Shown: positions 1 through 64,000 of the stretch, piece by piece
Position numbering within the stretch: the stretch's first letter is position 1
How the letters are laid out: each line of letters begins with the position of its first letter
Origin: Gammaproteobacteria bacterium
GTDB lineage: Bacteria > Pseudomonadota > Gammaproteobacteria > GRL18
Assembly: GCA_016744995.1 (NCBI GenBank)
Contig: JADGDG010000003.1
Span: 248,001-312,000, forward strand
Length of the DNA: 64,000 bases
Direction: 5' to 3'
Notes under the pieces: model-generated
Databases searched by the model: none
Told to the model about the DNA's origin: nothing
Seen by the model: only the letters and a program-made list of their open reading frames with translations
Position numbers and translations under genes: made by a program

Positions 1-272
1 AACTGCATCGCATTCCTTTTTCTGAAATGAAAATCGATCAGTCTTTTGTTATGAGAGCTACTACAGATAAAGAAGCTCTGGCAATTGTAAAAATGACTAT
101 CTTATTAGGCCATGAACTCGGCATGGCTGTCGTTGCTGAAGGGATTGAAGATCAGGCTACATGGGAGCTCCTCACCAAATTGGGTTGTGATATAGCTCAG
201 GGTTACTTTATTGCCAAACCAATGCCTGGCTGTGACATAGTTGACTGGGATAATAAACGAGTGAGATCATGA
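1..272 (+). CDS. EAL-domain protein, C-terminal fragment (cut by window start)
   Basis: The reading frame is already open at base 3 and ends at a TGA at 270-272, so only the last ~90 residues are visible. They carry the end of an EAL cyclic-di-GMP phosphodiesterase barrel: a KIDQSFV strand, the VVAEGIED strand-and-glutamate segment, and [10 protein letters not shown] near the C-terminus. In this family these segments form the late beta strands and the loop that helps bind metal and substrate. The EAL motif itself and any sensory or GGDEF part lie upstream of the window, so catalytic competence cannot be judged. The gene probably tunes c-di-GMP, as does the GGDEF protein encoded at about 16-17.7 kb. 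Confidence 0.9.
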
Positions 273-422
273 GTTGGCGCAATACATAAGCCTGGAGACT
301 GTAATTTTTATAACCCCTCTAACAATTATTTTTTATTGATATTCACGTAAAGTACTCTGAGTAATCCCCTTCTTTTTCTCCTGGTTTTAAAACATCCTGA
401 ATAAGTACTATGGTCACATAGC

Positions 423-452
423 TAACATTAAAAAAATGCATATTTCTATAAT
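423..452 (+). promoter_or_regulatory. Candidate sigma70 promoter for the acetolactate-synthase-like gene
   Basis: A perfect -10 hexamer TATAAT lies at 447-452, with a weak -35-like TAACAT at 423-428 and an 18-bp spacer. It sits about 90 bp before the ATG at 541 in a 268-bp intergenic stretch that holds no other recognisable feature. A GAGAAACGGA purine run just before the ATG can serve as ribosome-binding site. The -35 is poor, so activator dependence is possible. Confidence 0.35.
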
Positions 453-540
453 AAATTAGTATTTACATACAAATTTTCATTTTCCTCACTATACTTTTAA
501 GTAACTTAAATTTTTAGTCACAAGAATAGCGAGAAACGGA

Positions 541-2202
541 ATGAAAGCTTCTGATTTATTTGTACAATGTCTTGAAGAAGAAGGTATTGAATATATTTTT
601 GGTGTGCCGGGGGAAGAAAATGCCGACTTCATGATGTCTTTAGAAAAATCAGAAAAAATAACATTCATTCTCACCCGCCATGAACAAGGTGCAGCATTTA
701 TGGCCGAAGCTTATGGTCGGCTCACTGGAAATCCTGCCGGCTGTCTTGGTACGTTAGGCCCGGGAGCCACTAATTTAATTACCGGCGTTGCAGATTCTAA
801 CATGGATCATGCGCCAATGATTGTACTGACCGGGCAAGGCGCTTCTACTCGCCAGCATAAGGAATCACATCAGATCATGGATGTGGTGCACATGTTTGAG
901 CCAGTGACAAAATGGGCCACCACTATTTTGCACCCGGATAATATCCCTGAAATTGTACGTAAAGCGGTACGCATTGCCCGAACTGAAAAACCGGGCGCTG
1001 TATTAATTGAATTACCCGAAGATCTGGCGAAACAAGACACCGATTTAAAGCCGATCATACCACGCCGTTTTCGTCGCCCGGTTGCTGACGACAAGATTCT
1101 GAGTAAAGCTTTTGATCGAATCATACAGGCACAAAGGCCAATAATCATAGCGGGCAATGGCTGTATCAGAAAACGAGCCAGTAAACAATTGCGCCAGTTC
1201 TGTGAGAAAACCGGCATTGGTGTAGTCAGCACCTTTATGGCCAAAGGCAGCGTTGATATGGATGCCGATTATTGTCTGTATACCATCGGTTTACAATCTA
1301 AAGACTTAATTGCCTGTGCCATTGATTCAGCCGATCTGGTGATTACGCTGGGTTATGATATGGTCGAATATCATCCGCGCCTGTGGAATCCTGATGGTAC
1401 TAAGAACGTTATTCATGCTGATTTTTTACCTACTGAAATTGACAGTAATTACCACCCTGAAATTGAAGTCATTGGCGATCTGGCTCATACTTTATGGATG
1501 CTTAATGAGCGTCTGGATCACTATCTTAAAGAACGTTCATTAATCTTTAATCTGCAGCAGCAGACTGCAGTACGTCGTGATATGGCTAAGGAATTAGCAA
1601 TCTATAAAGATGATGAAAGCAAAGATCGAGTCAAGCCGCAAAAAGTACTTTGGGATGTCCGCCAATTTTTAGGAAAAGATGATATTTTACTCTCAGACGT
1701 CGGGGCTCATAAAATGTGGATTGCTCGTCACTATCAATGTCACTCCCCCAATACTTGTCTGATACCCAATGGCTTTTGTTCCATGGGTTTTGCATTGCCA
1801 GGTGCCTTTGCTGCAAAAATCGTCTTTCCAGAGCAAAAAATTCTGGCCATTTGCGGTGATGCCGGCTTTTTAATGAATGTTCAGGAAATGGAAACCATCC
1901 GTCGTTTTAACAGCAATATTGTCGTTATGATCTGGGAAGACCATGCCTATGGTTTAATCGCCTGGAAACAGGAAAATCAATTCGGCCGTCATACGGATCT
2001 GGCCTTTAATAATCCTGACTGGCAGCAATTATCAGGTGCCTTTGGCTGGAGTTACCACCCAGTAAAAGACAGTACTGATGTTAGCACTGCTCTGGAAAAT
2101 GCCTTTGCCACAGAGGGCCCCTCCTTGATCGTGGTGCCAATTGACTACGCTGAAAACAACAAATTAACTGAGCGCCTGGGCAACATCAGTTGCTCAATTT
2201 AA
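541..2202 (+). CDS. Thiamine-diphosphate enzyme, acetolactate synthase large-subunit-like
   Basis: The 553-residue protein has the three-domain layout of ThDP-dependent acetolactate synthases. The N-terminal PYR domain (about 1-170) has the RHEQ segment with the conserved glutamate E48 and a GTLGPGATN loop. A central domain spans about 190-330. The C-terminal PP domain (about 370-550) has a GDAGFLMNVQE metal/diphosphate motif at 439-449. GDAGF in place of GDGSF resembles catabolic AlsS-type enzymes rather than FAD-dependent IlvB. No small regulatory subunit (IlvN) follows. The next gene is an FMN glutamate-synthase-like protein 25 bp downstream, so the two are probably co-transcribed. Biosynthetic, acetoin-forming or another ThDP ligase activity cannot be separated by eye. 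Confidence 0.85.
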   Translation: MKASDLFVQCLEEEGIEYIFGVPGEENADFMMSLEKSEKITFILTRHEQGAAFMAEAYGRLTGNPAGCLGTLGPGATNLITGVADSNMDHAPMIVLTGQGASTRQHKESHQIMDVVHMFEPVTKWATTILHPDNIPEIVRKAVRIARTEKPGAVLIELPEDLAKQDTDLKPIIPRRFRRPVADDKILSKAFDRIIQAQRPIIIAGNGCIRKRASKQLRQFCEKTGIGVVSTFMAKGSVDMDADYCLYTIGLQSKDLIACAIDSADLVITLGYDMVEYHPRLWNPDGTKNVIHADFLPTEIDSNYHPEIEVIGDLAHTLWMLNERLDHYLKERSLIFNLQQQTAVRRDMAKELAIYKDDESKDRVKPQKVLWDVRQFLGKDDILLSDVGAHKMWIARHYQCHSPNTCLIPNGFCSMGFALPGAFAAKIVFPEQKILAICGDAGFLMNVQEMETIRRFNSNIVVMIWEDHAYGLIAWKQENQFGRHTDLAFNNPDWQQLSGAFGWSYHPVKDSTDVSTALENAFATEGPSLIVVPIDYAENNKLTERLGNISCSI

Positions 2203-2227
2203 TTTTAAAAACTGAGGGAAACATTCA

Positions 2228-3748
2228 GTGATTAAAGAAGAACATATTGATCTGGTTCAGTCCGGAATAAATATCGCCTCAGGCCTGTTTGTTGTCACTC
2301 TGGGCCTGATTATTCTGGCCATCATCATTACCTTCATACTTGACGTAACTCAGACAAAGCAGGCGCTGCGACGTAACTACCCGGTAGTCAGCCATTTTAG
2401 ATACTTTTTTGAAACTCTGGGCGGTTTTTTTCGTCAATATTTTTTCTCTATGGATCGGGAAGAACTGCCCTTTAACAGAGCACAGCGTTCCTGGGTCTAT
2501 CGGGCAGCAAAAAATATTGATACCACAACTGCTTTTGGATCCACCCATAATATCAGTAATAAGGGCTCTGTGATTTTTGTTAATTGCCCCTTTCCAACAC
2601 TGGGTAGAGACGCAACCAGTATAAAACCCGTTCTTATAGGCGAACACTGCGAGCATCCCTATCTGGCAAAATCCATTTTCAATATTTCCGGTATGTCATT
2701 TGGGGCATTGTCCAAACCTGCAGTACTAGCCCTGTCAAATGGAGCAAGACTCTCAGGTTGCTGGATGAATACCGGAGAAGGCGGATTATCACCCTATCAT
2801 CTTGAAGGCGGTGGCGATCTGGTTTTTCAAATCGGCACAGCTAAATATGGCGTCCGTGATAAGGTCGGAAATTTTAGTGATGAAAAATTACGCCTGGTCG
2901 CAGCTCACAAACAGGTGAAAATGTTTGAAATTAAATTGAGTCAGGGGGCCAAACCAGGTAAAGGCGGTATACTTCCAGGCCCTAAAGTCACTGAAGAAAT
3001 CTCAGAAATACGAGGCATCACACAGGGTGAGGATTCCATCAGCCCCAATCGGCATGAAGACATCACCTCTATCGGTGATTTACTTGATATGATTGAACAT
3101 GTACGAAAAGTTACCGGAAAACCCGTAGGATTTAAAACTGTTATAGGAAGTTATGGCTGGCTTGATGATCTATTCAGTGAAATTCATGCCCGCGGCATTG
3201 AAAGTGCCCCTGATTTTATTACCATTGACAGCGCCGATGGTGGTACAGGTGCCGCCCCAGTGAGTCTGATGGATCATATGGGACTTGGTATTCGGGAAAG
3301 TTTACCCATTGTCGTTAATAAACTCATTGAAGAAGGTTTAAAGGACAGAATTAAAGTCATTACTTCGGGAAAACTGATTAATCCATCTGATATTGCCTGG
3401 GCCATCTGTGTCGGTGCTGATTTTATAGTCTCTGCACGTGGATTTATGTTTGCATTAGGTTGCATTCAGGCCTTACACTGCAACAAAAATACCTGTCCAA
3501 CGGGTATTACCACGCACGATCCACGCCTGCAGCAAGGATTGAATCCAGAAGTTAAGGCAATACGTGTTAAGCAATATGTAGAAAACATTTGTCATGAAAT
3601 TGGTATGATTGCACACTCATGCGGGGTCAGAGAACCAAGAGAATTAGGCCGTCACCACTGTCGAATCGTCACAGGCGAAGGCAAGTCTGTTTTTCTTGAT
3701 GAGCTTTTTCCTGTCAAGCCGCTGAGAAGGCCAAACCGTGCTGAATAA
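2228..3748 (+). CDS. Membrane-anchored FMN-binding glutamate-synthase-family protein
   Basis: This 506-residue protein (GTG start) has one N-terminal transmembrane helix (about 17-38). A glutamate-synthase central/FMN barrel (Glu_synthase family) follows from about 135 to 480. Visible barrel signatures are SGMSFGALS (154-162), NTGEGGLSPYH, IKLSQGAKPGKGG, and SADGGTGAAP (335-344). A C-x5-C-x4-C cluster at C412, C418 and C423 matches the Fe-S ligands of that family. There is no glutamine amidotransferase domain and no GltD partner nearby, so it is not a normal glutamate synthase. The membrane anchor and the 25-bp distance to the ThDP enzyme suggest a shared but unidentified pathway. Confidence 0.82.
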   Translation: MIKEEHIDLVQSGINIASGLFVVTLGLIILAIIITFILDVTQTKQALRRNYPVVSHFRYFFETLGGFFRQYFFSMDREELPFNRAQRSWVYRAAKNIDTTTAFGSTHNISNKGSVIFVNCPFPTLGRDATSIKPVLIGEHCEHPYLAKSIFNISGMSFGALSKPAVLALSNGARLSGCWMNTGEGGLSPYHLEGGGDLVFQIGTAKYGVRDKVGNFSDEKLRLVAAHKQVKMFEIKLSQGAKPGKGGILPGPKVTEEISEIRGITQGEDSISPNRHEDITSIGDLLDMIEHVRKVTGKPVGFKTVIGSYGWLDDLFSEIHARGIESAPDFITIDSADGGTGAAPVSLMDHMGLGIRESLPIVVNKLIEEGLKDRIKVITSGKLINPSDIAWAICVGADFIVSARGFMFALGCIQALHCNKNTCPTGITTHDPRLQQGLNPEVKAIRVKQYVENICHEIGMIAHSCGVREPRELGRHHCRIVTGEGKSVFLDELFPVKPLRRPNRAE

Positions 3749-3767
3749 AGTTTTTCTTTATCAAGAC

Positions 3768-3784
3768 GCTATATTTTATATAGC
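3768..3784. terminator. Small AT-rich hairpin after the glutamate-synthase-like gene
   Basis: A perfect 7-bp stem (GCTATAT / ATATAGC) with a TTT loop lies 20 bp after the stop codon at 3748. No T-run follows, so this is at most a weak terminator or a chance AT palindrome. Confidence 0.25.
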
Positions 3785-3819
3785 ATATACTCATTACATT
3801 ATTTCTGGAGAAAATTCTC

Positions 3820-4740
3820 GTGGCCTCAATTTTAAATAACTCAAATCGTCTTGAATTACTCTTATTTTACCTTGGAGGAAAGCGCCGCTTTGGTATCAAT
3901 GTACTCAAAATAAAGGAAGTCATACCTTGTCCTCCTCTGCATAATCTGCCCAACCAAAGTGCTAATGTTCTGGGCGTGGCAGAATTACGTGATGATACAT
4001 TACCTATTATTGATCTGGCAAAAGCCATCAGTTCAACACATCGAATTTTATCCAAAGAGCAGATCCAGCAAGGTTCAGTTATAACAACGGAAATTAACCG
4101 ATCACATCAGGGTTTATGGATCAGCGGAGTTGATAAAATTGTATTATGTGACTGGAAAGATATCTCACCTCCAGCCAGTGGAACCCGCCTTAACAGTTAC
4201 ACCACGGGAGTGACTCTCATCGAAGATGAACTTGTCCAGTTGCTTGATATTGAAAAAGTACTTGCCGAGATACTTGGATTTGAATCCCCTCATAATGAAG
4301 AATTAAACATTGAGAAATCAAAATTAGAAGCTGTATTTGGCAAATTAGTTATGATTGTTGATGACTCTTCCATGGCAATAAAACAGACTATTGCTTCTCT
4401 GGAAAAAATTGGTCTCCAGCATATTTCTGCCAGTGACGGCAAAATGGCTCTGGATATTCTTAAAGATTATCAAAATGGTGATCCCCACACAATGGAACCC
4501 ATCTCAATGATCATTTCAGATATTGAAATGCCTGAAATGGATGGTTATACTTTTGTCACACAAGCAAGAAAATTAGATAAATTTAAAGATATCCATGTAT
4601 TGATGCATACCTCTCTCAATGGCACAATGAACATGAAAAAAGCGACTGCTTGTGGTGCCAATGATATCCTGTCAAAATTTGTTCCCCATGAACTGGTGGA
4701 AAAAATAGTTGAACATTTAATGGCATCACCTGACAGCTGA
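3820..4740 (+). CDS. cheV: CheV-type chemotaxis protein (CheW domain + response-regulator receiver)
   Basis: The 306-residue protein begins with GTG. It has a CheW-like coupling domain (about 10-155) and a C-terminal receiver domain (about 173-302). The receiver has the acidic pair D181-D182 and phosphoacceptor D234 in the SDIEMPEMDG motif. The order CheW then REC defines CheV, which couples chemoreceptors to CheA and adapts by phosphorylation. No other che genes are present here, so this is an orphan copy, as is common for CheV. The conserved receiver residues look intact. It is preceded by a 71-bp gap and followed 28 bp later by an unrelated Rossmann-fold gene. Confidence 0.9.
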   Translation: MASILNNSNRLELLLFYLGGKRRFGINVLKIKEVIPCPPLHNLPNQSANVLGVAELRDDTLPIIDLAKAISSTHRILSKEQIQQGSVITTEINRSHQGLWISGVDKIVLCDWKDISPPASGTRLNSYTTGVTLIEDELVQLLDIEKVLAEILGFESPHNEELNIEKSKLEAVFGKLVMIVDDSSMAIKQTIASLEKIGLQHISASDGKMALDILKDYQNGDPHTMEPISMIISDIEMPEMDGYTFVTQARKLDKFKDIHVLMHTSLNGTMNMKKATACGANDILSKFVPHELVEKIVEHLMASPDS

Positions 4741-4768
4741 TAACAAACATTTTTTAAAAAGGGCTGCT

Positions 4769-5542
4769 ATGAAAAAAACCATTGTTGTTATAGGTATTGG
4801 TGAAATGTCCGGCGTCTTCACCCGGGGTCTGTTACGAGCAGGTTATCCTGTTATCCCCATCACCCGTTCAATGAACATCAGTGAAACAGCCAGCCAGATA
4901 AATGAACCTGAGATGGTTCTGGTTGCTGTGGGAGAAAAGGATCTGGACTCAGTACTTGAACAGCTTCCTGATGACTGGAAAAATAAAACCACTCTTTTGC
5001 AAAATGAACTATTGCCCGATGACTGGAAAAAACATCATCTTATCAATCCTACAGTTATTTCGGTCTGGTTTGAGAAGAAAAAAGGCCAGGATTATAAAGT
5101 TCTGGTTGCCTCACCAATAATAGGCCCACATGCGAACCTTATTAAAGAAGCATTAGCAACTCTGGATATCCCCGCCTGGGTAGTTAAAGATGATAACGAA
5201 ATGTTATTTGAGCTGGTGCGTAAAAATTTGTATATTTTAACCACCAACATCACAGGCCTGGAAGTGGGCGGCGATGTCAATTCTTTGTGGAATGAAAATC
5301 GAAAATTAGCCTTAAACGTCATTAATGATGTTTTAACAATACAAAACCATATGACCGCTCAGGAACATGACCGTGAACGTCTTGTGGAAGCAATGGTTGA
5401 GGCAATAAATGGTGATCTTGCCCATAAATGCATGGGCCGTTCAGCACCGGACAGACTCTCAAGAGCTTTGGAATATGCGGCAAAAAATCAGTTGCAGGTA
5501 AATGAGTTGCAAAGGATCGCCCGCTTGCTGCAACAGGCTTAA
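4769..5542 (+). CDS. Ketopantoate-reductase-like NAD(P)-binding protein (ApbA/PanE-type fold), function unknown
   Basis: The 257-residue protein opens with a Rossmann nucleotide-binding motif (VVIGIGEMSG, residues 4-13). It ends in a helical region with a KNLYILTTNITGL segment that recalls the lysine/asparagine region of ketopantoate reductases. It is shorter than typical PanE (about 300 residues), and its active-site correspondence cannot be confirmed by eye. It has a good ribosome-binding site (AAAAGGG about 6 bp before ATG). It ends only 24 bp from the convergent hydrolase gene. A dedicated pantothenate role is unsupported; a 2-hydroxyacid or amine-substrate oxidoreductase is equally possible. 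Confidence 0.65.
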   Translation: MKKTIVVIGIGEMSGVFTRGLLRAGYPVIPITRSMNISETASQINEPEMVLVAVGEKDLDSVLEQLPDDWKNKTTLLQNELLPDDWKKHHLINPTVISVWFEKKKGQDYKVLVASPIIGPHANLIKEALATLDIPAWVVKDDNEMLFELVRKNLYILTTNITGLEVGGDVNSLWNENRKLALNVINDVLTIQNHMTAQEHDRERLVEAMVEAINGDLAHKCMGRSAPDRLSRALEYAAKNQLQVNELQRIARLLQQA

Positions 5543-5566
5543 TGCCTTAATTATTTTTACCATAGC

Positions 5567-6337
5567 TCACTGCTCAATAAAGCGTTTGATGTGCTCATAA
5601 TAAAGAGAAAATGCCGAGATAGTATTGTGTTCCGCTTCGGAGATAACGATGAGATTGACAGGTTTATGAGTAAATGCCGTTGCCAGTGCATAAGCATGCT
5701 CTGGTTTAACCACGTTGTCATTCTCAGCGATAAGTAATAGCGTGTCCGAATTGATGAGTGCGGCTCTGCCAGCAGAGTCAAATTTATCCTTTAATAGTAA
5801 GGGAATTGGGTAGATAGGATAGTGTTTTTTCGCCACCTGTTCCAGACTATCAAATGGTGTGACCAAAACAAGTTTATCAACTGCTCTTTTTGATGCAAGT
5901 AATGTAGCCACCCCACTGCCAAGGCTGCGTCCAATAACTGCAATAGACTTGTGATCCGGCACAATATGATCATAAACCATTAATGCATCTGCGTAGAATG
6001 CAGATTCTTGCGGTGTACCGGTGCTGCCGCCATAACCACGGTAATTTATCAGGTAAATGCTATGCTCAGGCAAAGTATTACTAAGATCATCGGCATTAAA
6101 CTCGACGGTTTCAGAGTTCCCGCCAAAATAAATCACCGCATTTTCTTTCCCCGGATTCAAAACAAAAACCTTTATTTGCACCCCCTGATGTTCAAAAATC
6201 CTCACATCAAGCCCACTTCCTTCACTTTCAGTTGTGGGGAAATAAATCAATGCCCTCTGGGAAAAATACAAGATTGCCCCCAGCCCGAGATACACAGTGA
6301 TAGCGATCATAAAAATCGATGTGAGCATATGTTTCAT
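5567..6337 (-). CDS. Alpha/beta hydrolase, membrane-anchored (BEM46/ABHD-like)
   Basis: The 256-residue protein has an N-terminal hydrophobic anchor (about 5-25) and then an alpha/beta hydrolase domain. The nucleophile elbow is GRSLGSG with Ser138. The acid is probably Asp207 (LLLIAENDNVV) and the catalytic base His237 (SEAEHNTI). The NYRGYGGSTG strand-loop matches the oxyanion-hole side of BEM46-like hydrolases. The substrate is unknown. It lies 29 bp downstream of orn on the same strand and may share its transcript. An esterase or peptidase of the cell envelope is the likely class. Confidence 0.8.
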   Translation of the reverse strand: MKHMLTSIFMIAITVYLGLGAILYFSQRALIYFPTTESEGSGLDVRIFEHQGVQIKVFVLNPGKENAVIYFGGNSETVEFNADDLSNTLPEHSIYLINYRGYGGSTGTPQESAFYADALMVYDHIVPDHKSIAVIGRSLGSGVATLLASKRAVDKLVLVTPFDSLEQVAKKHYPIYPIPLLLKDKFDSAGRAALINSDTLLLIAENDNVVKPEHAYALATAFTHKPVNLIVISEAEHNTISAFSLYYEHIKRFIEQ

Positions 6338-6366
6338 TTTGTGATATGCCGGGTATCGACAAAAAT

Positions 6367-6909
6367 TTATTTTAAGATGGTTTTTCGATAATAAATCATT
6401 TCTTCAATGGATTCACGAATATCATCCAATGCCAGATGAGCGCCCTTTTTCTGATAACCACCCATCACTTCGGGATACCAGCGTCTTGCTAATTCTTTCA
6501 GGGTACTGACATCAAAATTACGATAGTGAAAATATTCCTCCAGATCAGGCATCCAACGTGCCATAAAACGGCGATCCTGGCAAATACTATTGCCGCACAT
6601 CGGTGAAACCCCTTTGCCTACATATTGCTGCAAAAACTCAATGGTTTGTGCAATGGCAGCCGATTCATTTATATGGCTGTTTTTAACTCGTTCTGTTAAG
6701 CCAGACTGTCCATGATGAGTAGTATTCCATTCATCCATTTTAGCCATAGTTTCATCAGACTGATGGATTGCCAGAACCGGTCCTTCTGCCAAAATATTTA
6801 ATTCCGCGTCCGTGACAATTGTAGCAATTTCAATGATTCGATCCGTTTGCGGCTCAAGTCCGGTCATTTCCAGATCAACCCAGATAAGATTACGTTGGTC
6901 TTGTGTCAT
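6367..6909 (-). CDS. orn: Oligoribonuclease (3'-5' exoribonuclease)
   Basis: The 180-residue protein matches the length and layout of gammaproteobacterial Orn. The DEDDh residues are all visible: D12 and E14 in [10 protein letters not shown]112, H158 in KKGAHLA, and D163 in LDDIRES. Orn degrades 2-5 nt RNAs and, as known for the family, hydrolyses pGpG, the product of c-di-GMP breakdown. That fits a genome with EAL and GGDEF proteins. It is divergent from the M48-cytochrome-rsgA group. Proximity of orn and rsgA on opposite strands is a familiar gammaproteobacterial arrangement. Confidence 0.97.
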
Positions 6910-6961
6910 TTAGTACTCATTTTTTTAATTAACTTTTATATTAACTTTTGTAAATTCTGGG

Positions 6962-6967
6962 TATAAT
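6962..6967 (+). promoter_or_regulatory. Candidate -10 element for the M48 protease operon
   Basis: A TATAAT hexamer lies 68 bp before the ATG at 7036, in the 126-bp divergent region between orn and the protease gene. No convincing -35 sits 16-18 bp upstream, so the call rests on the -10 alone. Confidence 0.3.
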
Positions 6968-7035
6968 TATAGCCAACAAAGCAATTTTAATATACCCGAC
7001 TAGTTCATAGTTAGAAAACCACTCATTGGAAGTTT

Positions 7036-8274
7036 ATGCCTCTTTTTAGCACAATTTTTATCATTATGGTCATTTTATCTGCTCTTATCCACTTTTGGTT
7101 GTCTCAAAGGCAGATAAATTATGTCACTACTCATCGGGAAAAAACACCAGATGCCTTTGCTAAAAAGATCACTCTGGAAGAACACCAGAAAGCAGCAGAT
7201 TACACCATTGCAAAGGAAAAACTGGGCAAGATTGAACTCCTCATCGGCACAGTTTTGATTTTCATCTGGACTTTGGGCGGTGGCCTGGAATACCTTGATC
7301 AATTTATCCGAACTTACCAGTTTGAACCACTTTATGCTGGTGTTGTTTTTATTTTACTCATGGGTTTTATCTCTTCAATCTTTGATATTCCCCTGGGACT
7401 GTATAATACCTTTGTTCTGGAAGAAAAATTCGGCTTTAATCGAACCACCTTTAAAATTTGGCTGGTCGATTTTATTAAACAAACAATTCTTGGACTGGTT
7501 ATCGGCATCCCACTTATTATGGTCATACTCTGGCTAATGGGTAGTGCTGGAGAGTTCTGGTGGGCTTATGCCTGGGCTGTCTGGATGGGATTTAGCTTTT
7601 TTATGATGTGGGCATACCCGGCATTTATTGCCCCTATTTTTAATAAATTCACCGAACTTGAAGATGAATCTCTAAAAGCACGGATAGAACAGTTAATGAC
7701 TCGCTGCGGCTTTCTCAGCAAGGGCATTCTGGTCATGGATGGTTCCAGACGTTCCAGTCACGGGAATGCTTACTTCACTGGTCTGGGCAATAATAAACAA
7801 ATTGTTTTTTTTGATAACCTGCTTGACTCGCTTGACGAAGAGGAAGTCGAAGCAGTTTTAGCCCATGAGCTGGGGCATTTTAAGAAAAAACACATTGTGA
7901 AGCGCCTTATATCCATGACCTTCATGACGCTTGCCGGATTTGCAGTGCTCGGCTGGTTAATGCAGCAATTATGGTTTTATAATGGTTTAGGTATGACCAC
8001 ACCCTCTATTTATGCAGCGCTGGTCTTATTCAGTATTGCATCACCTGCATTTACCTTTTTTCTTAGTCCCATTAGCGCTATGATAAGCCGTAAACATGAG
8101 TTTGAGGCGGATGATTATGCGGCACAACAAGCTGATGCCAATAAGTTAATTGATGCTCTGGTAAAACTTTACAAAGAAAATGCCAACACATTAACACCTG
8201 ATCCGCTGCATTCAGCTTATTATGATTCTCACCCGCCGGCACCGGTAAGAATTGCTCATTTAAACAGACATTAA
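7036..8274 (+). CDS. M48-family integral-membrane zinc metalloprotease (Ste24/CAAX-protease-like)
   Basis: The 412-residue protein has several hydrophobic segments before and after a cytoplasmic zinc-protease core. The HELGH motif is at 277-281 (AVLAHELGHFKKKH). The third ligand glutamate lies in the KHEFEADDYA segment at about 353-362, both typical of the Ste24 branch of M48. Its length is close to Ste24/CAAX prenyl proteases. In bacteria such proteins are usually linked to membrane-protein quality control rather than prenylation. It is followed 12 bp later by a cytochrome gene and then rsgA, suggesting one operon. Confidence 0.9.
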   Translation: MPLFSTIFIIMVILSALIHFWLSQRQINYVTTHREKTPDAFAKKITLEEHQKAADYTIAKEKLGKIELLIGTVLIFIWTLGGGLEYLDQFIRTYQFEPLYAGVVFILLMGFISSIFDIPLGLYNTFVLEEKFGFNRTTFKIWLVDFIKQTILGLVIGIPLIMVILWLMGSAGEFWWAYAWAVWMGFSFFMMWAYPAFIAPIFNKFTELEDESLKARIEQLMTRCGFLSKGILVMDGSRRSSHGNAYFTGLGNNKQIVFFDNLLDSLDEEEVEAVLAHELGHFKKKHIVKRLISMTFMTLAGFAVLGWLMQQLWFYNGLGMTTPSIYAALVLFSIASPAFTFFLSPISAMISRKHEFEADDYAAQQADANKLIDALVKLYKENANTLTPDPLHSAYYDSHPPAPVRIAHLNRH

Positions 8275-8286
8275 CAGGAACTCAAT

Positions 8287-8595
8287 ATGAAATTTCTACC
8301 AGCGCAGACGCTATTATGTTTCCCTTTTATTTTACTTTTGAGCCAGTCATCACTGGCTGCAAATCCAGCACATGGCAAAGATCTTCATAATGCCAATTGC
8401 CAGTCTTGTCACACATCACTGATGGATGGTAATCCTGATTTGATTTATACCCGCCCTGACCGCCGAGTCAATTCACTTGCTGGCCTGAAAAGTCAGGTAA
8501 CTCGCTGTAAAACAACAGTTGGCGTTTCCTGGCCCGATGATCAGGTTGAAGATGTAGTTGAATACCTGAATACCAGTTTCTATAAACTTAAATGA
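8287..8595 (+). CDS. Small periplasmic monoheme cytochrome c (SHP-like)
   Basis: The 102-residue protein has a Sec signal peptide (cleaved near residue 24) and one CQSCH heme site at 38-42. The C-terminal half (RCKTTVGVSWPDDQVEDVVEYL) resembles the oxygen-binding SHP-type cytochromes. There a Cys pair usually flanks this loop, but here only the first cysteine is present and the second is replaced by Trp. No methionine ligand is obvious near the C-terminus, so the sixth heme ligand is uncertain. Its place between an M48 protease and rsgA gives no clear partner. Electron carrier or small-ligand binding are both possible. Confidence 0.85.
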   Translation: MKFLPAQTLLCFPFILLLSQSSLAANPAHGKDLHNANCQSCHTSLMDGNPDLIYTRPDRRVNSLAGLKSQVTRCKTTVGVSWPDDQVEDVVEYLNTSFYKLK

Positions 8596-8622
8596 TTTCT
8601 ATATCAACTGCAGCCGGTTTCT

Positions 8623-9675
8623 ATGGCCGGGCGTAAGTTAAACCGAAGGCAGCAATGGCGCATTCAAAAGATCCAGGATGAGCGCCTGGCACGGGTCAAA
8701 AACAAACAACAAAATCTGTCTGAAAAGTTTGGTCAACTGGATGAAATACTTCACAGCGGCACCATTGTAAGCCATTTTGGTGCAACTCTGGATATAGAAG
8801 CTCAGAGCAGCGGTCATATTATACGTTGTGCCCTCAGGCAGAATATTGAAACCCTTGTGTGTGGTGATAAAATCGTCTGGCAGAAGCTTCAGAATCTTCC
8901 CGAAGATGAACAGGTACAAGGTGTCGTCACGGCATTAAAACCACGAAAAACCGTACTCGCCCGACCTGATTTCACCTCCCAGATGAAACCGGTTGCAGCA
9001 AATATTGACCAGCTTCTGATCGTCACATCCCCTATTCCTGAACTCAATGAAGGCCTGATTGATCGCTACCTGGTGGCTGCTGAGCTGTCAAATATTCAAC
9101 CAGTTCTGATGTTAAATAAAATTGACACTCTCTCTGATGAGGAGCGAAACAGACTGGAACAACGCCTTAAAGTTTATCAGGACATCGGTTACCCCATTAT
9201 CTATACCAGTGCTAAAAGCCAGGATGGTATGGATGATTTACTGAAACAACTTGAGGGGCAAGTCAGTGTTTTTGTCGGCCAGTCCGGTGTGGGGAAATCA
9301 TCTATCATTAACGCCTTGCTTCCTGATGCACATATCAAAGAAGGTGAAGTCTCCCTTGCTACCAATAAGGGCACTCATACAACCAGTGTGTCTCGGCTTT
9401 ATCACATACAAAATCAGCAGTCAGATTCTGATCCACATACCAGCCTGATTGATTCCCCCGGTGTTCGGGAGTTTGGTTTATGGGCTATTAATAAAGAAGA
9501 TGTCATCCACGGCTTTATTGAATTACAGGAGCAGACACACTATTGCCGCTTCAGAGATTGCAAACACCTGAATGAGCCGAATTGTGGTCTGCTGGAGGCA
9601 CTGGATAAGGGAAAAATCAGTGCTCAGCGTTTAGAAAGCTACCAGCGGATTGTCAATTCAGTTGAATCTAAATAA
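8623..9675 (+). CDS. rsgA: Small-ribosomal-subunit biogenesis GTPase RsgA
   Basis: The 350-residue protein has an N-terminal OB-fold and a circularly permuted GTPase domain. G4 (NKID, 165-168) comes before G1 (GQSGVGKS, 219-226), and G3 (DSPG) is at 277-280. The C-terminal zinc finger ligands are C308, C313, H315 and C321. RsgA is a late checkpoint for 30S maturation in the cytoplasm. All motifs are intact and the length is normal. It is the last gene of the protease-cytochrome-rsgA run and lies close to orn on the opposite strand. Confidence 0.97.
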   Translation: MAGRKLNRRQQWRIQKIQDERLARVKNKQQNLSEKFGQLDEILHSGTIVSHFGATLDIEAQSSGHIIRCALRQNIETLVCGDKIVWQKLQNLPEDEQVQGVVTALKPRKTVLARPDFTSQMKPVAANIDQLLIVTSPIPELNEGLIDRYLVAAELSNIQPVLMLNKIDTLSDEERNRLEQRLKVYQDIGYPIIYTSAKSQDGMDDLLKQLEGQVSVFVGQSGVGKSSIINALLPDAHIKEGEVSLATNKGTHTTSVSRLYHIQNQQSDSDPHTSLIDSPGVREFGLWAINKEDVIHGFIELQEQTHYCRFRDCKHLNEPNCGLLEALDKGKISAQRLESYQRIVNSVESK

Positions 9676-9779
9676 GCAAGATGAAGACACTGAGTAGTTA
9701 GTGAAATTTTTTTACCCCGGACAAGGTCTTTAGTAATACACACGATTGTATTTCATAAATGCTAAAATCAGGACACCTA

Positions 9780-10238
9780 ATGCACCTTATATCAAAACTA
9801 ATACTGCTAGTCGTTATTACTCTGTTTTCACTTCAGTCTATTGCCTCAGAGAACAGGACAGCAATAAAGTGGCATGAATGGTCCAATGAAACATTCGCTC
9901 TGGCCGCCAAAGAAAACAAATTGATATTACTGGATATCAGTGCAGAATGGTGCCAGTTTTGCAAAAAAATGAAAGCTGTCACCTATAAAGATGCTGAGGT
10001 CATAAAAATCATCAATGACAATTACATCGCCATTAACGCAGACATTGAAACGACCGCAGATGTGCAAATGCTTTATGGCAGCTTTGGTGTACCTGGAACA
10101 GTTATTTTGACTTCAGAACGAGATGAACTCAATAAGCGACTGGGTTATATAGCGCCTCAGCAAATGCAATGGCATTTATTGGGCAACCTGCAAGATGCTC
10201 CCGACAATAAAATAAGTACACTAACCCATGTCCAATAA
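9780..10238 (+). CDS. Periplasmic thioredoxin-fold protein with CxxC
   Basis: I chose the ATG at 9780 rather than 9759 because AGGA lies 8 bp before it and it starts a clean signal peptide. The protein is 152 residues with a CQFC redox motif at 58-61 (SAEWCQFCKKM). The surrounding sequence is of the DsbD-gamma/thioredoxin-7 kind, with a cis-Pro-like VPGT segment later. It probably works as an exported thiol-disulfide protein. It precedes the GMC oxidoreductase pair by 59 bp and may assist maturation of those exported proteins, but that is inference from position. Confidence 0.8.
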   Translation: MHLISKLILLVVITLFSLQSIASENRTAIKWHEWSNETFALAAKENKLILLDISAEWCQFCKKMKAVTYKDAEVIKIINDNYIAINADIETTADVQMLYGSFGVPGTVILTSERDELNKRLGYIAPQQMQWHLLGNLQDAPDNKISTLTHVQ

Positions 10239-10297
10239 TGAGGGTAGTTTATCAAAAATATGTATACAATATTATCCCAGACAAATTGAGAAAATAA

Positions 10298-10867
10298 ATG
10301 GATAGAAGGGTTTTTATTCTCCGCAGTGGCGGCACTCTGGCTGCTGTTTCTGCATCATCAATTGTTAATGCAGTCATCACCCCGCCAAAATCTCAGACTG
10401 ATCTGAATTTTTCATCAGTTAAAAATTTTAGCGACTCCGACTGGGTGACCATAGCAACAGTTCAGGATCATTTATTCCCTTCTGAAACTAGTGCCCCCGG
10501 TGCTGTAGAAATCAATGCATTGACTTATTTACATGACTATCTCAGTAACCCGGTAACTGATCCTAATGATGTCACCTTCATTTTATCAGGAACTCATTTA
10601 CTGCAGACTTTTTCAAAACAAAACAGTGCAAACAGCGGCGCTGATTTTTCCAATTTATCACTTGAAGAACGTGAGTTGATACTACGAAAGTTTGAAAAAG
10701 AAGCTGCTGGCAAACGCTGGCTGATTAATATTTTAAACTATCTTTTCGAAGCTCTGCTCACCGATCCTGTTTATGGTGGAAATCCAGATGGTATTGGCTG
10801 GCAATGGTTAGAACACCGTGCCGGCGATCCCCATCCCCCGGCAAATAAACGTTATTGGCTGCTATAG
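10298..10867 (+). CDS. Gluconate 2-dehydrogenase subunit 3-family protein
   Basis: The 189-residue protein starts with a twin-arginine-like signal (DRRVFILRSGG). It carries the subunit-3 signature near its end (YGGNPDGIGWQWLEH, then GDPHPP). In this family the small subunit helps export and assembly of a large FAD-containing GMC dehydrogenase. That partner is the next gene, 47 bp downstream. No multiheme cytochrome subunit follows, unlike classical gluconate dehydrogenase operons. Confidence 0.85.
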   Translation: MDRRVFILRSGGTLAAVSASSIVNAVITPPKSQTDLNFSSVKNFSDSDWVTIATVQDHLFPSETSAPGAVEINALTYLHDYLSNPVTDPNDVTFILSGTHLLQTFSKQNSANSGADFSNLSLEERELILRKFEKEAAGKRWLINILNYLFEALLTDPVYGGNPDGIGWQWLEHRAGDPHPPANKRYWLL

Positions 10868-10914
10868 AGCAATTTTATAAATGCTTCTATCAATAAATAA
10901 TTAAGAGACAAGCA

Positions 10915-12618
10915 ATGAGTCATGATTATGATATCTGCGTAGTTGGCAGTGGTGCTGGCGCAGGACCGATTATATATACCCTTGCCCATGCCGGATACAA
11001 AGTTTTGGTACTGGAAAAAGGCCCATGGTATACCGAGCAGGATTATTTTAAAGATGAATTAAAGACCTCTCTCAGAGGTGGTTATACACCTGATCTCCGA
11101 GATGAACAGCATGTGGTAGAAATCGAGAATGATGATGGCAGCTGGCGTCAGTTTCCCACTTATCAGTCCAGTTGGAATTTCTGGAACGGCAATGTTGTAG
11201 GCGGTTCCAGTAATTTTATGAGCGGTTTCTTTCATCGGCTCAAACCCAATGACTTTAAACTGCGTTCAAGCTACGGGCCAATTGCAGGCGCAAATGTTGT
11301 TGACTGGCCAATAAGCTATGAGGATATGGAACCTTATTATGACAAAGTTGAAAAAGTTGTCGGTGTCTCCGGGCGAGTGATTGATCATCCTTTTCAGGAA
11401 CCCCGGAGCAGCAAGGATTTTCCCTTCCCGCCAACCGCTGAACACCCTGTTGCCCAACATATTGATAAAGCCTGTGAACGCCTTGGCATTCATTCTATGC
11501 CGATGCCCAGAGCCATTCTGTCTCAGCCAGCACTCAATCGTAAGTCCTGTGTTTATAGCGGCTTCTGTGGCAGCTATGGCTGTGCAACTGGCGCTAAGAG
11601 CAGCTCCCGTGCAGCATTAATCGATAGTGCAATGAAAACAGGTAACTGTGAATTACGCCCAGAATCTATGGTCACCCACATTCATAGCGATCAGACTGGT
11701 AAAATCAATGCCGTTGAATACCTTGATAAAGAAGGTAAAAAACATGCCGTGGATGCAAAGCTCTATGTAGTCGCAGCACAGGCTATCGAAACTGCTCGCT
11801 TATTACTCAATTCAAGTGGCCCAAAACACCCTGATGGCCTGGCAAATAACACCGGACAAGTGGGTAAAAACCTGATCTTTGCCGGTGGTGGTGCCGGTTC
11901 GGGCCGCTTAAGCTACGATAAATTTTCTGATGAGCAAGTTGCCGAACTGAAGCAGTTTGGTACTTTTGTGAACCGTTCTATCCAGGACTGGTATGAAATC
12001 AAAGACCAGAGCCTGTTTAAAACTGATGCCCCGCAAAAAGGCGGTACCATTGATTTTGTCCACCTGCATCCAAATCCCGTTGCCCGGGCTAATCGTCAAA
12101 CCCGATCTAACGGCCGCTTATTATGGGGGAAACCCCTTAAAGATCGGCTCAAGTCACACTTTACTGAAGGACGTTACATCAAAGTTGAAGCCTTTTGTGA
12201 CTGGGCGCCCACTGATAATAGTCATGTCAGTCTTGATACCAGTGTAAAAGATAAATGGGGCTTACCCGTAGCAAAGATTAAAGTCGATGTACATGTACAA
12301 AATTTGAGAGTCGGCTGGTATCTGGCCAATAAATCAGGTGATGTACTGCGTGAAATGGGTGCAGATAATGTCTTATCTTTTGCTTCCGGCGTCCCCCCCA
12401 CCAACCTGGTTGCCGGCAGCTGCCGTTTTGGAAACGATCCCGAAACATCGGTGCTTAATGCAGATTGTCAGGCTCACGATGTTGAAAACTTGTATGTCAC
12501 CGATGGCAGTTTTATGCCCACAGGCGGCAGTGTCCCCCACACCTGGACTATTTATGCTAATTCATTCCGTGTTGCTGACAAAATTCTGGCTCGTCTAGGC
12601 GGAGTTAAGGAAACCTGA
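10915..12618 (+). CDS. GMC-family FAD oxidoreductase (dehydrogenase large subunit)
   Basis: The 567-residue protein begins with the FAD-binding Rossmann motif (VVGSGAGAGPIIYTLAHAG), then an NVVGGSSNFMSG loop typical of GMC oxidoreductases. It ends with the C-terminal signature (VTDGSFMPTGG followed by a PHTW segment and a final helix), where the catalytic His normally lies. It has no signal of its own and would be co-exported with the Tat-signalled subunit 3 just upstream. The substrate is probably an alcohol or sugar acid but cannot be assigned. The electron acceptor is unclear because no cytochrome subunit is adjacent. Confidence 0.88.
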   Translation: MSHDYDICVVGSGAGAGPIIYTLAHAGYKVLVLEKGPWYTEQDYFKDELKTSLRGGYTPDLRDEQHVVEIENDDGSWRQFPTYQSSWNFWNGNVVGGSSNFMSGFFHRLKPNDFKLRSSYGPIAGANVVDWPISYEDMEPYYDKVEKVVGVSGRVIDHPFQEPRSSKDFPFPPTAEHPVAQHIDKACERLGIHSMPMPRAILSQPALNRKSCVYSGFCGSYGCATGAKSSSRAALIDSAMKTGNCELRPESMVTHIHSDQTGKINAVEYLDKEGKKHAVDAKLYVVAAQAIETARLLLNSSGPKHPDGLANNTGQVGKNLIFAGGGAGSGRLSYDKFSDEQVAELKQFGTFVNRSIQDWYEIKDQSLFKTDAPQKGGTIDFVHLHPNPVARANRQTRSNGRLLWGKPLKDRLKSHFTEGRYIKVEAFCDWAPTDNSHVSLDTSVKDKWGLPVAKIKVDVHVQNLRVGWYLANKSGDVLREMGADNVLSFASGVPPTNLVAGSCRFGNDPETSVLNADCQAHDVENLYVTDGSFMPTGGSVPHTWTIYANSFRVADKILARLGGVKET

Positions 12619-12634
12619 ACGATACTGGGATAAA

Positions 12635-12700
12635 CCCGATAATACAGCATTACTCATGCCTGCATAGCTGATTTTACAGGCATGAATAATATTTATCGGG
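12635..12700. terminator. Nested inverted repeat between convergent genes (bidirectional terminator candidate)
   Basis: Two nested stems are visible: an outer CCCGATAA/TTATCGGG (12635-12642 with 12693-12700) and an inner CATGCCTG/CAGGCATG (12655-12662 with 12677-12684), with a 14-nt loop. It sits between the GMC gene and the convergent DUF4124 gene, and its right arm overlaps that gene's stop codon. This is consistent with terminating both transcripts, though there is no strong T-run. Confidence 0.45.
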
Positions 12701-13184
12701 ATGATTTTCCGGGTTTCTTACCAGGCTTTCCTGGATTAATGGGGCGAGATGGTTTTGGGGGTCTGGTGCCTGGTCTTTCCGGATAAATTGGATGCCCGGG
12801 CTTAGGATTTAAGTTACGATTATTTCTGCGAGAAATACCATCGTCTTCCTGTTCTGGTTGTTGTTTCTTTTTTAGAGCCTGTTGTTCCTCATATTGACGT
12901 CGACGTTCATTCTCCAGTTTTCTTTCCTGGGCAAGACGCTTATCCAGTTCTTTATCTTTATCCATGATCTGCTCAAGCTTTTGTTGGCTCTGTGCTTTTT
13001 CATCAGCAGTCATTTTTTTTATTTGAATGTGCTTCTCGGGTGTTTTATCTGCTTTGATTTCATCCGTAAATTCCGTCACACCCTTTTTGTTTGTATATTC
13101 ATAAACATCCTGCACCGCTGCTGCCTGCATAGAGAGAGTCACAGTAAAATAAAACAGACCAAATTTGAAACAATTGTATTTCAT
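12693..13184 (-). CDS. Secreted DUF4124-domain protein with charged coil and Pro/Lys-rich tail
   Basis: The 163-residue protein has a signal peptide (about 1-23) and then a DUF4124 segment (VYEYTNKKGVTEFTDE). A highly charged predicted coil rich in Gln/Glu/Arg follows (about 60-115), then a basic, proline-rich tail. DUF4124 is a short beta domain common in gammaproteobacterial periplasmic proteins, with no established function. The tail may bind polyanions such as peptidoglycan-linked polymers or nucleic acid (inference from charge only). It is convergent with the GMC gene. A second DUF4124 protein is the M23 peptidase at 28.1-29.0 kb. Confidence 0.75.
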   Translation of the reverse strand: MKYNCFKFGLFYFTVTLSMQAAAVQDVYEYTNKKGVTEFTDEIKADKTPEKHIQIKKMTADEKAQSQQKLEQIMDKDKELDKRLAQERKLENERRRQYEEQQALKKKQQPEQEDDGISRRNNRNLNPKPGHPIYPERPGTRPPKPSRPINPGKPGKKPGKSSR

Positions 13185-13247
13185 ATCTTTTCCCTTTGAA
13201 TTTAATATATCGCGGCTAACAAAAGTATATCTTACTGTATCGATTAT

Positions 13248-14159
13248 TTAAACCAGATTTTTATAGGCTAAAAGTAGATCACCTGCAATCCCCTTCTTGC
13301 CATTTTTATATTCAAACTGTCCAAGTTGAGCAATTGTGTCATATTGATTGATGGATTGATTGTGATTGGAATAATTCACATTAATTGATGCTATGTTTGA
13401 CTTGTTTAAAGCAACTAATTCCTGTTCACCATTTTGGTTATAAGTTAATAGTTTTAACTGGTTAAAAATACTGTCTGAGGCATCAATTTTACCATCCTGA
13501 TTGTCATCATAACTTGCCAGCTCTGCAAAACCATGCTGATATCCATTACTATCTCCGAACAGCTCTTTGCCATTATCGATCACACCATTACCATTCTTAT
13601 CATAGGCTAAAAATGCATCACCTCCGGTTATAATACTGGTCTGTTCTTTACTGCCATCACCATCAACATCAAATAAAACTCCTTTTTCAACACCGGTTGT
13701 CTGCAGACCATTGGCATTTAAATCCAAAGCAAGGGGATCTTTTTTCTGTATATTTTCAGCACTTGCTTCAGTTGACATTGAAACCGATAAACTTGCCTGT
13801 TCACGGCGATTAATCACACTATTAACCGCTTGTCCTGCACCAGTACTTTCAACTGAAAAAGAAGTTCTGCTGGTTTGTTCTGCCTCAGCTGAAATCGATA
13901 TAGAATCAAGTTGCTTCTCTTTGTTTACAGCCGCATTTTTAGCTCCGAATGATTTGTCCCTATTTTCTGTCGAGTCCCGGGGATCAGCAGCTATCATCCT
14001 TTTTATAATTTGGTAATCAACTGATGCTTCTTTGTTTTTTTGTATTTGTTTCTCAAGATCAGCAGCCGCCTGCTCATCAGAAGAATTAATTGTGCCATTA
14101 GCTAAAGCTTTATTGTTCTTAACCGATAAGACATTATAAGGAATTGAGGAAATTGCCAT
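13248..14159 (-). CDS. EF-hand-type calcium-binding protein, function unknown
   Basis: The 303-residue protein has a low-complexity Ser/Ala/Glu-rich N-terminal half. A C-terminal domain (about 140-265) has repeated calcium loops: DVDGDGSKE, DKNGNGVID followed by GKELFGD, and DDNQDGKID. This pattern is found in large RTX/adhesin-type proteins, but here it stands alone with no GGxGxDxxx nonapeptides and no signal peptide. An AGGAG lies about 10 bp before the ATG. Export by a type I system cannot be judged. It is divergent from the HDOD gene. Confidence 0.75.
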   Translation of the reverse strand: MAISSIPYNVLSVKNNKALANGTINSSDEQAAADLEKQIQKNKEASVDYQIIKRMIAADPRDSTENRDKSFGAKNAAVNKEKQLDSISISAEAEQTSRTSFSVESTGAGQAVNSVINRREQASLSVSMSTEASAENIQKKDPLALDLNANGLQTTGVEKGVLFDVDGDGSKEQTSIITGGDAFLAYDKNGNGVIDNGKELFGDSNGYQHGFAELASYDDNQDGKIDASDSIFNQLKLLTYNQNGEQELVALNKSNIASINVNYSNHNQSINQYDTIAQLGQFEYKNGKKGIAGDLLLAYKNLV

Positions 14160-14210
14160 AATTTGCTACTCCTGTTATACATTCCGCATAGAGTACTAAG
14201 TGAAACTGTG

Positions 14211-14235
14211 CTCTGATAGAATCAGGGGATCAGAG
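14211..14235. promoter_or_regulatory. Overlapping inverted half-sites between the EF-hand and HDOD genes
   Basis: CTCTGAT (14211-14217) pairs with ATCAGAG (14229-14235), and within it CTGAT-AGA-ATCAG (14213-14225) is a perfect 5-bp dyad. The 277-bp divergent region (14160-14436) holds nothing else I can recognise except a purine-rich ribosome-binding stretch before 14437. It could be an operator or a small hairpin. Confidence 0.3.
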
Positions 14236-14436
14236 ACCAAATAGCCTCTTATATGGTAATTTGCGTCCAAAATTCAGCGAACTTAAGCTATTTTCAATTT
14301 CAGCAACAAATCCTTAATTTTTTTGTTATAGTTGTTAACATATTTATTAATTTAATTAGTACCCATCCATTTATTTGGATTTTAGTTCCCCCCCTTCATC
14401 AGAAGGAAAAAGAGGGAAGAACAAGAATAAAAATTT

Positions 14437-15936
14437 ATGTCAGAAAATAGTCCATTAAATCAGTTTATCCAAAAAGCAGACATTGCGGCTCTCCCTGTTT
14501 TACCCCATACTCTCCAGGCTCTTAAAACAGCACTTGAAAAACCCAGTTTTAATTATCGCCAATTGGATAATATCCTGCAATTTGATCCAGCTTGCATGAT
14601 TAACCTTCTGGCTTATGCCAACAAGGAAATTAACAAAGATTTTGATAAAGATATAAGCCAGGTTGAACACGCAGCTATGTTTTTAGGAATGGAGCGTTTA
14701 GAAAAATTCATTGGCAATATTAGCTCACTCCATAGAGTAAAAAGTAAAAAAGTTGCAGCAAAAATTGCTCGCCTGCAGCATCGCGGTATACATGCAGCCT
14801 ATCAGGCACAAAATTTTGCTCAGCTAATTAATGAGTCATCTGTTGAAGAGATTTACACCAGTGCCTTGGTTTCTCCTATTTCAGAACTGGTCTGCTGGCA
14901 TTTAGAACCTGTAAAAGCTCAAAAAGTTGAATTACTGGTCTATCAAAAGAAAGCAGGTTATGACCAGGCTCAACGTGACATATTCGGTTTTAGTTATCAT
15001 GAATTAGCTGAAGCTCTGACTCACCAGTGGAAGATCCCACATCTTTTTTTACAACGCCAGGAAATGAAAGAGCTTGAAACAGCAACAAAAGCAGTAAAAT
15101 GTCTTTATCTGGCAGAAAAATGCAGCATTTTAGTAGAACAAGGCTGGTACTATAATGAGATGTATCAGCACATTGAGCTTTGCTCCACAATTCTACACTA
15201 TAGCGAAGCACGTATTGCCAGCACCCTTCATACAACAGCTGTTTATATGGCTTATAATGCTCAGGATTTTTTCCCTGTGCAGACAACCTGCAGTTATTTA
15301 CCCCTATTACCCGGAAAAGTACCTTATACTCAAGTAATCCCCATAGAAGAAAAGAAAAATATACCTGTAAAGAAGGCTGAACCTGTTGTGCAAAAGCCAA
15401 AAGCACCTGAAAAGCCTATGCAGATGAAATCCCAAAGTATCACACTAATTCACTCAGTCAATGATTTTCCCGGATTGATCAGAATGACAATGAGTGCACT
15501 TTTTGAAACAAAAATATTTTCCAGGGTTGCTTTTATAATGCTCAGTAAAAATAAAAAACACCTTCAGGTTCGTAGTCTAAAAGGCTGCAATATTCAAAAG
15601 TTTAATGAAACCATTCTTGATATGCAGCCGGCAAATTTATTTTCTAAACTCCTGGCCAAACCTCAAACCATCTTTATTAATCAACTCAATCATCAGAAAT
15701 TTGCGCCCATTATTACTACCGCAATGCAGGAAATGCTGGACACACAAGAATTTATCGCCAAGTCAGTACATGTTAATGGTAAAGCAATTGGTCTCTTTTA
15801 TATGGATAAATACTCGCTTGAAAATAATGAGAATTTGCCAGAAGAGCTGTCAGCAGCAGAAATGACAAAAGATGATTTTAACCAGATGAAAAAGGTTGCG
15901 GCTTTATTTGATAAACAATTAAAGGTTATCAGCTGA
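14437..15936 (+). CDS. HDOD-domain signalling protein with C-terminal GAF-like region
   Basis: The 499-residue protein has an HDOD domain (about 12-210) that starts with the typical LPVLPHTLQALKTAL segment. A linker rich in Lys/Pro follows (about 310-335). The C-terminal part (about 340-495) is consistent with a GAF-like fold and includes a GLFYMDKYS strand. HDOD proteins lack HD phosphodiesterase catalytic residues and act in regulation. Purine-rich AAGGAAAAAGAGGGAAG precedes the ATG. It ends 1 bp before the stop of the convergent GGDEF gene. Confidence 0.82.
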   Translation: MSENSPLNQFIQKADIAALPVLPHTLQALKTALEKPSFNYRQLDNILQFDPACMINLLAYANKEINKDFDKDISQVEHAAMFLGMERLEKFIGNISSLHRVKSKKVAAKIARLQHRGIHAAYQAQNFAQLINESSVEEIYTSALVSPISELVCWHLEPVKAQKVELLVYQKKAGYDQAQRDIFGFSYHELAEALTHQWKIPHLFLQRQEMKELETATKAVKCLYLAEKCSILVEQGWYYNEMYQHIELCSTILHYSEARIASTLHTTAVYMAYNAQDFFPVQTTCSYLPLLPGKVPYTQVIPIEEKKNIPVKKAEPVVQKPKAPEKPMQMKSQSITLIHSVNDFPGLIRMTMSALFETKIFSRVAFIMLSKNKKHLQVRSLKGCNIQKFNETILDMQPANLFSKLLAKPQTIFINQLNHQKFAPIITTAMQEMLDTQEFIAKSVHVNGKAIGLFYMDKYSLENNENLPEELSAAEMTKDDFNQMKKVAALFDKQLKVIS

Positions 15937-15937
15937 A

Positions 15938-17665
15938 TCAACAAAATCTCACTTGGTTCTTGCCATTTTTTTTAGCAATGTATAGTGCTTTGTCTGCCCG
16001 TTCAATTAAACTTTGACTTTGATCGTTTTTAATATAACTTGCGGCACCAAAGCTGGCTGTAATTTTATTTATCCTTGTAAAGCTATAAATTTCAACTGCC
16101 TGTCTTATCTTTTCTGCCAGATTATATACTCCCTTTTTATCAGTTTGTGGGCTTAATATTAGAAACTCTTCCCCCCCCCAGCGTCCCAATATATCTGTTT
16201 CACGCACAGTATTGCTCACAATATGACTAAATTCAGATAAAATGATATCACCCACCTGGTGTCCATAAGAATCATTGACTGATTTGAAATTATCAATATC
16301 AATAATGATCACAGAAAAATTACCACTATATCGATTACAACGTTTAACTTCTTCATTAAGAACTTTATCAAGTTTCATGCGATTATAGATCCCTGTCAGA
16401 CTATCTGTAATCGCTAAAATATTGAGTTCATTATTTTTTTCTTTAAGTTCCAGTGTTCGTTTTTCAACTTTTATTTCCAGTGTCTCACTTAAGTTTTTAT
16501 AGTCATCCAGTAATGATTGCACCTCAATATTTTTTTCACGAAATATTTTAGCAGCATAAACTAACTTTGAGATCTCATCATTATGAGTGGAGTTGATATT
16601 GATTGTATCTTTTGAGCCATGAATCAATTTATTAAATATTTCAGTTAGTTGATTAATTGGTCTGGTGACCGTTAAACCAATAGTATAAGAAAGTATAACC
16701 ATAATGATTAAGAAAAAAATAATAGCGATGACTAAAACTGACAAATATCTATAAATATTATCTAAAATATTTTTTCCAGTACTTTCTATATTAGATTCTA
16801 AAATATCAGCGATTTTTTTTGATTGATATAACATTTCATAAGCATCAGCAGACATAACAACATTAATTAAATACAAATAACCCCTGGTACGCTGTACTCC
16901 TTCTAAAAGTAATTTTTCATACGTTGATATTTCTTCTAATAATTCAGTAATGGTCTGATAATTTATAAAATTTCTTTCAAGTTTGACTTGAGCTTTTAGA
17001 CGAGTCGTTGCATTTTTTAAATTTTGTTTTGAAAAGCGAATATATTTTGAATCAAGTGTGTCAAAATATCGAAAGGCATTTTTTTCTACTGATAAAAGTT
17101 CATTACTGATTTGTAAAATATTTAATTTTGAATCATCTGAAGACATGTATACAGTTAATAACTTTGCATAAACACGCAATAATTCTTCTATTTTAGTGCC
17201 TGTTTCTCTGAATTGAATATTTATCAAACTGGACTGTAATTTCCGTTGAGTTTTAACTTTCTCAAATGTGGAAATATAATTATTCAGCAGTAAGTTTATT
17301 ACTTTTAAGCATTCTTTAACATCATTCGTTTGTATTTCAATTGAGGTCTGTTTTAATTGTCCCCGCATGATCTTATATAGAAATTGGACATTTTTTGCTG
17401 CCGAGCCATGTCCATCATGAATAAACCGAAGTGCCGATAATTCCAGTTCAGTAATATTGTTGACAAATTTCAAATCTAATTGAGATTGTTTGCTAAAACG
17501 AGAGAAATGCTCAAACTCTTTTATGGTGCTTGTGGATGTTGTATAGGTAATTACTCCTATAATTAGAATAATTATAAATGTCAAAAAAAAGCCAAAATAA
17601 ATCCTCCGACTAAGAGGTGCCAGATGGATTATAAAATCAATCAGGGTTGAATTACGCCAGTACAA
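15938..17665 (-). CDS. Membrane diguanylate cyclase (periplasmic helical sensor, HAMP, GGDEF)
   Basis: The 575-residue protein has transmembrane helices at about 20-42 and 308-332 that enclose a ~265-residue, mostly helical periplasmic domain. A HAMP domain (about 332-385), a coiled coil and a GGDEF domain (about 410-575) follow. The active site is GGEEF at 497-501, and the RxxD inhibitory site is R488-D491. The enzyme should therefore make c-di-GMP and be feedback inhibited. Its start overlaps the end of the upstream PotD-like binding-protein gene by 14 bp. This strongly suggests the binding protein feeds ligand information to this sensor, as known for NspS with MbaA in Vibrio cholerae. Confidence 0.93.
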   Translation of the reverse strand: MYWRNSTLIDFIIHLAPLSRRIYFGFFLTFIIILIIGVITYTTSTSTIKEFEHFSRFSKQSQLDLKFVNNITELELSALRFIHDGHGSAAKNVQFLYKIMRGQLKQTSIEIQTNDVKECLKVINLLLNNYISTFEKVKTQRKLQSSLINIQFRETGTKIEELLRVYAKLLTVYMSSDDSKLNILQISNELLSVEKNAFRYFDTLDSKYIRFSKQNLKNATTRLKAQVKLERNFINYQTITELLEEISTYEKLLLEGVQRTRGYLYLINVVMSADAYEMLYQSKKIADILESNIESTGKNILDNIYRYLSVLVIAIIFFLIIMVILSYTIGLTVTRPINQLTEIFNKLIHGSKDTININSTHNDEISKLVYAAKIFREKNIEVQSLLDDYKNLSETLEIKVEKRTLELKEKNNELNILAITDSLTGIYNRMKLDKVLNEEVKRCNRYSGNFSVIIIDIDNFKSVNDSYGHQVGDIILSEFSHIVSNTVRETDILGRWGGEEFLILSPQTDKKGVYNLAEKIRQAVEIYSFTRINKITASFGAASYIKNDQSQSLIERADKALYIAKKNGKNQVRFC

Positions 17666-18923
17666 ATTCTTTCCATTTACTTAGGGTATATTCATACGTA
17701 CCCATGACACTATTCCATACGGCAATATTTTCAAATCGCTTTATGTAAGATCCTCCTGTTCGAATATCACCTTTTTGTACTGATATTCTTCCATCAATAC
17801 CTTTTAAACTTTCACTGGCAGGCTTTCCCTGATACCAATAATCCCAATCTGCTTCAGACATATATTTTTTTGCACGAACAGGGTTAGAAATGTAGTATCC
17901 TTGCCTGGCAATAAATGCACCAGGCCAACCAGAAAGCCACCAATTCATAAAAGCATAAGCAGCTTCTTTTTGTTCACCCTGAGTTGTCCTTGACAGACAC
18001 ATGACGCCATGCCATGCACGATAGCCCTCTTTTGGTGCAGCATAGACACATGGAATACCCCTGCCATTTAATGAAGACACAGCTGGAGAGAACATACTTT
18101 CAATATCAACTTCGCCCGATGCCATCAGGCCAACTGATTGCGAAACTGAAGACCAGACACCTCTAAAATGCCCCTTACGCTTATAGTCAATGAGGATTTC
18201 AAATAGATTATCAACTTCCTCACGAGTCATATTGCCGATATCATTACACTTGAACAATCCCTTTGCCTGAGCTGCCAGAGCCAGATCAAACACACCAATC
18301 GTGGGTGCATTAACTATTGCCACTTTACCATGATATTTTTTATCTAAAAGCCAGGCCCAGCTTTCGGTTTCATAGGGAATTCCTTTTGCAATCACTGAAC
18401 TATTATAACCAAATGAATCTGTGTTATGGACATAGGGCATAAAACTGATGGTATCTGCAGGATCTGAGCTGAGTGTATCATCTGGCTGAGTGTAAAGCAT
18501 TTTATATGGCGCATCACCTTTGCCAACGCTGGCATTGGATGAAATACGCCCTTTTTTTGTTAAATCATTAATCTCATTCCAATATTCTAGTCGATTGACC
18601 TCTATTGGCTGAATAGTTTTAGCTTCCCATAAAATTTTTATACTATTTGACCACTGCTCATAAATATCAAATGATTCAGGTTCGGTCGATGCTTTAAGTA
18701 AGACTTCTGCACTGCTGCCCGGGTAATATTCGATATTAATCCCCAGATCTTGTTCAGCCTTAAGTCGAATATCCTCTTGCAAGGTGACATGAGTTCCCAG
18801 AACTCTGATAGTCGGTTTACGACCAACCGCTTTTAGGATATTTGGGAATGCAAGTGAAGCTATTGTACTTGCACCGATCTTGCCACTGTTTTTTAAGAAA
18901 CGTCGTCTTTTATTTTCACGCAT
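17652..18923 (-). CDS. Periplasmic PotD-like solute-binding protein, probably partner of the GGDEF sensor
   Basis: The 423-residue protein has a twin-arginine signal (RRRFLKNSGKIGAS). It then has an extracellular solute-binding fold of the spermidine/putrescine type, with PYVHNTDSFGYN, LLDKKYHGKVAIVNAP and a WHGVMCLS region. No permease or ATPase genes accompany it, so transport is unlikely. Its 3' end overlaps the diguanylate cyclase gene by 14 bp. A sensory role with that protein is inferred, by analogy with NspS/MbaA. The ligand is unknown; polyamine is suggested only by family. No strong promoter was found in the 129-bp gap before it. Confidence 0.85.
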   Translation of the reverse strand: MRENKRRRFLKNSGKIGASTIASLAFPNILKAVGRKPTIRVLGTHVTLQEDIRLKAEQDLGINIEYYPGSSAEVLLKASTEPESFDIYEQWSNSIKILWEAKTIQPIEVNRLEYWNEINDLTKKGRISSNASVGKGDAPYKMLYTQPDDTLSSDPADTISFMPYVHNTDSFGYNSSVIAKGIPYETESWAWLLDKKYHGKVAIVNAPTIGVFDLALAAQAKGLFKCNDIGNMTREEVDNLFEILIDYKRKGHFRGVWSSVSQSVGLMASGEVDIESMFSPAVSSLNGRGIPCVYAAPKEGYRAWHGVMCLSRTTQGEQKEAAYAFMNWWLSGWPGAFIARQGYYISNPVRAKKYMSEADWDYWYQGKPASESLKGIDGRISVQKGDIRTGGSYIKRFENIAVWNSVMGTYEYTLSKWKEFVLA

Positions 18924-19052
18924 AATAGTAATTTTTTAATCATTTTTTTAAGTATAGTTCATTTTAAAATTAACATTACATATTCGTGTAGATGAATATA
19001 ATTGAATTACTGGAAGGGTAGGATTAAGCTTGTAAATATATTTTTACACTGT

Positions 19053-19649
19053 TCAATAATCCTGGCGCCCATTAAAAGCATGACCTAAAGTCGAACCATC
19101 AATATATTCCAGTTCTCCTCCCAGAGGTACGCCATGAGCAATTCGGCTTATTTTATTCGTATATGGTTTCAGCATTTCGACCAGATAGTGTGCTGTCGCC
19201 TCACCCTCTACCGTCGCATTGGTTGCCAGAATCACCTCGTGTATTTCTTCGTTTATTATCCGCTGCTTAAGTGTCTCCAGATGTAATTCCTGTGGGCCAA
19301 TACCATCCAGGGGGGATAAGTGTCCCATCAGGACAAAATAAGTACCCTGATAAGAACCTGACTGCTCAATCGCATACACATCTGAAGGCGTTTCAACCAC
19401 ACAGAGCACGAGTCGATCTCGTTTAGAAGACTGACAAATATCACATAAATCATATTCTGTAAGAATTCGACAGCTTTGACAATGTCCTACCTGCTCTGCC
19501 GCCTGACTTAAAGCATGGGACAATTTTCTTGCCCCTCTCCTGTCTCGTTCAAGCAAATGATAAGTCATGCGCTGTGCAGACTTGGCACCCACACCCGGCA
19601 AACACCGCAAACTATCAATAAGCTGTTTTATCAGTGGTGAGTGAGCCAT
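19053..19649 (-). CDS. recR: Recombination mediator RecR
   Basis: The 198-residue protein matches RecR in length. It has a helix-hairpin-helix N-terminus ([15 protein letters not shown]), a four-cysteine zinc motif ([16 protein letters not shown]) and a Toprim domain beginning at [12 protein letters not shown]. With RecF/RecO it loads RecA on gapped DNA. Its ATG shares one base with the stop of ybaB (TAATG), so translation is probably coupled in the classic dnaX-ybaB-recR order. Confidence 0.97.
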
Positions 19650-19969
19650 TAAATCGGCAGTTTAAAACCAGGGGGAAGATTTAAGCCATCAGTCATACCA
19701 GACATTCTGCTTTTTGATTCTTTTTCAACCTGGCGTACTGCATCATTCACCGCAGCAGCAATCAGATCTTCCAGCATTTCTTTGTCATCCATGACGCTCT
19801 CATCAATATTCACCCGACGAATATCATGACGTCCGGTCATAACAACAGAGACCATACCGCCCCCTGCCTGACCATTCACTTCCATATTCGCAAGCTCTGC
19901 CTGAGTTTTTTGCATATCTTCCTGCATTTTTTGAGCCTGCTTCATTAAACCGCCTAAACCACCTTTCAT
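19649..19969 (-). CDS. ybaB: YbaB/EbfC nucleoid-associated protein
   Basis: The 106-residue protein has the YbaB fold. A glycine/methionine-rich start ([16 protein letters not shown]) leads into a long helix, then [23 protein letters not shown] and the conserved DKEMLEDLI helix. Such dimers bind DNA. It lies between dnaX (15 bp upstream) and recR (1-bp overlap). Confidence 0.95.
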
Positions 19970-19984
19970 TTTATTTCCTCTTCA

Positions 19985-22216
19985 TCATTTAACAGGTTTT
20001 ATAGATTCTTTACGCACCTTTGCATTAAAGGCATTCACTATCATTTGTACTTTAGGATCGGCATAAATTGATTCAACTGCCTGAGCCTGCAATACTTCAG
20101 CATCATGTATTTCACGACGCCTTGGTGTGTCCAGCTGTTCTTTTTGACTCACCTGACATTGTTCAATATTCAGTCTGACTGAGCAGCCCAGAAGTTCCAC
20201 CAAAATCGTAATCAAGCGCATTTTTATTTTATCACTGAGTAAGTGTTTATGCACCGACTCCAGCAACAAATCAAAAAACAGCTCATCATTTTTCTCTGTT
20301 TTATTTATCAGGGCACAATGTTTTGCCAGTTGTTGTTCCAAGCCATTTAATTCTGAACGGTTAATCAGCTCTCGCCAATATTCTGCCAGCTCAGTAGTTT
20401 CTTTTTTACACGGAATTTTTTCTTGCAGTTGAGTTTTAAATAGGGGCACAACCTCAGCCAGAGATCCCTGAGTTTCAGGCAATGCTCGTTTATCCTCAAC
20501 AAAAGGCTCTTTATTTCTGGCTGAGGGCTCTATACTTGGGGGTGATGGCTCTTTATTTTGGGTTGATGACTCTATATCTTTGGTTGATGACTCTTTATTC
20601 TCAGCTGAAGGCTCTATATTTCTAGCTGATGACTCTTTGTTTCTAGCTGATGGCTCTTTATTCTCGGCCGAAGGCTCTATGTTTCTAGCCGATGGCTCTT
20701 TATTCTCGGCTAAATACTTGTTATTCCCTGCAAAATACTTTTTATTCCCCGCTAAAGGCTCTTGAGGTTCATTAATGACCGATTTCTGTAAAGCTGGAAT
20801 TTCATAGCCCAGTTCAGAGCTCAGTTCAGAGACAGCCGGCTCATTGAAGTTTTCCTGTCCATAAGCATCGATTGGCGGTAAATCATCAAAGCCGGGACTG
20901 TGATACTTCTCTGTATCCTGGACAGCATGGTTTTGCTTTATCTGAATTTGATTAACAACTTGAGTCGGTTTCGAAACAGGCTGATTGCTTCGAACTGCAG
21001 CTGATGCGACAACACCGGGGTGTTTACTACTATCCCGACTACTATCCCGAGTCGTTTTTACTTCTGTTTGTTTTTTAAGTGTTTTTTTTTCTGCTGCCTG
21101 ATTGATTCTATCGGGTTTGAGTTTTGTTCTGATCTCAGGCTTAAAAGCCAGCATACGCAATAAGATCATTTCAAATCCACCTTGCGGCTGAGGTGAATAG
21201 GGCAAATCTTTTCGACCGTTCAAAGCAATCTGGTAATAGAGCTGAATATCTTCTGGCGTGATAAGTTGTGCGATCTGTTCAACACTCTGCTTATCACCCA
21301 GACTTTCATCAATAGCATCTGGAACCATCTGGCATAAAGCCACTCTCTGCATCATACTGATCATTTCAGCGAGAATGGTATTGACATCAATCCCTTGTGA
21401 AGTTAATAGTCGGCTTTGCTCAATTAAAGCATTTCCATCGGCATTGGCAAGTGCGGTCAATAACTCAAAAACACGCCCTTTTTGTACACTGCCCAACATT
21501 GCCTCTATATCAGCCAGATTCGGCTTACCATCACTATAGGCAATGGATTGATCGAGTAAACTCAAGGCATCACGCATAGACCCGTCAGCAGCGATGGCCA
21601 GAGGTTTAAGCACATTACTGTCAACAGGAATATTTTCAGCATTAAGGATCAGCTGCAACTGCTGTTCAATTTGTTCTATGGTCAGACTTTTCAGGTTGAA
21701 CTGCAGGCAACGAGACAAAATAGTGACTGGCAGTTTCTGTGGATCGGTCGTCGCCAATAGAAACTTAACATGAGGAGGAGGTTCTTCCAGCGTCTTTAAT
21801 AATGCATTAAAACTGTGCGTTGACAACATATGGACTTCGTCAATCAGATAGATCTTAAAACGACCGCGAGTCGGAGCATACTGCACGTTATCTAAAAGTT
21901 CACGTGTGTCCTCAACTTTGGTTCGGGAGGCGGCATCAACTTCAATAAGATCAACAAAGCGCCCCTGATCAATTTCCTGACAGGAGGCACATTCACCGCA
22001 GGGGGAAGCACTAATTCCCTGTTCGCAGTTCAGGGCTTTGGCCAGAACTCTGGCAACGGTTGTTTTGCCGACACCTCTGGTTCCAGTAAATAGATAAGCA
22101 TGATGAAGACGTTCACTTTCCAGAGCATTTGTCAGAGCTTTGAGAACATGTTCCTGTCCCATCATGGTGGTAAACGTTTTTGGGCGGTACTTGCGAGCCA
22201 GAACCTGGTATTTCAT
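19985..22216 (-). CDS. dnaX: DNA polymerase III subunits tau and gamma
   Basis: The 743-residue protein is longer than the E. coli tau (643). It has Walker A GTRGVGKT (45-52), a Cys-zinc motif (C64, C73, C76, C79), Walker B LIDEVHML (124-131) and the SRC sensor/finger motif (168-170). Clamp-loader domains I-III end near residue 365. A run of nine A in the coding strand (21082-21090) at codons 376-379 is followed in the -1 frame by a TAA two codons later. A ~380-residue gamma form by slippage is therefore likely. The linker (about 488-578) is expanded by ~13 seven-residue repeats. The C-terminal domain binds the polymerase core in known homologues. Confidence 0.96.
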   Translation of the reverse strand: MKYQVLARKYRPKTFTTMMGQEHVLKALTNALESERLHHAYLFTGTRGVGKTTVARVLAKALNCEQGISASPCGECASCQEIDQGRFVDLIEVDAASRTKVEDTRELLDNVQYAPTRGRFKIYLIDEVHMLSTHSFNALLKTLEEPPPHVKFLLATTDPQKLPVTILSRCLQFNLKSLTIEQIEQQLQLILNAENIPVDSNVLKPLAIAADGSMRDALSLLDQSIAYSDGKPNLADIEAMLGSVQKGRVFELLTALANADGNALIEQSRLLTSQGIDVNTILAEMISMMQRVALCQMVPDAIDESLGDKQSVEQIAQLITPEDIQLYYQIALNGRKDLPYSPQPQGGFEMILLRMLAFKPEIRTKLKPDRINQAAEKKTLKKQTEVKTTRDSSRDSSKHPGVVASAAVRSNQPVSKPTQVVNQIQIKQNHAVQDTEKYHSPGFDDLPPIDAYGQENFNEPAVSELSSELGYEIPALQKSVINEPQEPLAGNKKYFAGNNKYLAENKEPSARNIEPSAENKEPSARNKESSARNIEPSAENKESSTKDIESSTQNKEPSPPSIEPSARNKEPFVEDKRALPETQGSLAEVVPLFKTQLQEKIPCKKETTELAEYWRELINRSELNGLEQQLAKHCALINKTEKNDELFFDLLLESVHKHLLSDKIKMRLITILVELLGCSVRLNIEQCQVSQKEQLDTPRRREIHDAEVLQAQAVESIYADPKVQMIVNAFNAKVRKESIKPVK
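20483..20755 (-). repeat. Tandem 21-bp coding repeat (7-residue units) in the dnaX linker
   Basis: Residues ~488-578 of DnaX consist of about 13 units of seven residues, with forms such as SARNIEP, SAENKEP, SARNKES and AGNKKYF. The period is 21 bp, so copy-number change keeps the frame. The tract lies in the flexible linker between clamp-loader and polymerase-binding parts and is rich in Glu, Lys, Ser and Asn. Near-identical neighbouring units suggest recent slippage or unequal crossing-over. Confidence 0.9.
21082..21090 (-). promoter_or_regulatory. A9 slippery run in dnaX (programmed frameshift or transcriptional slippage site)
   Basis: In the coding strand the codons GAA AAA AAA ACA form nine consecutive A residues. 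A -1 shift reads AAC ACT TAA, stopping at once. This matches the logic of gamma production in E. coli (-1 ribosomal shift on an A-rich heptamer) and Thermus (transcriptional slippage on A9). I see no strong stimulatory hairpin within 10 nt downstream. Confidence 0.65.
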
Positions 22217-22252
22217 AAAAACCCTGGATTAGAGAATAATTGTTATCGTCGC

Positions 22253-22258
22253 AGTATA
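22253..22258 (-). promoter_or_regulatory. Candidate dnaX promoter -10 element
   Basis: TATACT in the minus strand lies 37 bp before the dnaX ATG. A TTGTCG-like -35 sits at a short 15-bp spacing, so the promoter is only tentative. The 21-bp repeat array begins about 50 bp further upstream. Confidence 0.35.
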
Positions 22259-22307
22259 CATTAAATGATGAAACGACAAAAGATTGGGGGATTGAAAATT
22301 GTGGGAA

Positions 22308-22499
22308 GTCTTTAACTGTTTAGAAAAAGTCTTTAACTGTTTAGAAAAAGTCTTTAACTGTTTAGAAAAAGTCTTTAACCGTTTAGAAAAAGTCTTTAAC
22401 CGTTTAGAGAAAGTCTTTAACCATTTAAAGAAAGTCTTTAACCGCTTAGAGAAAGCATTTAACTCTTTAGAGTTGAGGATCCTTAACTTCTTAAAGTTG
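22308..22499. repeat. Non-coding 21-bp tandem repeat array upstream of dnaX
   Basis: Seven clear head-to-tail units start at 22308, 22329, 22350, 22371, 22392, 22413 and 22434, with the form GTCTTTAAC-N-GTTTAGAAAAA. One or two degenerate units run to ~22499. Units are contiguous with no spacers. Each has an A-tract and a weak AAC-N-GTT dyad, and drift increases toward the 4.5S RNA gene. The 21-bp period equals two helical turns, so the A-tracts are in phase and should bend the DNA. The array separates the 3' end of the SRP RNA gene from the dnaX promoter. Confidence 0.93.
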
Positions 22500-22502
22500 A
22501 AA

Positions 22503-22606
22503 ACCCTGCCAGCCACACCCCGGCACATGAGTCAGTCGCTACAGTTGCTTCCTTCCGGATCTGGCTGGGTTAACGACCTATCATTGCGAAGGGACCGACA
22601 GAGAGC
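22503..22606 (-). ncRNA. ffs: Signal recognition particle 4.5S RNA
   Basis: Read on the minus strand, the sequence contains the hallmark SRP apical region (CCAGATCCGGAAGGAAGCAA). The descending strand has GTGCCGGGGTGTGGCTGGCA, as in E. coli ffs. Its 3' segment GGCTGGCAGGG pairs with the 5' segment CTCTGTCGGTC through 11 base or G-U pairs, closing the long hairpin. Size (~105 nt) fits the bacterial short form. It partners with Ffh for co-translational targeting. The exact ends are inferred from pairing and from the -10 box. Confidence 0.92.
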
Positions 22607-22610
22607 GGGC

Positions 22611-22616
22611 ATTATA
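22611..22616 (-). promoter_or_regulatory. -10 element of the 4.5S RNA gene
   Basis: A perfect TATAAT on the minus strand ends 4-5 bp before the predicted RNA 5' end. It is followed by a GC-rich discriminator (GCCCGC), common for stable RNA genes. The -35 region is poor. Confidence 0.55.
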
Positions 22617-22673
22617 CCCTAATAATGAAAACAGATGCTACTGAAATGACTGTTTTTTTAAGCTGTTAAATAT

Positions 22674-23048
22674 TTAGTGAAAGCGCCAGGGTCTTGAAGG
22701 TGATGAATCAGTTTGATAGACACGGATGCCATTGCTTCTATCCGCTTCTTTTTCCAGCTCAAGTAATTCAAATAGATCTTCAATTTGACGTCTAAATGCA
22801 AGTTCTTCCTGATTTTCAGGCAAACGATCAGTGTTGTGGTGTCCAATTGAAATTTTTTCACCATTTAAAAAAGCCGTCACACCTGAATTCGCATCAGAGA
22901 AAGACTCCTCCTGTAATTCATCATCCCGTAAATCATGATGCCCCTTAAAAAAATCATTGGGCAAAGAGATATCAGACTGAAGTACTTCTAATCCATCCTC
23001 TTCCTGAAAATCCCAGTCTTCCGGGTTATATTTTATTTCTTGTCCCAT
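22674..23048 (-). CDS. Acidic small protein, unknown function
   Basis: I chose the ATG at 23048 (GTCAAGG lies about 8 bp upstream) rather than a TTG five codons earlier. The ~124-residue product is strongly acidic in its first half (many Asp/Glu, motif YNPEDWDFQEEDGLE). It has a helical segment of RRQIEDLFELLELEKEAD type and ends with SRPWRFH. I do not recognise a family. It contains no signal peptide or membrane segment. It lies upstream of the 4.5S RNA gene on the same strand. Confidence 0.6.
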   Translation of the reverse strand: MGQEIKYNPEDWDFQEEDGLEVLQSDISLPNDFFKGHHDLRDDELQEESFSDANSGVTAFLNGEKISIGHHNTDRLPENQEELAFRRQIEDLFELLELEKEADRSNGIRVYQTDSSPSRPWRFH

Positions 23049-23237
23049 TAAATACCTTGACAATTAAATTAAAAACAACATTAATACTTATATAATTACT
23101 TATATTCTCACACAAGTACCGATTCAACTCAAGTTTCACAAGCAGGATTTTATGCTCAGCATAGGAATAATCTTACACCCAAAATACTTGTTTTATCATA
23201 TCATAAACAGTGTACTTTAATTAAGCAGCAGCCATCT

Positions 23238-26200
23238 ATGCGAAAAAAAAATTTATTACTCCGTTTTATACTTTTGTCCTTAGGTTTATTGCCCTTTATT
23301 TTTATAGCAATTATTCTTATCCCCGGTGTACAAAAGTACCTTGTTGAAAATCAGCTCACTCCCTGGCTATCACAGGCCAGCGTTGATTCTATTCAGATCA
23401 CGCCTTTTTCCATTGAAATCAAAAACCTTAAGTTGAAATATGAGGCAATTGATATTCAAATCGACAATATTGATAGTAAATTCTCTCCTTTGAGTTTATT
23501 CAGTCAGCGTATAAAAATTGATAAGTTGATACTGAATAAGCTTCAGATCGATGATGCATCCCCGGCAGATGAAAAACAGAAGGACTCAAAGTTTATATTT
23601 TATGGGCTATTTCCCTACTTTGATACCGGCTTTGTTTATGATATTGGTGTATTAGATATTGATGTTAAATACAATTCATCGGCTACCGGACAGGTTCATG
23701 TTTCCCTGAATGCCCATGCAATCAATGAAAATACTAATAATCCTATTTTGTTAAAAGTGACAGCCAGAAGTTTGTCAATAACTCCGGATATTCAGGGAAT
23801 TTTGCTAGACAGCTCAATCCGACTGAATCAGACACTCACCCGTCCCATCAACGCTCATCAATCGCAGTTTAATGTGACATTATTTGACTCAGACTCTGCT
23901 GAACAGCACATTTCTATTCAACTTGATATGGATCAATTAGCTAAACCAGATAAATGGGCCGCCTTTCCTTTTGATAAATATCGGACACATTATCTGCCGG
24001 AACTTCTGCATCCTGAAAGCATTGCCCTAAAAATAAAGCACACAAATTCTGATGCAAAAGTTTTATCTAACATTCAATTCAATGGACAATACAATGGTAA
24101 TGAGGGTGTTATTTCAGGCGCACTGAAAATATTGACCGACAAAACATTAACCAGACAATTCAAATCACTGGCATTACCCGAAATTGAAAGCAAAGTATCC
24201 GCCACACTCAAATATAATCTGCGCCGACTCGAAGGCTATATTGATCTGGTCGATGAATTTAATGTTGAAGACTATCTTAAAATGTATACAGTACAGAATA
24301 AGAGCCTTCAGCCTGACAAAAGCCTTCAGCCTGGTAAGAGCCCTCAGCTAAACCAGAGCCATCAGCCGGGCAAGAGCCATCAGCCAGACAAAAGCCCTCA
24401 GCCTGAAGAGAAAATAAAGCTTAAGCACTCTTCATTACCCGAACAATTTAATATATCAAATCATCTGAGCGCCAGTATTAGTAATAACAAACTGCTCATC
24501 AATAGTTTTTTGCTTAAGATATTAAGCAATGGTCAGGAATATATAAATATTTATACTCATAAGCCTTTATCAATAAACCTTGAACATTTATCTGATTTTT
24601 TTGAACAAAAAAATGCCGATCTTCTAAGGATCAACATACATCAATTACCATTAACCTGGTTTAATGACTTTACTTCAGACTATCAGATTAAAGAAGGTTT
24701 CCTTGATACTGATATCAATCTTGAATTAGAAAACAAAACTTTAAAACTGTCATCAAACCGCCCTTTCAGTTTTAAAAATGTATCAGTAATTGAGCCCACA
24801 AACAGCATAGAGAAAACTGAACAGCCAAAACAGTCCGGCAATAAAAATCAAGAAGAAATACCAACAAATCAGGTTTTGTTATTAAACCAGAATTTGGAAG
24901 CTGATTTTTTAGTCAGTATTAATAATAAAAATTTGAATTCTCAAATAAAACAACTGAAACTTTATCAAACAAATAAAAACAATAAAGTGCTTCAACAGCT
25001 TGATACATCTCTGGCTTTAAATATAGAAGATCCCATTCAATACCTTGAGCAAGAAAAAAAACCACTCCCACCTGTTCTTAGCGTTCAGAGTAAAGGCTTA
25101 ATTGATCTACACGCCTTAACAAAAATTCCCTATATTTTTAGATTATTAGATCCTAAATCTAAAATCAAAATACAAGCTGACTCTGTACCAGCACTACTTC
25201 AATCTTTTCCGAAGGCCCTGTCATTAAACTATGAAGTAAAAGTTGATAACAAAATAAATAAGCAATCAGCAATCTGGGATATAAAGCAGTCAACAATTAA
25301 CTTTTTTGGTGGTAAAAACACCAAAAATGCAAGTCAAATATTTACTCTTAAAAACGCTCAAAATATACAATTCAACCAAGATAAAGAACACTTTGAATTA
25401 TTAACTGAGGGCTCATTAATTGCCGCTAAAATCAGTCAATTTAATATAAATTGGCTATCCTCTCTAATGACTCAATATGTGCCTGCTTATAAAGTTTCAG
25501 GTGAATTATCTCAAATGAATTTATTGATATCATCACAGAAACAAACGGCCGAGCAACCAGAAAAAACCAATAAAACTCATTTTTTAGTTGATATTAATCC
25601 ATTTATTCTGAGCAAGCTTGAAGCCTATGAAGATAAAAAACAATTATTCAGTAATATAAAAATAAACACCAAAATTCATGCAAATTATTCACCCGAAAAA
25701 ATAACGATAAATTATCCATCACTTTCAATTAAAAAGAATACAAATATTTTAGTTAAAAATAGTGGCAGCCTGATAATCAATAATCCAGGTGACGAGAAAA
25801 AACAGATTTTAACCATTAAAGGAAAGCTCAAAGGTTTTATTCATCACATAATGAAACTAAGCCTTATCAAACAATATACTCAGACTAATATGGCATTAAA
25901 TCAAGAGTCACTTTTGGATGCACAGTATCATTTAAAAGTCACTGATAAGAATTTAACGGTTAATAAATCTAAATTTGAAATTTTACATACAAAAAGTAAG
26001 GGTCGACTAATATTAACAACCCCGAAACCCATTTCCCTGTCTTTAAAAGATAAAAAACATAATTTCTCTAAAAATGGTCATCTTAGTTTTAAACTGATCA
26101 ACTTTGATATAAATCCCTATGAATCCATTTTTTCTGAAGTACCGATAAGCTTTGATTTTGCCAATGCACACTTTGACCTGATTCAAACAAAGAAAAACCA

Positions 26201-28094
26201 ACAAATTATTATGCGAGAACCTTTAGTTATTCACAATATACATTATAAGGATAAAGAAAAACGTCTATTAGAGCCGTTTGATATCACCCTTAATTTTACC
26301 GCAGCTCAACATAAAAATGTGACTACAGGAGAGATCAAGCAACTTTCAATTAACTTTCTTAACTCTACATCCAGCAGCAGAAATAAAACTAATGCCCTGG
26401 ATTTTAGCACCGATTTCAAATTAGATCTCGACAAAGAAATCATTCTTTCTGAACTCAATGGCAATCTGGATCTTATGATCACACAATGGCTTAATCAACC
26501 TATGTCCCTACCACATAACACACTAAGCCAGGGTACATTGAACACACAGTTTTCAATAAATAAAAACAGGAAAATATCTCATAAGTGGCTAATAAGCAAT
26601 CTGGTTGATAATAAGAACAAACAGCTGGTTGAATCCATCTCAATTAATGGAACGGGACAATTACATAGCCCCACTGATTTTAGTCTTGATTTGCCCATCA
26701 TTATGAAGAGTATATCAGGTGAATCAAATCTTTTATTAAAAGCAAAAACTCTTTTACAGGTAAATAAAAATCAACTCTCTATGGATATTGAAGGCAAAGA
26801 GATATTTCTAAATGACTTGTTTAAATTGTTAGCTGCCATAAATCCACAATCTGAAATTTCAAAACTTGAAAACACTGAAGAAGAAAAACAAGCAACAGCA
26901 GACAAACAACAATCCAGAAAAAATTCACAGCCATTAGATAAAACACCTGCAGCAGAGCCTTTTTGGAAAAGCGGTCTTGATATTTCAGCTAAACTAAAAA
27001 TTGACCAACTATTTTATAGTGACTATATGTCCTATCAGGATATAACCGGTGAATTATTCATTGATGATAAACAATTACATGCAAAAGGCTTACAGATAAA
27101 ATTTCATGAAAGTCCAATGAAGCTTGATGCTTTATTAAAATTTGATAGCAATAAACAAAGACCTTATAACATTAAATTCAACACTTCTCTTAGTCAATTT
27201 AAAGTTGGTGAGTTTTTGCAAGAACTCAACCCTGAACATGTACCAAGAGCGGATGGCGTTTTTGATGTCAATATCGATATTTATGGCCCACTGAGTAATT
27301 TAAGCCAATTCAGAAATGAATTACTCTTTAATCTGAACATTGAGGGTAAAAATGGTGTGTATCATTTAATCCCTTCAAATGACGTCATGATGCGTTCAAG
27401 TGGTGCAGCCATGGCCGTAGTGGGTGAAGTTGTTTCCGTTATACCAACCTCTGGTTTTGGTTTGGGTATTGTTAATCGTGTCATTCGTTTTACCAAAGAC
27501 ATTAATTATGATGTGATTAGCATGCATTTAACACGCCAATCTGATCTCCATACTACAATTGATAAACTGCAGATTATTAGCCCGGAGTTACATCTTTTTG
27601 CTACCGGTGGATTAACATTTGTTCAAGATACACGATTATTTGATCAGCCATTAGAAATGACAGCTCAACTTGATCTCGCTGGAGAAGGTGCAGCAATATT
27701 TTATGGTCTGGGACTACTCAATGATGAACAGGATGAATATGGCTTCTGGAAAGGCCCGATTATTAAATTTTCCGGAACATTAAATCATCAAAATGATAAC
27801 TTTGATAAAATCATCAGTAAAGCCAAATCAGGTACTGTAGTTGGAGGGATCACCAATCCATTTTCAGGACTCATTGGTAATTTTAAATATCGCTGGTTTG
27901 GTGATGCACCAAACTATAACAAGCTGAAAACTGAAAATATTGAAGAGAAAGCCATGCAAACTTCACCTAAAAAAAATATTCCCAAAGAAACAACTCCCAT
28001 ATTGAAGCAACAAGCAGAACGAATAGTGGAACAAAGAGAGACACAAAAAGCACAACAAAAACAAAACAGTTCCTTTTTTGATGAGACCTTTTAA
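23238..28094 (+). CDS. Very large AsmA-like/DUF748 inner-membrane-anchored periplasmic protein
   Basis: The 1618-residue protein has one N-terminal transmembrane helix (about 8-28). A long periplasmic region rich in beta strands with Asn/Lys/Ser bias follows. The C-terminal ~250 residues (from VPRADGVFDVNIDIYGPL through the SGFGLGIVNRVIRF, GGLTFVQDTRLFD and GLGLLND segments) are of the AsmA/DUF748 kind. These proteins are thought to bridge inner and outer membrane, and several relatives (TamB, YhdP, YdbH) move phospholipids. It holds a six-unit 18-bp repeat (24303-24410) and a Gln/Lys-rich C-terminal tail. An M23 peptidase gene follows 38 bp later. Confidence 0.8.
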   Translation: MRKKNLLLRFILLSLGLLPFIFIAIILIPGVQKYLVENQLTPWLSQASVDSIQITPFSIEIKNLKLKYEAIDIQIDNIDSKFSPLSLFSQRIKIDKLILNKLQIDDASPADEKQKDSKFIFYGLFPYFDTGFVYDIGVLDIDVKYNSSATGQVHVSLNAHAINENTNNPILLKVTARSLSITPDIQGILLDSSIRLNQTLTRPINAHQSQFNVTLFDSDSAEQHISIQLDMDQLAKPDKWAAFPFDKYRTHYLPELLHPESIALKIKHTNSDAKVLSNIQFNGQYNGNEGVISGALKILTDKTLTRQFKSLALPEIESKVSATLKYNLRRLEGYIDLVDEFNVEDYLKMYTVQNKSLQPDKSLQPGKSPQLNQSHQPGKSHQPDKSPQPEEKIKLKHSSLPEQFNISNHLSASISNNKLLINSFLLKILSNGQEYINIYTHKPLSINLEHLSDFFEQKNADLLRINIHQLPLTWFNDFTSDYQIKEGFLDTDINLELENKTLKLSSNRPFSFKNVSVIEPTNSIEKTEQPKQSGNKNQEEIPTNQVLLLNQNLEADFLVSINNKNLNSQIKQLKLYQTNKNNKVLQQLDTSLALNIEDPIQYLEQEKKPLPPVLSVQSKGLIDLHALTKIPYIFRLLDPKSKIKIQADSVPALLQSFPKALSLNYEVKVDNKINKQSAIWDIKQSTINFFGGKNTKNASQIFTLKNAQNIQFNQDKEHFELLTEGSLIAAKISQFNINWLSSLMTQYVPAYKVSGELSQMNLLISSQKQTAEQPEKTNKTHFLVDINPFILSKLEAYEDKKQLFSNIKINTKIHANYSPEKITINYPSLSIKKNTNILVKNSGSLIINNPGDEKKQILTIKGKLKGFIHHIMKLSLIKQYTQTNMALNQESLLDAQYHLKVTDKNLTVNKSKFEILHTKSKGRLILTTPKPISLSLKDKKHNFSKNGHLSFKLINFDINPYESIFSEVPISFDFANAHFDLIQTKKNQQIIMREPLVIHNIHYKDKEKRLLEPFDITLNFTAAQHKNVTTGEIKQLSINFLNSTSSSRNKTNALDFSTDFKLDLDKEIILSELNGNLDLMITQWLNQPMSLPHNTLSQGTLNTQFSINKNRKISHKWLISNLVDNKNKQLVESISINGTGQLHSPTDFSLDLPIIMKSISGESNLLLKAKTLLQVNKNQLSMDIEGKEIFLNDLFKLLAAINPQSEISKLENTEEEKQATADKQQSRKNSQPLDKTPAAEPFWKSGLDISAKLKIDQLFYSDYMSYQDITGELFIDDKQLHAKGLQIKFHESPMKLDALLKFDSNKQRPYNIKFNTSLSQFKVGEFLQELNPEHVPRADGVFDVNIDIYGPLSNLSQFRNELLFNLNIEGKNGVYHLIPSNDVMMRSSGAAMAVVGEVVSVIPTSGFGLGIVNRVIRFTKDINYDVISMHLTRQSDLHTTIDKLQIISPELHLFATGGLTFVQDTRLFDQPLEMTAQLDLAGEGAAIFYGLGLLNDEQDEYGFWKGPIIKFSGTLNHQNDNFDKIISKAKSGTVVGGITNPFSGLIGNFKYRWFGDAPNYNKLKTENIEEKAMQTSPKKNIPKETTPILKQQAERIVEQRETQKAQQKQNSSFFDETF
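24303..24410 (+). repeat. 18-bp tandem coding repeat (6-residue units) in the AsmA-like gene
   Basis: Six in-frame units of the pattern S-[LPH]-Q-[PL]-x-[KQE] occupy residues 356-391. The array is Pro/Gln/Lys-rich and probably disordered. Because the period is a multiple of three, expansion is tolerated. It is the third tandem tract within 4 kb, after those in and upstream of dnaX. Confidence 0.9.
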
Positions 28095-28132
28095 CAAGAA
28101 TCAATTTATTTCAACCAGAGTACCGCAATAAT

Positions 28133-29026
28133 ATGTATTTTAAAATTAGTCTCATTGTTATTTCAATATTATTGTCCCTCAGCAGCAGTGCAGCAATATA
28201 CAAATATAAAGATAAAAATGGAAAAATAATATTCACTGACTCAAAACCAGCATCAGATACTAAAGTTGAAAAGGTAAAATACAGAGCAAAAAAAAATAAA
28301 GCATTAAAACCAAAGGTTTCAGTACTAAAGGTTGATAATAAATATGTTATACAAGTTTCTAATCCATTTTATGTTCCTATTGAAATAAAATTTATTTCAT
28401 CATTTTTTAATCAGGGAGCACACACCAAGGTAATACCTGAAAAAACAGTCAATGATGCTTATATAAGCAATAAAAATATACCTGAATTTAGTTATACCTG
28501 GCGTTTTGGTGATCCAAAGGCTAGACCGGATGGCTATCACTATAAAGTTCCCATAATTTCCAGAAAATCACATCAGATTTCACAATCATTCAAAGGAAGT
28601 TTTTCACATTATGAGAGACCCAATATTTATGCTGTCGATATTGCCCTGGATCTGGGCACAACAATCTCTGCGGCTCGAAGCGGCACCGTCTTTGCGACAA
28701 GAGATAACTTTCATTTAAAAGGACAGAGTCAATATTTTTTAGATAAAGCCAATGTTATAGAAATTGTTCATGACGATGGAACCTATGCAGTTTATGCTCA
28801 TATTTTACAAGGTTCATCATTAGTCAGCCCTGGTGATAAAGTGACTGCAGGTGAAAAAATTGCCCGCTCAGGCTCAGCTGGCTTTTCAACTGGGCCCCAT
28901 TTGCATTTTGTTATTCGAAGAAACAGAGGAATGAAAATAATTTCAGATCCATTTACTTTTGTTGATGGTGATGGCCGTTCATTTACTCCCAAAACAGGGA
29001 TGTTTATTAAAGCCAATCGTAAGTAA
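28133..29026 (+). CDS. DUF4124 + M23 (LytM) peptidase, periplasmic
   Basis: The 297-residue protein has a signal peptide (about 1-19) and a DUF4124 segment (IYKYKDKNGKIIFTD). An M23/LytM domain (about 155-270) follows, with NIYAVDIALDLGT, YAVYAHI and the HLHF metal motif. In canonical M23 enzymes the first ligand is a His just before the GxDI strand. Here Tyr occupies that spot, but an earlier His (in FSHYERP) may serve, as in other proteins of this layout. It is probably a peptidoglycan endopeptidase or an activator of an amidase. It is likely co-transcribed with the AsmA-like gene. Confidence 0.85.
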   Translation: MYFKISLIVISILLSLSSSAAIYKYKDKNGKIIFTDSKPASDTKVEKVKYRAKKNKALKPKVSVLKVDNKYVIQVSNPFYVPIEIKFISSFFNQGAHTKVIPEKTVNDAYISNKNIPEFSYTWRFGDPKARPDGYHYKVPIISRKSHQISQSFKGSFSHYERPNIYAVDIALDLGTTISAARSGTVFATRDNFHLKGQSQYFLDKANVIEIVHDDGTYAVYAHILQGSSLVSPGDKVTAGEKIARSGSAGFSTGPHLHFVIRRNRGMKIISDPFTFVDGDGRSFTPKTGMFIKANRK

Positions 29027-29111
29027 TAATTTTTAATTTAAGAGCAACTTTCAAAGACAGGCAGCTGGAGATGTTTTTATTTGATGTTTTTTTATAATTA
29101 AAAATTCAACA

Positions 29112-29513
29112 CTAATCATTTCCCATATCAGTGACTTGTGGAATAAACTCTGCTATCCGCCATAAAAAAAATAACAGTAATAATGCCGTACAGAGCAAAA
29201 CTAATTGCCAGATAATATTGCCCCATAAAATGCTGATAGATATTGTAAAACTAATCAGAATAATCCAGGTTGCCCGTTTTTTTGTTTCCCGCTTCATTGT
29301 TTTATTATTTTCCCAGCGGCGTAAGTCTTCACCAAACCAACGATTGTTCATTAGTATTTTGTGAAAGCGAGGTGAGCTTTCAGCAAAGCAGCCTGCCGAA
29401 AGGATCATAAAAGGAGTGGTTGGTAATATGGGTACTATTACACCAATAATACCCACAATAAAAAATAGACATCCTAAAACAAGAAATATGGAGCGTTTAA
29501 AATGTTCCTTCAT
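29112..29513 (-). CDS. DUF454 (YbaN-like) small inner-membrane protein
   Basis: The ATG at 29513 is preferred to an upstream TTG. The ~133-residue protein starts with MKEHFKRSIF and has hydrophobic helices at about 8-28 and 85-125. It contains the family hallmark IVPILPTTPFMILSAGCFAESSPRFHKIL with a WENN segment. DUF454 proteins are small inner-membrane proteins of unknown function. It is convergent with the M23 gene. The 247-bp stretch 29514-29760 contains nothing I can identify. Confidence 0.85.
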   Translation of the reverse strand: MKEHFKRSIFLVLGCLFFIVGIIGVIVPILPTTPFMILSAGCFAESSPRFHKILMNNRWFGEDLRRWENNKTMKRETKKRATWIILISFTISISILWGNIIWQLVLLCTALLLLFFLWRIAEFIPQVTDMGND

Positions 29514-29760
29514 AAAAATAAAACCTGTAATCAGTAGAGGAAACAAACTGTTCTAATTATCAAATAGCCTGAAATCATGCTGGGATGAAAGTATAAACCT
29601 TTTCCAGGTAAAATTTAATTACCACGATTAAAGTATCCTTCATATATAAAAGTAAATAAATGGGAACCGTTGGCAAAAAAGGAATAAAAATTGCATCATT
29701 TTTATAAGCTGACAACAAATAATATTTATTCAGGTTCAACTTTATCAGGGTTTATTATTG

Positions 29761-29982
29761 ATGAACAACAGAGAATTGCAAGTCCTTTACCACTCATTAG
29801 ATGAATATGAGCTGGACATTCTAAGACAGAGTAAGAGGAATGTTGAAGAGAATAAACAAATTAAATTTATTAATTTACAGGCTTATCTTGATTATTTAGC
29901 AATGGCCGTAATAAAGAGACAGAACAGAGGTGAATTTGTACCGCATAACATTCAAGAAGCACAGGCTGGTCAGTATCTTTAA
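29761..29982 (+). CDS. Small hypothetical helical protein
   Basis: A 73-residue frame with an ATG at 29761 and an AGGG about 12 bp upstream. It is charged and probably helical (DEYELDILRQSKRNVEENK), without signal or membrane segments. No family is recognised. Its stop is 7 bp from the convergent cytochrome gene. It is kept because base composition and codon pattern resemble neighbouring genes and no other frame competes. Confidence 0.5.
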   Translation: MNNRELQVLYHSLDEYELDILRQSKRNVEENKQIKFINLQAYLDYLAMAVIKRQNRGEFVPHNIQEAQAGQYL

Positions 29983-29988
29983 GCAGAA

Positions 29989-30657
29989 TTAATCATCCAT
30001 AACTGAAAGATAAGCCATAATTGCCTGGACTTCTTCAGCATTCATTTCTGCAAAAAAATCAGCATCGTCATCATGTTCCCTTTCACCCTTTGCAAATTGT
30101 TTCATTTGCTTGAGCATATACTCAATATATTGTCCTGTCAGTTGAGGCATATTGGAATTCTTTTTACCCTGCCCTTTTTTTCCATGGCATGATTTGCATT
30201 CTTTATTATAAGCTTTTTTTCCTAAAGCAAAATTCCCTTCTACTCTGGAGATATTAAAAACCTTCTTGGCAATTAATAATTTATCATAAGCTGATGTATT
30301 TTTATCAAACTCAGGCATTTGACTGGTCAATTCAATCCGGGATAAAAAAGCCGCAATGGAAGGAATATCCTCTACAGGTAATTCACGTTCATTTGCATAG
30401 GGGCGCATCGGGATATTTTTACGTTTTTCTTCCTTAAACAATTTAAGTTGCTGGGCAATATAGTCCGCTGGAAGTCCTGCTAATCTTGGATATTCACCCT
30501 GCTTTCCACCTTCTCCGTATTCACCATGGCAGCCAGCGCAGACTTCATTAATTTCTGCACCAAGTTCTAAGTCAATTTCAAATTCTTTGGCATAAGCAAA
30601 TTGCACAGAACAAAGTAAAATAGGAAAAATTATTATTTTAAGCATAAAATATCTCAT
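29989..30657 (-). CDS. Diheme cytochrome c (c4-like), last gene of the nos cluster
   Basis: The 222-residue protein has a signal peptide (MRYFMLKIIIFPILLCSVQFAYA) and two heme sites, CAGCH and CKSCH, in two class-I domains. It is about 70% alike to the gene immediately upstream on the strand (30732-31388), indicating tandem duplication, with the first domain more alike than the second. It probably carries electrons in the periplasm to nitrous oxide reductase or another terminal reductase. It stands 74 bp downstream of its paralogue. Confidence 0.9.
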   Translation of the reverse strand: MRYFMLKIIIFPILLCSVQFAYAKEFEIDLELGAEINEVCAGCHGEYGEGGKQGEYPRLAGLPADYIAQQLKLFKEEKRKNIPMRPYANERELPVEDIPSIAAFLSRIELTSQMPEFDKNTSAYDKLLIAKKVFNISRVEGNFALGKKAYNKECKSCHGKKGQGKKNSNMPQLTGQYIEYMLKQMKQFAKGEREHDDDADFFAEMNAEEVQAIMAYLSVMDD

Positions 30658-30731
30658 CCCAATCGGGCTGAAAAACTAAAAAATATTGTAGGTTTATTAT
30701 TATTTATTATAAATTTGTATTTTAAACTAAT

Positions 30732-31388
30732 CTAATCATCGGTGATTGATAAGTAAGCCATAATAGCTTGAATTTCATCGGGCTCCATTTCAGCAAATAA
30801 GGCCTCAGAATACTCATGCCAACGCTCTTCCTTAGCAAATTGTTTGATTTGTTTTATCATATATTGGGTATACTGGCCGGTCAGAGGTGGGGTATCTGAA
30901 TCTTCTTTACCCGCACCTTTTTTACCATGACAAAGCTGACAATCATCAATATAAAGCTCTTCACCCCACTCTATATCTCCTTCAAGCTTTGGGATATTAA
31001 ACACTTTTTTAGCAACCAATAATTTTTCATAGGCTGTAATTGATTCATCAAACTCAGGCATTTGACTGGTTAGCTTTATTTGAGATAAATAAGCAGCCAC
31101 TGAGGGGATATCTTCATCCGGTAGTTCACGCTCATTAGCATAAGGACGCATAGGCATATTTTTACGCTTTTCATCCTTAAAGAGCTTAAGTTGTGCAGAG
31201 ATATATGCCGCAGGCAAGCCTGCTAAACGGGGATATTCTCCATTTTTTCCACCCTCGCCATATTCACCATGGCAGCCGGCACACACCTCATTAATTTCTT
31301 CACCCAAAGTCAGGTCGATGTCAACTTCAGCCGCAGCAGTTGCTACAAAAAAAATGAAAAAAAATAAAAACACAAAAGTTTTAAACAC
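30732..31388 (-). CDS. Diheme cytochrome c (c4-like), paralogue of its neighbour
   Basis: I chose a GTG at 31388, next to GGGGGAG and giving a clean signal peptide. The ATG at 31421 would add an acidic N-terminus. The ~218-residue product has CAGCH and CQLCH heme sites. The conserved block RKNMPMRPYANERELP between the domains is shared with the downstream copy. Its position after nosY suggests it serves the nos electron path. Confidence 0.88.
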   Translation of the reverse strand: MFKTFVFLFFFIFFVATAAAEVDIDLTLGEEINEVCAGCHGEYGEGGKNGEYPRLAGLPAAYISAQLKLFKDEKRKNMPMRPYANERELPDEDIPSVAAYLSQIKLTSQMPEFDESITAYEKLLVAKKVFNIPKLEGDIEWGEELYIDDCQLCHGKKGAGKEDSDTPPLTGQYTQYMIKQIKQFAKEERWHEYSEALFAEMEPDEIQAIMAYLSITDD

Positions 31389-31487
31389 AAACTCCCCCTC
31401 TATCCCCCTGGCCTGAAACATCTGTTATCAGCAAAAAAGGGGGAGTAATATATTACATAGCTAAAGGATGCAAATCTATACAGGCGA

Positions 31488-32315
31488 TTATGGTAAATCA
31501 CCTTTTTTGAAAAGATAATAACCAGCATATGCACTAAGAGTGCCTAAGGACACAGGATAGAAAATAGACCAGATGATGTACCCTGTTTCTGAAAAATAAT
31601 CCAGAATAATATAAGCCGAAGGCCCCAGGATCACCAGTTGAGGATCAAACAAAACCATAGCAGCGGTACGAAATACCTGCAATGGATTAAGAAGAGACAG
31701 TATAACAGCTGTATCCGAAGGCAGACCTTCACGGATCATAATACCAAGCAAGATCAGATCCAGAAACAGCAAGAAAGTCAGCCAGACCATAAATGCCAGT
31801 CCCTGAGCAACATCAGAGCTTCTTGCCATACTTGAAATCAGCATACCAATTCCTAGAAAACACCAGGCAACCGCCAGCAGCAGACCGGTATAGCTAAGAA
31901 ATAGTCCCCATGGGATCTCAGCACCTTTTATTGAGGCCCAGATAACCGCACCAATCATGGCCAGAAAAACCGGTAGAAAAACCACGACGAAACGCCCTAA
32001 AAAGCGCCCCCAGAACCAGGCAGCTAAAGATATAGGTAAGGAAAGCAGGTATTCAAAAACACCAGCCTCCCTATCGCCTGCTACAGAACGAACCGTGGTA
32101 ATTAAAACAAACACCGGTAAAATGGCAATAGTCAATTGAATATAAGTAATGAGTAGACGAGTTAACCCGGTAAATCCCATAATACGACTTTCTGTAATAC
32201 CAAAAACAAACAGCAGAACAACAATGCCACCAAAAACACTGGTATAGACAATAAACCATTTTGCTCGGAGTGATTCAATAATATCAGCCCAGGCTGTTAA
32301 CCATAAATGTTTCAT
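31488..32315 (-). CDS. nosY: ABC-2 permease NosY of the nitrous oxide reductase maturation system
   Basis: The 275-residue protein has six hydrophobic segments. It contains the sequence GDREAGVFEYLLSLPISLAAWFWGRFLGR, typical of NosY-type ABC-2 permeases, where the cytosolic coupling helix meets the ATPase. In known systems NosDFY supplies sulfur and copper for the CuZ site of NosZ. It is separated from nosL by 137 bp containing nothing obvious. Confidence 0.92.
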   Translation of the reverse strand: MKHLWLTAWADIIESLRAKWFIVYTSVFGGIVVLLFVFGITESRIMGFTGLTRLLITYIQLTIAILPVFVLITTVRSVAGDREAGVFEYLLSLPISLAAWFWGRFLGRFVVVFLPVFLAMIGAVIWASIKGAEIPWGLFLSYTGLLLAVAWCFLGIGMLISSMARSSDVAQGLAFMVWLTFLLFLDLILLGIMIREGLPSDTAVILSLLNPLQVFRTAAMVLFDPQLVILGPSAYIILDYFSETGYIIWSIFYPVSLGTLSAYAGYYLFKKGDLP

Positions 32316-32452
32316 TTAATTTTCTCTTTAAAAACGTTTTTTAACTTCTTGTTCATTATCATCCGGGGTTGGTATCAAATGACCTAAACTCATTGTATTC
32401 TTAATAACATGAGTTCCTTATAGCATTTGAGCCCGACACTTTGTGGATAAAA

Positions 32453-32938
32453 TCAATGATCCAGATTACCACCATGGATATTAAACTTTTTCTCAACTTC
32501 ATTAATATGCTGAACTGCCTGTTCATAATTTAATGCACCTTCTGCTTTTTCAGGCTGGGCACCGAGTCCATAATTCATAGGAGTTGTCTGCCCTTTGACA
32601 AACCAGGCCAGTCTGGCATTAATCCACTCATTGGTTTTAAAATTATTAACCCAGATTTCTGTTTTTGGATCATCCTTATAATTCTGAGTATCTAACCAAA
32701 GCACCGCACAACCCATATCATCAAATTTAAAAACCTTTGAACGCTTTCCCTCTGGAAAAACACGAACCTGAGCTGAAAAATTACGCTCACTCAGCATCAT
32801 CTGACAGCGTTCACAGGAGTCACGATCCCATTTAACTTCAGCAGCACCAGTCTGTTTATCATTGCCGCATGCCGATAAAAAAAGAACGATAGATAAAACA
32901 AAAAATAACCGTTGTATTTTTTGCATACTTTGAATCAT
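32453..32938 (-). CDS. nosL: NosL copper-chaperone lipoprotein
   Basis: Starting at the ATG at 32938, which overlaps the nosF stop as ATGA, the protein is 161 residues. It has a lipobox LSAC (lipidated C24) and the NosL metal-site region DSCERCQMM with C42 and C45. In known systems NosL is an outer-membrane Cu(I) chaperone that docks on NosDFY. A longer frame open upstream inside nosF is rejected because it would bury the signal peptide. Confidence 0.93.
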   Translation of the reverse strand: MIQSMQKIQRLFFVLSIVLFLSACGNDKQTGAAEVKWDRDSCERCQMMLSERNFSAQVRVFPEGKRSKVFKFDDMGCAVLWLDTQNYKDDPKTEIWVNNFKTNEWINARLAWFVKGQTTPMNYGLGAQPEKAEGALNYEQAVQHINEVEKKFNIHGGNLDH

Positions 32939-33789
32939 TGTTTTTGTTCCTCCATGTGAATATCCTGCAATATTGCAGCATAACGGGATAAGACCCCCAG
33001 GAAACGCAAGCGGTCGGGACCTGCAACCACTCCCTGCCACAGGATGCCATCCTGTGATTCAAAGCGCCATGCTTTAATCGCCTTAGCAAAGGCTTCATCA
33101 GCGCGTTTGATTTTTATTTCACTTTTCAACACACTGTCCAGATCAACAGAATCTTCAACACAATCATCCAGAACCACAATACCCTGATCCATTTCTATCA
33201 CTCGATTTACCAGCGCAGCAACTTCATCCAAACGATGACTTGAAATCAGCATAACCGCCTCATCTTTCTTTTCAGCAAGCAGCTGAAAGAAAATATGACG
33301 AGCTTCAGGATCAAGGTTTGCTGCCGGTTCATCCAGGATTAAGATTTTTGCTTCCCGACCCAGAGCTATACTAATCAATATTTTCTGCTTCTGGCCGCCA
33401 GAGAGTTTAACAAAAGGACGGGATTTTAATTCATCATAATTCAGGCCCAGGCGTTCTAATACTGAAATCATTTCCTGAGGATCAGCATCACAAAGACTCG
33501 CTGAAAATTGTATTAACTGCCCCACCGGCATTTTAAGTGGAGGTGGCAACTGAGGCACAAAACCAATGTCTTTTAATATTAACTCACGTTCTTCTCGTGG
33601 ATCATGGCCATTGACCAAAACCTGACCTTCACAGGTATATTCCCCCAAAAGGCAGCGGATCATCGTCGTTTTACCTGCTCCATTTGAACCCACCAGTGCA
33701 ATTCTATCGCCCTTTTGAATATCCAGATTCATTCCCTTAAGCACTTCAGTACGACGAAAGGTCTTTTTTACATTATCAAATTTAATCAT
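32935..33789 (-). CDS. nosF: ABC transporter ATPase NosF
   Basis: The 284-residue protein has Walker A GSNGAGKT (34-41), a Q-loop region, the signature LSGGQKQ, Walker B ILILDEP and an H-loop (SSHR). Its C-terminal ~80 residues extend beyond the ATPase core as in NosF. It energises NosDFY. nosL overlaps its stop by 4 bp, and nosH ends immediately before it. Confidence 0.93.
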   Translation of the reverse strand: MIKFDNVKKTFRRTEVLKGMNLDIQKGDRIALVGSNGAGKTTMIRCLLGEYTCEGQVLVNGHDPREERELILKDIGFVPQLPPPLKMPVGQLIQFSASLCDADPQEMISVLERLGLNYDELKSRPFVKLSGGQKQKILISIALGREAKILILDEPAANLDPEARHIFFQLLAEKKDEAVMLISSHRLDEVAALVNRVIEMDQGIVVLDDCVEDSVDLDSVLKSEIKIKRADEAFAKAIKAWRFESQDGILWQGVVAGPDRLRFLGVLSRYAAILQDIHMEEQKQ

Positions 33790-34830
33790 TTATTGCTTCT
33801 CTTCCTTAGCATCACTTTTGCTTTCCGGCATAAGAGATCTTGCATCGACTTCTTTTGCAGGTTTATGAGTCAAGCCTTTAAATTCAAAACTCAAGGAACT
33901 GGTTGGACAGGCATCGACACACAAACCACAACGAGTGCAATCAGCACCAAGACCCACTTCAACATCAACACTACGGTTTTTAATCGTCAAATCAAGTACG
34001 TGAGGAACCAGACAAACAGCCCGACAATCACCTTCATGTTTACAATCAGTCATATCATAGGTCACACGAAGTGGAGACAGAACACCAACCATGCCATAGG
34101 TAATACCAATTGGACACACATAACGACACCAGGCCCTGCGTGATAAAAGTATTTCAAACAGCAGCAATAGTGCAACCCAGACCAGCGCAATTGTTGGACC
34201 ATAGATTATTGCCCGGCTTAAAATTCCTGTTGGCGATATAAATTCAAAAACGGTATAGCCTGTGCCAATGGCAAGCAGAGCAAAAATAACATAAAAAACC
34301 GCTCTGACACCTCGATGAAAAGTATAATTTTTTGCCCAACCACGCTTAGCCAGCCATAAGTGCACAACTTCAGCCCACTCTGCAACCAGGTGGTAAGGAC
34401 AAACCCAGGAACAAAAAGTTCGCCCACCTAAAAGGAACCACAGGATAAAGATGGTCACAACACCAATTAATAAGTTAATCAACACGGTTTTATGCGCCAG
34501 CATCACCTGTAATGCAGAGTTTAGATCAGCCATATGAAAGCCAGCAAAACGAGATGCTGTCAGTGCACCTTCAAGTAACTGGATATCCAGTGAAAAAGAA
34601 AGCACAAACAGAAGATTAACGGCGATCAAAGTCATCCAACGACGTTTACGCCATTTGTTTTTACTATTTTTATGATGCTCATCATGCAAGGCAATCAGTT
34701 CAGCCTTAGTGACTTTCTGACCTTTTTTATAAAAATACATCTTTTGTGCCGATGGTGATAATTCATCTTTGCGGGGTTTACGGGGCGCACGTCCAAATAG
34801 CTGAACCAGAGATTCCAGAAAAATATTCAT
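33790..34830 (-). CDS. nosH: NosH/NapH-like membrane quinol-oxidising ferredoxin protein
   Basis: The 346-residue protein has about four to five transmembrane helices with the NapH-type cysteine motifs CSWVCPYHL and CRYVCPIG at membrane faces. It also has a C-terminal ferredoxin cluster (CTRCGLCVDACP). In atypical nos clusters NosG and NosH are proposed to oxidise menaquinol and pass electrons to periplasmic cytochromes. Its start shares one base with the nosG stop. Confidence 0.88.
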   Translation of the reverse strand: MNIFLESLVQLFGRAPRKPRKDELSPSAQKMYFYKKGQKVTKAELIALHDEHHKNSKNKWRKRRWMTLIAVNLLFVLSFSLDIQLLEGALTASRFAGFHMADLNSALQVMLAHKTVLINLLIGVVTIFILWFLLGGRTFCSWVCPYHLVAEWAEVVHLWLAKRGWAKNYTFHRGVRAVFYVIFALLAIGTGYTVFEFISPTGILSRAIIYGPTIALVWVALLLLFEILLSRRAWCRYVCPIGITYGMVGVLSPLRVTYDMTDCKHEGDCRAVCLVPHVLDLTIKNRSVDVEVGLGADCTRCGLCVDACPTSSLSFEFKGLTHKPAKEVDARSLMPESKSDAKEEKQ

Positions 34831-35780
34831 TAATGTCCTCCCTTTTTGCTCTTAGTAAGATATTGTTCACTGAGTGGTCTTTTGGTGAGTTTGTCATAAT
34901 CAATAATAATTGACGGCTCAGCAGTAGGACAAATCATTTCACAGACACCACAGCCAACACAGCCATCATAAATGACAGGTTTCATATGTTTAACACCATT
35001 TTTTTCTTCAATGAGTTCAAGGCCGATAGCGCGTTCTGGCGGGCATTGGTTTTCGTCACCTGATGGAAATTTTCCATCCTTACATTGGTTATAACGTTGT
35101 TCAATCGGGCATGCCTGCACACATAAATCACAAATCTCAACATCATAAGGGTGATCTTTTAAGAGAATGGGATTCCAGCGATCAATTTCTTCATAACGAA
35201 GTAAACCTTCATGATCAGGGCCCCTCGCCTGTCCTTTAAAGCCTTTGCCTGCCACAGCAAGGCAAAGTTTGGGTTTATCTAAAACAGCAAAGCCCATACG
35301 AGTATCATGAGTATAATCCAGAGTATGCGTCAGTGAACCTGTTGGGCAAGCCAGAACACATTGAAGACCATCACATGAAAAATCACAAGCCTGCTCTCGG
35401 GCATCAATATAAGCTGTTCCAAGGCCAAATCCTGTATCCATATCATCCAGTTTAACGGCATTAACAGGGCAGACCTGCACACATTGGCCGCATTTAATAC
35501 AGGATGACAGGTATTGTTCTTCTGATAAAGCACCCGGTGGACGTAACTTTTGCCGTTTACCTTCAGAGGGGATTGGCATGAAACCCAGTAAAGAAATACT
35601 GGTCACACCGGCAGTTAAAACCACTGAACGAAGAAATTGTCTGCGGGCTTCCTGGGCTCTTCGTCCAGGACCACGTTTTATATTCTTTTTCTTTGGTGTT
35701 TTTTTCACTGCATCAGAAACGCCCTCAGAGTTTGCCTGAGTACTATTTTCTGCATTTGAATTTTTAGCTGAGTTATTCAT
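34830..35780 (-). CDS. nosG: NosG/NapG-like polyferredoxin
   Basis: The 316-residue protein has a twin-arginine-like N-terminal signal (RRQFLRSVVLTAGVTS). It also has several 4Fe-4S motifs, including CIKCGQCVQVCP, CDLCVQACP and CGVCEMICP. It pairs with NosH as NapG does with NapH. The first codons overlap the nosD stop by 4 bp. The 1-4 bp overlaps through nosD-nosG-nosH-nosF-nosL point to a tightly coupled operon. Confidence 0.9.
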   Translation of the reverse strand: MNNSAKNSNAENSTQANSEGVSDAVKKTPKKKNIKRGPGRRAQEARRQFLRSVVLTAGVTSISLLGFMPIPSEGKRQKLRPPGALSEEQYLSSCIKCGQCVQVCPVNAVKLDDMDTGFGLGTAYIDAREQACDFSCDGLQCVLACPTGSLTHTLDYTHDTRMGFAVLDKPKLCLAVAGKGFKGQARGPDHEGLLRYEEIDRWNPILLKDHPYDVEICDLCVQACPIEQRYNQCKDGKFPSGDENQCPPERAIGLELIEEKNGVKHMKPVIYDGCVGCGVCEMICPTAEPSIIIDYDKLTKRPLSEQYLTKSKKGGH

Positions 35781-37096
35781 TGCAAGTACCTTTTCAGTCT
35801 TCTTTCCAGCTCGGTTTCGTTTCCATTTTCTGCTTCAGCATTAATATCATCTTCATCTCTGCCATCTCTGTCCACTATTTTAAGACTAACGTCCATCAAT
35901 GGCTTTTTATCCCTTAATATCATATCCGGCTCACTAAAGGGGGCCAGGCGTTCCAGAAAATCAATCAACTCCAACATGGCAGAACCTTTGTAAAACTGCG
36001 CTCCGGGTACATCCTGCCATATACGATCTGCATAGGCGTAAATTTCATGTGGGGTATCACCAATATTATCATCATTGAGATCAAAACCTTCATAATTATC
36101 CCAATAATTGCCATCCCATTCATTTCGATTCGCTGTCTTACCTCCGGAAACGATAATTTGAGTGATATTAGCCTTAAAGTGATTATTTTTAAAAATATTG
36201 TCTTTCCAGTTAGCTAAAAAACGAATGCCAATACCATTAAATGCAATTAAGTTATTGGTAAAATGATTCTTTGTATCAGGCTGATAGGGAGAAACATCAA
36301 TTGATAAACCGATAGAACTGAAGAGGATTTTATTATCTGCCACTACAATGTCTGACGTTTCTTTAAAGCCAATGCCAACACCGGCAGCACCCGTTGCATG
36401 AGAAATAATATTATTTTTAATCGTAACACCATCACTATACATTAAGAAAATACCAACTGAGTTGTCATAGTACTCATTGTTAGCCACTTCATTATACTGT
36501 GAATACATAAAATGCAGCCCATAACGTCCACCGTGACTGATATTATTTTTTATAACGTTATTTTTTGAATACCAGACAACCATATCACGGGTGTTATTGA
36601 TAGTGTTGTGAGTAATTTTATTATTAAAGCTGTACCATAAGCGAATGGCATCACCACGCATGCCTAGCTCTTCATCTTTTGAGCTAATGACATTTCGTTT
36701 AACCACGTTATTTTCTGACTGCTGTAAATCAATGCCAAACAGACAGTTGTCAATAATATTATCTTTAATCACATTAAAGTTGCCACGAACCTGAACACCT
36801 GAGTCTAAATCATTATGATGCTCGCCGGAATTTGTTAAATGAAGATTTTTAATCACTGCACCATCGGTATCAAGAACAATAACCGAACCTTTGCCACCAG
36901 AATCGATAGTTACTTTATCCTGGCCATCTAAGGTGATTGCCTGATCAATGAAAACAGGACCCGAATAGGTGCCTGGAGGAATGACAAAAACATCCCCTCG
37001 TTTCAGCTCATCGACCAGAGGCTGTAATGGTGGAAAACTGGCATAGCTGAAAGAAGTAAAAAGGATGAATGAAAAGCAAATAAATCGTAGAATCAT
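35777..37096 (-). CDS. nosD: NosD periplasmic beta-helix copper-site maturation protein
   Basis: The 439-residue protein has a signal peptide (about 1-19). A long right-handed parallel beta-helix follows, built of repeated short strands with Asn-rich turns (NNVIKNNI, YNEVANNEYYDNS, GVTIKNNII). Near the C-terminus are the NosD segment DRIWQDVPGAQFYKGSAM and an acidic tail. It is the periplasmic part of NosDFY in known systems. Confidence 0.94.
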   Translation of the reverse strand: MILRFICFSFILFTSFSYASFPPLQPLVDELKRGDVFVIPPGTYSGPVFIDQAITLDGQDKVTIDSGGKGSVIVLDTDGAVIKNLHLTNSGEHHNDLDSGVQVRGNFNVIKDNIIDNCLFGIDLQQSENNVVKRNVISSKDEELGMRGDAIRLWYSFNNKITHNTINNTRDMVVWYSKNNVIKNNISHGGRYGLHFMYSQYNEVANNEYYDNSVGIFLMYSDGVTIKNNIISHATGAAGVGIGFKETSDIVVADNKILFSSIGLSIDVSPYQPDTKNHFTNNLIAFNGIGIRFLANWKDNIFKNNHFKANITQIIVSGGKTANRNEWDGNYWDNYEGFDLNDDNIGDTPHEIYAYADRIWQDVPGAQFYKGSAMLELIDFLERLAPFSEPDMILRDKKPLMDVSLKIVDRDGRDEDDINAEAENGNETELERRLKRYLQ

Positions 37097-37165
37097 CGTA
37101 TGGTTGTCTTTGAAATAAGTTTATTAGCCGAGGGCTCTTATCATCGCTAAAGGGGTTGCTAAAGA

Positions 37166-37232
37166 GGTTAGAGTCAAATGGTATTAAGCACTAAACTTTA
37201 TAAGAAAAAAATTTAGCCATTTGACTCTGACC
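37166..37232. repeat. REP-like palindrome between nosB-like and nosD
   Basis: GGTTAGAGTCAAATGG (37166-37181) pairs with CCATTTGACTCTGACC (37217-37232): 16 bp with one G-U. A further CTAAA/TTTAG pair lies in the AT-rich interior. It fills the 157-bp gap between nosB-like and nosD. The GGGGTCAGAGTCAAATGG-like arm resembles intergenic palindromes spread in many gammaproteobacteria (recollection, not searched). Confidence 0.6.
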
Positions 37233-37253
37233 CCGGATACTTAAAACAAGCTA

Positions 37254-38441
37254 TTATAAAGACTCTTTACGACGCATTAAAGCAATTGTCGCCAATATCC
37301 CTGAGTTTAACATCATTAAACCAAAACCAATACTTGGGTAAGAAAAAGTCGCAAACTGTGCCACCTTACCTTCGCCAAAAACAGTCGGCATAAAGGGTTT
37401 AACGGCAAAAGCTCCCATGTCATTTAAAGTGTGGCCATACCACCACAACCAGGAAGCATAATCGATAACAAAGAAAACAGGTAAAGCCATTGGTACCAAT
37501 ATTAACAACCAATAAACTGGATTCTTAGTCGCCCGAGTACCAACCACGATAAGTAATAGCATTGCACCAATTAGACCAAAGAAAACCACATTCGTTGCGA
37601 TTCTAAGTACTTTAACCATAGGTCTGATTTCATCCTGGTTATTAAAATAACGACCTAAAACCTTACCATAATGCCAGGCCATCAGCTGATAGCCATTACC
37701 AACCCATTCATCTGATACACGCTTGTTTGCATAGTCAATATCATAAGTTTCTTTAAGCTGAGTGATCAGACGTTGTTTTTCAGCAAGTTCAGGCTCCTGA
37801 GATGCCATAGTTTCTTCTGCATCATTAATATCATCCATACTTTCAACTTCTCTGCCAGCTAAAGAATCTCTTAATTGTCGCAAAGCACGTTCAGAATTAA
37901 CCGCTTTAACCGAACCAAGGGTTTTATCATTAGCATCCTGATCCAGCTGGTTCATCAGTGCATATAGATAGCCTTCATTTTGAAAATTTAAACCATCAGT
38001 TTTATAGATAGTAAGAGTCATCCAGACTGCATTAAACGCAAAGGCAGCACCTAAAAACATCCTCCGTTTTTTGGGATCAGAAATAGCAAAGCCAATGACC
38101 ATAATAATCAACAAGGTGATGAGAAAGGGTGAAAAACCGCGCTCAATCGGACCACCGGCAGCAATGGGGTACATGCCGACATAGTGATTAATCGTATCCA
38201 TTTCATGAACACAATCCAGGGCTTCTTCTTCAATAATTTCATCCTTAACCACCAGCGAGCAGCCGTTAAATACACCATTCATATGGAAGTTAATACGCAC
38301 ACCATCAGGGAATGCCGTTTCAGGATAGTTTGGTGCGGTAAGCGCAACCCACCAGATCGGGTTGAAGTACATTATAATCATTATGATCACAGAGGCAGCA
38401 GAAAGAGACGTTATAAGTAAAGAACGTTTTGTATCATTCAT
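37254..38441 (-). CDS. nosB: NosB-like integral membrane protein of the atypical nos cluster
   Basis: The 395-residue protein has about five to six transmembrane helices. A first periplasmic loop follows helix one and contains NPIWWVALTAPNYPETAFPDGVRI, with further periplasmic segments (HEMDTINHYVGMYPIAAGG). A long soluble helical insertion spans about 180-270. NosB proteins are found only in clade II nos clusters and their role is unknown. Its position between the nosZ/cytochrome genes and nosD fits that assignment. The symbol is inferred from layout and topology. Confidence 0.8.
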   Translation of the reverse strand: MNDTKRSLLITSLSAASVIIMIIMYFNPIWWVALTAPNYPETAFPDGVRINFHMNGVFNGCSLVVKDEIIEEEALDCVHEMDTINHYVGMYPIAAGGPIERGFSPFLITLLIIMVIGFAISDPKKRRMFLGAAFAFNAVWMTLTIYKTDGLNFQNEGYLYALMNQLDQDANDKTLGSVKAVNSERALRQLRDSLAGREVESMDDINDAEETMASQEPELAEKQRLITQLKETYDIDYANKRVSDEWVGNGYQLMAWHYGKVLGRYFNNQDEIRPMVKVLRIATNVVFFGLIGAMLLLIVVGTRATKNPVYWLLILVPMALPVFFVIDYASWLWWYGHTLNDMGAFAVKPFMPTVFGEGKVAQFATFSYPSIGFGLMMLNSGILATIALMRRKESL

Positions 38442-38624
38442 AAAAGAAGATCCTTAAAAAATATGGCTATAGCATTTTCCTCCCCAAGTCCGTGCTAAAC
38501 GTGTTTATAATACGTTTACAAAATAGTTTTCAAAAATATAAAAGAAAGACAACTATTTAGTAAAAATATTAGCAAAAATACTTATGAAATTTTGCTTCAC
38601 CCTATATTTGAGTTATTTATTCTC

Positions 38625-38663
38625 TGCTGGGATGATGGACACGAGAAGCCCATCATCCCAGCA
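38625..38663. terminator. Strong 14-bp hairpin between the diheme cytochrome and nosB-like genes
   Basis: A perfect 14-bp stem (TGCTGGGATGATGG and its complement) encloses an 11-nt loop. It lies 31 bp after the cytochrome stop and 184 bp before the nosB-like start, in a 253-bp gap. No U-run follows in the minus direction. It may be an mRNA-stabilising or attenuating element that sets expression of the downstream maturation genes. Confidence 0.55.
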
Positions 38664-38694
38664 CAGAAAAGTCATCAATATAAAGATTTAATCC

Positions 38695-39432
38695 TTAATC
38701 AAAATCAGGATTTAGATAATCTTTTGATGGTGCTAAATCTTCCTTAGGCACAGGAATACGTGAAACGAAGTTAATTACATCAATCATATCTTGCTGTGAA
38801 AAACCTTTGATCTGCTCGACCATATCAGGGTTTGCATTACGGCGCTTACCGTCACGAATCCACTCAAACTGTCTCAGCATGTAGTTATAGTGCTGACCAG
38901 CTAACTTTGGATAGAACTTCTCTGCATCACCCTGGCCAATATCGCCATGACATTTCACACAATTATCTTTATACAGTTTCTCACCCTTGGCCATGTCTGA
39001 AGTATCAGGCCCTTTGCCATTGTCAGGGTTCATTTTAAGTTTGTAAATATACTCAGTTACATCGGCAATTGCCTGCTCATCACCAATAGACTCAGGTAAG
39101 GCAAATGGATACATTGTTGGGTTATCACGATTTAAAGCACGAATATCTGCAAGCTGTTTAATTAAAACTTTTCTGTGCTGACCAGCTAACTGTGGGAAAG
39201 TACCTTCTTTGGTACCCCAGCCTTCAGGTAAGTGGCAGGCTGAACAGACTTCAAAGACATCCAGGCCATTTTCCAGGTTGGGTGTTAAGTGTAATGCAGC
39301 ATCCTGCTCACCACCACCTTTATTCCAGCCCGCTGCTTTAGCATGGGCGTCATCTTCTGATGCTGAAGCAATGCTAGTCATAGCTATTGCGGTTGAGAAT
39401 GCCAGCATTCTAATCGCTGATTTAAATTTCAT
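38695..39432 (-). CDS. Diheme cytochrome c in the nos cluster
   Basis: The 245-residue protein has a signal peptide (cleaved near SIASA, residues 20-24) and two heme sites, CSACH and CVKCH. Both lie in class-I domains with conserved PQLAGQH and PKLAGQH segments. It probably passes electrons from NosG/NosH to NosZ. A FNR-like box lies about 90 bp upstream. It differs from the duplicated pair at the far end of the cluster. Confidence 0.9.
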   Translation of the reverse strand: MKFKSAIRMLAFSTAIAMTSIASASEDDAHAKAAGWNKGGGEQDAALHLTPNLENGLDVFEVCSACHLPEGWGTKEGTFPQLAGQHRKVLIKQLADIRALNRDNPTMYPFALPESIGDEQAIADVTEYIYKLKMNPDNGKGPDTSDMAKGEKLYKDNCVKCHGDIGQGDAEKFYPKLAGQHYNYMLRQFEWIRDGKRRNANPDMVEQIKGFSQQDMIDVINFVSRIPVPKEDLAPSKDYLNPDFD

Positions 39433-39520
39433 TTTGGAAAACTCCCTTATTTTTTATCTATTACTATATAACTATATATTCAAACTGGCGGTATTTTTCC
39501 ACATCAAAAAAAGACTTTCC

Positions 39521-39534
39521 TTGACAAAAATCAA
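39521..39534 (-). promoter_or_regulatory. FNR-like box before the diheme cytochrome gene
   Basis: TTGAC-AAAA-ATCAA differs from the FNR/ANR/DNR consensus TTGAT-N4-ATCAA at one position. It is centred about 95 bp upstream of the cytochrome ATG at 39432. No good -10 was found at the expected spacing, so the call is tentative. Confidence 0.45.
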
Positions 39535-39656
39535 CTTCAGAAAAATTGACTAATAAAGTAAAGATTACCAATAAAGTAGACCATCAGGCAGTCAGCTCTA
39601 TATTTTATATCTAAAAAGCTGACCACACTATTTTTACCACCAAAACAAGAGAGAGC

Positions 39657-39989
39657 TTATTGTTGCTCAGAAAGCCATTGAGCAATTGCTTTCTTTTCTT
39701 CGTCAGTTGTGAGGTGAGTAATACCTTTCATTGCAGCAGTCATACCGTTTGAACGAGCACCACTTTGGATGTCTTTCATTTGATTAAAGGCATAATCTGC
39801 ATTTTGACCCGCTAGCTTTGGATAGGATGGCATAATTGGTGACTTAGCATCTTTACCATGACAAGCAGAACAACCACCTTTAGTAGCATCCAGATATAGA
39901 GCAGCACCGTCTAATGCCATAGCACTTGAAGCGAAACCGATACCGCCAACACAAACAAGAGTAGCTGCAATTTGAGTTAATTTTTTCAT
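39657..39989 (-). CDS. Monoheme cytochrome c (c553-like), NosC-type
   Basis: The 110-residue protein has a clear signal peptide (ending SSAMA) and one CSACH heme site. PKLAGQNADYAFNQMKDIQSG is typical of c553 proteins, and GMTAAMKGITHL provides a candidate Met ligand. It is directly downstream of nosZ, in the place NosC cytochromes take in atypical clusters. It is probably the immediate electron donor to NosZ. Confidence 0.9.
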   Translation of the reverse strand: MKKLTQIAATLVCVGGIGFASSAMALDGAALYLDATKGGCSACHGKDAKSPIMPSYPKLAGQNADYAFNQMKDIQSGARSNGMTAAMKGITHLTTDEEKKAIAQWLSEQQ

Positions 39990-40044
39990 TCTTATTTCCC
40001 ATTTAGAGTTTAAATTTTATGAACAGGCTCAGTTAGAAAGAGCG

Positions 40045-40086
40045 TTCAGTAATAGTATATTCCAGTATAGCTGAATATATACTGAA
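40045..40086. promoter_or_regulatory. Interrupted inverted repeat before the monoheme cytochrome gene
   Basis: TTCAGTA (40045-40051) pairs with TACTGAA (40080-40086), and TATATTC (40056-40062) with GAATATA (40073-40079). It lies 56 bp before the cytochrome ATG. It could be an operator or a leader hairpin. Confidence 0.35.
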
Positions 40087-40155
40087 TCAATACGCTTATC
40101 TGTAATTTACATTACATTAAACCTAATTATAATAAGGTTTTTATTTTCTATAAAT

Positions 40156-40191
40156 GAAAGAGGGGAAGTGTTTGCACACTCCCCCTCTTTC
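40156..40191 (-). terminator. Strong hairpin just after nosZ
   Basis: A 15-bp stem with one mismatch (GAAAGAGGGGAAGTG with CACTCCCCCTCTTTC) and a 6-nt loop begins 23 bp after the nosZ stop. The following minus-strand sequence is ATTTATAG, not a U-run. Partial termination or 3'-end protection, giving more NosZ than downstream proteins, is likely. Confidence 0.6.
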
Positions 40192-40213
40192 ACTGGTTCA
40201 AGCTAATTAAAAG

Positions 40214-42526
40214 TTATTTTTTGATAACTTTTGCACCATTTTGCTCAAGGTGAGTTTTAGCTCTCAGACCAATGTCTGCAGTTTTAACCTGATACTGCCA
40301 CCATTGACCAGCCCAAAGTGTCGCATTCTGCCAATCTTTCTTAGCAGCTGCTGCTTCAGATTTCTTCTTAGCTTCATCTGCAAAACCTAACTGGTCAGTT
40401 GCATCTTCAACCAGAGCCACAACAGATGGGAAATCTTTGTAGTTAGTACTGGTGATATAACCGACAACTGAGTTAATAATTGCCTGAGTATCATTATTGG
40501 TTTTAACCTGCTTCTTATAGTCAGCTTCTGTATAGGCCTGACCTTCAGTGACTTTACCCGCTTTCGCTTTGTAGCCCTTAGGTTTAACTAACAGATAACC
40601 TTCCATTTCCAGGTGCAGTGCTGAACAGAATTCAGTACAGTAATAAGGATAAACACCTTCTTTATGTACTTTGAATGTTGCACTAACAGTTTTGCCTGGC
40701 TCAAGTGATAAGTTCACGTTGTGAGCATAGATTGCAAAACCATGAGTTTCATCTTCCGCACGCTCCAGATTAGTCAGATGCAGTTCAATAATATCGCCTG
40801 CTTCTGCTTCAATTGTTTCAGGAGTGATGTGAGAGCGAATGGTTGTACCATTGACAACAACTCTACATTGACCACTTGCATCACAGGTACGAGTTGTTTT
40901 TTCACGACCCGCACGAGTCTTGAACTTGGAACGCTTGTCCGTACGTGAGTTCCAACCAGACTTATAACGTACTGCCGGCTTCAACTTGTCCGCTTTAATA
41001 GCAACAACATAGTGTGGTTCGCCCAAAGGTAAAGGCATATCATACAGCAGTTCCATTTTCTCACCGCTGATATCAATCAACTGGTGGTTCTGTGGGTGCA
41101 AAGGACCAACTGGATTGAAACGGTCAATAGCCAGTTTGTTTAGAGCAACCAGATATTTACCATCAGGACTAACAGAATCACCTTCCATAGTCATCAAGTG
41201 ACCAATGTTATAGTGAATAGAAAGCTTATCAAGAACTTTACCTTCACAATAGTTCCACTTACCAACCATGGAATCAACATATAAAGAAGTGTAAACCACA
41301 CACTCTTTAGAGTCATACTGCGTATGCAAAGGTCCAAGTCCTAATTCAACTTGCTTATGAAGTGTATCTTTCATACCAAGAATGGGGATACCATATGGGT
41401 CTTTGCCTTCAAATTTCTTGGCATCAATAGCTTTCTTGATTTTCTCAAAGCTATAAACATAACCATGGCTATCTAGTTTACCAGAAACAATGATGTATTT
41501 ACCGTCTGGAGAAACATCAACACCATGAGGACTCTTAGGCTCTGGGATCAGGTACAAGGCATTGTTCTTAACCATTGTATCCATCATTAAGACATCATGA
41601 CCATTGATTTTCTTAGCTTTACCAGCTTTAACCAGCTCGGCAGCTTTCTTCCAGTTAACCACGTGCATGAAGTCAGTATCTTTTTGCGAACAGCCTGCCT
41701 CATAGGGAGGACGTCCTTTCTCAATACCACCAACATAACGCTCAGAACAGAAAGAGTTTGTGAAAGACCAGCCTTCTGAAGCACCCTTACCAAAGTCAGA
41801 TAAATCCTGAGAATATGGAGGAGCCATTACAGTAAAAGACTGCTTAGGATCAAGACGACCCGCTTTGCGGTCAAATTTCCAATAAGTCATACCACCACGG
41901 TATTTCTCATTGAATTCTTCCAGAGGAACGTAATTATTTTCAAAAGGTGCGGGATATTGTGCCGCTTCAATAACGTACTCAGTATTTGTTGATACGAAAG
42001 CACCACCATGAGACGATTTGAACACTGGATTGATAACAATCTGCTTGGTTTCAAAGTCATGCAGATCAATAACGGCTATTCTTGGATTGGCTTTATCATT
42101 AATAAACAGATATTTACCATCATATTCACCATTAGTTTCTGAAATTGCCGGATGGTGAGTATCACCATAGGTCAGTTCAGTCGGGTGCATCTGACCCTGT
42201 GCTAATACTGCTTTTGACTCATCATCAAAGCCATAGCCCTGCCATGGTTCCGGTGTGAATACAGCAATATATTTCAATATACGCATGGAAGGTATACCGT
42301 AGACAATCACGTGTCCACTTTGACCACCAGAACTAAAGGCGAGGTATTCATCACGTCCACCAGTTGGTGTGTAAGTCTTTGCTGCTGCCAGCAAATCCTT
42401 CTGAGTCAGTCCTCTTGCTTTCATTACATCTTCGAGCGAAGACGCAGCGGAAGCACTAGATATGGCTCCCATGGCAATACTGACACCAGCTAGCAATGAG
42501 ACAACGCTCTTGCTTACTATTTTCAT
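40214..42526 (-). CDS. nosZ: Nitrous oxide reductase, clade II (Sec-type signal)
   Basis: The start at 42526 is supported by AAAAGGGTGC about 7 bp upstream. The ~770-residue precursor has a Sec signal (SLLAGVSIAMGAISSASA) without twin arginines, a hallmark of clade II NosZ. The beta-propeller carries His motifs for the CuZ site (DTHHPA, SPHGVD, GPLHTQYD, GHLMTMEGD, GPLHPQNH, GEPHYV). The cupredoxin domain carries the CuA motif CTEFCSALHLEM. The enzyme reduces N2O to N2 in the periplasm. It is divergent from menF and heads the nos cluster. Confidence 0.97.
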   Translation of the reverse strand: MKIVSKSVVSLLAGVSIAMGAISSASAASSLEDVMKARGLTQKDLLAAAKTYTPTGGRDEYLAFSSGGQSGHVIVYGIPSMRILKYIAVFTPEPWQGYGFDDESKAVLAQGQMHPTELTYGDTHHPAISETNGEYDGKYLFINDKANPRIAVIDLHDFETKQIVINPVFKSSHGGAFVSTNTEYVIEAAQYPAPFENNYVPLEEFNEKYRGGMTYWKFDRKAGRLDPKQSFTVMAPPYSQDLSDFGKGASEGWSFTNSFCSERYVGGIEKGRPPYEAGCSQKDTDFMHVVNWKKAAELVKAGKAKKINGHDVLMMDTMVKNNALYLIPEPKSPHGVDVSPDGKYIIVSGKLDSHGYVYSFEKIKKAIDAKKFEGKDPYGIPILGMKDTLHKQVELGLGPLHTQYDSKECVVYTSLYVDSMVGKWNYCEGKVLDKLSIHYNIGHLMTMEGDSVSPDGKYLVALNKLAIDRFNPVGPLHPQNHQLIDISGEKMELLYDMPLPLGEPHYVVAIKADKLKPAVRYKSGWNSRTDKRSKFKTRAGREKTTRTCDASGQCRVVVNGTTIRSHITPETIEAEAGDIIELHLTNLERAEDETHGFAIYAHNVNLSLEPGKTVSATFKVHKEGVYPYYCTEFCSALHLEMEGYLLVKPKGYKAKAGKVTEGQAYTEADYKKQVKTNNDTQAIINSVVGYITSTNYKDFPSVVALVEDATDQLGFADEAKKKSEAAAAKKDWQNATLWAGQWWQYQVKTADIGLRAKTHLEQNGAKVIKK

Positions 42527-42658
42527 ATTTGCACCCTTTTTTGTTAAAACTTTTTTATTGGAAACGTTTCCTGAAAGAAAAATTACAATCATAAGATAGC
42601 ACAAATTATGTGAAATGAAACATAAAGTGTGTCATATGACGCAGTTTCCTTTTGTATG

Positions 42659-42700
42659 AATATAAGACCATCGAAGTTTAATAGCATTGATCTACATCAA
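42659..42700 (-). promoter_or_regulatory. FNR/ANR/DNR-type promoter of nosZ
   Basis: A perfect palindrome TTGAT-CTAC-ATCAA lies at 42687-42700. On the minus strand a -10 hexamer TATATT lies at 42659-42664, which places the dyad centre about 41.5 bp upstream of the predicted start. That is the class II activation geometry of FNR/CRP-family regulators. It leaves a ~125-nt leader before nosZ. Oxygen- or NO-responsive control is inferred. Confidence 0.85.
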
Positions 42701-42792
42701 AAGGCTTATTTTTTAGATAATAATAATTTCAATTAAGCAGTTATTCTTCTGATTATCGATAAAAAACTGATAATAGTGTTGATCAAAAATAA

Positions 42793-42821
42793 GTCACATT
42801 GAGATTAAACTGGGTTATAAT
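42793..42821 (+). promoter_or_regulatory. Candidate promoter of the menaquinone operon
   Basis: GTCACA (42793-42798), a 17-bp spacer and TATAAT (42816-42821) form a plausible sigma70 promoter for menF, with a ~125-nt leader. It is separated from the nosZ FNR box by about 92 bp. Confidence 0.45.
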
Positions 42822-42866
42822 TTTGCTTAGCTCGAATGTAGAGCAAAGATGGATGCTTTGAATTAT

Positions 42867-42906
42867 AGGTGGGCGGAATGGCGATCCTCCCGTAGCCCTT
42901 AAACCT
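42867..42906 (+). other. Structured segment in the menF leader
   Basis: AGGT-GGGC (42867-42874) can pair with GCCC (42895-42898) and ACCT (42903-42906), enclosing a GGA/TCC helix. Just upstream are two small hairpins (GCTC/GAGC and CAAAG/CTTTG). The segment is more GC-rich than its surroundings and lies 46 bp before the menF ATG. It could be a cis-regulatory RNA or a relic repeat. I do not recognise a known riboswitch. Confidence 0.35.
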
Positions 42907-42952
42907 GTGTTTGTTTGAAATTTTAAAAAAGTTATTAATAAAGTTGTAATAA

Positions 42953-44395
42953 ATGATTAATTCATTGATTAATTCACTAAAAGCCCAATTAACAGCACTT
43001 AACAATGACACCAAACTGAATAAATCACATTACCGCTATGCCACTCTGGAAGTTCCGCTGAAACAAGAAATTCCATTATCAGCCGTTGAAATAAATCATA
43101 GTTTTTTTATCTCTCAGCCAGACTCTGATTTGACAATAGTGGGACTCGGCTCACTTGTTCACCTGGAGACACTGGGTAAAAATCGCTTCCGCTCTATAAA
43201 AACAGAGTTTTCTAATATTACAAAACTTTGGTATCAATCCGGGGAAACAGATATTGATTCTCCTTTTGCTTTTCTGGGCTTTGCTTTTGATGAAAACGAT
43301 CCCATGGATAAGCAATGGTCCTGTTTTCCAAATACTCTATTGACTATCCCTATAGTTTTAATAAAGAAACAGCATTCAAATCAAATTTTACACGTCAATA
43401 TTGAGCTTCATGAATCCAGCTATGACTCTTTTTTCAATTCCGTAGAAGACTATTTATTAACACTATGCAAACCCTCTAAAAAGGCAGACAATATTGCTTT
43501 AGATACATCCACAGATGGAGCTATACAAGAAAGCTGGAAGTCTCTGGCTGAAAATGCCATTACACAAATCCAGTCAGGCTTGTATAAGAAGCTGGTCACG
43601 AGTCGTCAATATTCATTACAGACACTAACACCCGTATCCATATCCCGGCTTATACAAAACCTGATAAGTCATTATCCCTGCTGTACAATCTTCAGTTATT
43701 TCAATTCAGGAACCACTATAGTCAGTGCCTCACCGGAAAAACTGGTGACACTCAAACATCCAGATATCCAAAGTAATGCACTGGGCGGCACAATTGTTCG
43801 CTCAAAACAGAAAAAAGACAAAACCGCAGATCTAGCTTCACAGCCAGCATCTGCATCCTTACCTTTTTTCCTTAAGCAAGCCTGCAATCAGACTATCAGT
43901 GAATTATCTGAAGGTGAAAAATTATTAAAAGAGCATCAATTTATATCTCAGACAATTTATCAAAACCTTGATCCTCTATGCCACTCACTTAAAATGCCCG
44001 TCTCTCCTTTTTTGATAAAGTTGCATAATTTATATCATCTGGAAACACTGGTTCAGGGTAAATTAATGGCAGAGTATGATTTATTTGATGTTATTAATGC
44101 ACTTCACCCTACTCCTGCTGTTGCAGGTTTACCAACTCAACAGGCAAAAAATTGGTTATTAGAAAATGAAAATTATCATCGAGGCTGGTATACCGGTGCA
44201 TTTGGCTGGTTAGATGGTCATAATAATGGCGACCTGTCGGTTATGCTTCGTTGTGCATTGATTCAAACCGATGAAAACAGCCAGCAAACTAAACTGAACT
44301 TATTTGCCGGAGCAGGCATCGTTGCAGGATCCATAGCCGAGGCTGAATGGCAGGAGACCGAGCTTAAAATGCGCACCATACTGGAAATGTTGTAA
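42953..44395 (+). CDS. menF: Isochorismate synthase (menaquinone branch)
   Basis: The 480-residue protein belongs to the chorismate-utilising family. The C-terminal half has the core motifs KKLVTSRQY, FSYFNSGTTIVSASPEKLV, ALGGTIVRS, LHPTPAVAGLPTQQA and GAFGWLDGHNNGDLSVMLRCA, then the terminal GAGIVAGSIAEAEWQETELK. These supply the Mg-binding glutamates and the general base in this family. It begins menF-D-B-A-C, which argues for MenF rather than EntC. menD follows 10 bp later. Confidence 0.93.
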   Translation: MINSLINSLKAQLTALNNDTKLNKSHYRYATLEVPLKQEIPLSAVEINHSFFISQPDSDLTIVGLGSLVHLETLGKNRFRSIKTEFSNITKLWYQSGETDIDSPFAFLGFAFDENDPMDKQWSCFPNTLLTIPIVLIKKQHSNQILHVNIELHESSYDSFFNSVEDYLLTLCKPSKKADNIALDTSTDGAIQESWKSLAENAITQIQSGLYKKLVTSRQYSLQTLTPVSISRLIQNLISHYPCCTIFSYFNSGTTIVSASPEKLVTLKHPDIQSNALGGTIVRSKQKKDKTADLASQPASASLPFFLKQACNQTISELSEGEKLLKEHQFISQTIYQNLDPLCHSLKMPVSPFLIKLHNLYHLETLVQGKLMAEYDLFDVINALHPTPAVAGLPTQQAKNWLLENENYHRGWYTGAFGWLDGHNNGDLSVMLRCALIQTDENSQQTKLNLFAGAGIVAGSIAEAEWQETELKMRTILEML

Positions 44396-44405
44396 ACTCT
44401 TATCT

Positions 44406-46235
44406 ATGAAGCAATACCACAAACCAAGTAATCATTCTATCGGTGCTCTCAATTATCAATGGGCATTTTCCCTGATTCATTATTTTTCTCTGCAGGGCGT
44501 CACTCATGCAGTTATATCTCCCGGGTCGCGTTCAACACCACTTGCTCTGGCCTGTGAAAAACATCCTGATATTAATACCTGGGTTCAAATTGATGAACGA
44601 AGTGCTGGTTTTTTTGCTTTGGGTCTGGCACAGCAAAAACAAAAACCGGTTATTTTAATCTGCACTTCAGGCAGTGCTGTAGCCAACTGGCTCCCGGCTG
44701 TAGCAGAAGCCAGTCATTCATACACACCATTACTATTATTATCCGCTGACAGACCCGCTGAGCTGCAAAATTGCGGCGCTAATCAAACTATTAAACAAGC
44801 TCATATATTCGGCTCTTTTGTGCGTGACTCTGTGAGTCTTGAGCATGCAAATGAAACTTTATTAAACAATCATTATTTAAAAAAAATAACGACTCAGGTT
44901 TATAGAAAAAGTCTGTATCATAAGCCCGGCCCTGTTCATCTGAATATTCCTTTAAGGGAGCCATTGCTGCCCAGACGGTTTACTGCAGAACAGTTAAATC
45001 ATTTTATCAATCGATTGGGGCAGCAAGCCATTGAATCTGCAACATCTATTATTCAATCTGAACCCTCTGTCCCTCCTGTTTCATTAAATCAGGCTGATGT
45101 ATTATCAACAATCCTTAATAATGGCAATGGGTTGATTATCTGCGGGCGTTTGACTCATCAGGAAAAGAAAGGACTTAAGCCCTTATTAGTTGCCCTGGCA
45201 AAAAAGCTGAATAGCCCGATATTGATTGATCCCCTATCAGATTTACGACTTTCAGGAGCGATTGAAGATCCTTTTATTTTAAATTATGATTTTTTTCTTC
45301 AGCAAGGCCTTTTTAAAGAACACTTTGTTAATAAAGAAGGTAACAATGAAAAACCACTATCTCCTGACTGGATTTTAAGGTTTGGACAGTTTCCCATTTC
45401 AAAAAACCTGATGCAGTATTTACAATCATCTGACAGCCATACAATTCTTATCAGTAGCTATGGTGATTATCTGGATCCGATCCATAAAGCTGATACCGTA
45501 ATACAGACTTCACCTGACGTATTATGTCGTCAATTAATAAGTGCTCCTCTTGAGGCGAAGACAAGAGACTGGCTTGCTCACTGGAAAAATGCCGATCAGG
45601 ATTCTGAAACACGCATTCATGGCTCAGTGAGCCAATGTGGCGGTTTATTCGAAGGGCATGTCATCAGAACTTTGCTCAATAGTATTGCTGATAATAGTTT
45701 ATTGTTCAGCGGCAATTCTATGGCAATACGAGATTTTGATACCTTTATTACCCATTCCCTTGCTCAGAAAAAAAATATATCTTTACATTGTAATCGGGGG
45801 ATCAGCGGTATTGATGGTAACCTCTCCACTTTTTTCGGACTAATAGCCAGCAATGCCAATAAAGATATCAATAAAAAAGGTATTGCCCTTGTGGGTGACT
45901 TAAGCTTTTATCATGATATGAATGGTTTGTTGATCGCTAAGCAGTTAAAAAAATCAGGCCATAATGCCACCATAATTATTATCAATAATAATGGTGGTGG
46001 TATCTTTAATTATTTGCCGCAAAATCAACTGGACGATTTTGATAAATTGTGGAAAACGGAAATTGATTTAGACTTTCAACACAGTGCCCGTCTCTATGAT
46101 CTGGATTATTATCGCATAGAAAACCTTGATGAACTTGAAACAAAATTACCCGAGGCAATTTCTCATTCAGGTATACAACTGGTGGAAATTATTATCGATC
46201 AACAAACTAGTGTAAAATGCCATAAAACAAATTAG
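44406..46235 (+). CDS. menD: SEPHCHC synthase MenD
   Basis: The 609-residue ThDP enzyme has the MenD N-terminal signature VISPGSRSTPLALAC, the catalytic IDERSAGFFALGLAQ segment, SADRPAELQNCGANQTI, and a C-terminal GISGIDGNLSTFFG-GDLSFYHDMNG metal/ThDP motif. It joins isochorismate and 2-oxoglutarate. The length is slightly above the usual ~555 because of extra residues in the middle domain. Confidence 0.95.
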   Translation: MKQYHKPSNHSIGALNYQWAFSLIHYFSLQGVTHAVISPGSRSTPLALACEKHPDINTWVQIDERSAGFFALGLAQQKQKPVILICTSGSAVANWLPAVAEASHSYTPLLLLSADRPAELQNCGANQTIKQAHIFGSFVRDSVSLEHANETLLNNHYLKKITTQVYRKSLYHKPGPVHLNIPLREPLLPRRFTAEQLNHFINRLGQQAIESATSIIQSEPSVPPVSLNQADVLSTILNNGNGLIICGRLTHQEKKGLKPLLVALAKKLNSPILIDPLSDLRLSGAIEDPFILNYDFFLQQGLFKEHFVNKEGNNEKPLSPDWILRFGQFPISKNLMQYLQSSDSHTILISSYGDYLDPIHKADTVIQTSPDVLCRQLISAPLEAKTRDWLAHWKNADQDSETRIHGSVSQCGGLFEGHVIRTLLNSIADNSLLFSGNSMAIRDFDTFITHSLAQKKNISLHCNRGISGIDGNLSTFFGLIASNANKDINKKGIALVGDLSFYHDMNGLLIAKQLKKSGHNATIIIINNNGGGIFNYLPQNQLDDFDKLWKTEIDLDFQHSARLYDLDYYRIENLDELETKLPEAISHSGIQLVEIIIDQQTSVKCHKTN

Positions 46236-46305
46236 CTGGCTCAGCTCCCGAATGCCCCATTATTTAAAACGATAATATAAATCAAATAATGATAAATGAG
46301 AAACT

Positions 46306-47139
46306 ATGACCTGGAAAACTGTAAAGCAATACAACTTTAGTGACATACTCTATGAATATGGCAGCGATGAAAAAACCGGTATTGCTAAAATTACCATTAA
46401 CCGACCAGAAGTGCGTAATGCCTTTCGTCCTGAAACCATATCAGAACTGATAGAAGCATTTCATCATGCCCATTATGATTCAGACATTGGTGTTATTATC
46501 TTTACCGGTGCTGGCGATCTCGCTTTTTGTTCTGGCGGTGACCAAAAGATCCGCGGTGAAGATGGCGGTTACAAAGACTCTCAGGGCATTAACCATTTAA
46601 ATGTACTTGAATTACAACGCCAGATAAGAACTTTACCAAAACCCGTTGTAGCAATGGTTGCAGGCTATGCTATTGGAGGTGGCCATGTCTTGCACCTTAT
46701 CTGTGACCTTAGCATTGCAGCTGAAAATGCTCGTTTTGGCCAGACAGGCCCCAAAGTCGGAAGTTTTGATGCTGGTCTGGGTTCCGGCATTATGGCTCGC
46801 ACTATTGGCTTAAAAAAAGCCAAAGAAATCTGGTTCCTGTGCCGGCAGTATGATGCCCATGAAGCACTTGATATGGGGCTGGTTAATACAGTTGTACCAT
46901 TGGAGCAATTAGAAACAGAAACCATTTCCTGGTGCCAGGAAATGCTGCAGCACTCCCCTACTGCATTAAGGGTTCTAAAATCTGCATTTAATGCAGACAC
47001 GGATGGCTTATCAGGAATTCAGGAGTTAGCAGGCAATGCAACAGCTTTGTTTTATATGACCGATGAAGGTCAGGAAGGTCGTAATGCCTTTGTTGAAAAA
47101 CGAGAACCTGATTTCAGCCGTTATAAGCGCAGACCATAA
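46306..47139 (+). CDS. menB: 1,4-dihydroxy-2-naphthoyl-CoA synthase
   Basis: The 277-residue crotonase-fold enzyme has the oxyanion-hole segments [15 protein letters not shown] and [16 protein letters not shown]. It also has the MenB-specific [17 protein letters not shown] motif and the typical C-terminal [15 protein letters not shown]. It closes the naphthoquinone ring. It starts 70 bp after menD with a possible separate RBS. Confidence 0.96.
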
Positions 47140-47173
47140 TAGTTAATGGTGAATAGTGAATGATGAATTCTAA

Positions 47174-48049
47174 ATGAATCAGTTTTCTATCTGGTGGCTG
47201 GCCATTCGGCCAAAAACCTTATCTATTTCTGTGACACCGGTCATTTTAGGCTCTGCACTTTCATGGCACAGTGATGAAGTTTTTTCACTGCTGACATTCA
47301 TCATCACCCTGCTTTCTGCTCTTGGTATTCAAATTGGCACAAACCTTTATAATGACGCAGCTGATTTTGAAAAAGGAGCCGATACAGAAGAGCGGCTGGG
47401 GCCCCGACGAGCAGCTCAACAAGGTTGGTTAAATGCATATCAGATTAAACTCGGAGCCTTTATAGCTTTTTCAATTGCCTTTGTTTCCGGTATTTATCTG
47501 GCCTGGCTGGGCGGCCCGGCAATTATTATTTTAGGTCTTGTTTCGATTTTATGTGGTTACGCCTATACTGCCGGGCCAAAACCCATTGCCTACTCACCAC
47601 TGGGCGAACTTTTTGTAATGCTTTTTTTTGGTTTTTCAGCCGTTGGCGGCAGTTATTATTTACAGACTCAAAGCATTAATATCTCAGTTATTATTATCGC
47701 CAGTACCATCGGCTGTATGGCTGCAGCAATATTACTGATCAATAACTATCGTGATCTGGATGGTGATAAAAAGGTAAACAAACTGACTCTGGTTTATTAT
47801 ATTGGCCGACCTATAGCTCGAAAAGTTTATGTCGCAATGATTGTTTACCCCTATCTGCTTTTATTAATTCTTTTAACTGAATATTCATGGACACTTTTAC
47901 TGCCCTTTTTAAGTATCCCTATGGCAGCCAGACTGATCCACTATTTTTTAAGTCTGGAAATATCATCTGAATTAAATCAGGTTCTGGCACAAACAGCAAA
48001 ACTGCAACTAATTTACACACTGTTATTGGCACTTGGCTTATGCATATAA
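47174..48049 (+). CDS. menA: 1,4-dihydroxy-2-naphthoate polyprenyltransferase
   Basis: The 291-residue membrane protein has about eight helices and the prenyltransferase aspartate motif NLYNDAADFEKGADTEERLGP. It also has the second motif NNYRDLDGDKKVNKLTL. It attaches the isoprenoid tail in the inner membrane. menC overlaps its end by 10 bp, suggesting coupled translation. Confidence 0.95.
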   Translation: MNQFSIWWLAIRPKTLSISVTPVILGSALSWHSDEVFSLLTFIITLLSALGIQIGTNLYNDAADFEKGADTEERLGPRRAAQQGWLNAYQIKLGAFIAFSIAFVSGIYLAWLGGPAIIILGLVSILCGYAYTAGPKPIAYSPLGELFVMLFFGFSAVGGSYYLQTQSINISVIIIASTIGCMAAAILLINNYRDLDGDKKVNKLTLVYYIGRPIARKVYVAMIVYPYLLLLILLTEYSWTLLLPFLSIPMAARLIHYFLSLEISSELNQVLAQTAKLQLIYTLLLALGLCI

Positions 48050-49053
48050 CAGACTTTCAAATAATTCCCTATAAAGTAAGGTTAAAAACGCCCTGGCAGA
48101 CTGCTCACTCACAATTACTATTCCGTCAGGGTTTTCTGGTTAAACTCATTATAAATGACTCACTATCTGCAATAGGTGAATGCGCCCCTATGGAAGCAAT
48201 CGGTACTGAATCTTTAATTGAGGCACAACTTTTCTTAGAAAAAAAATTACCAGAAATGCTCGGGCAAACTGCTATTATTGACAGCCTTGATGATACAGAC
48301 TTACACCCTGCTTGCCGATTTGCTCTGGAAACAGCCATTCTTTCCTTGCAGGCCCAGGAAAAAAAGCAATCCATTGCCTCATTACTTAACCCTGAATTCA
48401 GTAAAAAGATAAACGTAAATACTATACTGGGTCAGTTAAATAAAAACATCATAAGCAATGCCCGGCAAGCCGAAGTAGAAGGCTTTAAATGTCTAAAAAT
48501 AAAACTCGGATCAGGATCAATTAAAACAGAGGCGCATATCCTGGAGGAATTAATTAAACACATTGAACCATCAACTACAATCAGACTGGATGCAAATAAA
48601 AGCTGGTCAGTGACTGAAACACAATGGCTGTTAAACTTTTTAAAACCCTATAAAAATGAGATTGATAATATTGAGGAACCACTCAAACATTTTGCTTCCA
48701 GTGACTATAAGGCATTGCAGGAACACACTGATATTTCACTTGCTCTGGATGAATCATTTTGCAGTCTGAAATTCACCCAAGCCCCGGAGCAATATCCTGT
48801 CAATACTCTTGTTCTTAAACCAATGGCTCAGGGCGGCATTTTAAATACTTTACGCCTTGCCAGACTGGCAGAACGAGCTAAAATTAAAACAGTCATTACC
48901 AGCAGCATTGAAACTGCTTATGGTTTATGGCCTATTGCTCATCTCTGTGCAGCAATTAATAATGGACAATTTCATGGTATTGCCACCGCCAACTGGCTGG
49001 AGGATACCCTCACTGAACCACCCGGGATTAATCATGGCATCATCACCCTCTGA
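48040..49053 (+). CDS. menC: o-Succinylbenzoate synthase
   Basis: The 337-residue enolase-superfamily protein has a capping domain and a TIM barrel with KLKIKLGSG (catalytic Lys pair), RLDANKSWS, EEPL and ALDESF metal ligands, then VLKPMAQGG and SSIETAYGL. It dehydrates SHCHC. It overlaps menA by 10 bp and the next thioesterase gene by 20 bp. Confidence 0.94.
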   Translation: MHITDFQIIPYKVRLKTPWQTAHSQLLFRQGFLVKLIINDSLSAIGECAPMEAIGTESLIEAQLFLEKKLPEMLGQTAIIDSLDDTDLHPACRFALETAILSLQAQEKKQSIASLLNPEFSKKINVNTILGQLNKNIISNARQAEVEGFKCLKIKLGSGSIKTEAHILEELIKHIEPSTTIRLDANKSWSVTETQWLLNFLKPYKNEIDNIEEPLKHFASSDYKALQEHTDISLALDESFCSLKFTQAPEQYPVNTLVLKPMAQGGILNTLRLARLAERAKIKTVITSSIETAYGLWPIAHLCAAINNGQFHGIATANWLEDTLTEPPGINHGIITL

Positions 49054-49465
49054 CTCTTCGTCTAAGCCTTTATTCAATTATGAATTCATCACACGTATTC
49101 ATGATATTGACGCCGCTGGTGTAGTTTTTTTTGCCCGTAGCTTATACCATGCTCATGATGCCTATGAAACCTTTTTAAGCCATCATAAACAGTCCATTGC
49201 AGCCATGCTTAAAGCTGATTTCATTTTACCCATCAGCCACACTGAGGCTGATTTTAAGATCCCTGTGTTATTGAATGAAGTTATTATGATTAAAGTCTAT
49301 TTAAATGAACTTAAAGAAGATGAGTTTTCACTTAATTATCAATTTATTAATCAGACAAATAAAGTTTGTTCAACAGCACTAACCCATCACGTTTGCCTTG
49401 ACAGTAAAACTCATCAAAGAAAAAAACTACCTGAGTCAATTGTTTCATTATTGATTCATAAGTGA
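49034..49465 (+). CDS. menI: Hotdog thioesterase, probable DHNA-CoA thioesterase
   Basis: Starting at the ATG at 49034, the ~143-residue product is a 4-hydroxybenzoyl-CoA-thioesterase-type hotdog protein. It has the motif HDIDAAGVVFFARSLYHAHDAYE, where the first Asp is the family catalytic residue. A longer frame extends back into menC and is not credible. Within a men operon it most likely hydrolyses 1,4-dihydroxy-2-naphthoyl-CoA. The symbol is inferred from context. Confidence 0.8.
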   Translation: MASSPSDSSSKPLFNYEFITRIHDIDAAGVVFFARSLYHAHDAYETFLSHHKQSIAAMLKADFILPISHTEADFKIPVLLNEVIMIKVYLNELKEDEFSLNYQFINQTNKVCSTALTHHVCLDSKTHQRKKLPESIVSLLIHK

Positions 49466-50268
49466 CCCGAATAGCTATGCTAAACACGATGAAGTGGGCA
49501 CTGCCTGTATTTTTTTGTCTTTTCACGCCATCATTACAGGCTGACACAATAGCGGCACATTGGCAAAAGCTCAACTATATTGAACAAAGCTTCTATGACA
49601 TTGCACTAAAAAATGAATATAACTCAGCACAGACACGGGTGCGGAAATGGAATAAACCCTTGTCCATTTATATACAACATGAGGTGGGCGATGAACAATT
49701 ACACCTTCGTTTAGTAAAAATGCATTTAACGCAGCTGAGTCAAATAACGGGGCTGTCAATTTCATATGTTAATAAAAAAACTGCAGCAAATGTTAATATT
49801 TTTCTCACCCGCTCTAATCAGGTCAACTCACTCATCCGTAAAGAAATCAGCCCCAATGCAATAAAACAACTGCGCAATAGTGTTTGTCTGGCTAATATCA
49901 AAACTAATAGAAATAGTGAAATTATTAAAGCACTGGTGATTATCCCAATTGATCGAGCCAGAATGCATGGCAAACTGGTCTCATGTATTGTCGAAGAACT
50001 GACTCAAATCCTGGGCTTGCCAAATGATTCAAAAACAATTTATCCGACAATCTTCAGTGATAGAAATACCTACAAATTACTTACAGGACTGGACTATTTA
50101 TTGCTGAAGTTATTGTATTTACCTGAGATTAAAAATGGCATGTCAAAAGCTGAGATAACACCAATTATTAGAAAGCAGCTGAGAGAATGGCAACAGGATG
50201 GAACAATAAAAAATGCTCAACAACAAGTGATACAAGGTGAGCTATATGAATTATTGGGCTACCGATAA
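49462..50268 (+). CDS. DUF2927-domain secreted protein, unknown function
   Basis: The GTG at 49462 overlaps the previous stop (GTGA). ATGs at 49477 or 49489 are possible and give a cleaner signal peptide (KWALPVFFCLFTPSLQA). The product (~258-268 residues) shows the DUF2927 core: EELTQILGLPNDSKTIYPTIFSD, then LTGLDYLLLKLLYLPEIKNGM. DUF2927 relatives resemble metal peptidases, but the HExxH-like position here is VEELTQ, so catalysis is doubtful. Its link to menaquinone genes is unexplained. Confidence 0.78.
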   Translation: MTRIAMLNTMKWALPVFFCLFTPSLQADTIAAHWQKLNYIEQSFYDIALKNEYNSAQTRVRKWNKPLSIYIQHEVGDEQLHLRLVKMHLTQLSQITGLSISYVNKKTAANVNIFLTRSNQVNSLIRKEISPNAIKQLRNSVCLANIKTNRNSEIIKALVIIPIDRARMHGKLVSCIVEELTQILGLPNDSKTIYPTIFSDRNTYKLLTGLDYLLLKLLYLPEIKNGMSKAEITPIIRKQLREWQQDGTIKNAQQQVIQGELYELLGYR

Positions 50269-50293
50269 GGCTTTTTCCATAATAATGACAGAT

Positions 50294-50445
50294 CTAAATA
50301 ACTATTCTTAAATAGTGCGCACTGAGTATCAACTCCTATTGTTTATTATTGTGTGATTTGACGCAGTCTGAGCACAATAATAAACAATAGGAGCTGATAC
50401 GGTCTCTCGGTAGATAATATTCACTATTTAGAAATAGTTATTTAG
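50294..50445. repeat. Long nested inverted repeat (hairpin element E1) between DUF2927 and menE
   Basis: An inner 28-bp stem with one mismatch (50326-50353 with 50373-50400) encloses a 19-nt loop at 50354-50372. An outer 24-bp stem with two mismatches (50294-50317 with 50422-50445) flanks it. The right outer arm covers the last codons of menE. The loop, read on the minus strand as TCAGACTGCGTCAAAT, recurs in the elements at 52464-52530 and 60073-60135. It sits where two convergent genes end, so it could stop both transcripts. Confidence 0.9.
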
Positions 50446-51648
50446 TTCAGACTGTTCAGAAATTAATAACTGAACCGCTTTTCGATCAATTTTTCCCATC
50501 AAATTACGTGGTATTTGCTGTACATGAATAAAAACTCTTGGCTGATAAGTTGATTTGATTTCCTGTTTAACCCAGGTTTTTATTTTATCCATATCACCAC
50601 AGAGCAGAGCAACAATTGTATCGCCCCATTCACTATTATTAATTTTTCCAATTGCAATATCAGTCACAAATTCTGATCTCAAGAGCAATGACTCAATATA
50701 TTCCGGAGTAATATTATTCCCTCCGCTAATGATCATATTGTCATTACGTCCCTGTATTGACAGAAAATGGCCATCCCACAGGACACGATCATTCGTTTCA
50801 AACCATCCATTTTCAATTTTTTCAGCAGTTGAATCGGCGTAGCCGGTAAATACACCCGGCCCCTTTATACTCAGTACATCATCAGCTGCAATGCCTATTT
50901 CAAAATCATCCAGAGGAATTAATTTATTTGCTGAGAGGCCCAGCGCAATAGTTGAACATGCCTCTGTCATGCCGTAGCTGATATATATTGGCCAGCCTGC
51001 TGCTTGCGCACGGTGAAATAATTGCTCAGATAGTTTATCACCACCCACAATAATATATTTTAAATGATCCGGTACGCATGAATCCCGGCTATGTTCCAGT
51101 AAAAGTGACAGCATTCTGGGCACCAGAGAAATATGAGTCACTGAAAAATGATGAATATCATGCCAGACTTTCTGCACATTAAAATCATCATGCAACAACA
51201 TGGTCGCATTATTAAACCAGCAGCGATAAATAATCATGACACCTGCGATGTGATTTAAGGGCAGACAATTAAGCCAGACAGATGATACTTCAATCGGGAC
51301 TTGTTTTATAAAACTATGGCAGTGTGAAATGATATTGCCACGACTTAGCAGTGCGATTTTTGCTTTGCTCTGGCTGCCGCTGGTAGCAATAGCTAATGCA
51401 AGCTCCTCAGTCTCTCTTCCAAAGAAGGGGGAGCTTAGTTCAATAAAATCTGAGCTGGCAGGAAAAACAGGGCTCTTATGAAGAAAGCCATAGAGTAGAT
51501 TAAGTACGGTAGAAAAGCGTCTCTGAGATGAAATAATGCCCTGAGACTCTATAGGAAGCTTATTAAGCTTTTGGCTCAGCTTATTCCATGAATAGAGTTT
51601 TTCCTGATAATATACATTTAACTCATAATGAATATCATTAGACAACAT
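50428..51648 (-). CDS. menE: o-Succinylbenzoate-CoA ligase
   Basis: The 406-residue adenylate-forming enzyme has an A3-like ATSGSQSKAK phosphate loop, WLNCLPLNHIAGVM, SYGMTEACSTIALG (A5), the ETNDRVLWDGHFLSIQGRNDNMIISGG hinge, and a C-terminal PRNLMGKIDRKAV with the catalytic Lys. It is slightly shorter than E. coli MenE. It starts at the stop of menG (1-bp overlap). Confidence 0.92.
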   Translation of the reverse strand: MLSNDIHYELNVYYQEKLYSWNKLSQKLNKLPIESQGIISSQRRFSTVLNLLYGFLHKSPVFPASSDFIELSSPFFGRETEELALAIATSGSQSKAKIALLSRGNIISHCHSFIKQVPIEVSSVWLNCLPLNHIAGVMIIYRCWFNNATMLLHDDFNVQKVWHDIHHFSVTHISLVPRMLSLLLEHSRDSCVPDHLKYIIVGGDKLSEQLFHRAQAAGWPIYISYGMTEACSTIALGLSANKLIPLDDFEIGIAADDVLSIKGPGVFTGYADSTAEKIENGWFETNDRVLWDGHFLSIQGRNDNMIISGGNNITPEYIESLLLRSEFVTDIAIGKINNSEWGDTIVALLCGDMDKIKTWVKQEIKSTYQPRVFIHVQQIPRNLMGKIDRKAVQLLISEQSELNNYF

Positions 51649-52370
51649 TAGTGCTTATTTATGCCCGTATGAATACAGGCAATACCAAAAAATAAATTTC
51701 GATAAATCACTTTAGAAAACCCGGCTTGTTCAATTAATGACTTCATTTCCTCCTGATGAGGGAAACGTTTAATTGATTCAATCAGGTATTGATAGGCTTC
51801 CGGCTGACCCGCCACCAAAGCGCCCAGTCTGGGAATAATGTATTGATTATACAGATTATAAAAAGGGCGAATGGGCATCATTGGCCGGGAAAACTCCAGA
51901 CAATAATACTCACCACCCGGTTTCAAAACCCGATGAATTTCGTCTAAGGCATCACTCATACTGGTCATATTACGGATACCAAAAGAAATAGTCAGTTTAT
52001 CAACACTGGAATCAGCAAAGGGCAGGCGTTCCCCAATTGAAGCAATATTCAAAACTTGCTGAGAATTAGCCTGTTTTCCAGCCTGCATCATTTCAATACT
52101 GGGATCAACAACAATAACATTAGCACCTTTCTTAGCCAGTTTGCGGGCAATATCACCAGTGCCGCCAGCTAGATCGACAATAATATCTGTTGATTTGAAA
52201 GAAATGTAGTTGACGAAAAAATGTTTCCAGATCCGATGAGTACCAAAACTCATAAAATCATTCATTAAGTCATATCGAGAGGCAACGAGCTGGAAAACGC
52301 GACGAATTTTTTTGCTGCGTTCATCTTGTGAAACGGTCTGCTGACCAAAGGTATTATCGAGTTTACTCAT
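51648..52370 (-). CDS. ubiE: Demethylmenaquinone/ubiquinone C-methyltransferase
   Basis: With the ATG at 52370 the product is 240 residues. It has a class I SAM-binding motif VDLAGGTGDIARKLAKKGA and the UbiE/MenG motif YDLMNDFMSFGTHRIWKHFFV near the N-terminus. It also has a LPFADSSVDKLTISFGIRNM segment and LKPGGEYYCLEFSRP. It is likely shared between menaquinone and ubiquinone routes (as in E. coli UbiE). It forms a two-gene unit with menE. Confidence 0.93.
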   Translation of the reverse strand: MSKLDNTFGQQTVSQDERSKKIRRVFQLVASRYDLMNDFMSFGTHRIWKHFFVNYISFKSTDIIVDLAGGTGDIARKLAKKGANVIVVDPSIEMMQAGKQANSQQVLNIASIGERLPFADSSVDKLTISFGIRNMTSMSDALDEIHRVLKPGGEYYCLEFSRPMMPIRPFYNLYNQYIIPRLGALVAGQPEAYQYLIESIKRFPHQEEMKSLIEQAGFSKVIYRNLFFGIACIHTGINKH

Positions 52371-52463
52371 GTCGGTACAAATCAATGGAAAAAATGATTA
52401 TACCCGAGTATCACTCAGAGTAGCAATACAGACAAAGTGAGAATTACTAAAACATATACAGAG

Positions 52464-52530
52464 TACAAGCTGGTGATCAGTTATTGTGTTCATACTACAT
52501 CAAATCACAATAAATGATCACTGGCTTGTA
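52464..52530. repeat. Hairpin element E2 after the rhodanese gene
   Basis: A 25-bp stem with three mismatches (52464-52488 with 52506-52530) encloses a 17-nt loop TTCATACTACATCAAAT. The loop matches that of E1 at 13 of 17 positions, while most of the stem sequence differs. It starts 7 bp after the rhodanese stop codon (minus strand), in the 167-bp gap before ubiE. Confidence 0.88.
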
Positions 52531-52537
52531 TAGGGGC

Positions 52538-53491
52538 TTAAGGTTTAACCACCGTCAGACCAACACTCAACCAGGACTGCATACCACCTCGATACCACTT
52601 AAGTTTATATGCAGGATAACCCAGTTTAATCAGAGTTTGGATATTGGTTGAAGACTGAGGACACCAGCTGCCATTACAAAACATCACCAGAGTTTTAGCA
52701 TTTCGGAAGTCACGTTTACCATCAGCAATACGCACGCCAAAGTCTTTACTCAGGATATCATCCAGAATTTTTGTCTCTGATGCCACGGCAAATGTGCCCT
52801 GTGTATCCACACTGATCTTATTCCATGGAATACTGACAGAACCTGGGATGGTGCCCTGCTGTACCCATTCAGGTGTTCTCGAATCAACAACCAGAACACC
52901 GTGGTCACCATGACTGGAACGTTTAAGATATTCTAAAACCTCTAATTCACCAATGGTACCCACACCTTTTGCAACAGTAATTGGCTGCACACAAAATGGT
53001 GGACAGGCTCTGGCTGTGTGAGTAAAAACAGATGGTATTCTGGCCTGCTTATCTGTTTCACGGGAAATTGTTACCGTCTTACCATGGTGAACAACATCAA
53101 GTCCTTTTAATGACGGAGTAATATAACCTTTACCAACTACAACCGAGCCGGAAACTCCGCCTGCACTCAGATATGATGGTGTGGTCAGATCTTTCTGAGT
53201 CTGTTGAGAAATGGCCTGTTCATAACCAAAACTTCCCTGACGCTCAGCTTTACGAGCTAACTTAGTGGCTTTATCAAACTGCCCTTCTTTCATAGCAGCT
53301 TTTGCTTTTTTAATGATCTTACCTGTATCTCTCCACTCACCTTGAACCGATGCAGCATGTTGACGAGAGGTTTCAGCTTTATCTATGGCTGCTTGTGCCA
53401 TTGCTTTTTTATCAGCAGAAAAAGCAGGGCTGCTCATTGTTGTACTGATAAGCAAAGCAAAACTTAATAATATTGCGGTCTTTGTATTCAC
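52538..53491 (-). CDS. Periplasmic rhodanese-domain protein of the sox locus
   Basis: I chose GTG at 53491, which has GGAG 6 bp upstream and a clean signal peptide, over a TTG four codons earlier. The ~317-residue mature-plus-signal product has an N-terminal helical region rich in Lys/Ala. The C-terminal rhodanese domain has DSRTPEWVQQGTIPGSVSIPW and the catalytic loop MFCNGSWCPQS (likely Cys272). It probably handles sulfane sulfur near SoxA/SoxX in the periplasm. It is encoded 92 bp downstream of soxA. Confidence 0.85.
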   Translation of the reverse strand: MNTKTAILLSFALLISTTMSSPAFSADKKAMAQAAIDKAETSRQHAASVQGEWRDTGKIIKKAKAAMKEGQFDKATKLARKAERQGSFGYEQAISQQTQKDLTTPSYLSAGGVSGSVVVGKGYITPSLKGLDVVHHGKTVTISRETDKQARIPSVFTHTARACPPFCVQPITVAKGVGTIGELEVLEYLKRSSHGDHGVLVVDSRTPEWVQQGTIPGSVSIPWNKISVDTQGTFAVASETKILDDILSKDFGVRIADGKRDFRNAKTLVMFCNGSWCPQSSTNIQTLIKLGYPAYKLKWYRGGMQSWLSVGLTVVKP

Positions 53492-53583
53492 ATTGTTCTC
53501 CAAATCTTAGGATAAGGAATTCTAAAGAATGAACTCCTGAAGATCTCTTATCCCTAAATATATTTTTATCGTTAACAGGCGGT

Positions 53584-54420
53584 TTACTTACGTGCACCAG
53601 GGCCATTGAGTTCCAAATCATTACTCATATAAGTCAAAAAATATTCCAGATTACGATATTGCTCGCCTTGAGCTTTAAATGGTTTTGCTCTGACTTGTTT
53701 GTTACAACCAGTAAAGCGTCTATGTAAAGTACCCACTGCACCCCATTTAGAGCGATAAACCGGGAAGTGTGTGGTTTGACCTAAGGCAGGACTTAAAATT
53801 TCAGAGCGAATTTGATTTCCGGCATTTTGTATATGGCAGGTTGCACAGGCAAAATTTAACTGACCTCTGCGGGTATAGAAGAATTTTTTACCATCCTCAT
53901 AAGCTGCTAATGCACCAGCATCTCCTTCCGGGATCACAACCTGAGTTTTTTTACCACGTGATTCAGATGATATATAGGAAAGTATATTGTTAATACTGCC
54001 TTTCTTGTATTTTAGTGGTTTTTCACCATTGGCTTTACGACATTGATTAAGCGCTAAAGCCATTGTTATAACCTTGGATTGCTTCTTATCCCAATGTGGA
54101 TACTTTTGTGCAATAGCAGGTCCGTCAGGAAAACAATCTTTATAGGTTTTTCCATTAGCAAATGGTTTTTCCCACATCTCCTGCCCGTCATCAACGGCAA
54201 TTTCATAAGGAGGAAATTCTTCAATAGCTTCCCAACTTTCTCTGCCTACCTTGTCATATGCATAAGCACCATTTGCAAATTCTGCTTTTTCAACACCAGG
54301 AAATCGTGTTTCAAAGTATTTTGACATTGCTTTTTTATCATCTTCTGGTGTGGCATAAGCACTTGATATTGCAGTGCTTACTATACCTGTCAGAATTAAT
54401 TTAATTATTAATTTGTTCAT
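53584..54420 (-). CDS. soxA: SoxA, heme subunit of the SoxAX cytochrome
   Basis: The 278-residue protein has a signal peptide (about 1-23), one heme site CATCH (192-196), and the SoxA heme-ligand cysteine Cys239 in RRFTGCNKQVR. The Cys pair C96 and C127 replaces an N-terminal heme. It is therefore a monoheme SoxA. With SoxX it joins thiosulfate to the carrier SoxYZ. soxX lies 71 bp upstream on the same strand. Confidence 0.95.
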   Translation of the reverse strand: MNKLIIKLILTGIVSTAISSAYATPEDDKKAMSKYFETRFPGVEKAEFANGAYAYDKVGRESWEAIEEFPPYEIAVDDGQEMWEKPFANGKTYKDCFPDGPAIAQKYPHWDKKQSKVITMALALNQCRKANGEKPLKYKKGSINNILSYISSESRGKKTQVVIPEGDAGALAAYEDGKKFFYTRRGQLNFACATCHIQNAGNQIRSEILSPALGQTTHFPVYRSKWGAVGTLHRRFTGCNKQVRAKPFKAQGEQYRNLEYFLTYMSNDLELNGPGARK

Positions 54421-54491
54421 TTTTTGACCACTATATTTAAAATAAAAAGTTTAAAAAATAAAGTAAAAAATCGTTAGAAATTTATATGCAC

Positions 54492-54863
54492 TTAAAGTGA
54501 ATAAATATAATCAACTACTTTATCTAACTCAGTTCCAGTCAGAATTTCATGGCGGCCAAATAAAGGCATAGCCGTTTCTGGATTTTTCTGTGAAGCATCC
54601 GATATTTGATCTTTTAAAGTCTGCTTATCTGGAAACCGTGATTTCATTGCAACGAGTGGTGGTGCGATATTACCGGGACTTGCGCCACCAATAATCATAT
54701 GACAGGCCAGACAGTTTCCTTTAGGACGAGAAAAAGCAATCTCTTTACCTTCCTTTATATTTTTACTTCCGGATTCTGCTGCCATTGAAGCTGACATCGA
54801 TAGTGATGTGGCAATAAAAGCAGTACCCACAATACCAAGCAGCCCTTTACTTTTTACATTCAT
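54492..54863 (-). CDS. soxX: SoxX, small cytochrome subunit of SoxAX
   Basis: Starting at ATG 54863 (after a CTGGGGGGAAAA sequence), the 123-residue protein has a signal peptide (ending MSASMAA). Its heme site is CLACH (51-55), and it has the typical SoxX motif GGASPGNIAPPL. The methionine ligand lies in PETAMPLFG. It precedes soxA and likely shares one transcript with soxA and the rhodanese gene. The 268-bp gap upstream (54864-55131) contains a modest TTGACT -35-like element but no convincing promoter. Confidence 0.94.
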   Translation of the reverse strand: MNVKSKGLLGIVGTAFIATSLSMSASMAAESGSKNIKEGKEIAFSRPKGNCLACHMIIGGASPGNIAPPLVAMKSRFPDKQTLKDQISDASQKNPETAMPLFGRHEILTGTELDKVVDYIYSL

Positions 54864-55131
54864 TATTTTTCCCCCCAGGGGTCTTTTATTGTTGTGATTA
54901 TTATTATTTAAAACTGGAAAAGACTCGAACAATCAATTAAAAGGAGCATCTGTAACGATGGGCTGAACGAGTCAAGTGCTTATTATGGCAAGATAGGTGA
55001 AAAGTAAAATTAGAAGATGTAATAATTTATATGGTGGTTTTCCTTAAGACAGGCCAAAGATATTCATTTTATTCTTTTACTAAAGCCAGGCTGGATGGGA
55101 CACTCACCCTCCCAGTAATGAAAGAGTGTTA

Positions 55132-55746
55132 TTAATCAATAAGTTTTAACAAAAGTGCCATCCGCATTAAATCCGAGAGCGTTTTAGCCGCCATTTTTTC
55201 CATTACTTTTGAGCGATGAGCTTCCACAGTGGATTGACTGATATTCATTTCAGAAGCAATAATCTTATTTCGCTTACCTTCTATGACACTTAACAAAACC
55301 TCTTTTTCCCTCGGAGTCAATTCATTATAATGATTTTCTATCTCCTCCAGACGTGATGATTCACCTCTTTGTTTAGCATCTTGTTCTATAGCCCGATGAA
55401 CTGTATCCAGCATCGACTGATTATTAAAAGGTTTTTCAATAAAGTCAATGGCACCGGCTGTCACCGCTCTTACGGCCATAGGTACATCGCCATGCCCGGT
55501 AATAATAATAATCGGTGGGTGTATTTTTTCTGCACTTAATCTAGCCTGCAGATCCAGTCCACTAATGCCGGGCATACGGACATCCAGAATAAGACAGCCT
55601 GGTTTTGAGTCATCAAATTGATCCAGATATTCCTGACCTGATGAAAAGCTTTCCGATCTTAAGCCCACAGATTCCATTAATAATGTCAGAGCACTACGAA
55701 CCTGCTCATCATCATCCACAATAAAAACACCTGATTCTTTATTCAT
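55132..55746 (-). CDS. LuxR-type response regulator (FixJ/TtrR-like)
   Basis: The 204-residue protein has a receiver domain with D55 (LILDVRMPGISG), acidic residues near its start (VDDDEQ) and the switch Lys (IEKPF). A LuxR-type helix-turn-helix follows at about 135-195 (LTPREKEVLLSVIEGKRNK, QSTVEAHRSKVMEKM). It overlaps the histidine kinase gene by 8 bp. Its place between soxX and soxB suggests control of the sox genes. Confidence 0.92.
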   Translation of the reverse strand: MNKESGVFIVDDDEQVRSALTLLMESVGLRSESFSSGQEYLDQFDDSKPGCLILDVRMPGISGLDLQARLSAEKIHPPIIIITGHGDVPMAVRAVTAGAIDFIEKPFNNQSMLDTVHRAIEQDAKQRGESSRLEEIENHYNELTPREKEVLLSVIEGKRNKIIASEMNISQSTVEAHRSKVMEKMAAKTLSDLMRMALLLKLID

Positions 55747-57901
55747 TTATCCTATCCCCCTCACTCGCTACAGGTAAAGCAAAACGAAATACAGTACCGT
55801 CACTATTATCAGAATGCAAATACAATTTGCCATGGTGTGACTCAATAATTCCCTGGCTAATAGAAAGCCCTAATCCAAGACCATTATTTTTGCTGGTAAT
55901 AAAAGGATCAAATAAGCCGTCTTTAACTTTTTCATCAATGCCCGGCCCATTATCCTCAACCGTCACCACCACAGCATTTCCTCCGGCAACTTCAGTTTTA
56001 ATCACCAGTAAACGATTATCCTTATCCATCACCTGCAGTGCATCAATTGCATTTTTCAATAAATTCAACAAAACCTGTTCGATCTGTATGGGCTGAACAC
56101 GAACTTTATACAGATTTTCATCCATTTCACGAATTATTTTAACATTCGATTTTCGAGCTTCAGGTTCAATAAATAATAATACTTCCCTAATTAAATCATT
56201 AATATTAGTTATTGAACGCTCCGGCTGCTCTTTACGTACAAACTGGCGTAATTGTTTAATTATTTCACCAGAGTGTTGAGCCTGTAAACCAATTATTTCC
56301 AGTATATCCAGAAGTTTATCTTTAGCAATGCCGCCACTTTCAAGCATCTGAATACAGGCAAAAGAATTCGTGGCAATTGCGGTCAGCGGCTGATTGAGTT
56401 CATGGGCAATTCCAGAAGCCATTTCACCCATCGTATTTAAACGAGCCATATGAGCAATTTGTTTTTGGTGCTGACGGTTTTCTTCATCAGCTTTTTTACG
56501 TTCACTGATATCCCTGAAAACAACCACACTGCCAACTACATCACCCTTATGATCAAGCATGGGAGTACTACTGTATTCAACCGGAAAACTACTGCCGTCT
56601 TTTTTCCAGAAAATATCATCATCAATATATCTTGGCTTCATATCCTTAAAGGTTAAATGCACAGGACAGTCTTCTAATTTATGTTGAGTGCCATCAGAAT
56701 GAGTATGATGTAATAAATAATGCTGGTTAGTGTTTCGAAAATCATTCATATCCCAGTCTGTAATTTCTCTCATTGAGCGATTCATAAAGACACAATGTCC
56801 CTCTGTATTAAGGCCATAAATACCATCACATACGGAGTTGAGGATTAAATCGTGCTGATATTCTAAAGAACGCTTGGATTTTTTTAACTGGGCATTCAGC
56901 CGGACAATCCAGGTACTCATAATAGTCAGTATGAACAAAGAAGTCAGTACCAGCGCAATGACTTTCCAATACCGCTCAATTGCATCCAGCAGAGTAAAAC
57001 GCCCATATTTTTCATAAGGTGCCAGACTAAGCTCTTTAAACAGTTCATGGACCTGCTGATAATCCAGGGGCACCGTCCAGCCATGTTGATTACTTCCTGA
57101 AGCAGAACTCTTCCTCATTTTAAGCAGCGCAACAGCCACTTTCTGTGCCAGCTGATTTGAGGTATGTTTGAGTTTGCTAAAGGGCCATTCAGGGTACAGC
57201 GAAGTACTGTGAATATAGGGAAAGCCATCATAAATAACCGGAGAAATAATTTTAAATTCATCAAGGCTAATGCCGCCTTCTGCAGCCATCTTTTCTAAAA
57301 TGCCACTGCGAACCATACCAACATCCGCAAAACCATTTTCAACAGCCATAACCACCTTATCATGTGTCCCGGAAAATGAAATGGAGGAAAAATCTTTATA
57401 AGGACTGAGGCCTTCTTTTTTCATCAAGCCCCATTGCATCTGGAATCCGCCAAGAGAGGTTTCATCCACTGCAGCCAGTTTCTTACCTCTTAAATTACCT
57501 AACTCCCTTATATCATTGCGTATTTTACGAGTAAAAATAACTCCGGCAAAAACATTAAGAGGGATGTCGCCCATATGATTATTCAGTGTCACAATCCGTG
57601 ATACTCGATAGCGAACTTCCATATTGACGTAAATACCAGAATTTACCAATAAGAAATCAACACGGGCCTGGCTCACCGCCAGATCGATTTCATCAAAATC
57701 AAGGGGGATTATTTCAAAACGGTAGGAATCCAGAGTATTTGACAGATACTCTGCGGTTGGTGACCAGGTTTCTCTGGTGACCTGATCACCACGATGGCTG
57801 AGAATACCAATGCGGATCAATTCATCATTATCACTGGCCAGCAAAGTCTGAGGCACAATACAGATGATAAGAGCATAGATAAAAAACAATAAAAACCGCA
57901 T
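55739..57901 (-). CDS. TtrS-like hybrid sensor kinase (PhnD-like periplasmic domain, PAS, HisKA, HATPase)
   Basis: The ATG at 57901 is preferred to a TTG at 57913. The ~720-residue protein has a signal/anchor, then a periplasmic PhnD-like substrate-binding domain (about 28-290) and a transmembrane helix (about 314-336). A PAS domain (about 350-470), a HisKA domain with His500 (GIAHELNQPL) and an HATPase domain (NLLKNAIDA, DNGPGID, GLGLGLSISQG) follow. This layout matches TtrS, which senses tetrathionate. Here it lies among sox genes with no ttrABC, so an inorganic sulfur species is the likely ligand. Confidence 0.93.
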   Translation of the reverse strand: MRFLLFFIYALIICIVPQTLLASDNDELIRIGILSHRGDQVTRETWSPTAEYLSNTLDSYRFEIIPLDFDEIDLAVSQARVDFLLVNSGIYVNMEVRYRVSRIVTLNNHMGDIPLNVFAGVIFTRKIRNDIRELGNLRGKKLAAVDETSLGGFQMQWGLMKKEGLSPYKDFSSISFSGTHDKVVMAVENGFADVGMVRSGILEKMAAEGGISLDEFKIISPVIYDGFPYIHSTSLYPEWPFSKLKHTSNQLAQKVAVALLKMRKSSASGSNQHGWTVPLDYQQVHELFKELSLAPYEKYGRFTLLDAIERYWKVIALVLTSLFILTIMSTWIVRLNAQLKKSKRSLEYQHDLILNSVCDGIYGLNTEGHCVFMNRSMREITDWDMNDFRNTNQHYLLHHTHSDGTQHKLEDCPVHLTFKDMKPRYIDDDIFWKKDGSSFPVEYSSTPMLDHKGDVVGSVVVFRDISERKKADEENRQHQKQIAHMARLNTMGEMASGIAHELNQPLTAIATNSFACIQMLESGGIAKDKLLDILEIIGLQAQHSGEIIKQLRQFVRKEQPERSITNINDLIREVLLFIEPEARKSNVKIIREMDENLYKVRVQPIQIEQVLLNLLKNAIDALQVMDKDNRLLVIKTEVAGGNAVVVTVEDNGPGIDEKVKDGLFDPFITSKNNGLGLGLSISQGIIESHHGKLYLHSDNSDGTVFRFALPVASEGDRINE

Positions 57902-58098
57902 AGTTATAATCAATTTAGAGTCATCTTTATTTTATTCTCGAGGAAACACCTTTAAATACACTAAGGAAAACCATAATATTCCATCCTGTTTTTGTCCATA
58001 TTTTTTACTTTCTACTTATTGAATAATATAGGGTAATTATTAATGAATCAATTGCCAGGGGCATGTCCTGGAATAAAATATTAAAAGAGGGTGAGCCA

Positions 58099-60012
58099 AT
58101 GACTGTTTCAAGACGTAATTTTGTCAAAATAATGGGGATAGCCGGTACAGCAACGACCGTACCTGCGCTTTTTCCAGTCTCAGCAATGAGCCAATCCAGT
58201 AAAGCCAGCCCCAATGATTTCTATAGTGTTCCGATGAAAGGTAATGCTCGCATATTGCATATTACCGATGTTCATGGTCAGTTAAATCCAGTTTATTTTC
58301 GTGAGCCTAATGTCAATCTTGGTGTGGGCGATGCTTATGGCCGCCCTCCTCATGTTGTCGGTAAAAAATTACTCAAGCATATGGGACTGAAACAAAACTC
58401 TCCTGAAGCCTACGCCTACACTTATTTAAATTTTGAAAATGTGGCTAAAATTTATGGTAAAACAGGTGGCTTTGCTCATATAAAAACCCTATTAGAACGC
58501 CTGCGTAAACAAGCAGGCGGCAAACAAAATACTCTCACCATTGATGGTGGTGATTTATGGCAGGGTTCCGGTACAGCTTTATGGACTCGCGGAGTCGATA
58601 TGGTGGAGGCCTCTAACATAATGGGCCTGGATGTTATGGTAGGCCATTGGGAATTCACTTATAAAGAAGAAGAAGTGCTAAGTAATGTCGCCCTGTTCAA
58701 AGGTGACTTTATTGGTCAAAACGTCCGGGTTAAAGAAGATGCCCTGTTTGGTGATGAATACTCAACCATGGTGGAGCGCTTTGATGGCAGCGGCCTCTAT
58801 GACGAAGACTCCGCTCATGCATTTCGCCCTTATGTGATCAAAGAAATTAATGGCGCCCGCATCTGTATTATTGGTCAGGCCTTCCCTCGTACAGGTAATG
58901 CCAATCCACAGGAATTTTTCCCGGACTGGTCATTTGGCTTACGTGAAGATGACATGATTTCACTAGTCAATGACATACAGGCCAATGAAAAGCCAGATGC
59001 CATTGTATTGCTGTCACATAATGGTATGGATGTTGATATCAAAATGGCACAAAACGTACCTGGACTGAATGCTGTGTTTGGCGGCCATACTCATGATGGC
59101 ATGCCAAAACCTGTTGAAGTTAAAAACGTCTCCGGCGGCACCTGCCTGGTTACCAATGCCGGTTCTAACGGCAAATATGTCGGCGTGATGGATTTTGATA
59201 TTCAGGATGGGAAAATCAAATCTATGAATTATCAGATGCTGCCCATTATTACTGACTGGCTGCCGGCTGATAAAGAAATGGCGGCTTATATCCAGCAGAT
59301 GCGCCAAACCAAATATTCCGACAAAATTATTGAAAGTCGTGCCAGCAAGTTTTTTTACAATAAAGACCGTGTCGGCAAAACCTATGAACAGATCCTCAGT
59401 GAAAAATTAGCCATTGCCGATCGTTTACTCTATCGCAGAGGCAATTTTATGGGCACCTGGGATCAAATACTCTGCAATGCATTAAGACATGAATACAAAG
59501 CTGACATTGCCATGTCAGCTGGTGTCCGCTGGGGTACCAGCACTCTGGAAGGCGACTGGATAACCATGGAAGATGTAATGACACAATGTGCCATTACTTA
59601 TGGTGAAACCTATGTTGCAGAAATGACCGGCCATGATTTATTGCGAATTCTTGAAGGCGTGGCTGATAACTTATTTGATCCTGATCCCTACCTGCAATCA
59701 GGTGGTGACATGGTACGCGTGGGCGGAATGGATTATACCATTGATCCGAAAAAACCCATTTACGAGCGTATTACTGAAGCCCGCCTTGATAATGGGCATT
59801 TAATTGAACCTGATGAAATCTATATGGTCGCCGGCTGGGCTTCCGTTAACCGTACACCTGAAGGACGTCTGATGTGGGATGTGGTTCATGATTACATTGT
59901 CAACCAGCGCGGTAAGGATAATATCTTACATCTGCCTAAAATCAACCACCCTAAATTAATCGGTGTGAGTGAAAACCCGGGCATTGCAGATTATCCTGGT
60001 AACCTGGGCTAA
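58099..60012 (+). CDS. soxB: SoxB thiosulfohydrolase
   Basis: The ATG at 58099 has AGAGGGTGAG upstream and begins a twin-arginine signal (SRRNFVKIMGIAG); a start at 58063 is less likely. The ~637-residue 5'-nucleotidase-family protein has metal motifs ITDVHGQ, DGGDLWQGSGT, VGHWEFTY, LLSHNGMD and FGGHTHDGMPKP. It cleaves sulfate from SoxY-bound thiosulfate in the periplasm. It is divergent from the TtrS-like kinase gene across a 197-bp region that may hold sites for both genes. Confidence 0.96.
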   Translation: MTVSRRNFVKIMGIAGTATTVPALFPVSAMSQSSKASPNDFYSVPMKGNARILHITDVHGQLNPVYFREPNVNLGVGDAYGRPPHVVGKKLLKHMGLKQNSPEAYAYTYLNFENVAKIYGKTGGFAHIKTLLERLRKQAGGKQNTLTIDGGDLWQGSGTALWTRGVDMVEASNIMGLDVMVGHWEFTYKEEEVLSNVALFKGDFIGQNVRVKEDALFGDEYSTMVERFDGSGLYDEDSAHAFRPYVIKEINGARICIIGQAFPRTGNANPQEFFPDWSFGLREDDMISLVNDIQANEKPDAIVLLSHNGMDVDIKMAQNVPGLNAVFGGHTHDGMPKPVEVKNVSGGTCLVTNAGSNGKYVGVMDFDIQDGKIKSMNYQMLPIITDWLPADKEMAAYIQQMRQTKYSDKIIESRASKFFYNKDRVGKTYEQILSEKLAIADRLLYRRGNFMGTWDQILCNALRHEYKADIAMSAGVRWGTSTLEGDWITMEDVMTQCAITYGETYVAEMTGHDLLRILEGVADNLFDPDPYLQSGGDMVRVGGMDYTIDPKKPIYERITEARLDNGHLIEPDEIYMVAGWASVNRTPEGRLMWDVVHDYIVNQRGKDNILHLPKINHPKLIGVSENPGIADYPGNLG

Positions 60013-60072
60013 ATAATAATTTCCCTAAATGCTATCTCTGGGGTACCGTCCCCGGGATATCTTCTATAATCA

Positions 60073-60135
60073 GAACAGGCCATGTATTATTTCATTCAGA
60101 CTGCGGCAAATCATGAAATAATACATAGCCTGTTC
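60073..60135. repeat. Hairpin element E3 after soxB
   Basis: A 23-bp stem with one G-U (60073-60095 with 60113-60135) encloses a 17-nt loop TCAGACTGCGGCAAATC. The loop equals that of E1 at all but one aligned position, although the stem sequence is different. It lies 61 bp after the soxB stop and 19 bp beyond the stop of the convergent gene. A small GGGG/CCCC hairpin precedes it at 60040-60053. Confidence 0.9.
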
Positions 60136-60154
60136 ATAGATTCAGTGCCCCCGG

Positions 60155-60766
60155 CTATTTCTCTTGTTTTTCAGCCTCATCTGGCTGTGTTTTATCCCAG
60201 ACACGAGATGATTCAGCTTTCGCTTTTTCCCATTGCTGATAAGAATAATCTTTTGTATTATTCCAGCCCTCATGAGAATCTGCTTTAGCATCCATCCAGA
60301 TTTTGTGTGTCTTTTCTTTAGCTGCCATCCAGTAAGAATGAGATTTTTCTTTGGCATCAAGCCAGGTTTGCTCATCGGTCACACCATCCCAGGCTTCACT
60401 GGACTGACGTTTTGCATCACTCCATATTTCATCCGATTTAATTTTTGCTGTTTCCCAGGTCTCTCTGGAAGTTGTACTGGTGCCGTTCCAGGCTTCTCTT
60501 GAATTCTTCTGCGCACCATCCCAGACATTATTGGTCGTTGATTTAGTACTATCCCAGGCTTCGCCTGACGCCTGCGTGGTTTTATCCCAGATTTCGCCTG
60601 ATGCTTTTTTGGTGGCCTCCCAGGTCTCAGTGGAGGCCTCTTTTGTCGCATCCCAGGTTTCACCCGACTTTTGCTTCACTTTATCCCAGCCAGACTGATC
60701 TGCAACAACTGCAGTTGACAAAAATAAACTGCTTAGAAGTAAACCCATAACTAATTGCTTATTCAT
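60155..60766 (-). CDS. Exported protein of Trp-containing 11-residue repeats (LEA-like), unknown function
   Basis: Starting at ATG 60766, the 203-residue product has a signal peptide (MNKQLVMGLLLSSLFLSTAVVA). Sixteen tryptophans follow, spaced exactly 11 residues apart except one 9-residue gap, with the unit W-[DE]-x-[TA]-K-x-x-S-x-E-x. Such hendecads form amphipathic helices as in group 3 LEA and apolipoprotein-like proteins, here with Trp on one face. It may bind membranes or protect the envelope. No family is assigned. It is convergent with soxB. Confidence 0.75.
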   Translation of the reverse strand: MNKQLVMGLLLSSLFLSTAVVADQSGWDKVKQKSGETWDATKEASTETWEATKKASGEIWDKTTQASGEAWDSTKSTTNNVWDGAQKNSREAWNGTSTTSRETWETAKIKSDEIWSDAKRQSSEAWDGVTDEQTWLDAKEKSHSYWMAAKEKTHKIWMDAKADSHEGWNNTKDYSYQQWEKAKAESSRVWDKTQPDEAEKQEK

Positions 60767-60933
60767 AATGACTTGCTCTCTCAGTTTTTGATAATTACTC
60801 AGGATTATAAGTGACAATCATTTCAATTTCACCTTAACTCATACTTGTTCATACGTATTTTTGTGAAGCTCTGTTGGTGAAGCCCTATAATGGACTATAA
60901 TGATGGTATTCTTATTAAATAGTGGATTAATCA

Positions 60934-61983
60934 ATGGGTTTACTTTTCTTCTACCTCTCACTGGCACTCTTTGTTTCATTTTTATGCTCCGTACTTGAAG
61001 CGGTCTTACTGTCAATCTCTCCCACTTATATCGTTTCTATGGATGACAGCTCACCTCTGAAAAAGCTGCTGACAGACTTAAAAGCAGATATTGATACTTC
61101 AATTTCTTCAATTTTAATACTCAATACCATTGCTCATACCATGGGTGCAGCTGGTGTTGGTGCCGAGGCTGTGCGTATCTTTGGTGTGCAGTGGCAAAGC
61201 CTGATTGCCGTAGTTCTGACCTTGCTTATTCTCTATTTTTCAGAAATTATTCCCAAAACCATAGGTGCCACCTATTGGCGTGAACTGTCAAAACCAACAG
61301 CTTATATTATTAAATTTTTAACTCGCCTGCTGCTTCCCTTTTTATGGTTTTCCAGCTTCATAACACGGCGCATAAAAGGCCATGGAACTAATAGCCTCAC
61401 ACGGGAAGAAATTGCAGCTATGGCTGAAATCGGAGAGGAAAGCGGTATTCTGGCCGAAGATGAGAGTCATTTGATTGAGAACTTATTAAAATTAAAAGAA
61501 ATTCAGGTAAAAGATATTCTTACACCCCGAAGTGTCGTATTTACCCTTGACGGCGACAAAGCTATTAACGATATATTGCAAAATGATGATTTATATATTT
61601 TCTCCCGTATTCCTGTTTTTGAAGATAATAGTAGTAATATCAGCGGCCTGGTTTTTGCCAGAACTATATTAAAATCTGCATCTCAAAACAAACAAACTGA
61701 CACGCTTATAAAAAACATAATGGAGCCCGTTTACCGGGTACCGGAAGATATGCCGGTTTATTTCCTGATCGACCATTTTATCAAGCGCAAAGAACATTTA
61801 TTCTTAGTGCATGACTCTTATCGTCAATACGCAGGCATTGTCACTCTGGAAGATGCTCTGGAAACTTTACTTGGCAGAGAAATTGTTGATGAAGCAGACA
61901 AGGTAGCTGACATGCAGATATACGCGCGTCAAAAAGCAACACTATGGAAACAAGCAGCAAAGATCAAGCTAAAGAACGAATAA
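60934..61983 (+). CDS. DUF21/CBS-domain membrane protein (CNNM/hemolysin-family)
   Basis: The 349-residue protein has an N-terminal DUF21 domain of about three to four transmembrane helices (1-180), including the EIIPKTIG motif. A CBS pair (about 190-320) starts with VKDILTPRSVVF. It lacks the C-terminal CorC_HlyC domain of longer relatives. The family is linked to Mg2+ or other divalent-cation handling. Its 3' end overlaps the convergent P-type ATPase gene by 20 bp. Confidence 0.88.
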   Translation: MGLLFFYLSLALFVSFLCSVLEAVLLSISPTYIVSMDDSSPLKKLLTDLKADIDTSISSILILNTIAHTMGAAGVGAEAVRIFGVQWQSLIAVVLTLLILYFSEIIPKTIGATYWRELSKPTAYIIKFLTRLLLPFLWFSSFITRRIKGHGTNSLTREEIAAMAEIGEESGILAEDESHLIENLLKLKEIQVKDILTPRSVVFTLDGDKAINDILQNDDLYIFSRIPVFEDNSSNISGLVFARTILKSASQNKQTDTLIKNIMEPVYRVPEDMPVYFLIDHFIKRKEHLFLVHDSYRQYAGIVTLEDALETLLGREIVDEADKVADMQIYARQKATLWKQAAKIKLKNE

Positions 61984-64000
61984 TAAACTTTTCTAATTCA
62001 ACTAAAAACAAAACTGATGATGCAACCAGAATTATTCGCACCCAGGCATTGAGATCAATCCCTGTTGTGCCGAATAAAGTCTGCATAGGTCCCAGATAAG
62101 TAAATAACAGCTGGAAGACAATTAGAATTCCAACCGCCATCAGGGCATAAGTATTGCCCATCAAGCCATTATAGTTCAGAACATTTTCACGAATGTATCG
62201 GGAATTAAATAAATAGAAGATTTCAAACATCACTAAGGTATTGACTGCAACAGTACGGGCAAATTCAATACTGACCCCCTGCTCCCGCTCCCAAAGAAAC
62301 AAGCCGAATGTACCCACCACCAGGATTAATGAGACAAAAGAAATCCGCCAGATAAACATTCCGGTAAGAAGCGGTTCATGCGAATCACGAGGCGGACGCT
62401 GCATAATATTCGATTCTGCCGGTTCAAAAGCCAGTGCCAATGCCAGAGTAACTGCGGTGATCATATTGACCCATAAAATTTGTACCGGGGTGATCGGTAA
62501 CATCGTCCCAAAGATAATAGCCGCAATGATAATCAGAGCTTCACCACCATTGGTCGGCAGAATAAAGAGAATGGCTTTTTTAAGATTATCATAAACCGTA
62601 CGACCTTCTTCTACCGCATCTGCAATTGAAGCAAAATTATCATCAGCCAATACTACTTCTGCAGATTCTTTAGCGACTTCAGTACCGTTTTGACCCATTG
62701 CGGTTCCGACATCGGCCCGTTTTAATGCCGGTGCATCATTGACGCCATCTCCTGTCATAGCGACTACATGACCATTTGCCTGCATTGCCTTGACCAGTCT
62801 CAATTTATGCTCAGGAGTGGAACGGGCATAAACATCAATTGTATCAACCACCTTTCTTAAAGCCTCATCATCCATGGCTTCAATTTCATAACCCTTAAGT
62901 ACTTTATCACCATCACCAATATCCATTTGTGCACCAATAGCAACTGCGGTCACTGCATGATCACCGGTGATCATTTTTACCTGTATACCTGCCGACTGAC
63001 ATTTTTTAATAGCTGCAGAGACTTCTTCTCGCGGCGGATCAATAATGCCAACCAGACCTATCAGCGTCAGTCCAGTATCCAGATCAGAAAATTTTAATTC
63101 CTGATGTTCATGTGCTGCTGCTTTAAAGGCAATAGCCAGAACACGCTGCCCAAATCCCGCCATAGCCAGCACCTGCGTATGCCAATATTGAGCATCAATC
63201 GGTGCATCACCATCATGGCTTCGTTGTAAGGTGCACATTTCAATGATCCTTTCCGGAGCTCCTTTTATATAAACAAAGCCTTCACCTGTATGCCCATGAT
63301 GCAGGGTTGCCATAAAACGATGCTCTGATTCAAAAGGGATAACATCAGTACGCGGCCACTGTTCAAATTCAAATTTTGCTTCCAGCCCTGACTTAAGGCC
63401 CAGAGCAAATAAGGCTCCCTCTGTGGGATCACCCTGCATCAGCCACTCATCATTACCTGCTTCAGTTGTAACTTCACTTAAGGTTGCATCATTGCATAAT
63501 AAGGATGCACGCATCAGTTCAGAAACAATGGGATGATCTGCCATGGACACTTCCTCACCTTCACTGAGAAAAGCACCATGCGGGTTATAACCCACCCCCG
63601 TCACTTCAATTAAATCGGTTGCTGTAGTCACTGACTGTACTGTCATTTCATTGCGTGTCAATGTCCCGGTTTTATCTGAACAAATAACGGTCACTGAGCC
63701 CAGAGTTTCTACAGCAGGCAAGCGCCTGATAATGGCATGGCGATGTGCCATACGTTGCACACCAATGGATAATGTAATGGTCATTATTGCCGGCAGACCT
63801 TCAGGAATTGCAGCAACGGCAAGACCTACCGCAGCAAGAAACATATCAGCCCAGGGATAGGCTCGAAAGCTGACGCCAAAGACAAACGTAGCAATTGCAA
63901 ACAAACCAATAATCAGAGTCAGCCAACGGGCAAATTGAGAAACCTGACGCAATAAGGGCGTCGTTAATGTTTTAACTTCAGCCAGCATGGCACTGATTTG
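61964..64000 (-). CDS. P-type cation-transporting ATPase (P2-type), N-terminus beyond the window
   Basis: The frame is open to the right edge, and about 678 C-terminal residues are visible. They include the membrane helix before the phosphorylation site, SDKTGTLTRNEMTV with the acyl-phosphate Asp, a nucleotide-binding KGAPERI motif, and TGDHAVTA. The hinge GDGVNDAPALKRADVG and six C-terminal helices with a PITPVQILWVNMI segment follow. This matches P2A/P2D Ca2+ or Na+-type ATPases. The actuator domain lies outside the window. The ion is not assigned. Confidence 0.93.
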   Translation of the reverse strand, partial: QISAMLAEVKTLTTPLLRQVSQFARWLTLIIGLFAIATFVFGVSFRAYPWADMFLAAVGLAVAAIPEGLPAIMTITLSIGVQRMAHRHAIIRRLPAVETLGSVTVICSDKTGTLTRNEMTVQSVTTATDLIEVTGVGYNPHGAFLSEGEEVSMADHPIVSELMRASLLCNDATLSEVTTEAGNDEWLMQGDPTEGALFALGLKSGLEAKFEFEQWPRTDVIPFESEHRFMATLHHGHTGEGFVYIKGAPERIIEMCTLQRSHDGDAPIDAQYWHTQVLAMAGFGQRVLAIAFKAAAHEHQELKFSDLDTGLTLIGLVGIIDPPREEVSAAIKKCQSAGIQVKMITGDHAVTAVAIGAQMDIGDGDKVLKGYEIEAMDDEALRKVVDTIDVYARSTPEHKLRLVKAMQANGHVVAMTGDGVNDAPALKRADVGTAMGQNGTEVAKESAEVVLADDNFASIADAVEEGRTVYDNLKKAILFILPTNGGEALIIIAAIIFGTMLPITPVQILWVNMITAVTLALALAFEPAESNIMQRPPRDSHEPLLTGMFIWRISFVSLILVVGTFGLFLWEREQGVSIEFARTVAVNTLVMFEIFYLFNSRYIRENVLNYNGLMGNTYALMAVGILIVFQLLFTYLGPMQTLFGTTGIDLNAWVRIILVASSVLFLVELEKFIIRSLA

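Follow-up and report, generated by a model that had tools for sequence, protein, structure and literature searches.

A Putative IS630-Type MITE Family with Co-Changing Hairpin Arms in a Gammaproteobacterial Genus

Background

The known families closest to the one described here are RUP, Correia/NEMIS, and ERIC. Correia/NEMIS and ERIC are fairly uniform families and are not known for strongly co-diverging arms. RUP, a MITE of IS630-Spn1 in Streptococcus pneumoniae, is presented in the relevant part of PMC2229807 as a 107-bp, intergenic sequence that targets TA and whose ends match those of an IS630-family element. Members of the IS630 branch of Tc1/mariner insert at TA (PMC2170065), and a CTAG target preference of IS630 is attributed there to Tenzen and Ohtsubo (1991).

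The matched arms of a hairpin could be kept by paired selection or by direct copying of one arm from the other, two explanations that are confounded in rRNA (PMC8794818). In the model proposed by the same study, stems regain their pairing through compensated changes made by intrastrand template switching, and the loop sequence is kept; its authors call the evidence for such maintenance "circumstantial".

Three Related Hairpins in the Window

The window, a 64,000-nucleotide stretch of contig JADGDG010000003.1 from a Gammaproteobacteria bacterium (GTDB lineage GRL18), carries three hairpins, designated E1, E2, and E3 (Table 1). Stem detection and alignment confirmed the positions given in an initial annotation made from the sequence alone. 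Its report of near-identical loops, with E1 read on the minus strand, was also borne out, the match going beyond chance: TCAGACTGCGTCAAATCA in E1 (minus strand), TCATACTACATCAAATCA in E2 (plus), and TCAGACTGCGGCAAATCA in E3 (plus) share the pattern TCA[GT]ACT[GA]C[GA][TG]CAAATCA. Loop letters alone, at up to three mismatches, are not enriched in the window (11 found vs 7.8 expected); the claim of a hairpin family is based on exact loop matches combined with stems and genome-wide recurrence.

The arms of E1 (50326-50353/50373-50400) span 28 bp and those of E3 (60073-60095/60113-60135) 23 bp, both being 96% paired, and the E2 stem pairs with small bulges. E1 has relatives with 80-92% identity in its own genome, and its fold is very stable (RNA z -11.5, DNA z -11.0). 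The stems had been described as widely different yet self-pairing. The arms do change together, but the stems are homologous, with an inner region of about 10 bp (TATTATTGTG) common to most copies. Likewise, the hairpin first recorded at E1 is real, but the element itself extends over 152 bp and includes outer terminal repeats.

Elsewhere in the window, two short hairpins with shorter loops (38614-38674 and 40148-40198) obtained weak model scores of 22.7 and 18.9 bits, and a bacterial small SRP RNA gene (Rfam RF00169, 68.6 bits) occupies 22504-22600 on the minus strand.

Table 1. Predicted features of the three elements, with positions in the window.
Feature	Position	Strand	Basis or remark
E1, predicted complete IS630-type MITE, 152 bp	50294..50445	-	span from the C of C-TA through the G of TA-G
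E1, right-end terminal inverted repeat (family orientation), CTAAATAACTATTCTTAAATAGTG	50294..50317		pairs with the opposite end in folds
E1 core hairpin, 28-bp stem	50326..50400	-	covariance model, 100.6 bits (E1 in training set)
E1 conserved loop, TCAGACTGCGTCAAATCA	50354..50371	-	genome-wide loop recurrence
E1, left-end terminal inverted repeat (family orientation)	50422..50445		terminal-repeat comparison and fold
E2, decayed copy, core hairpin	52464..52530	+	covariance model, 49.2 bits (E2 outside training set)
E3, old copy, core hairpin	60073..60135	+	covariance model, 75.5 bits (E3 in training set)

Size and Distribution of the Family

Pattern and DNA searches revealed about 15 loop-plus-stem copies in the genome carrying the window. 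A covariance model (R1), built on 28 copies that included E1 and E3 and left out E2, identified copies in 11 of the 16 genus genomes; eight genomes from three sister genera of the family had none. One genome had 116 matches, a count in which one hairpin can match on both strands. The loop at up to one mismatch was found in the own genome and in nine of 15 congeners, a few of these matches being without a stem, and in none of 24 genomes outside the genus, while a reversed control pattern gave almost no matches. The initial annotation had allowed for a chance match, with no further copies or with unrelated loops in them; the covariance-model scan that it proposed instead found many further copies with the same loop.

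A scan of 84,980 species with one exact pattern, leaving aside the window's own record, located the loop mainly in MAGs of uncultured Gammaproteobacteria, one of them deposited as Thiohalomonas sp. Loop occurrences in other phyla or outside the genus were rejected as family members, all 12 that were inspected being without a stem, and plasmid and phage collections gave no match. The underlying genomes are short-contig MAGs. Of 12 loop matches in the own genome (G000), 11 are on the contig minus strand, an imbalance that may be meaningless since contig orientation is arbitrary.

Element Ends and a Candidate Transposase

The ends of the elements were defined by aligning copies with their flanks and by searching with the terminal repeat alone, independently of the loop. 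Most elements are 152-154 bp long, and inverted repeats resembling CTAAATAACTRTTCCTAAATRGTGAACA form their boundaries, the junctions being C-TA...TA-G. In 26 elements, the inverted terminal repeats are 102-117 bp apart, again with C-TA...TA-G ends in most, and one short element found through its ends (L207) has no family-type loop. The original CTAG is not directly readable at empty sites, which are too diverged; the junctions are seen in most copies.

Contig C20 of the own genome contains, at 79978-80964, a 329-aa open frame with DDE_3 (PF13358, E 1.8e-24) and helix-turn-helix domains, flanked by ends CTAAATAGCTGATCCAAAATGGTGTACA and CTAAATAGCTGTTCCGAAATGGTGTACA, also given as CTAAATAGCTGATCC and GGAACAGCTATTTAG. 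This IS element (L226, about 2446-3614) is intact and fits the IS630 branch of Tc1/mariner. Its ends are nearly those of the MITE, with about three of 28 positions differing from the MITE consensus in the same genome, and the right-end repeat of E1 resembles them. Protein searches found relatives of the transposase in only two of the 16 genus genomes, one of them broken, leaving L226 as the sole intact one found by this route. No transposase gene was recognised by eye among the ORFs in the 1.5-kb flanks of eight loci. MITE copies with odd ends were also considered as neighbours of an autonomous element, a candidate that was discarded as only ordinary genes lay beside them. Several contigs of congener G012 end near the same terminal repeat, which suggests collapsed copies.

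Ends and junctions indicate probable mobilisation by an IS630-family (Tc1/mariner) transposase, which would insert the element by cut-and-paste at the TA within CTAG-like target sequences. Judged from these sequence features, the hairpins belong to a putative IS630-type MITE family that is small, non-coding, and non-autonomous.

Insertion History and Gene Context

Empty orthologous sites, which the initial annotation had suggested looking for, were found for two copies. Both G012 and G004 lack the L006 copy of the own genome at the corresponding orthologous position, where the interval is shorter by about 156 bp, and about 104 bp containing E2, between roughly 52420 and 52537, are missing at the orthologous site in several congeners. 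E3 has an orthologous copy in G012. Its left terminal-repeat remnant starts at 60009 and overlaps the stop codon of a soxB-like gene, and E1 contributes the final codons and the stop of a minus-strand gene; both gene ends may have been created by insertion. The three copies thus differ in age, E1 being an intact MITE, E3 (also in G012) older, and E2 decayed.

Among 65 copies with enough flanking sequence, 40 lie between tandem, 19 between convergent, and six between divergent genes, and simple ORF calls placed none of the 65 within a reading frame of 100 aa or more. The three hairpins had been reported to lie right after gene ends. This position reflects a wider tendency among the 65 copies, most of which are between tandem genes. 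Insertions would tend to survive in intergenic sequence.

The family could also consist of bidirectional intrinsic terminators, unrelated to mobility. Such a role, listed among the initial alternatives and in keeping with the surplus of convergent (19/65) over divergent (6/65) settings, is highly improbable, because sequence and fold show no T-run after the E1 stem, a conserved loop of 18 nt is not something that terminators need, copy-specific mismatches have no clear G:U preference (see below), and the elements have defined transposon ends with empty sites. Terminator or sRNA roles for the hairpins are unsupported.

Co-Change of the Arms

In 28 diverse copies, compensated changes occurred in 24 of the 28 stem pairs, and 94.6% of cells pair, a percentage favoured by the choice of ungapped, mostly well-paired cores. 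These copies had 205 compensated cells, compared with 67 in shuffles (0/500 reaching 205), and sliding the partners gave no more than 42; their covariation score of 0.66 compares with 0.17 when shuffled and at most 0.12 with slid partners. Across 121 distinct copies, whose extraction required at least 17 of 28 pairs, 90.7% of cells were Watson-Crick.

Changes that are copy-specific, i.e., private within a stem cluster, comprised 23 compensated and 50 single ones. Under independent arms, an estimate from the single-change rate gives about 0.1 compensated changes. Since private states could derive from unsampled lineages, shared sites provide a stronger test. An insertion common to G000, G012, G004, and G015 (flanks 87-94% identical), judged as shared by flank comparison and with changes counted by hand on the four sequences, had five compensated pairs, two single changes, and an unchanged loop. 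Three other pairs were less clear: L001/L076 (one compensated, two single), L311/L312 (none and six), and E3/L093 (one and five). The last two decayed mainly by uncompensated changes; thus, some old copies decay uncorrected, and copying is not universal. The pair L073/L104 (five compensated, one single) is of doubtful orthology and was set aside as a shared site, as the element-adjacent sequence differs and a second element lies alongside.

Raw mismatch totals in the 121 copies are skewed (132 A:C vs 44 G:T), and inspection of the columns suggests that the A:C excess reflects mismatches inherited by many copies. Selection at the RNA level, with A:C read as G:U on the opposite strand, was considered for this excess and rejected, as it is absent from the copy-specific changes, where the 50 single ones comprise 16 G:T, 12 A:C, and 22 other. 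There, G:T is about as common as A:C, which argues against RNA-level selection, since selection on one strand would be expected to favour one wobble class.

Changes in the Loop

In copies with an 18-nt loop, mean column entropy is 0.29 for the loop and 0.94 for the arms, a comparison biased by the collection of copies through their loop; private-change rates per site are close, at 0.016 for the loop and about 0.022 for the arms combined. With L073/L104 left out, the five remaining shared sites had three loop changes, where the flank rate predicts about 10.6, and the number of arm changes was near its own expectation. Including L073/L104 as a sixth site, five loop changes were found vs 13.4 expected. 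Congeners G011 and G003 have elements of a second loop class (TCATATTGGCATAAAATCA), with stems close to those of G008. The initial view that the loop stays fixed was thus too strong, given this second class and the five loop changes counted over six sites that appear to be shared. Conservation holds within loop classes and the constraint is moderate, the loop changing more slowly than the arms without being fixed.

This slower change probably reflects selection on copies able to spread, and a protein or RNA may recognise the loop. A more specific proposal, in which the loop serves for priming or recognition while each arm is rebuilt from its partner as a step in the element's life cycle, so that the arms diversify, is speculative and quite unlikely. 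Selection could alternatively act on the hairpin as a functional RNA or DNA structure, such as an mRNA 3' stabiliser or an RNase III site, with pairing keeping the arms and the loop serving as recognition site. The stable fold, the compensated changes around an unchanged loop at the four-species site, and the shortfall of loop changes at the five shared sites agree with this reading, which is nevertheless unlikely: neither strand shows clear tolerance of wobble pairs among the copy-specific mismatches, many copies are dispensable to judge from empty sites and patchy copy number, a mirrored 23-bp insert (see below) goes beyond point compensation, and no Rfam family reached its gathering score on the hairpins, weak matches falling far below cut-offs.

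A 23-bp Insert and Proposed Arm-to-Arm Copying

In congener G008, a 23-bp insert (CCAAAAGTAGGCCCCATGAGGGG) that itself contains an inverted repeat has spread within the MITE arms and is present in 36 of the copies examined. The insert is found in the left arm only in 25 copies, in both arms in nine, and in the right arm only in two. In the right arm it occupies the mirror position, and the right-arm letters around it (ttcactgttt, or tgyaccattt-like) are those of two different stem subfamilies, from which more than one copying event is deduced. The argument draws on seven copies with a right-arm or both-arm insert and unlike flanks (L109, L111, L116, L119, L121, L139, and L280); L124, L130, L178, and L188, which are near contig ends (L124 at one), were left out. 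The perfect palindromes L129, L130, and L188 were rejected as proof of arm replacement, being likely assembly fold-backs in which the flanks are inverted too. The outer arms of L119 (501, G008) seem to have traded places around the loop, as an inversion of the core would bring about.

We infer that the arms are matched by arm-to-arm copying, the data fitting either template switching or inverted gene conversion. One arm would be recopied from the other, by intrastrand template switching at replication or by inverted gene conversion between copies, and a mutation in a single arm would thereby become a matched pair of changes, with the loop untouched. Quasi-palindrome correction, one of the explanations first listed, is supported by arm co-change and the mirrored insert.

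Matched cores might instead be imported whole by ectopic recombination between copies, with no copying within the hairpin. That stems and loops assort, G011 and G003 combining stems like those of G008 with the other loop class, is in line with such exchange, as are L221 (G011) and L263 (G002), which belong to different subfamilies and loop classes behind left flanks 97% identical over 500 bp. We regard this explanation as unlikely, as none of the copies listed is an obvious donor for the compensated states private to members of the four-species site, and the mirrored insert retains local right-arm letters around it. The L221/L263 difference may mean that one copy has replaced another, or it may come from a join made in assembly; one of the two is near a contig end.

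Overall, with a probability of about 0.78, E1, E2, and E3 are different-aged copies of one genus-restricted IS630-type MITE family whose arms are rematched by recopying. Its mobile nature, also among the first explanations, is supported by the ends, the empty sites, and the matching transposase element.

Comparison with Known Systems

No description of this MITE family was found in the literature, nor any of arm diversification with a conserved loop for bacterial MITEs. In a 2024 MITE review (PMC10969869), the passages retrieved by keyword look-ups mention stem-loop transcripts and make no mention of co-changing arms with a kept loop. With more than 100 mostly dispensable copies, insertions shared across species, single-arm and mirrored inserts, and little sign of RNA-level selection, the family makes the copying hypothesis directly testable and offers a natural test of how DNA hairpins remain matched over time. 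The family model can also be used for annotating a group of uncultured bacteria with sulfur-oxidation (sox-like) genes.

As portrayed in the corresponding part of PMC2229807, RUP resembles the present family in being small, non-coding, and intergenic, with a TA target and IS630-matching terminal repeats. It differs in length (107 bp), sequence, and host, and that part describes no conserved loop on co-changing arms. Correia/NEMIS and ERIC, which the same source outlines as MITEs of about 100-155 bp with 5'-TA-3' ends and long stem-loop transcripts, are similar in these respects and unrelated in sequence. REP/REPIN sequences, linked to TnpA-REP, are also dispersed palindromes outside genes in the accounts given in sections of PMC8266576, PMC3116915, and PMC3733652; they measure 20-40 bp, in contrast to the 152 bp, IS630-type ends, and TA junctions found here. 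The template-switch hairpins of PMC8794818 are located in rRNA, where selection acts too, whereas the present case concerns a mobile, mostly dispensable element. The family is thus new and ordinary in kind, as a predicted IS630-type MITE, and unusual in its concerted arms, the mechanism of which we infer.
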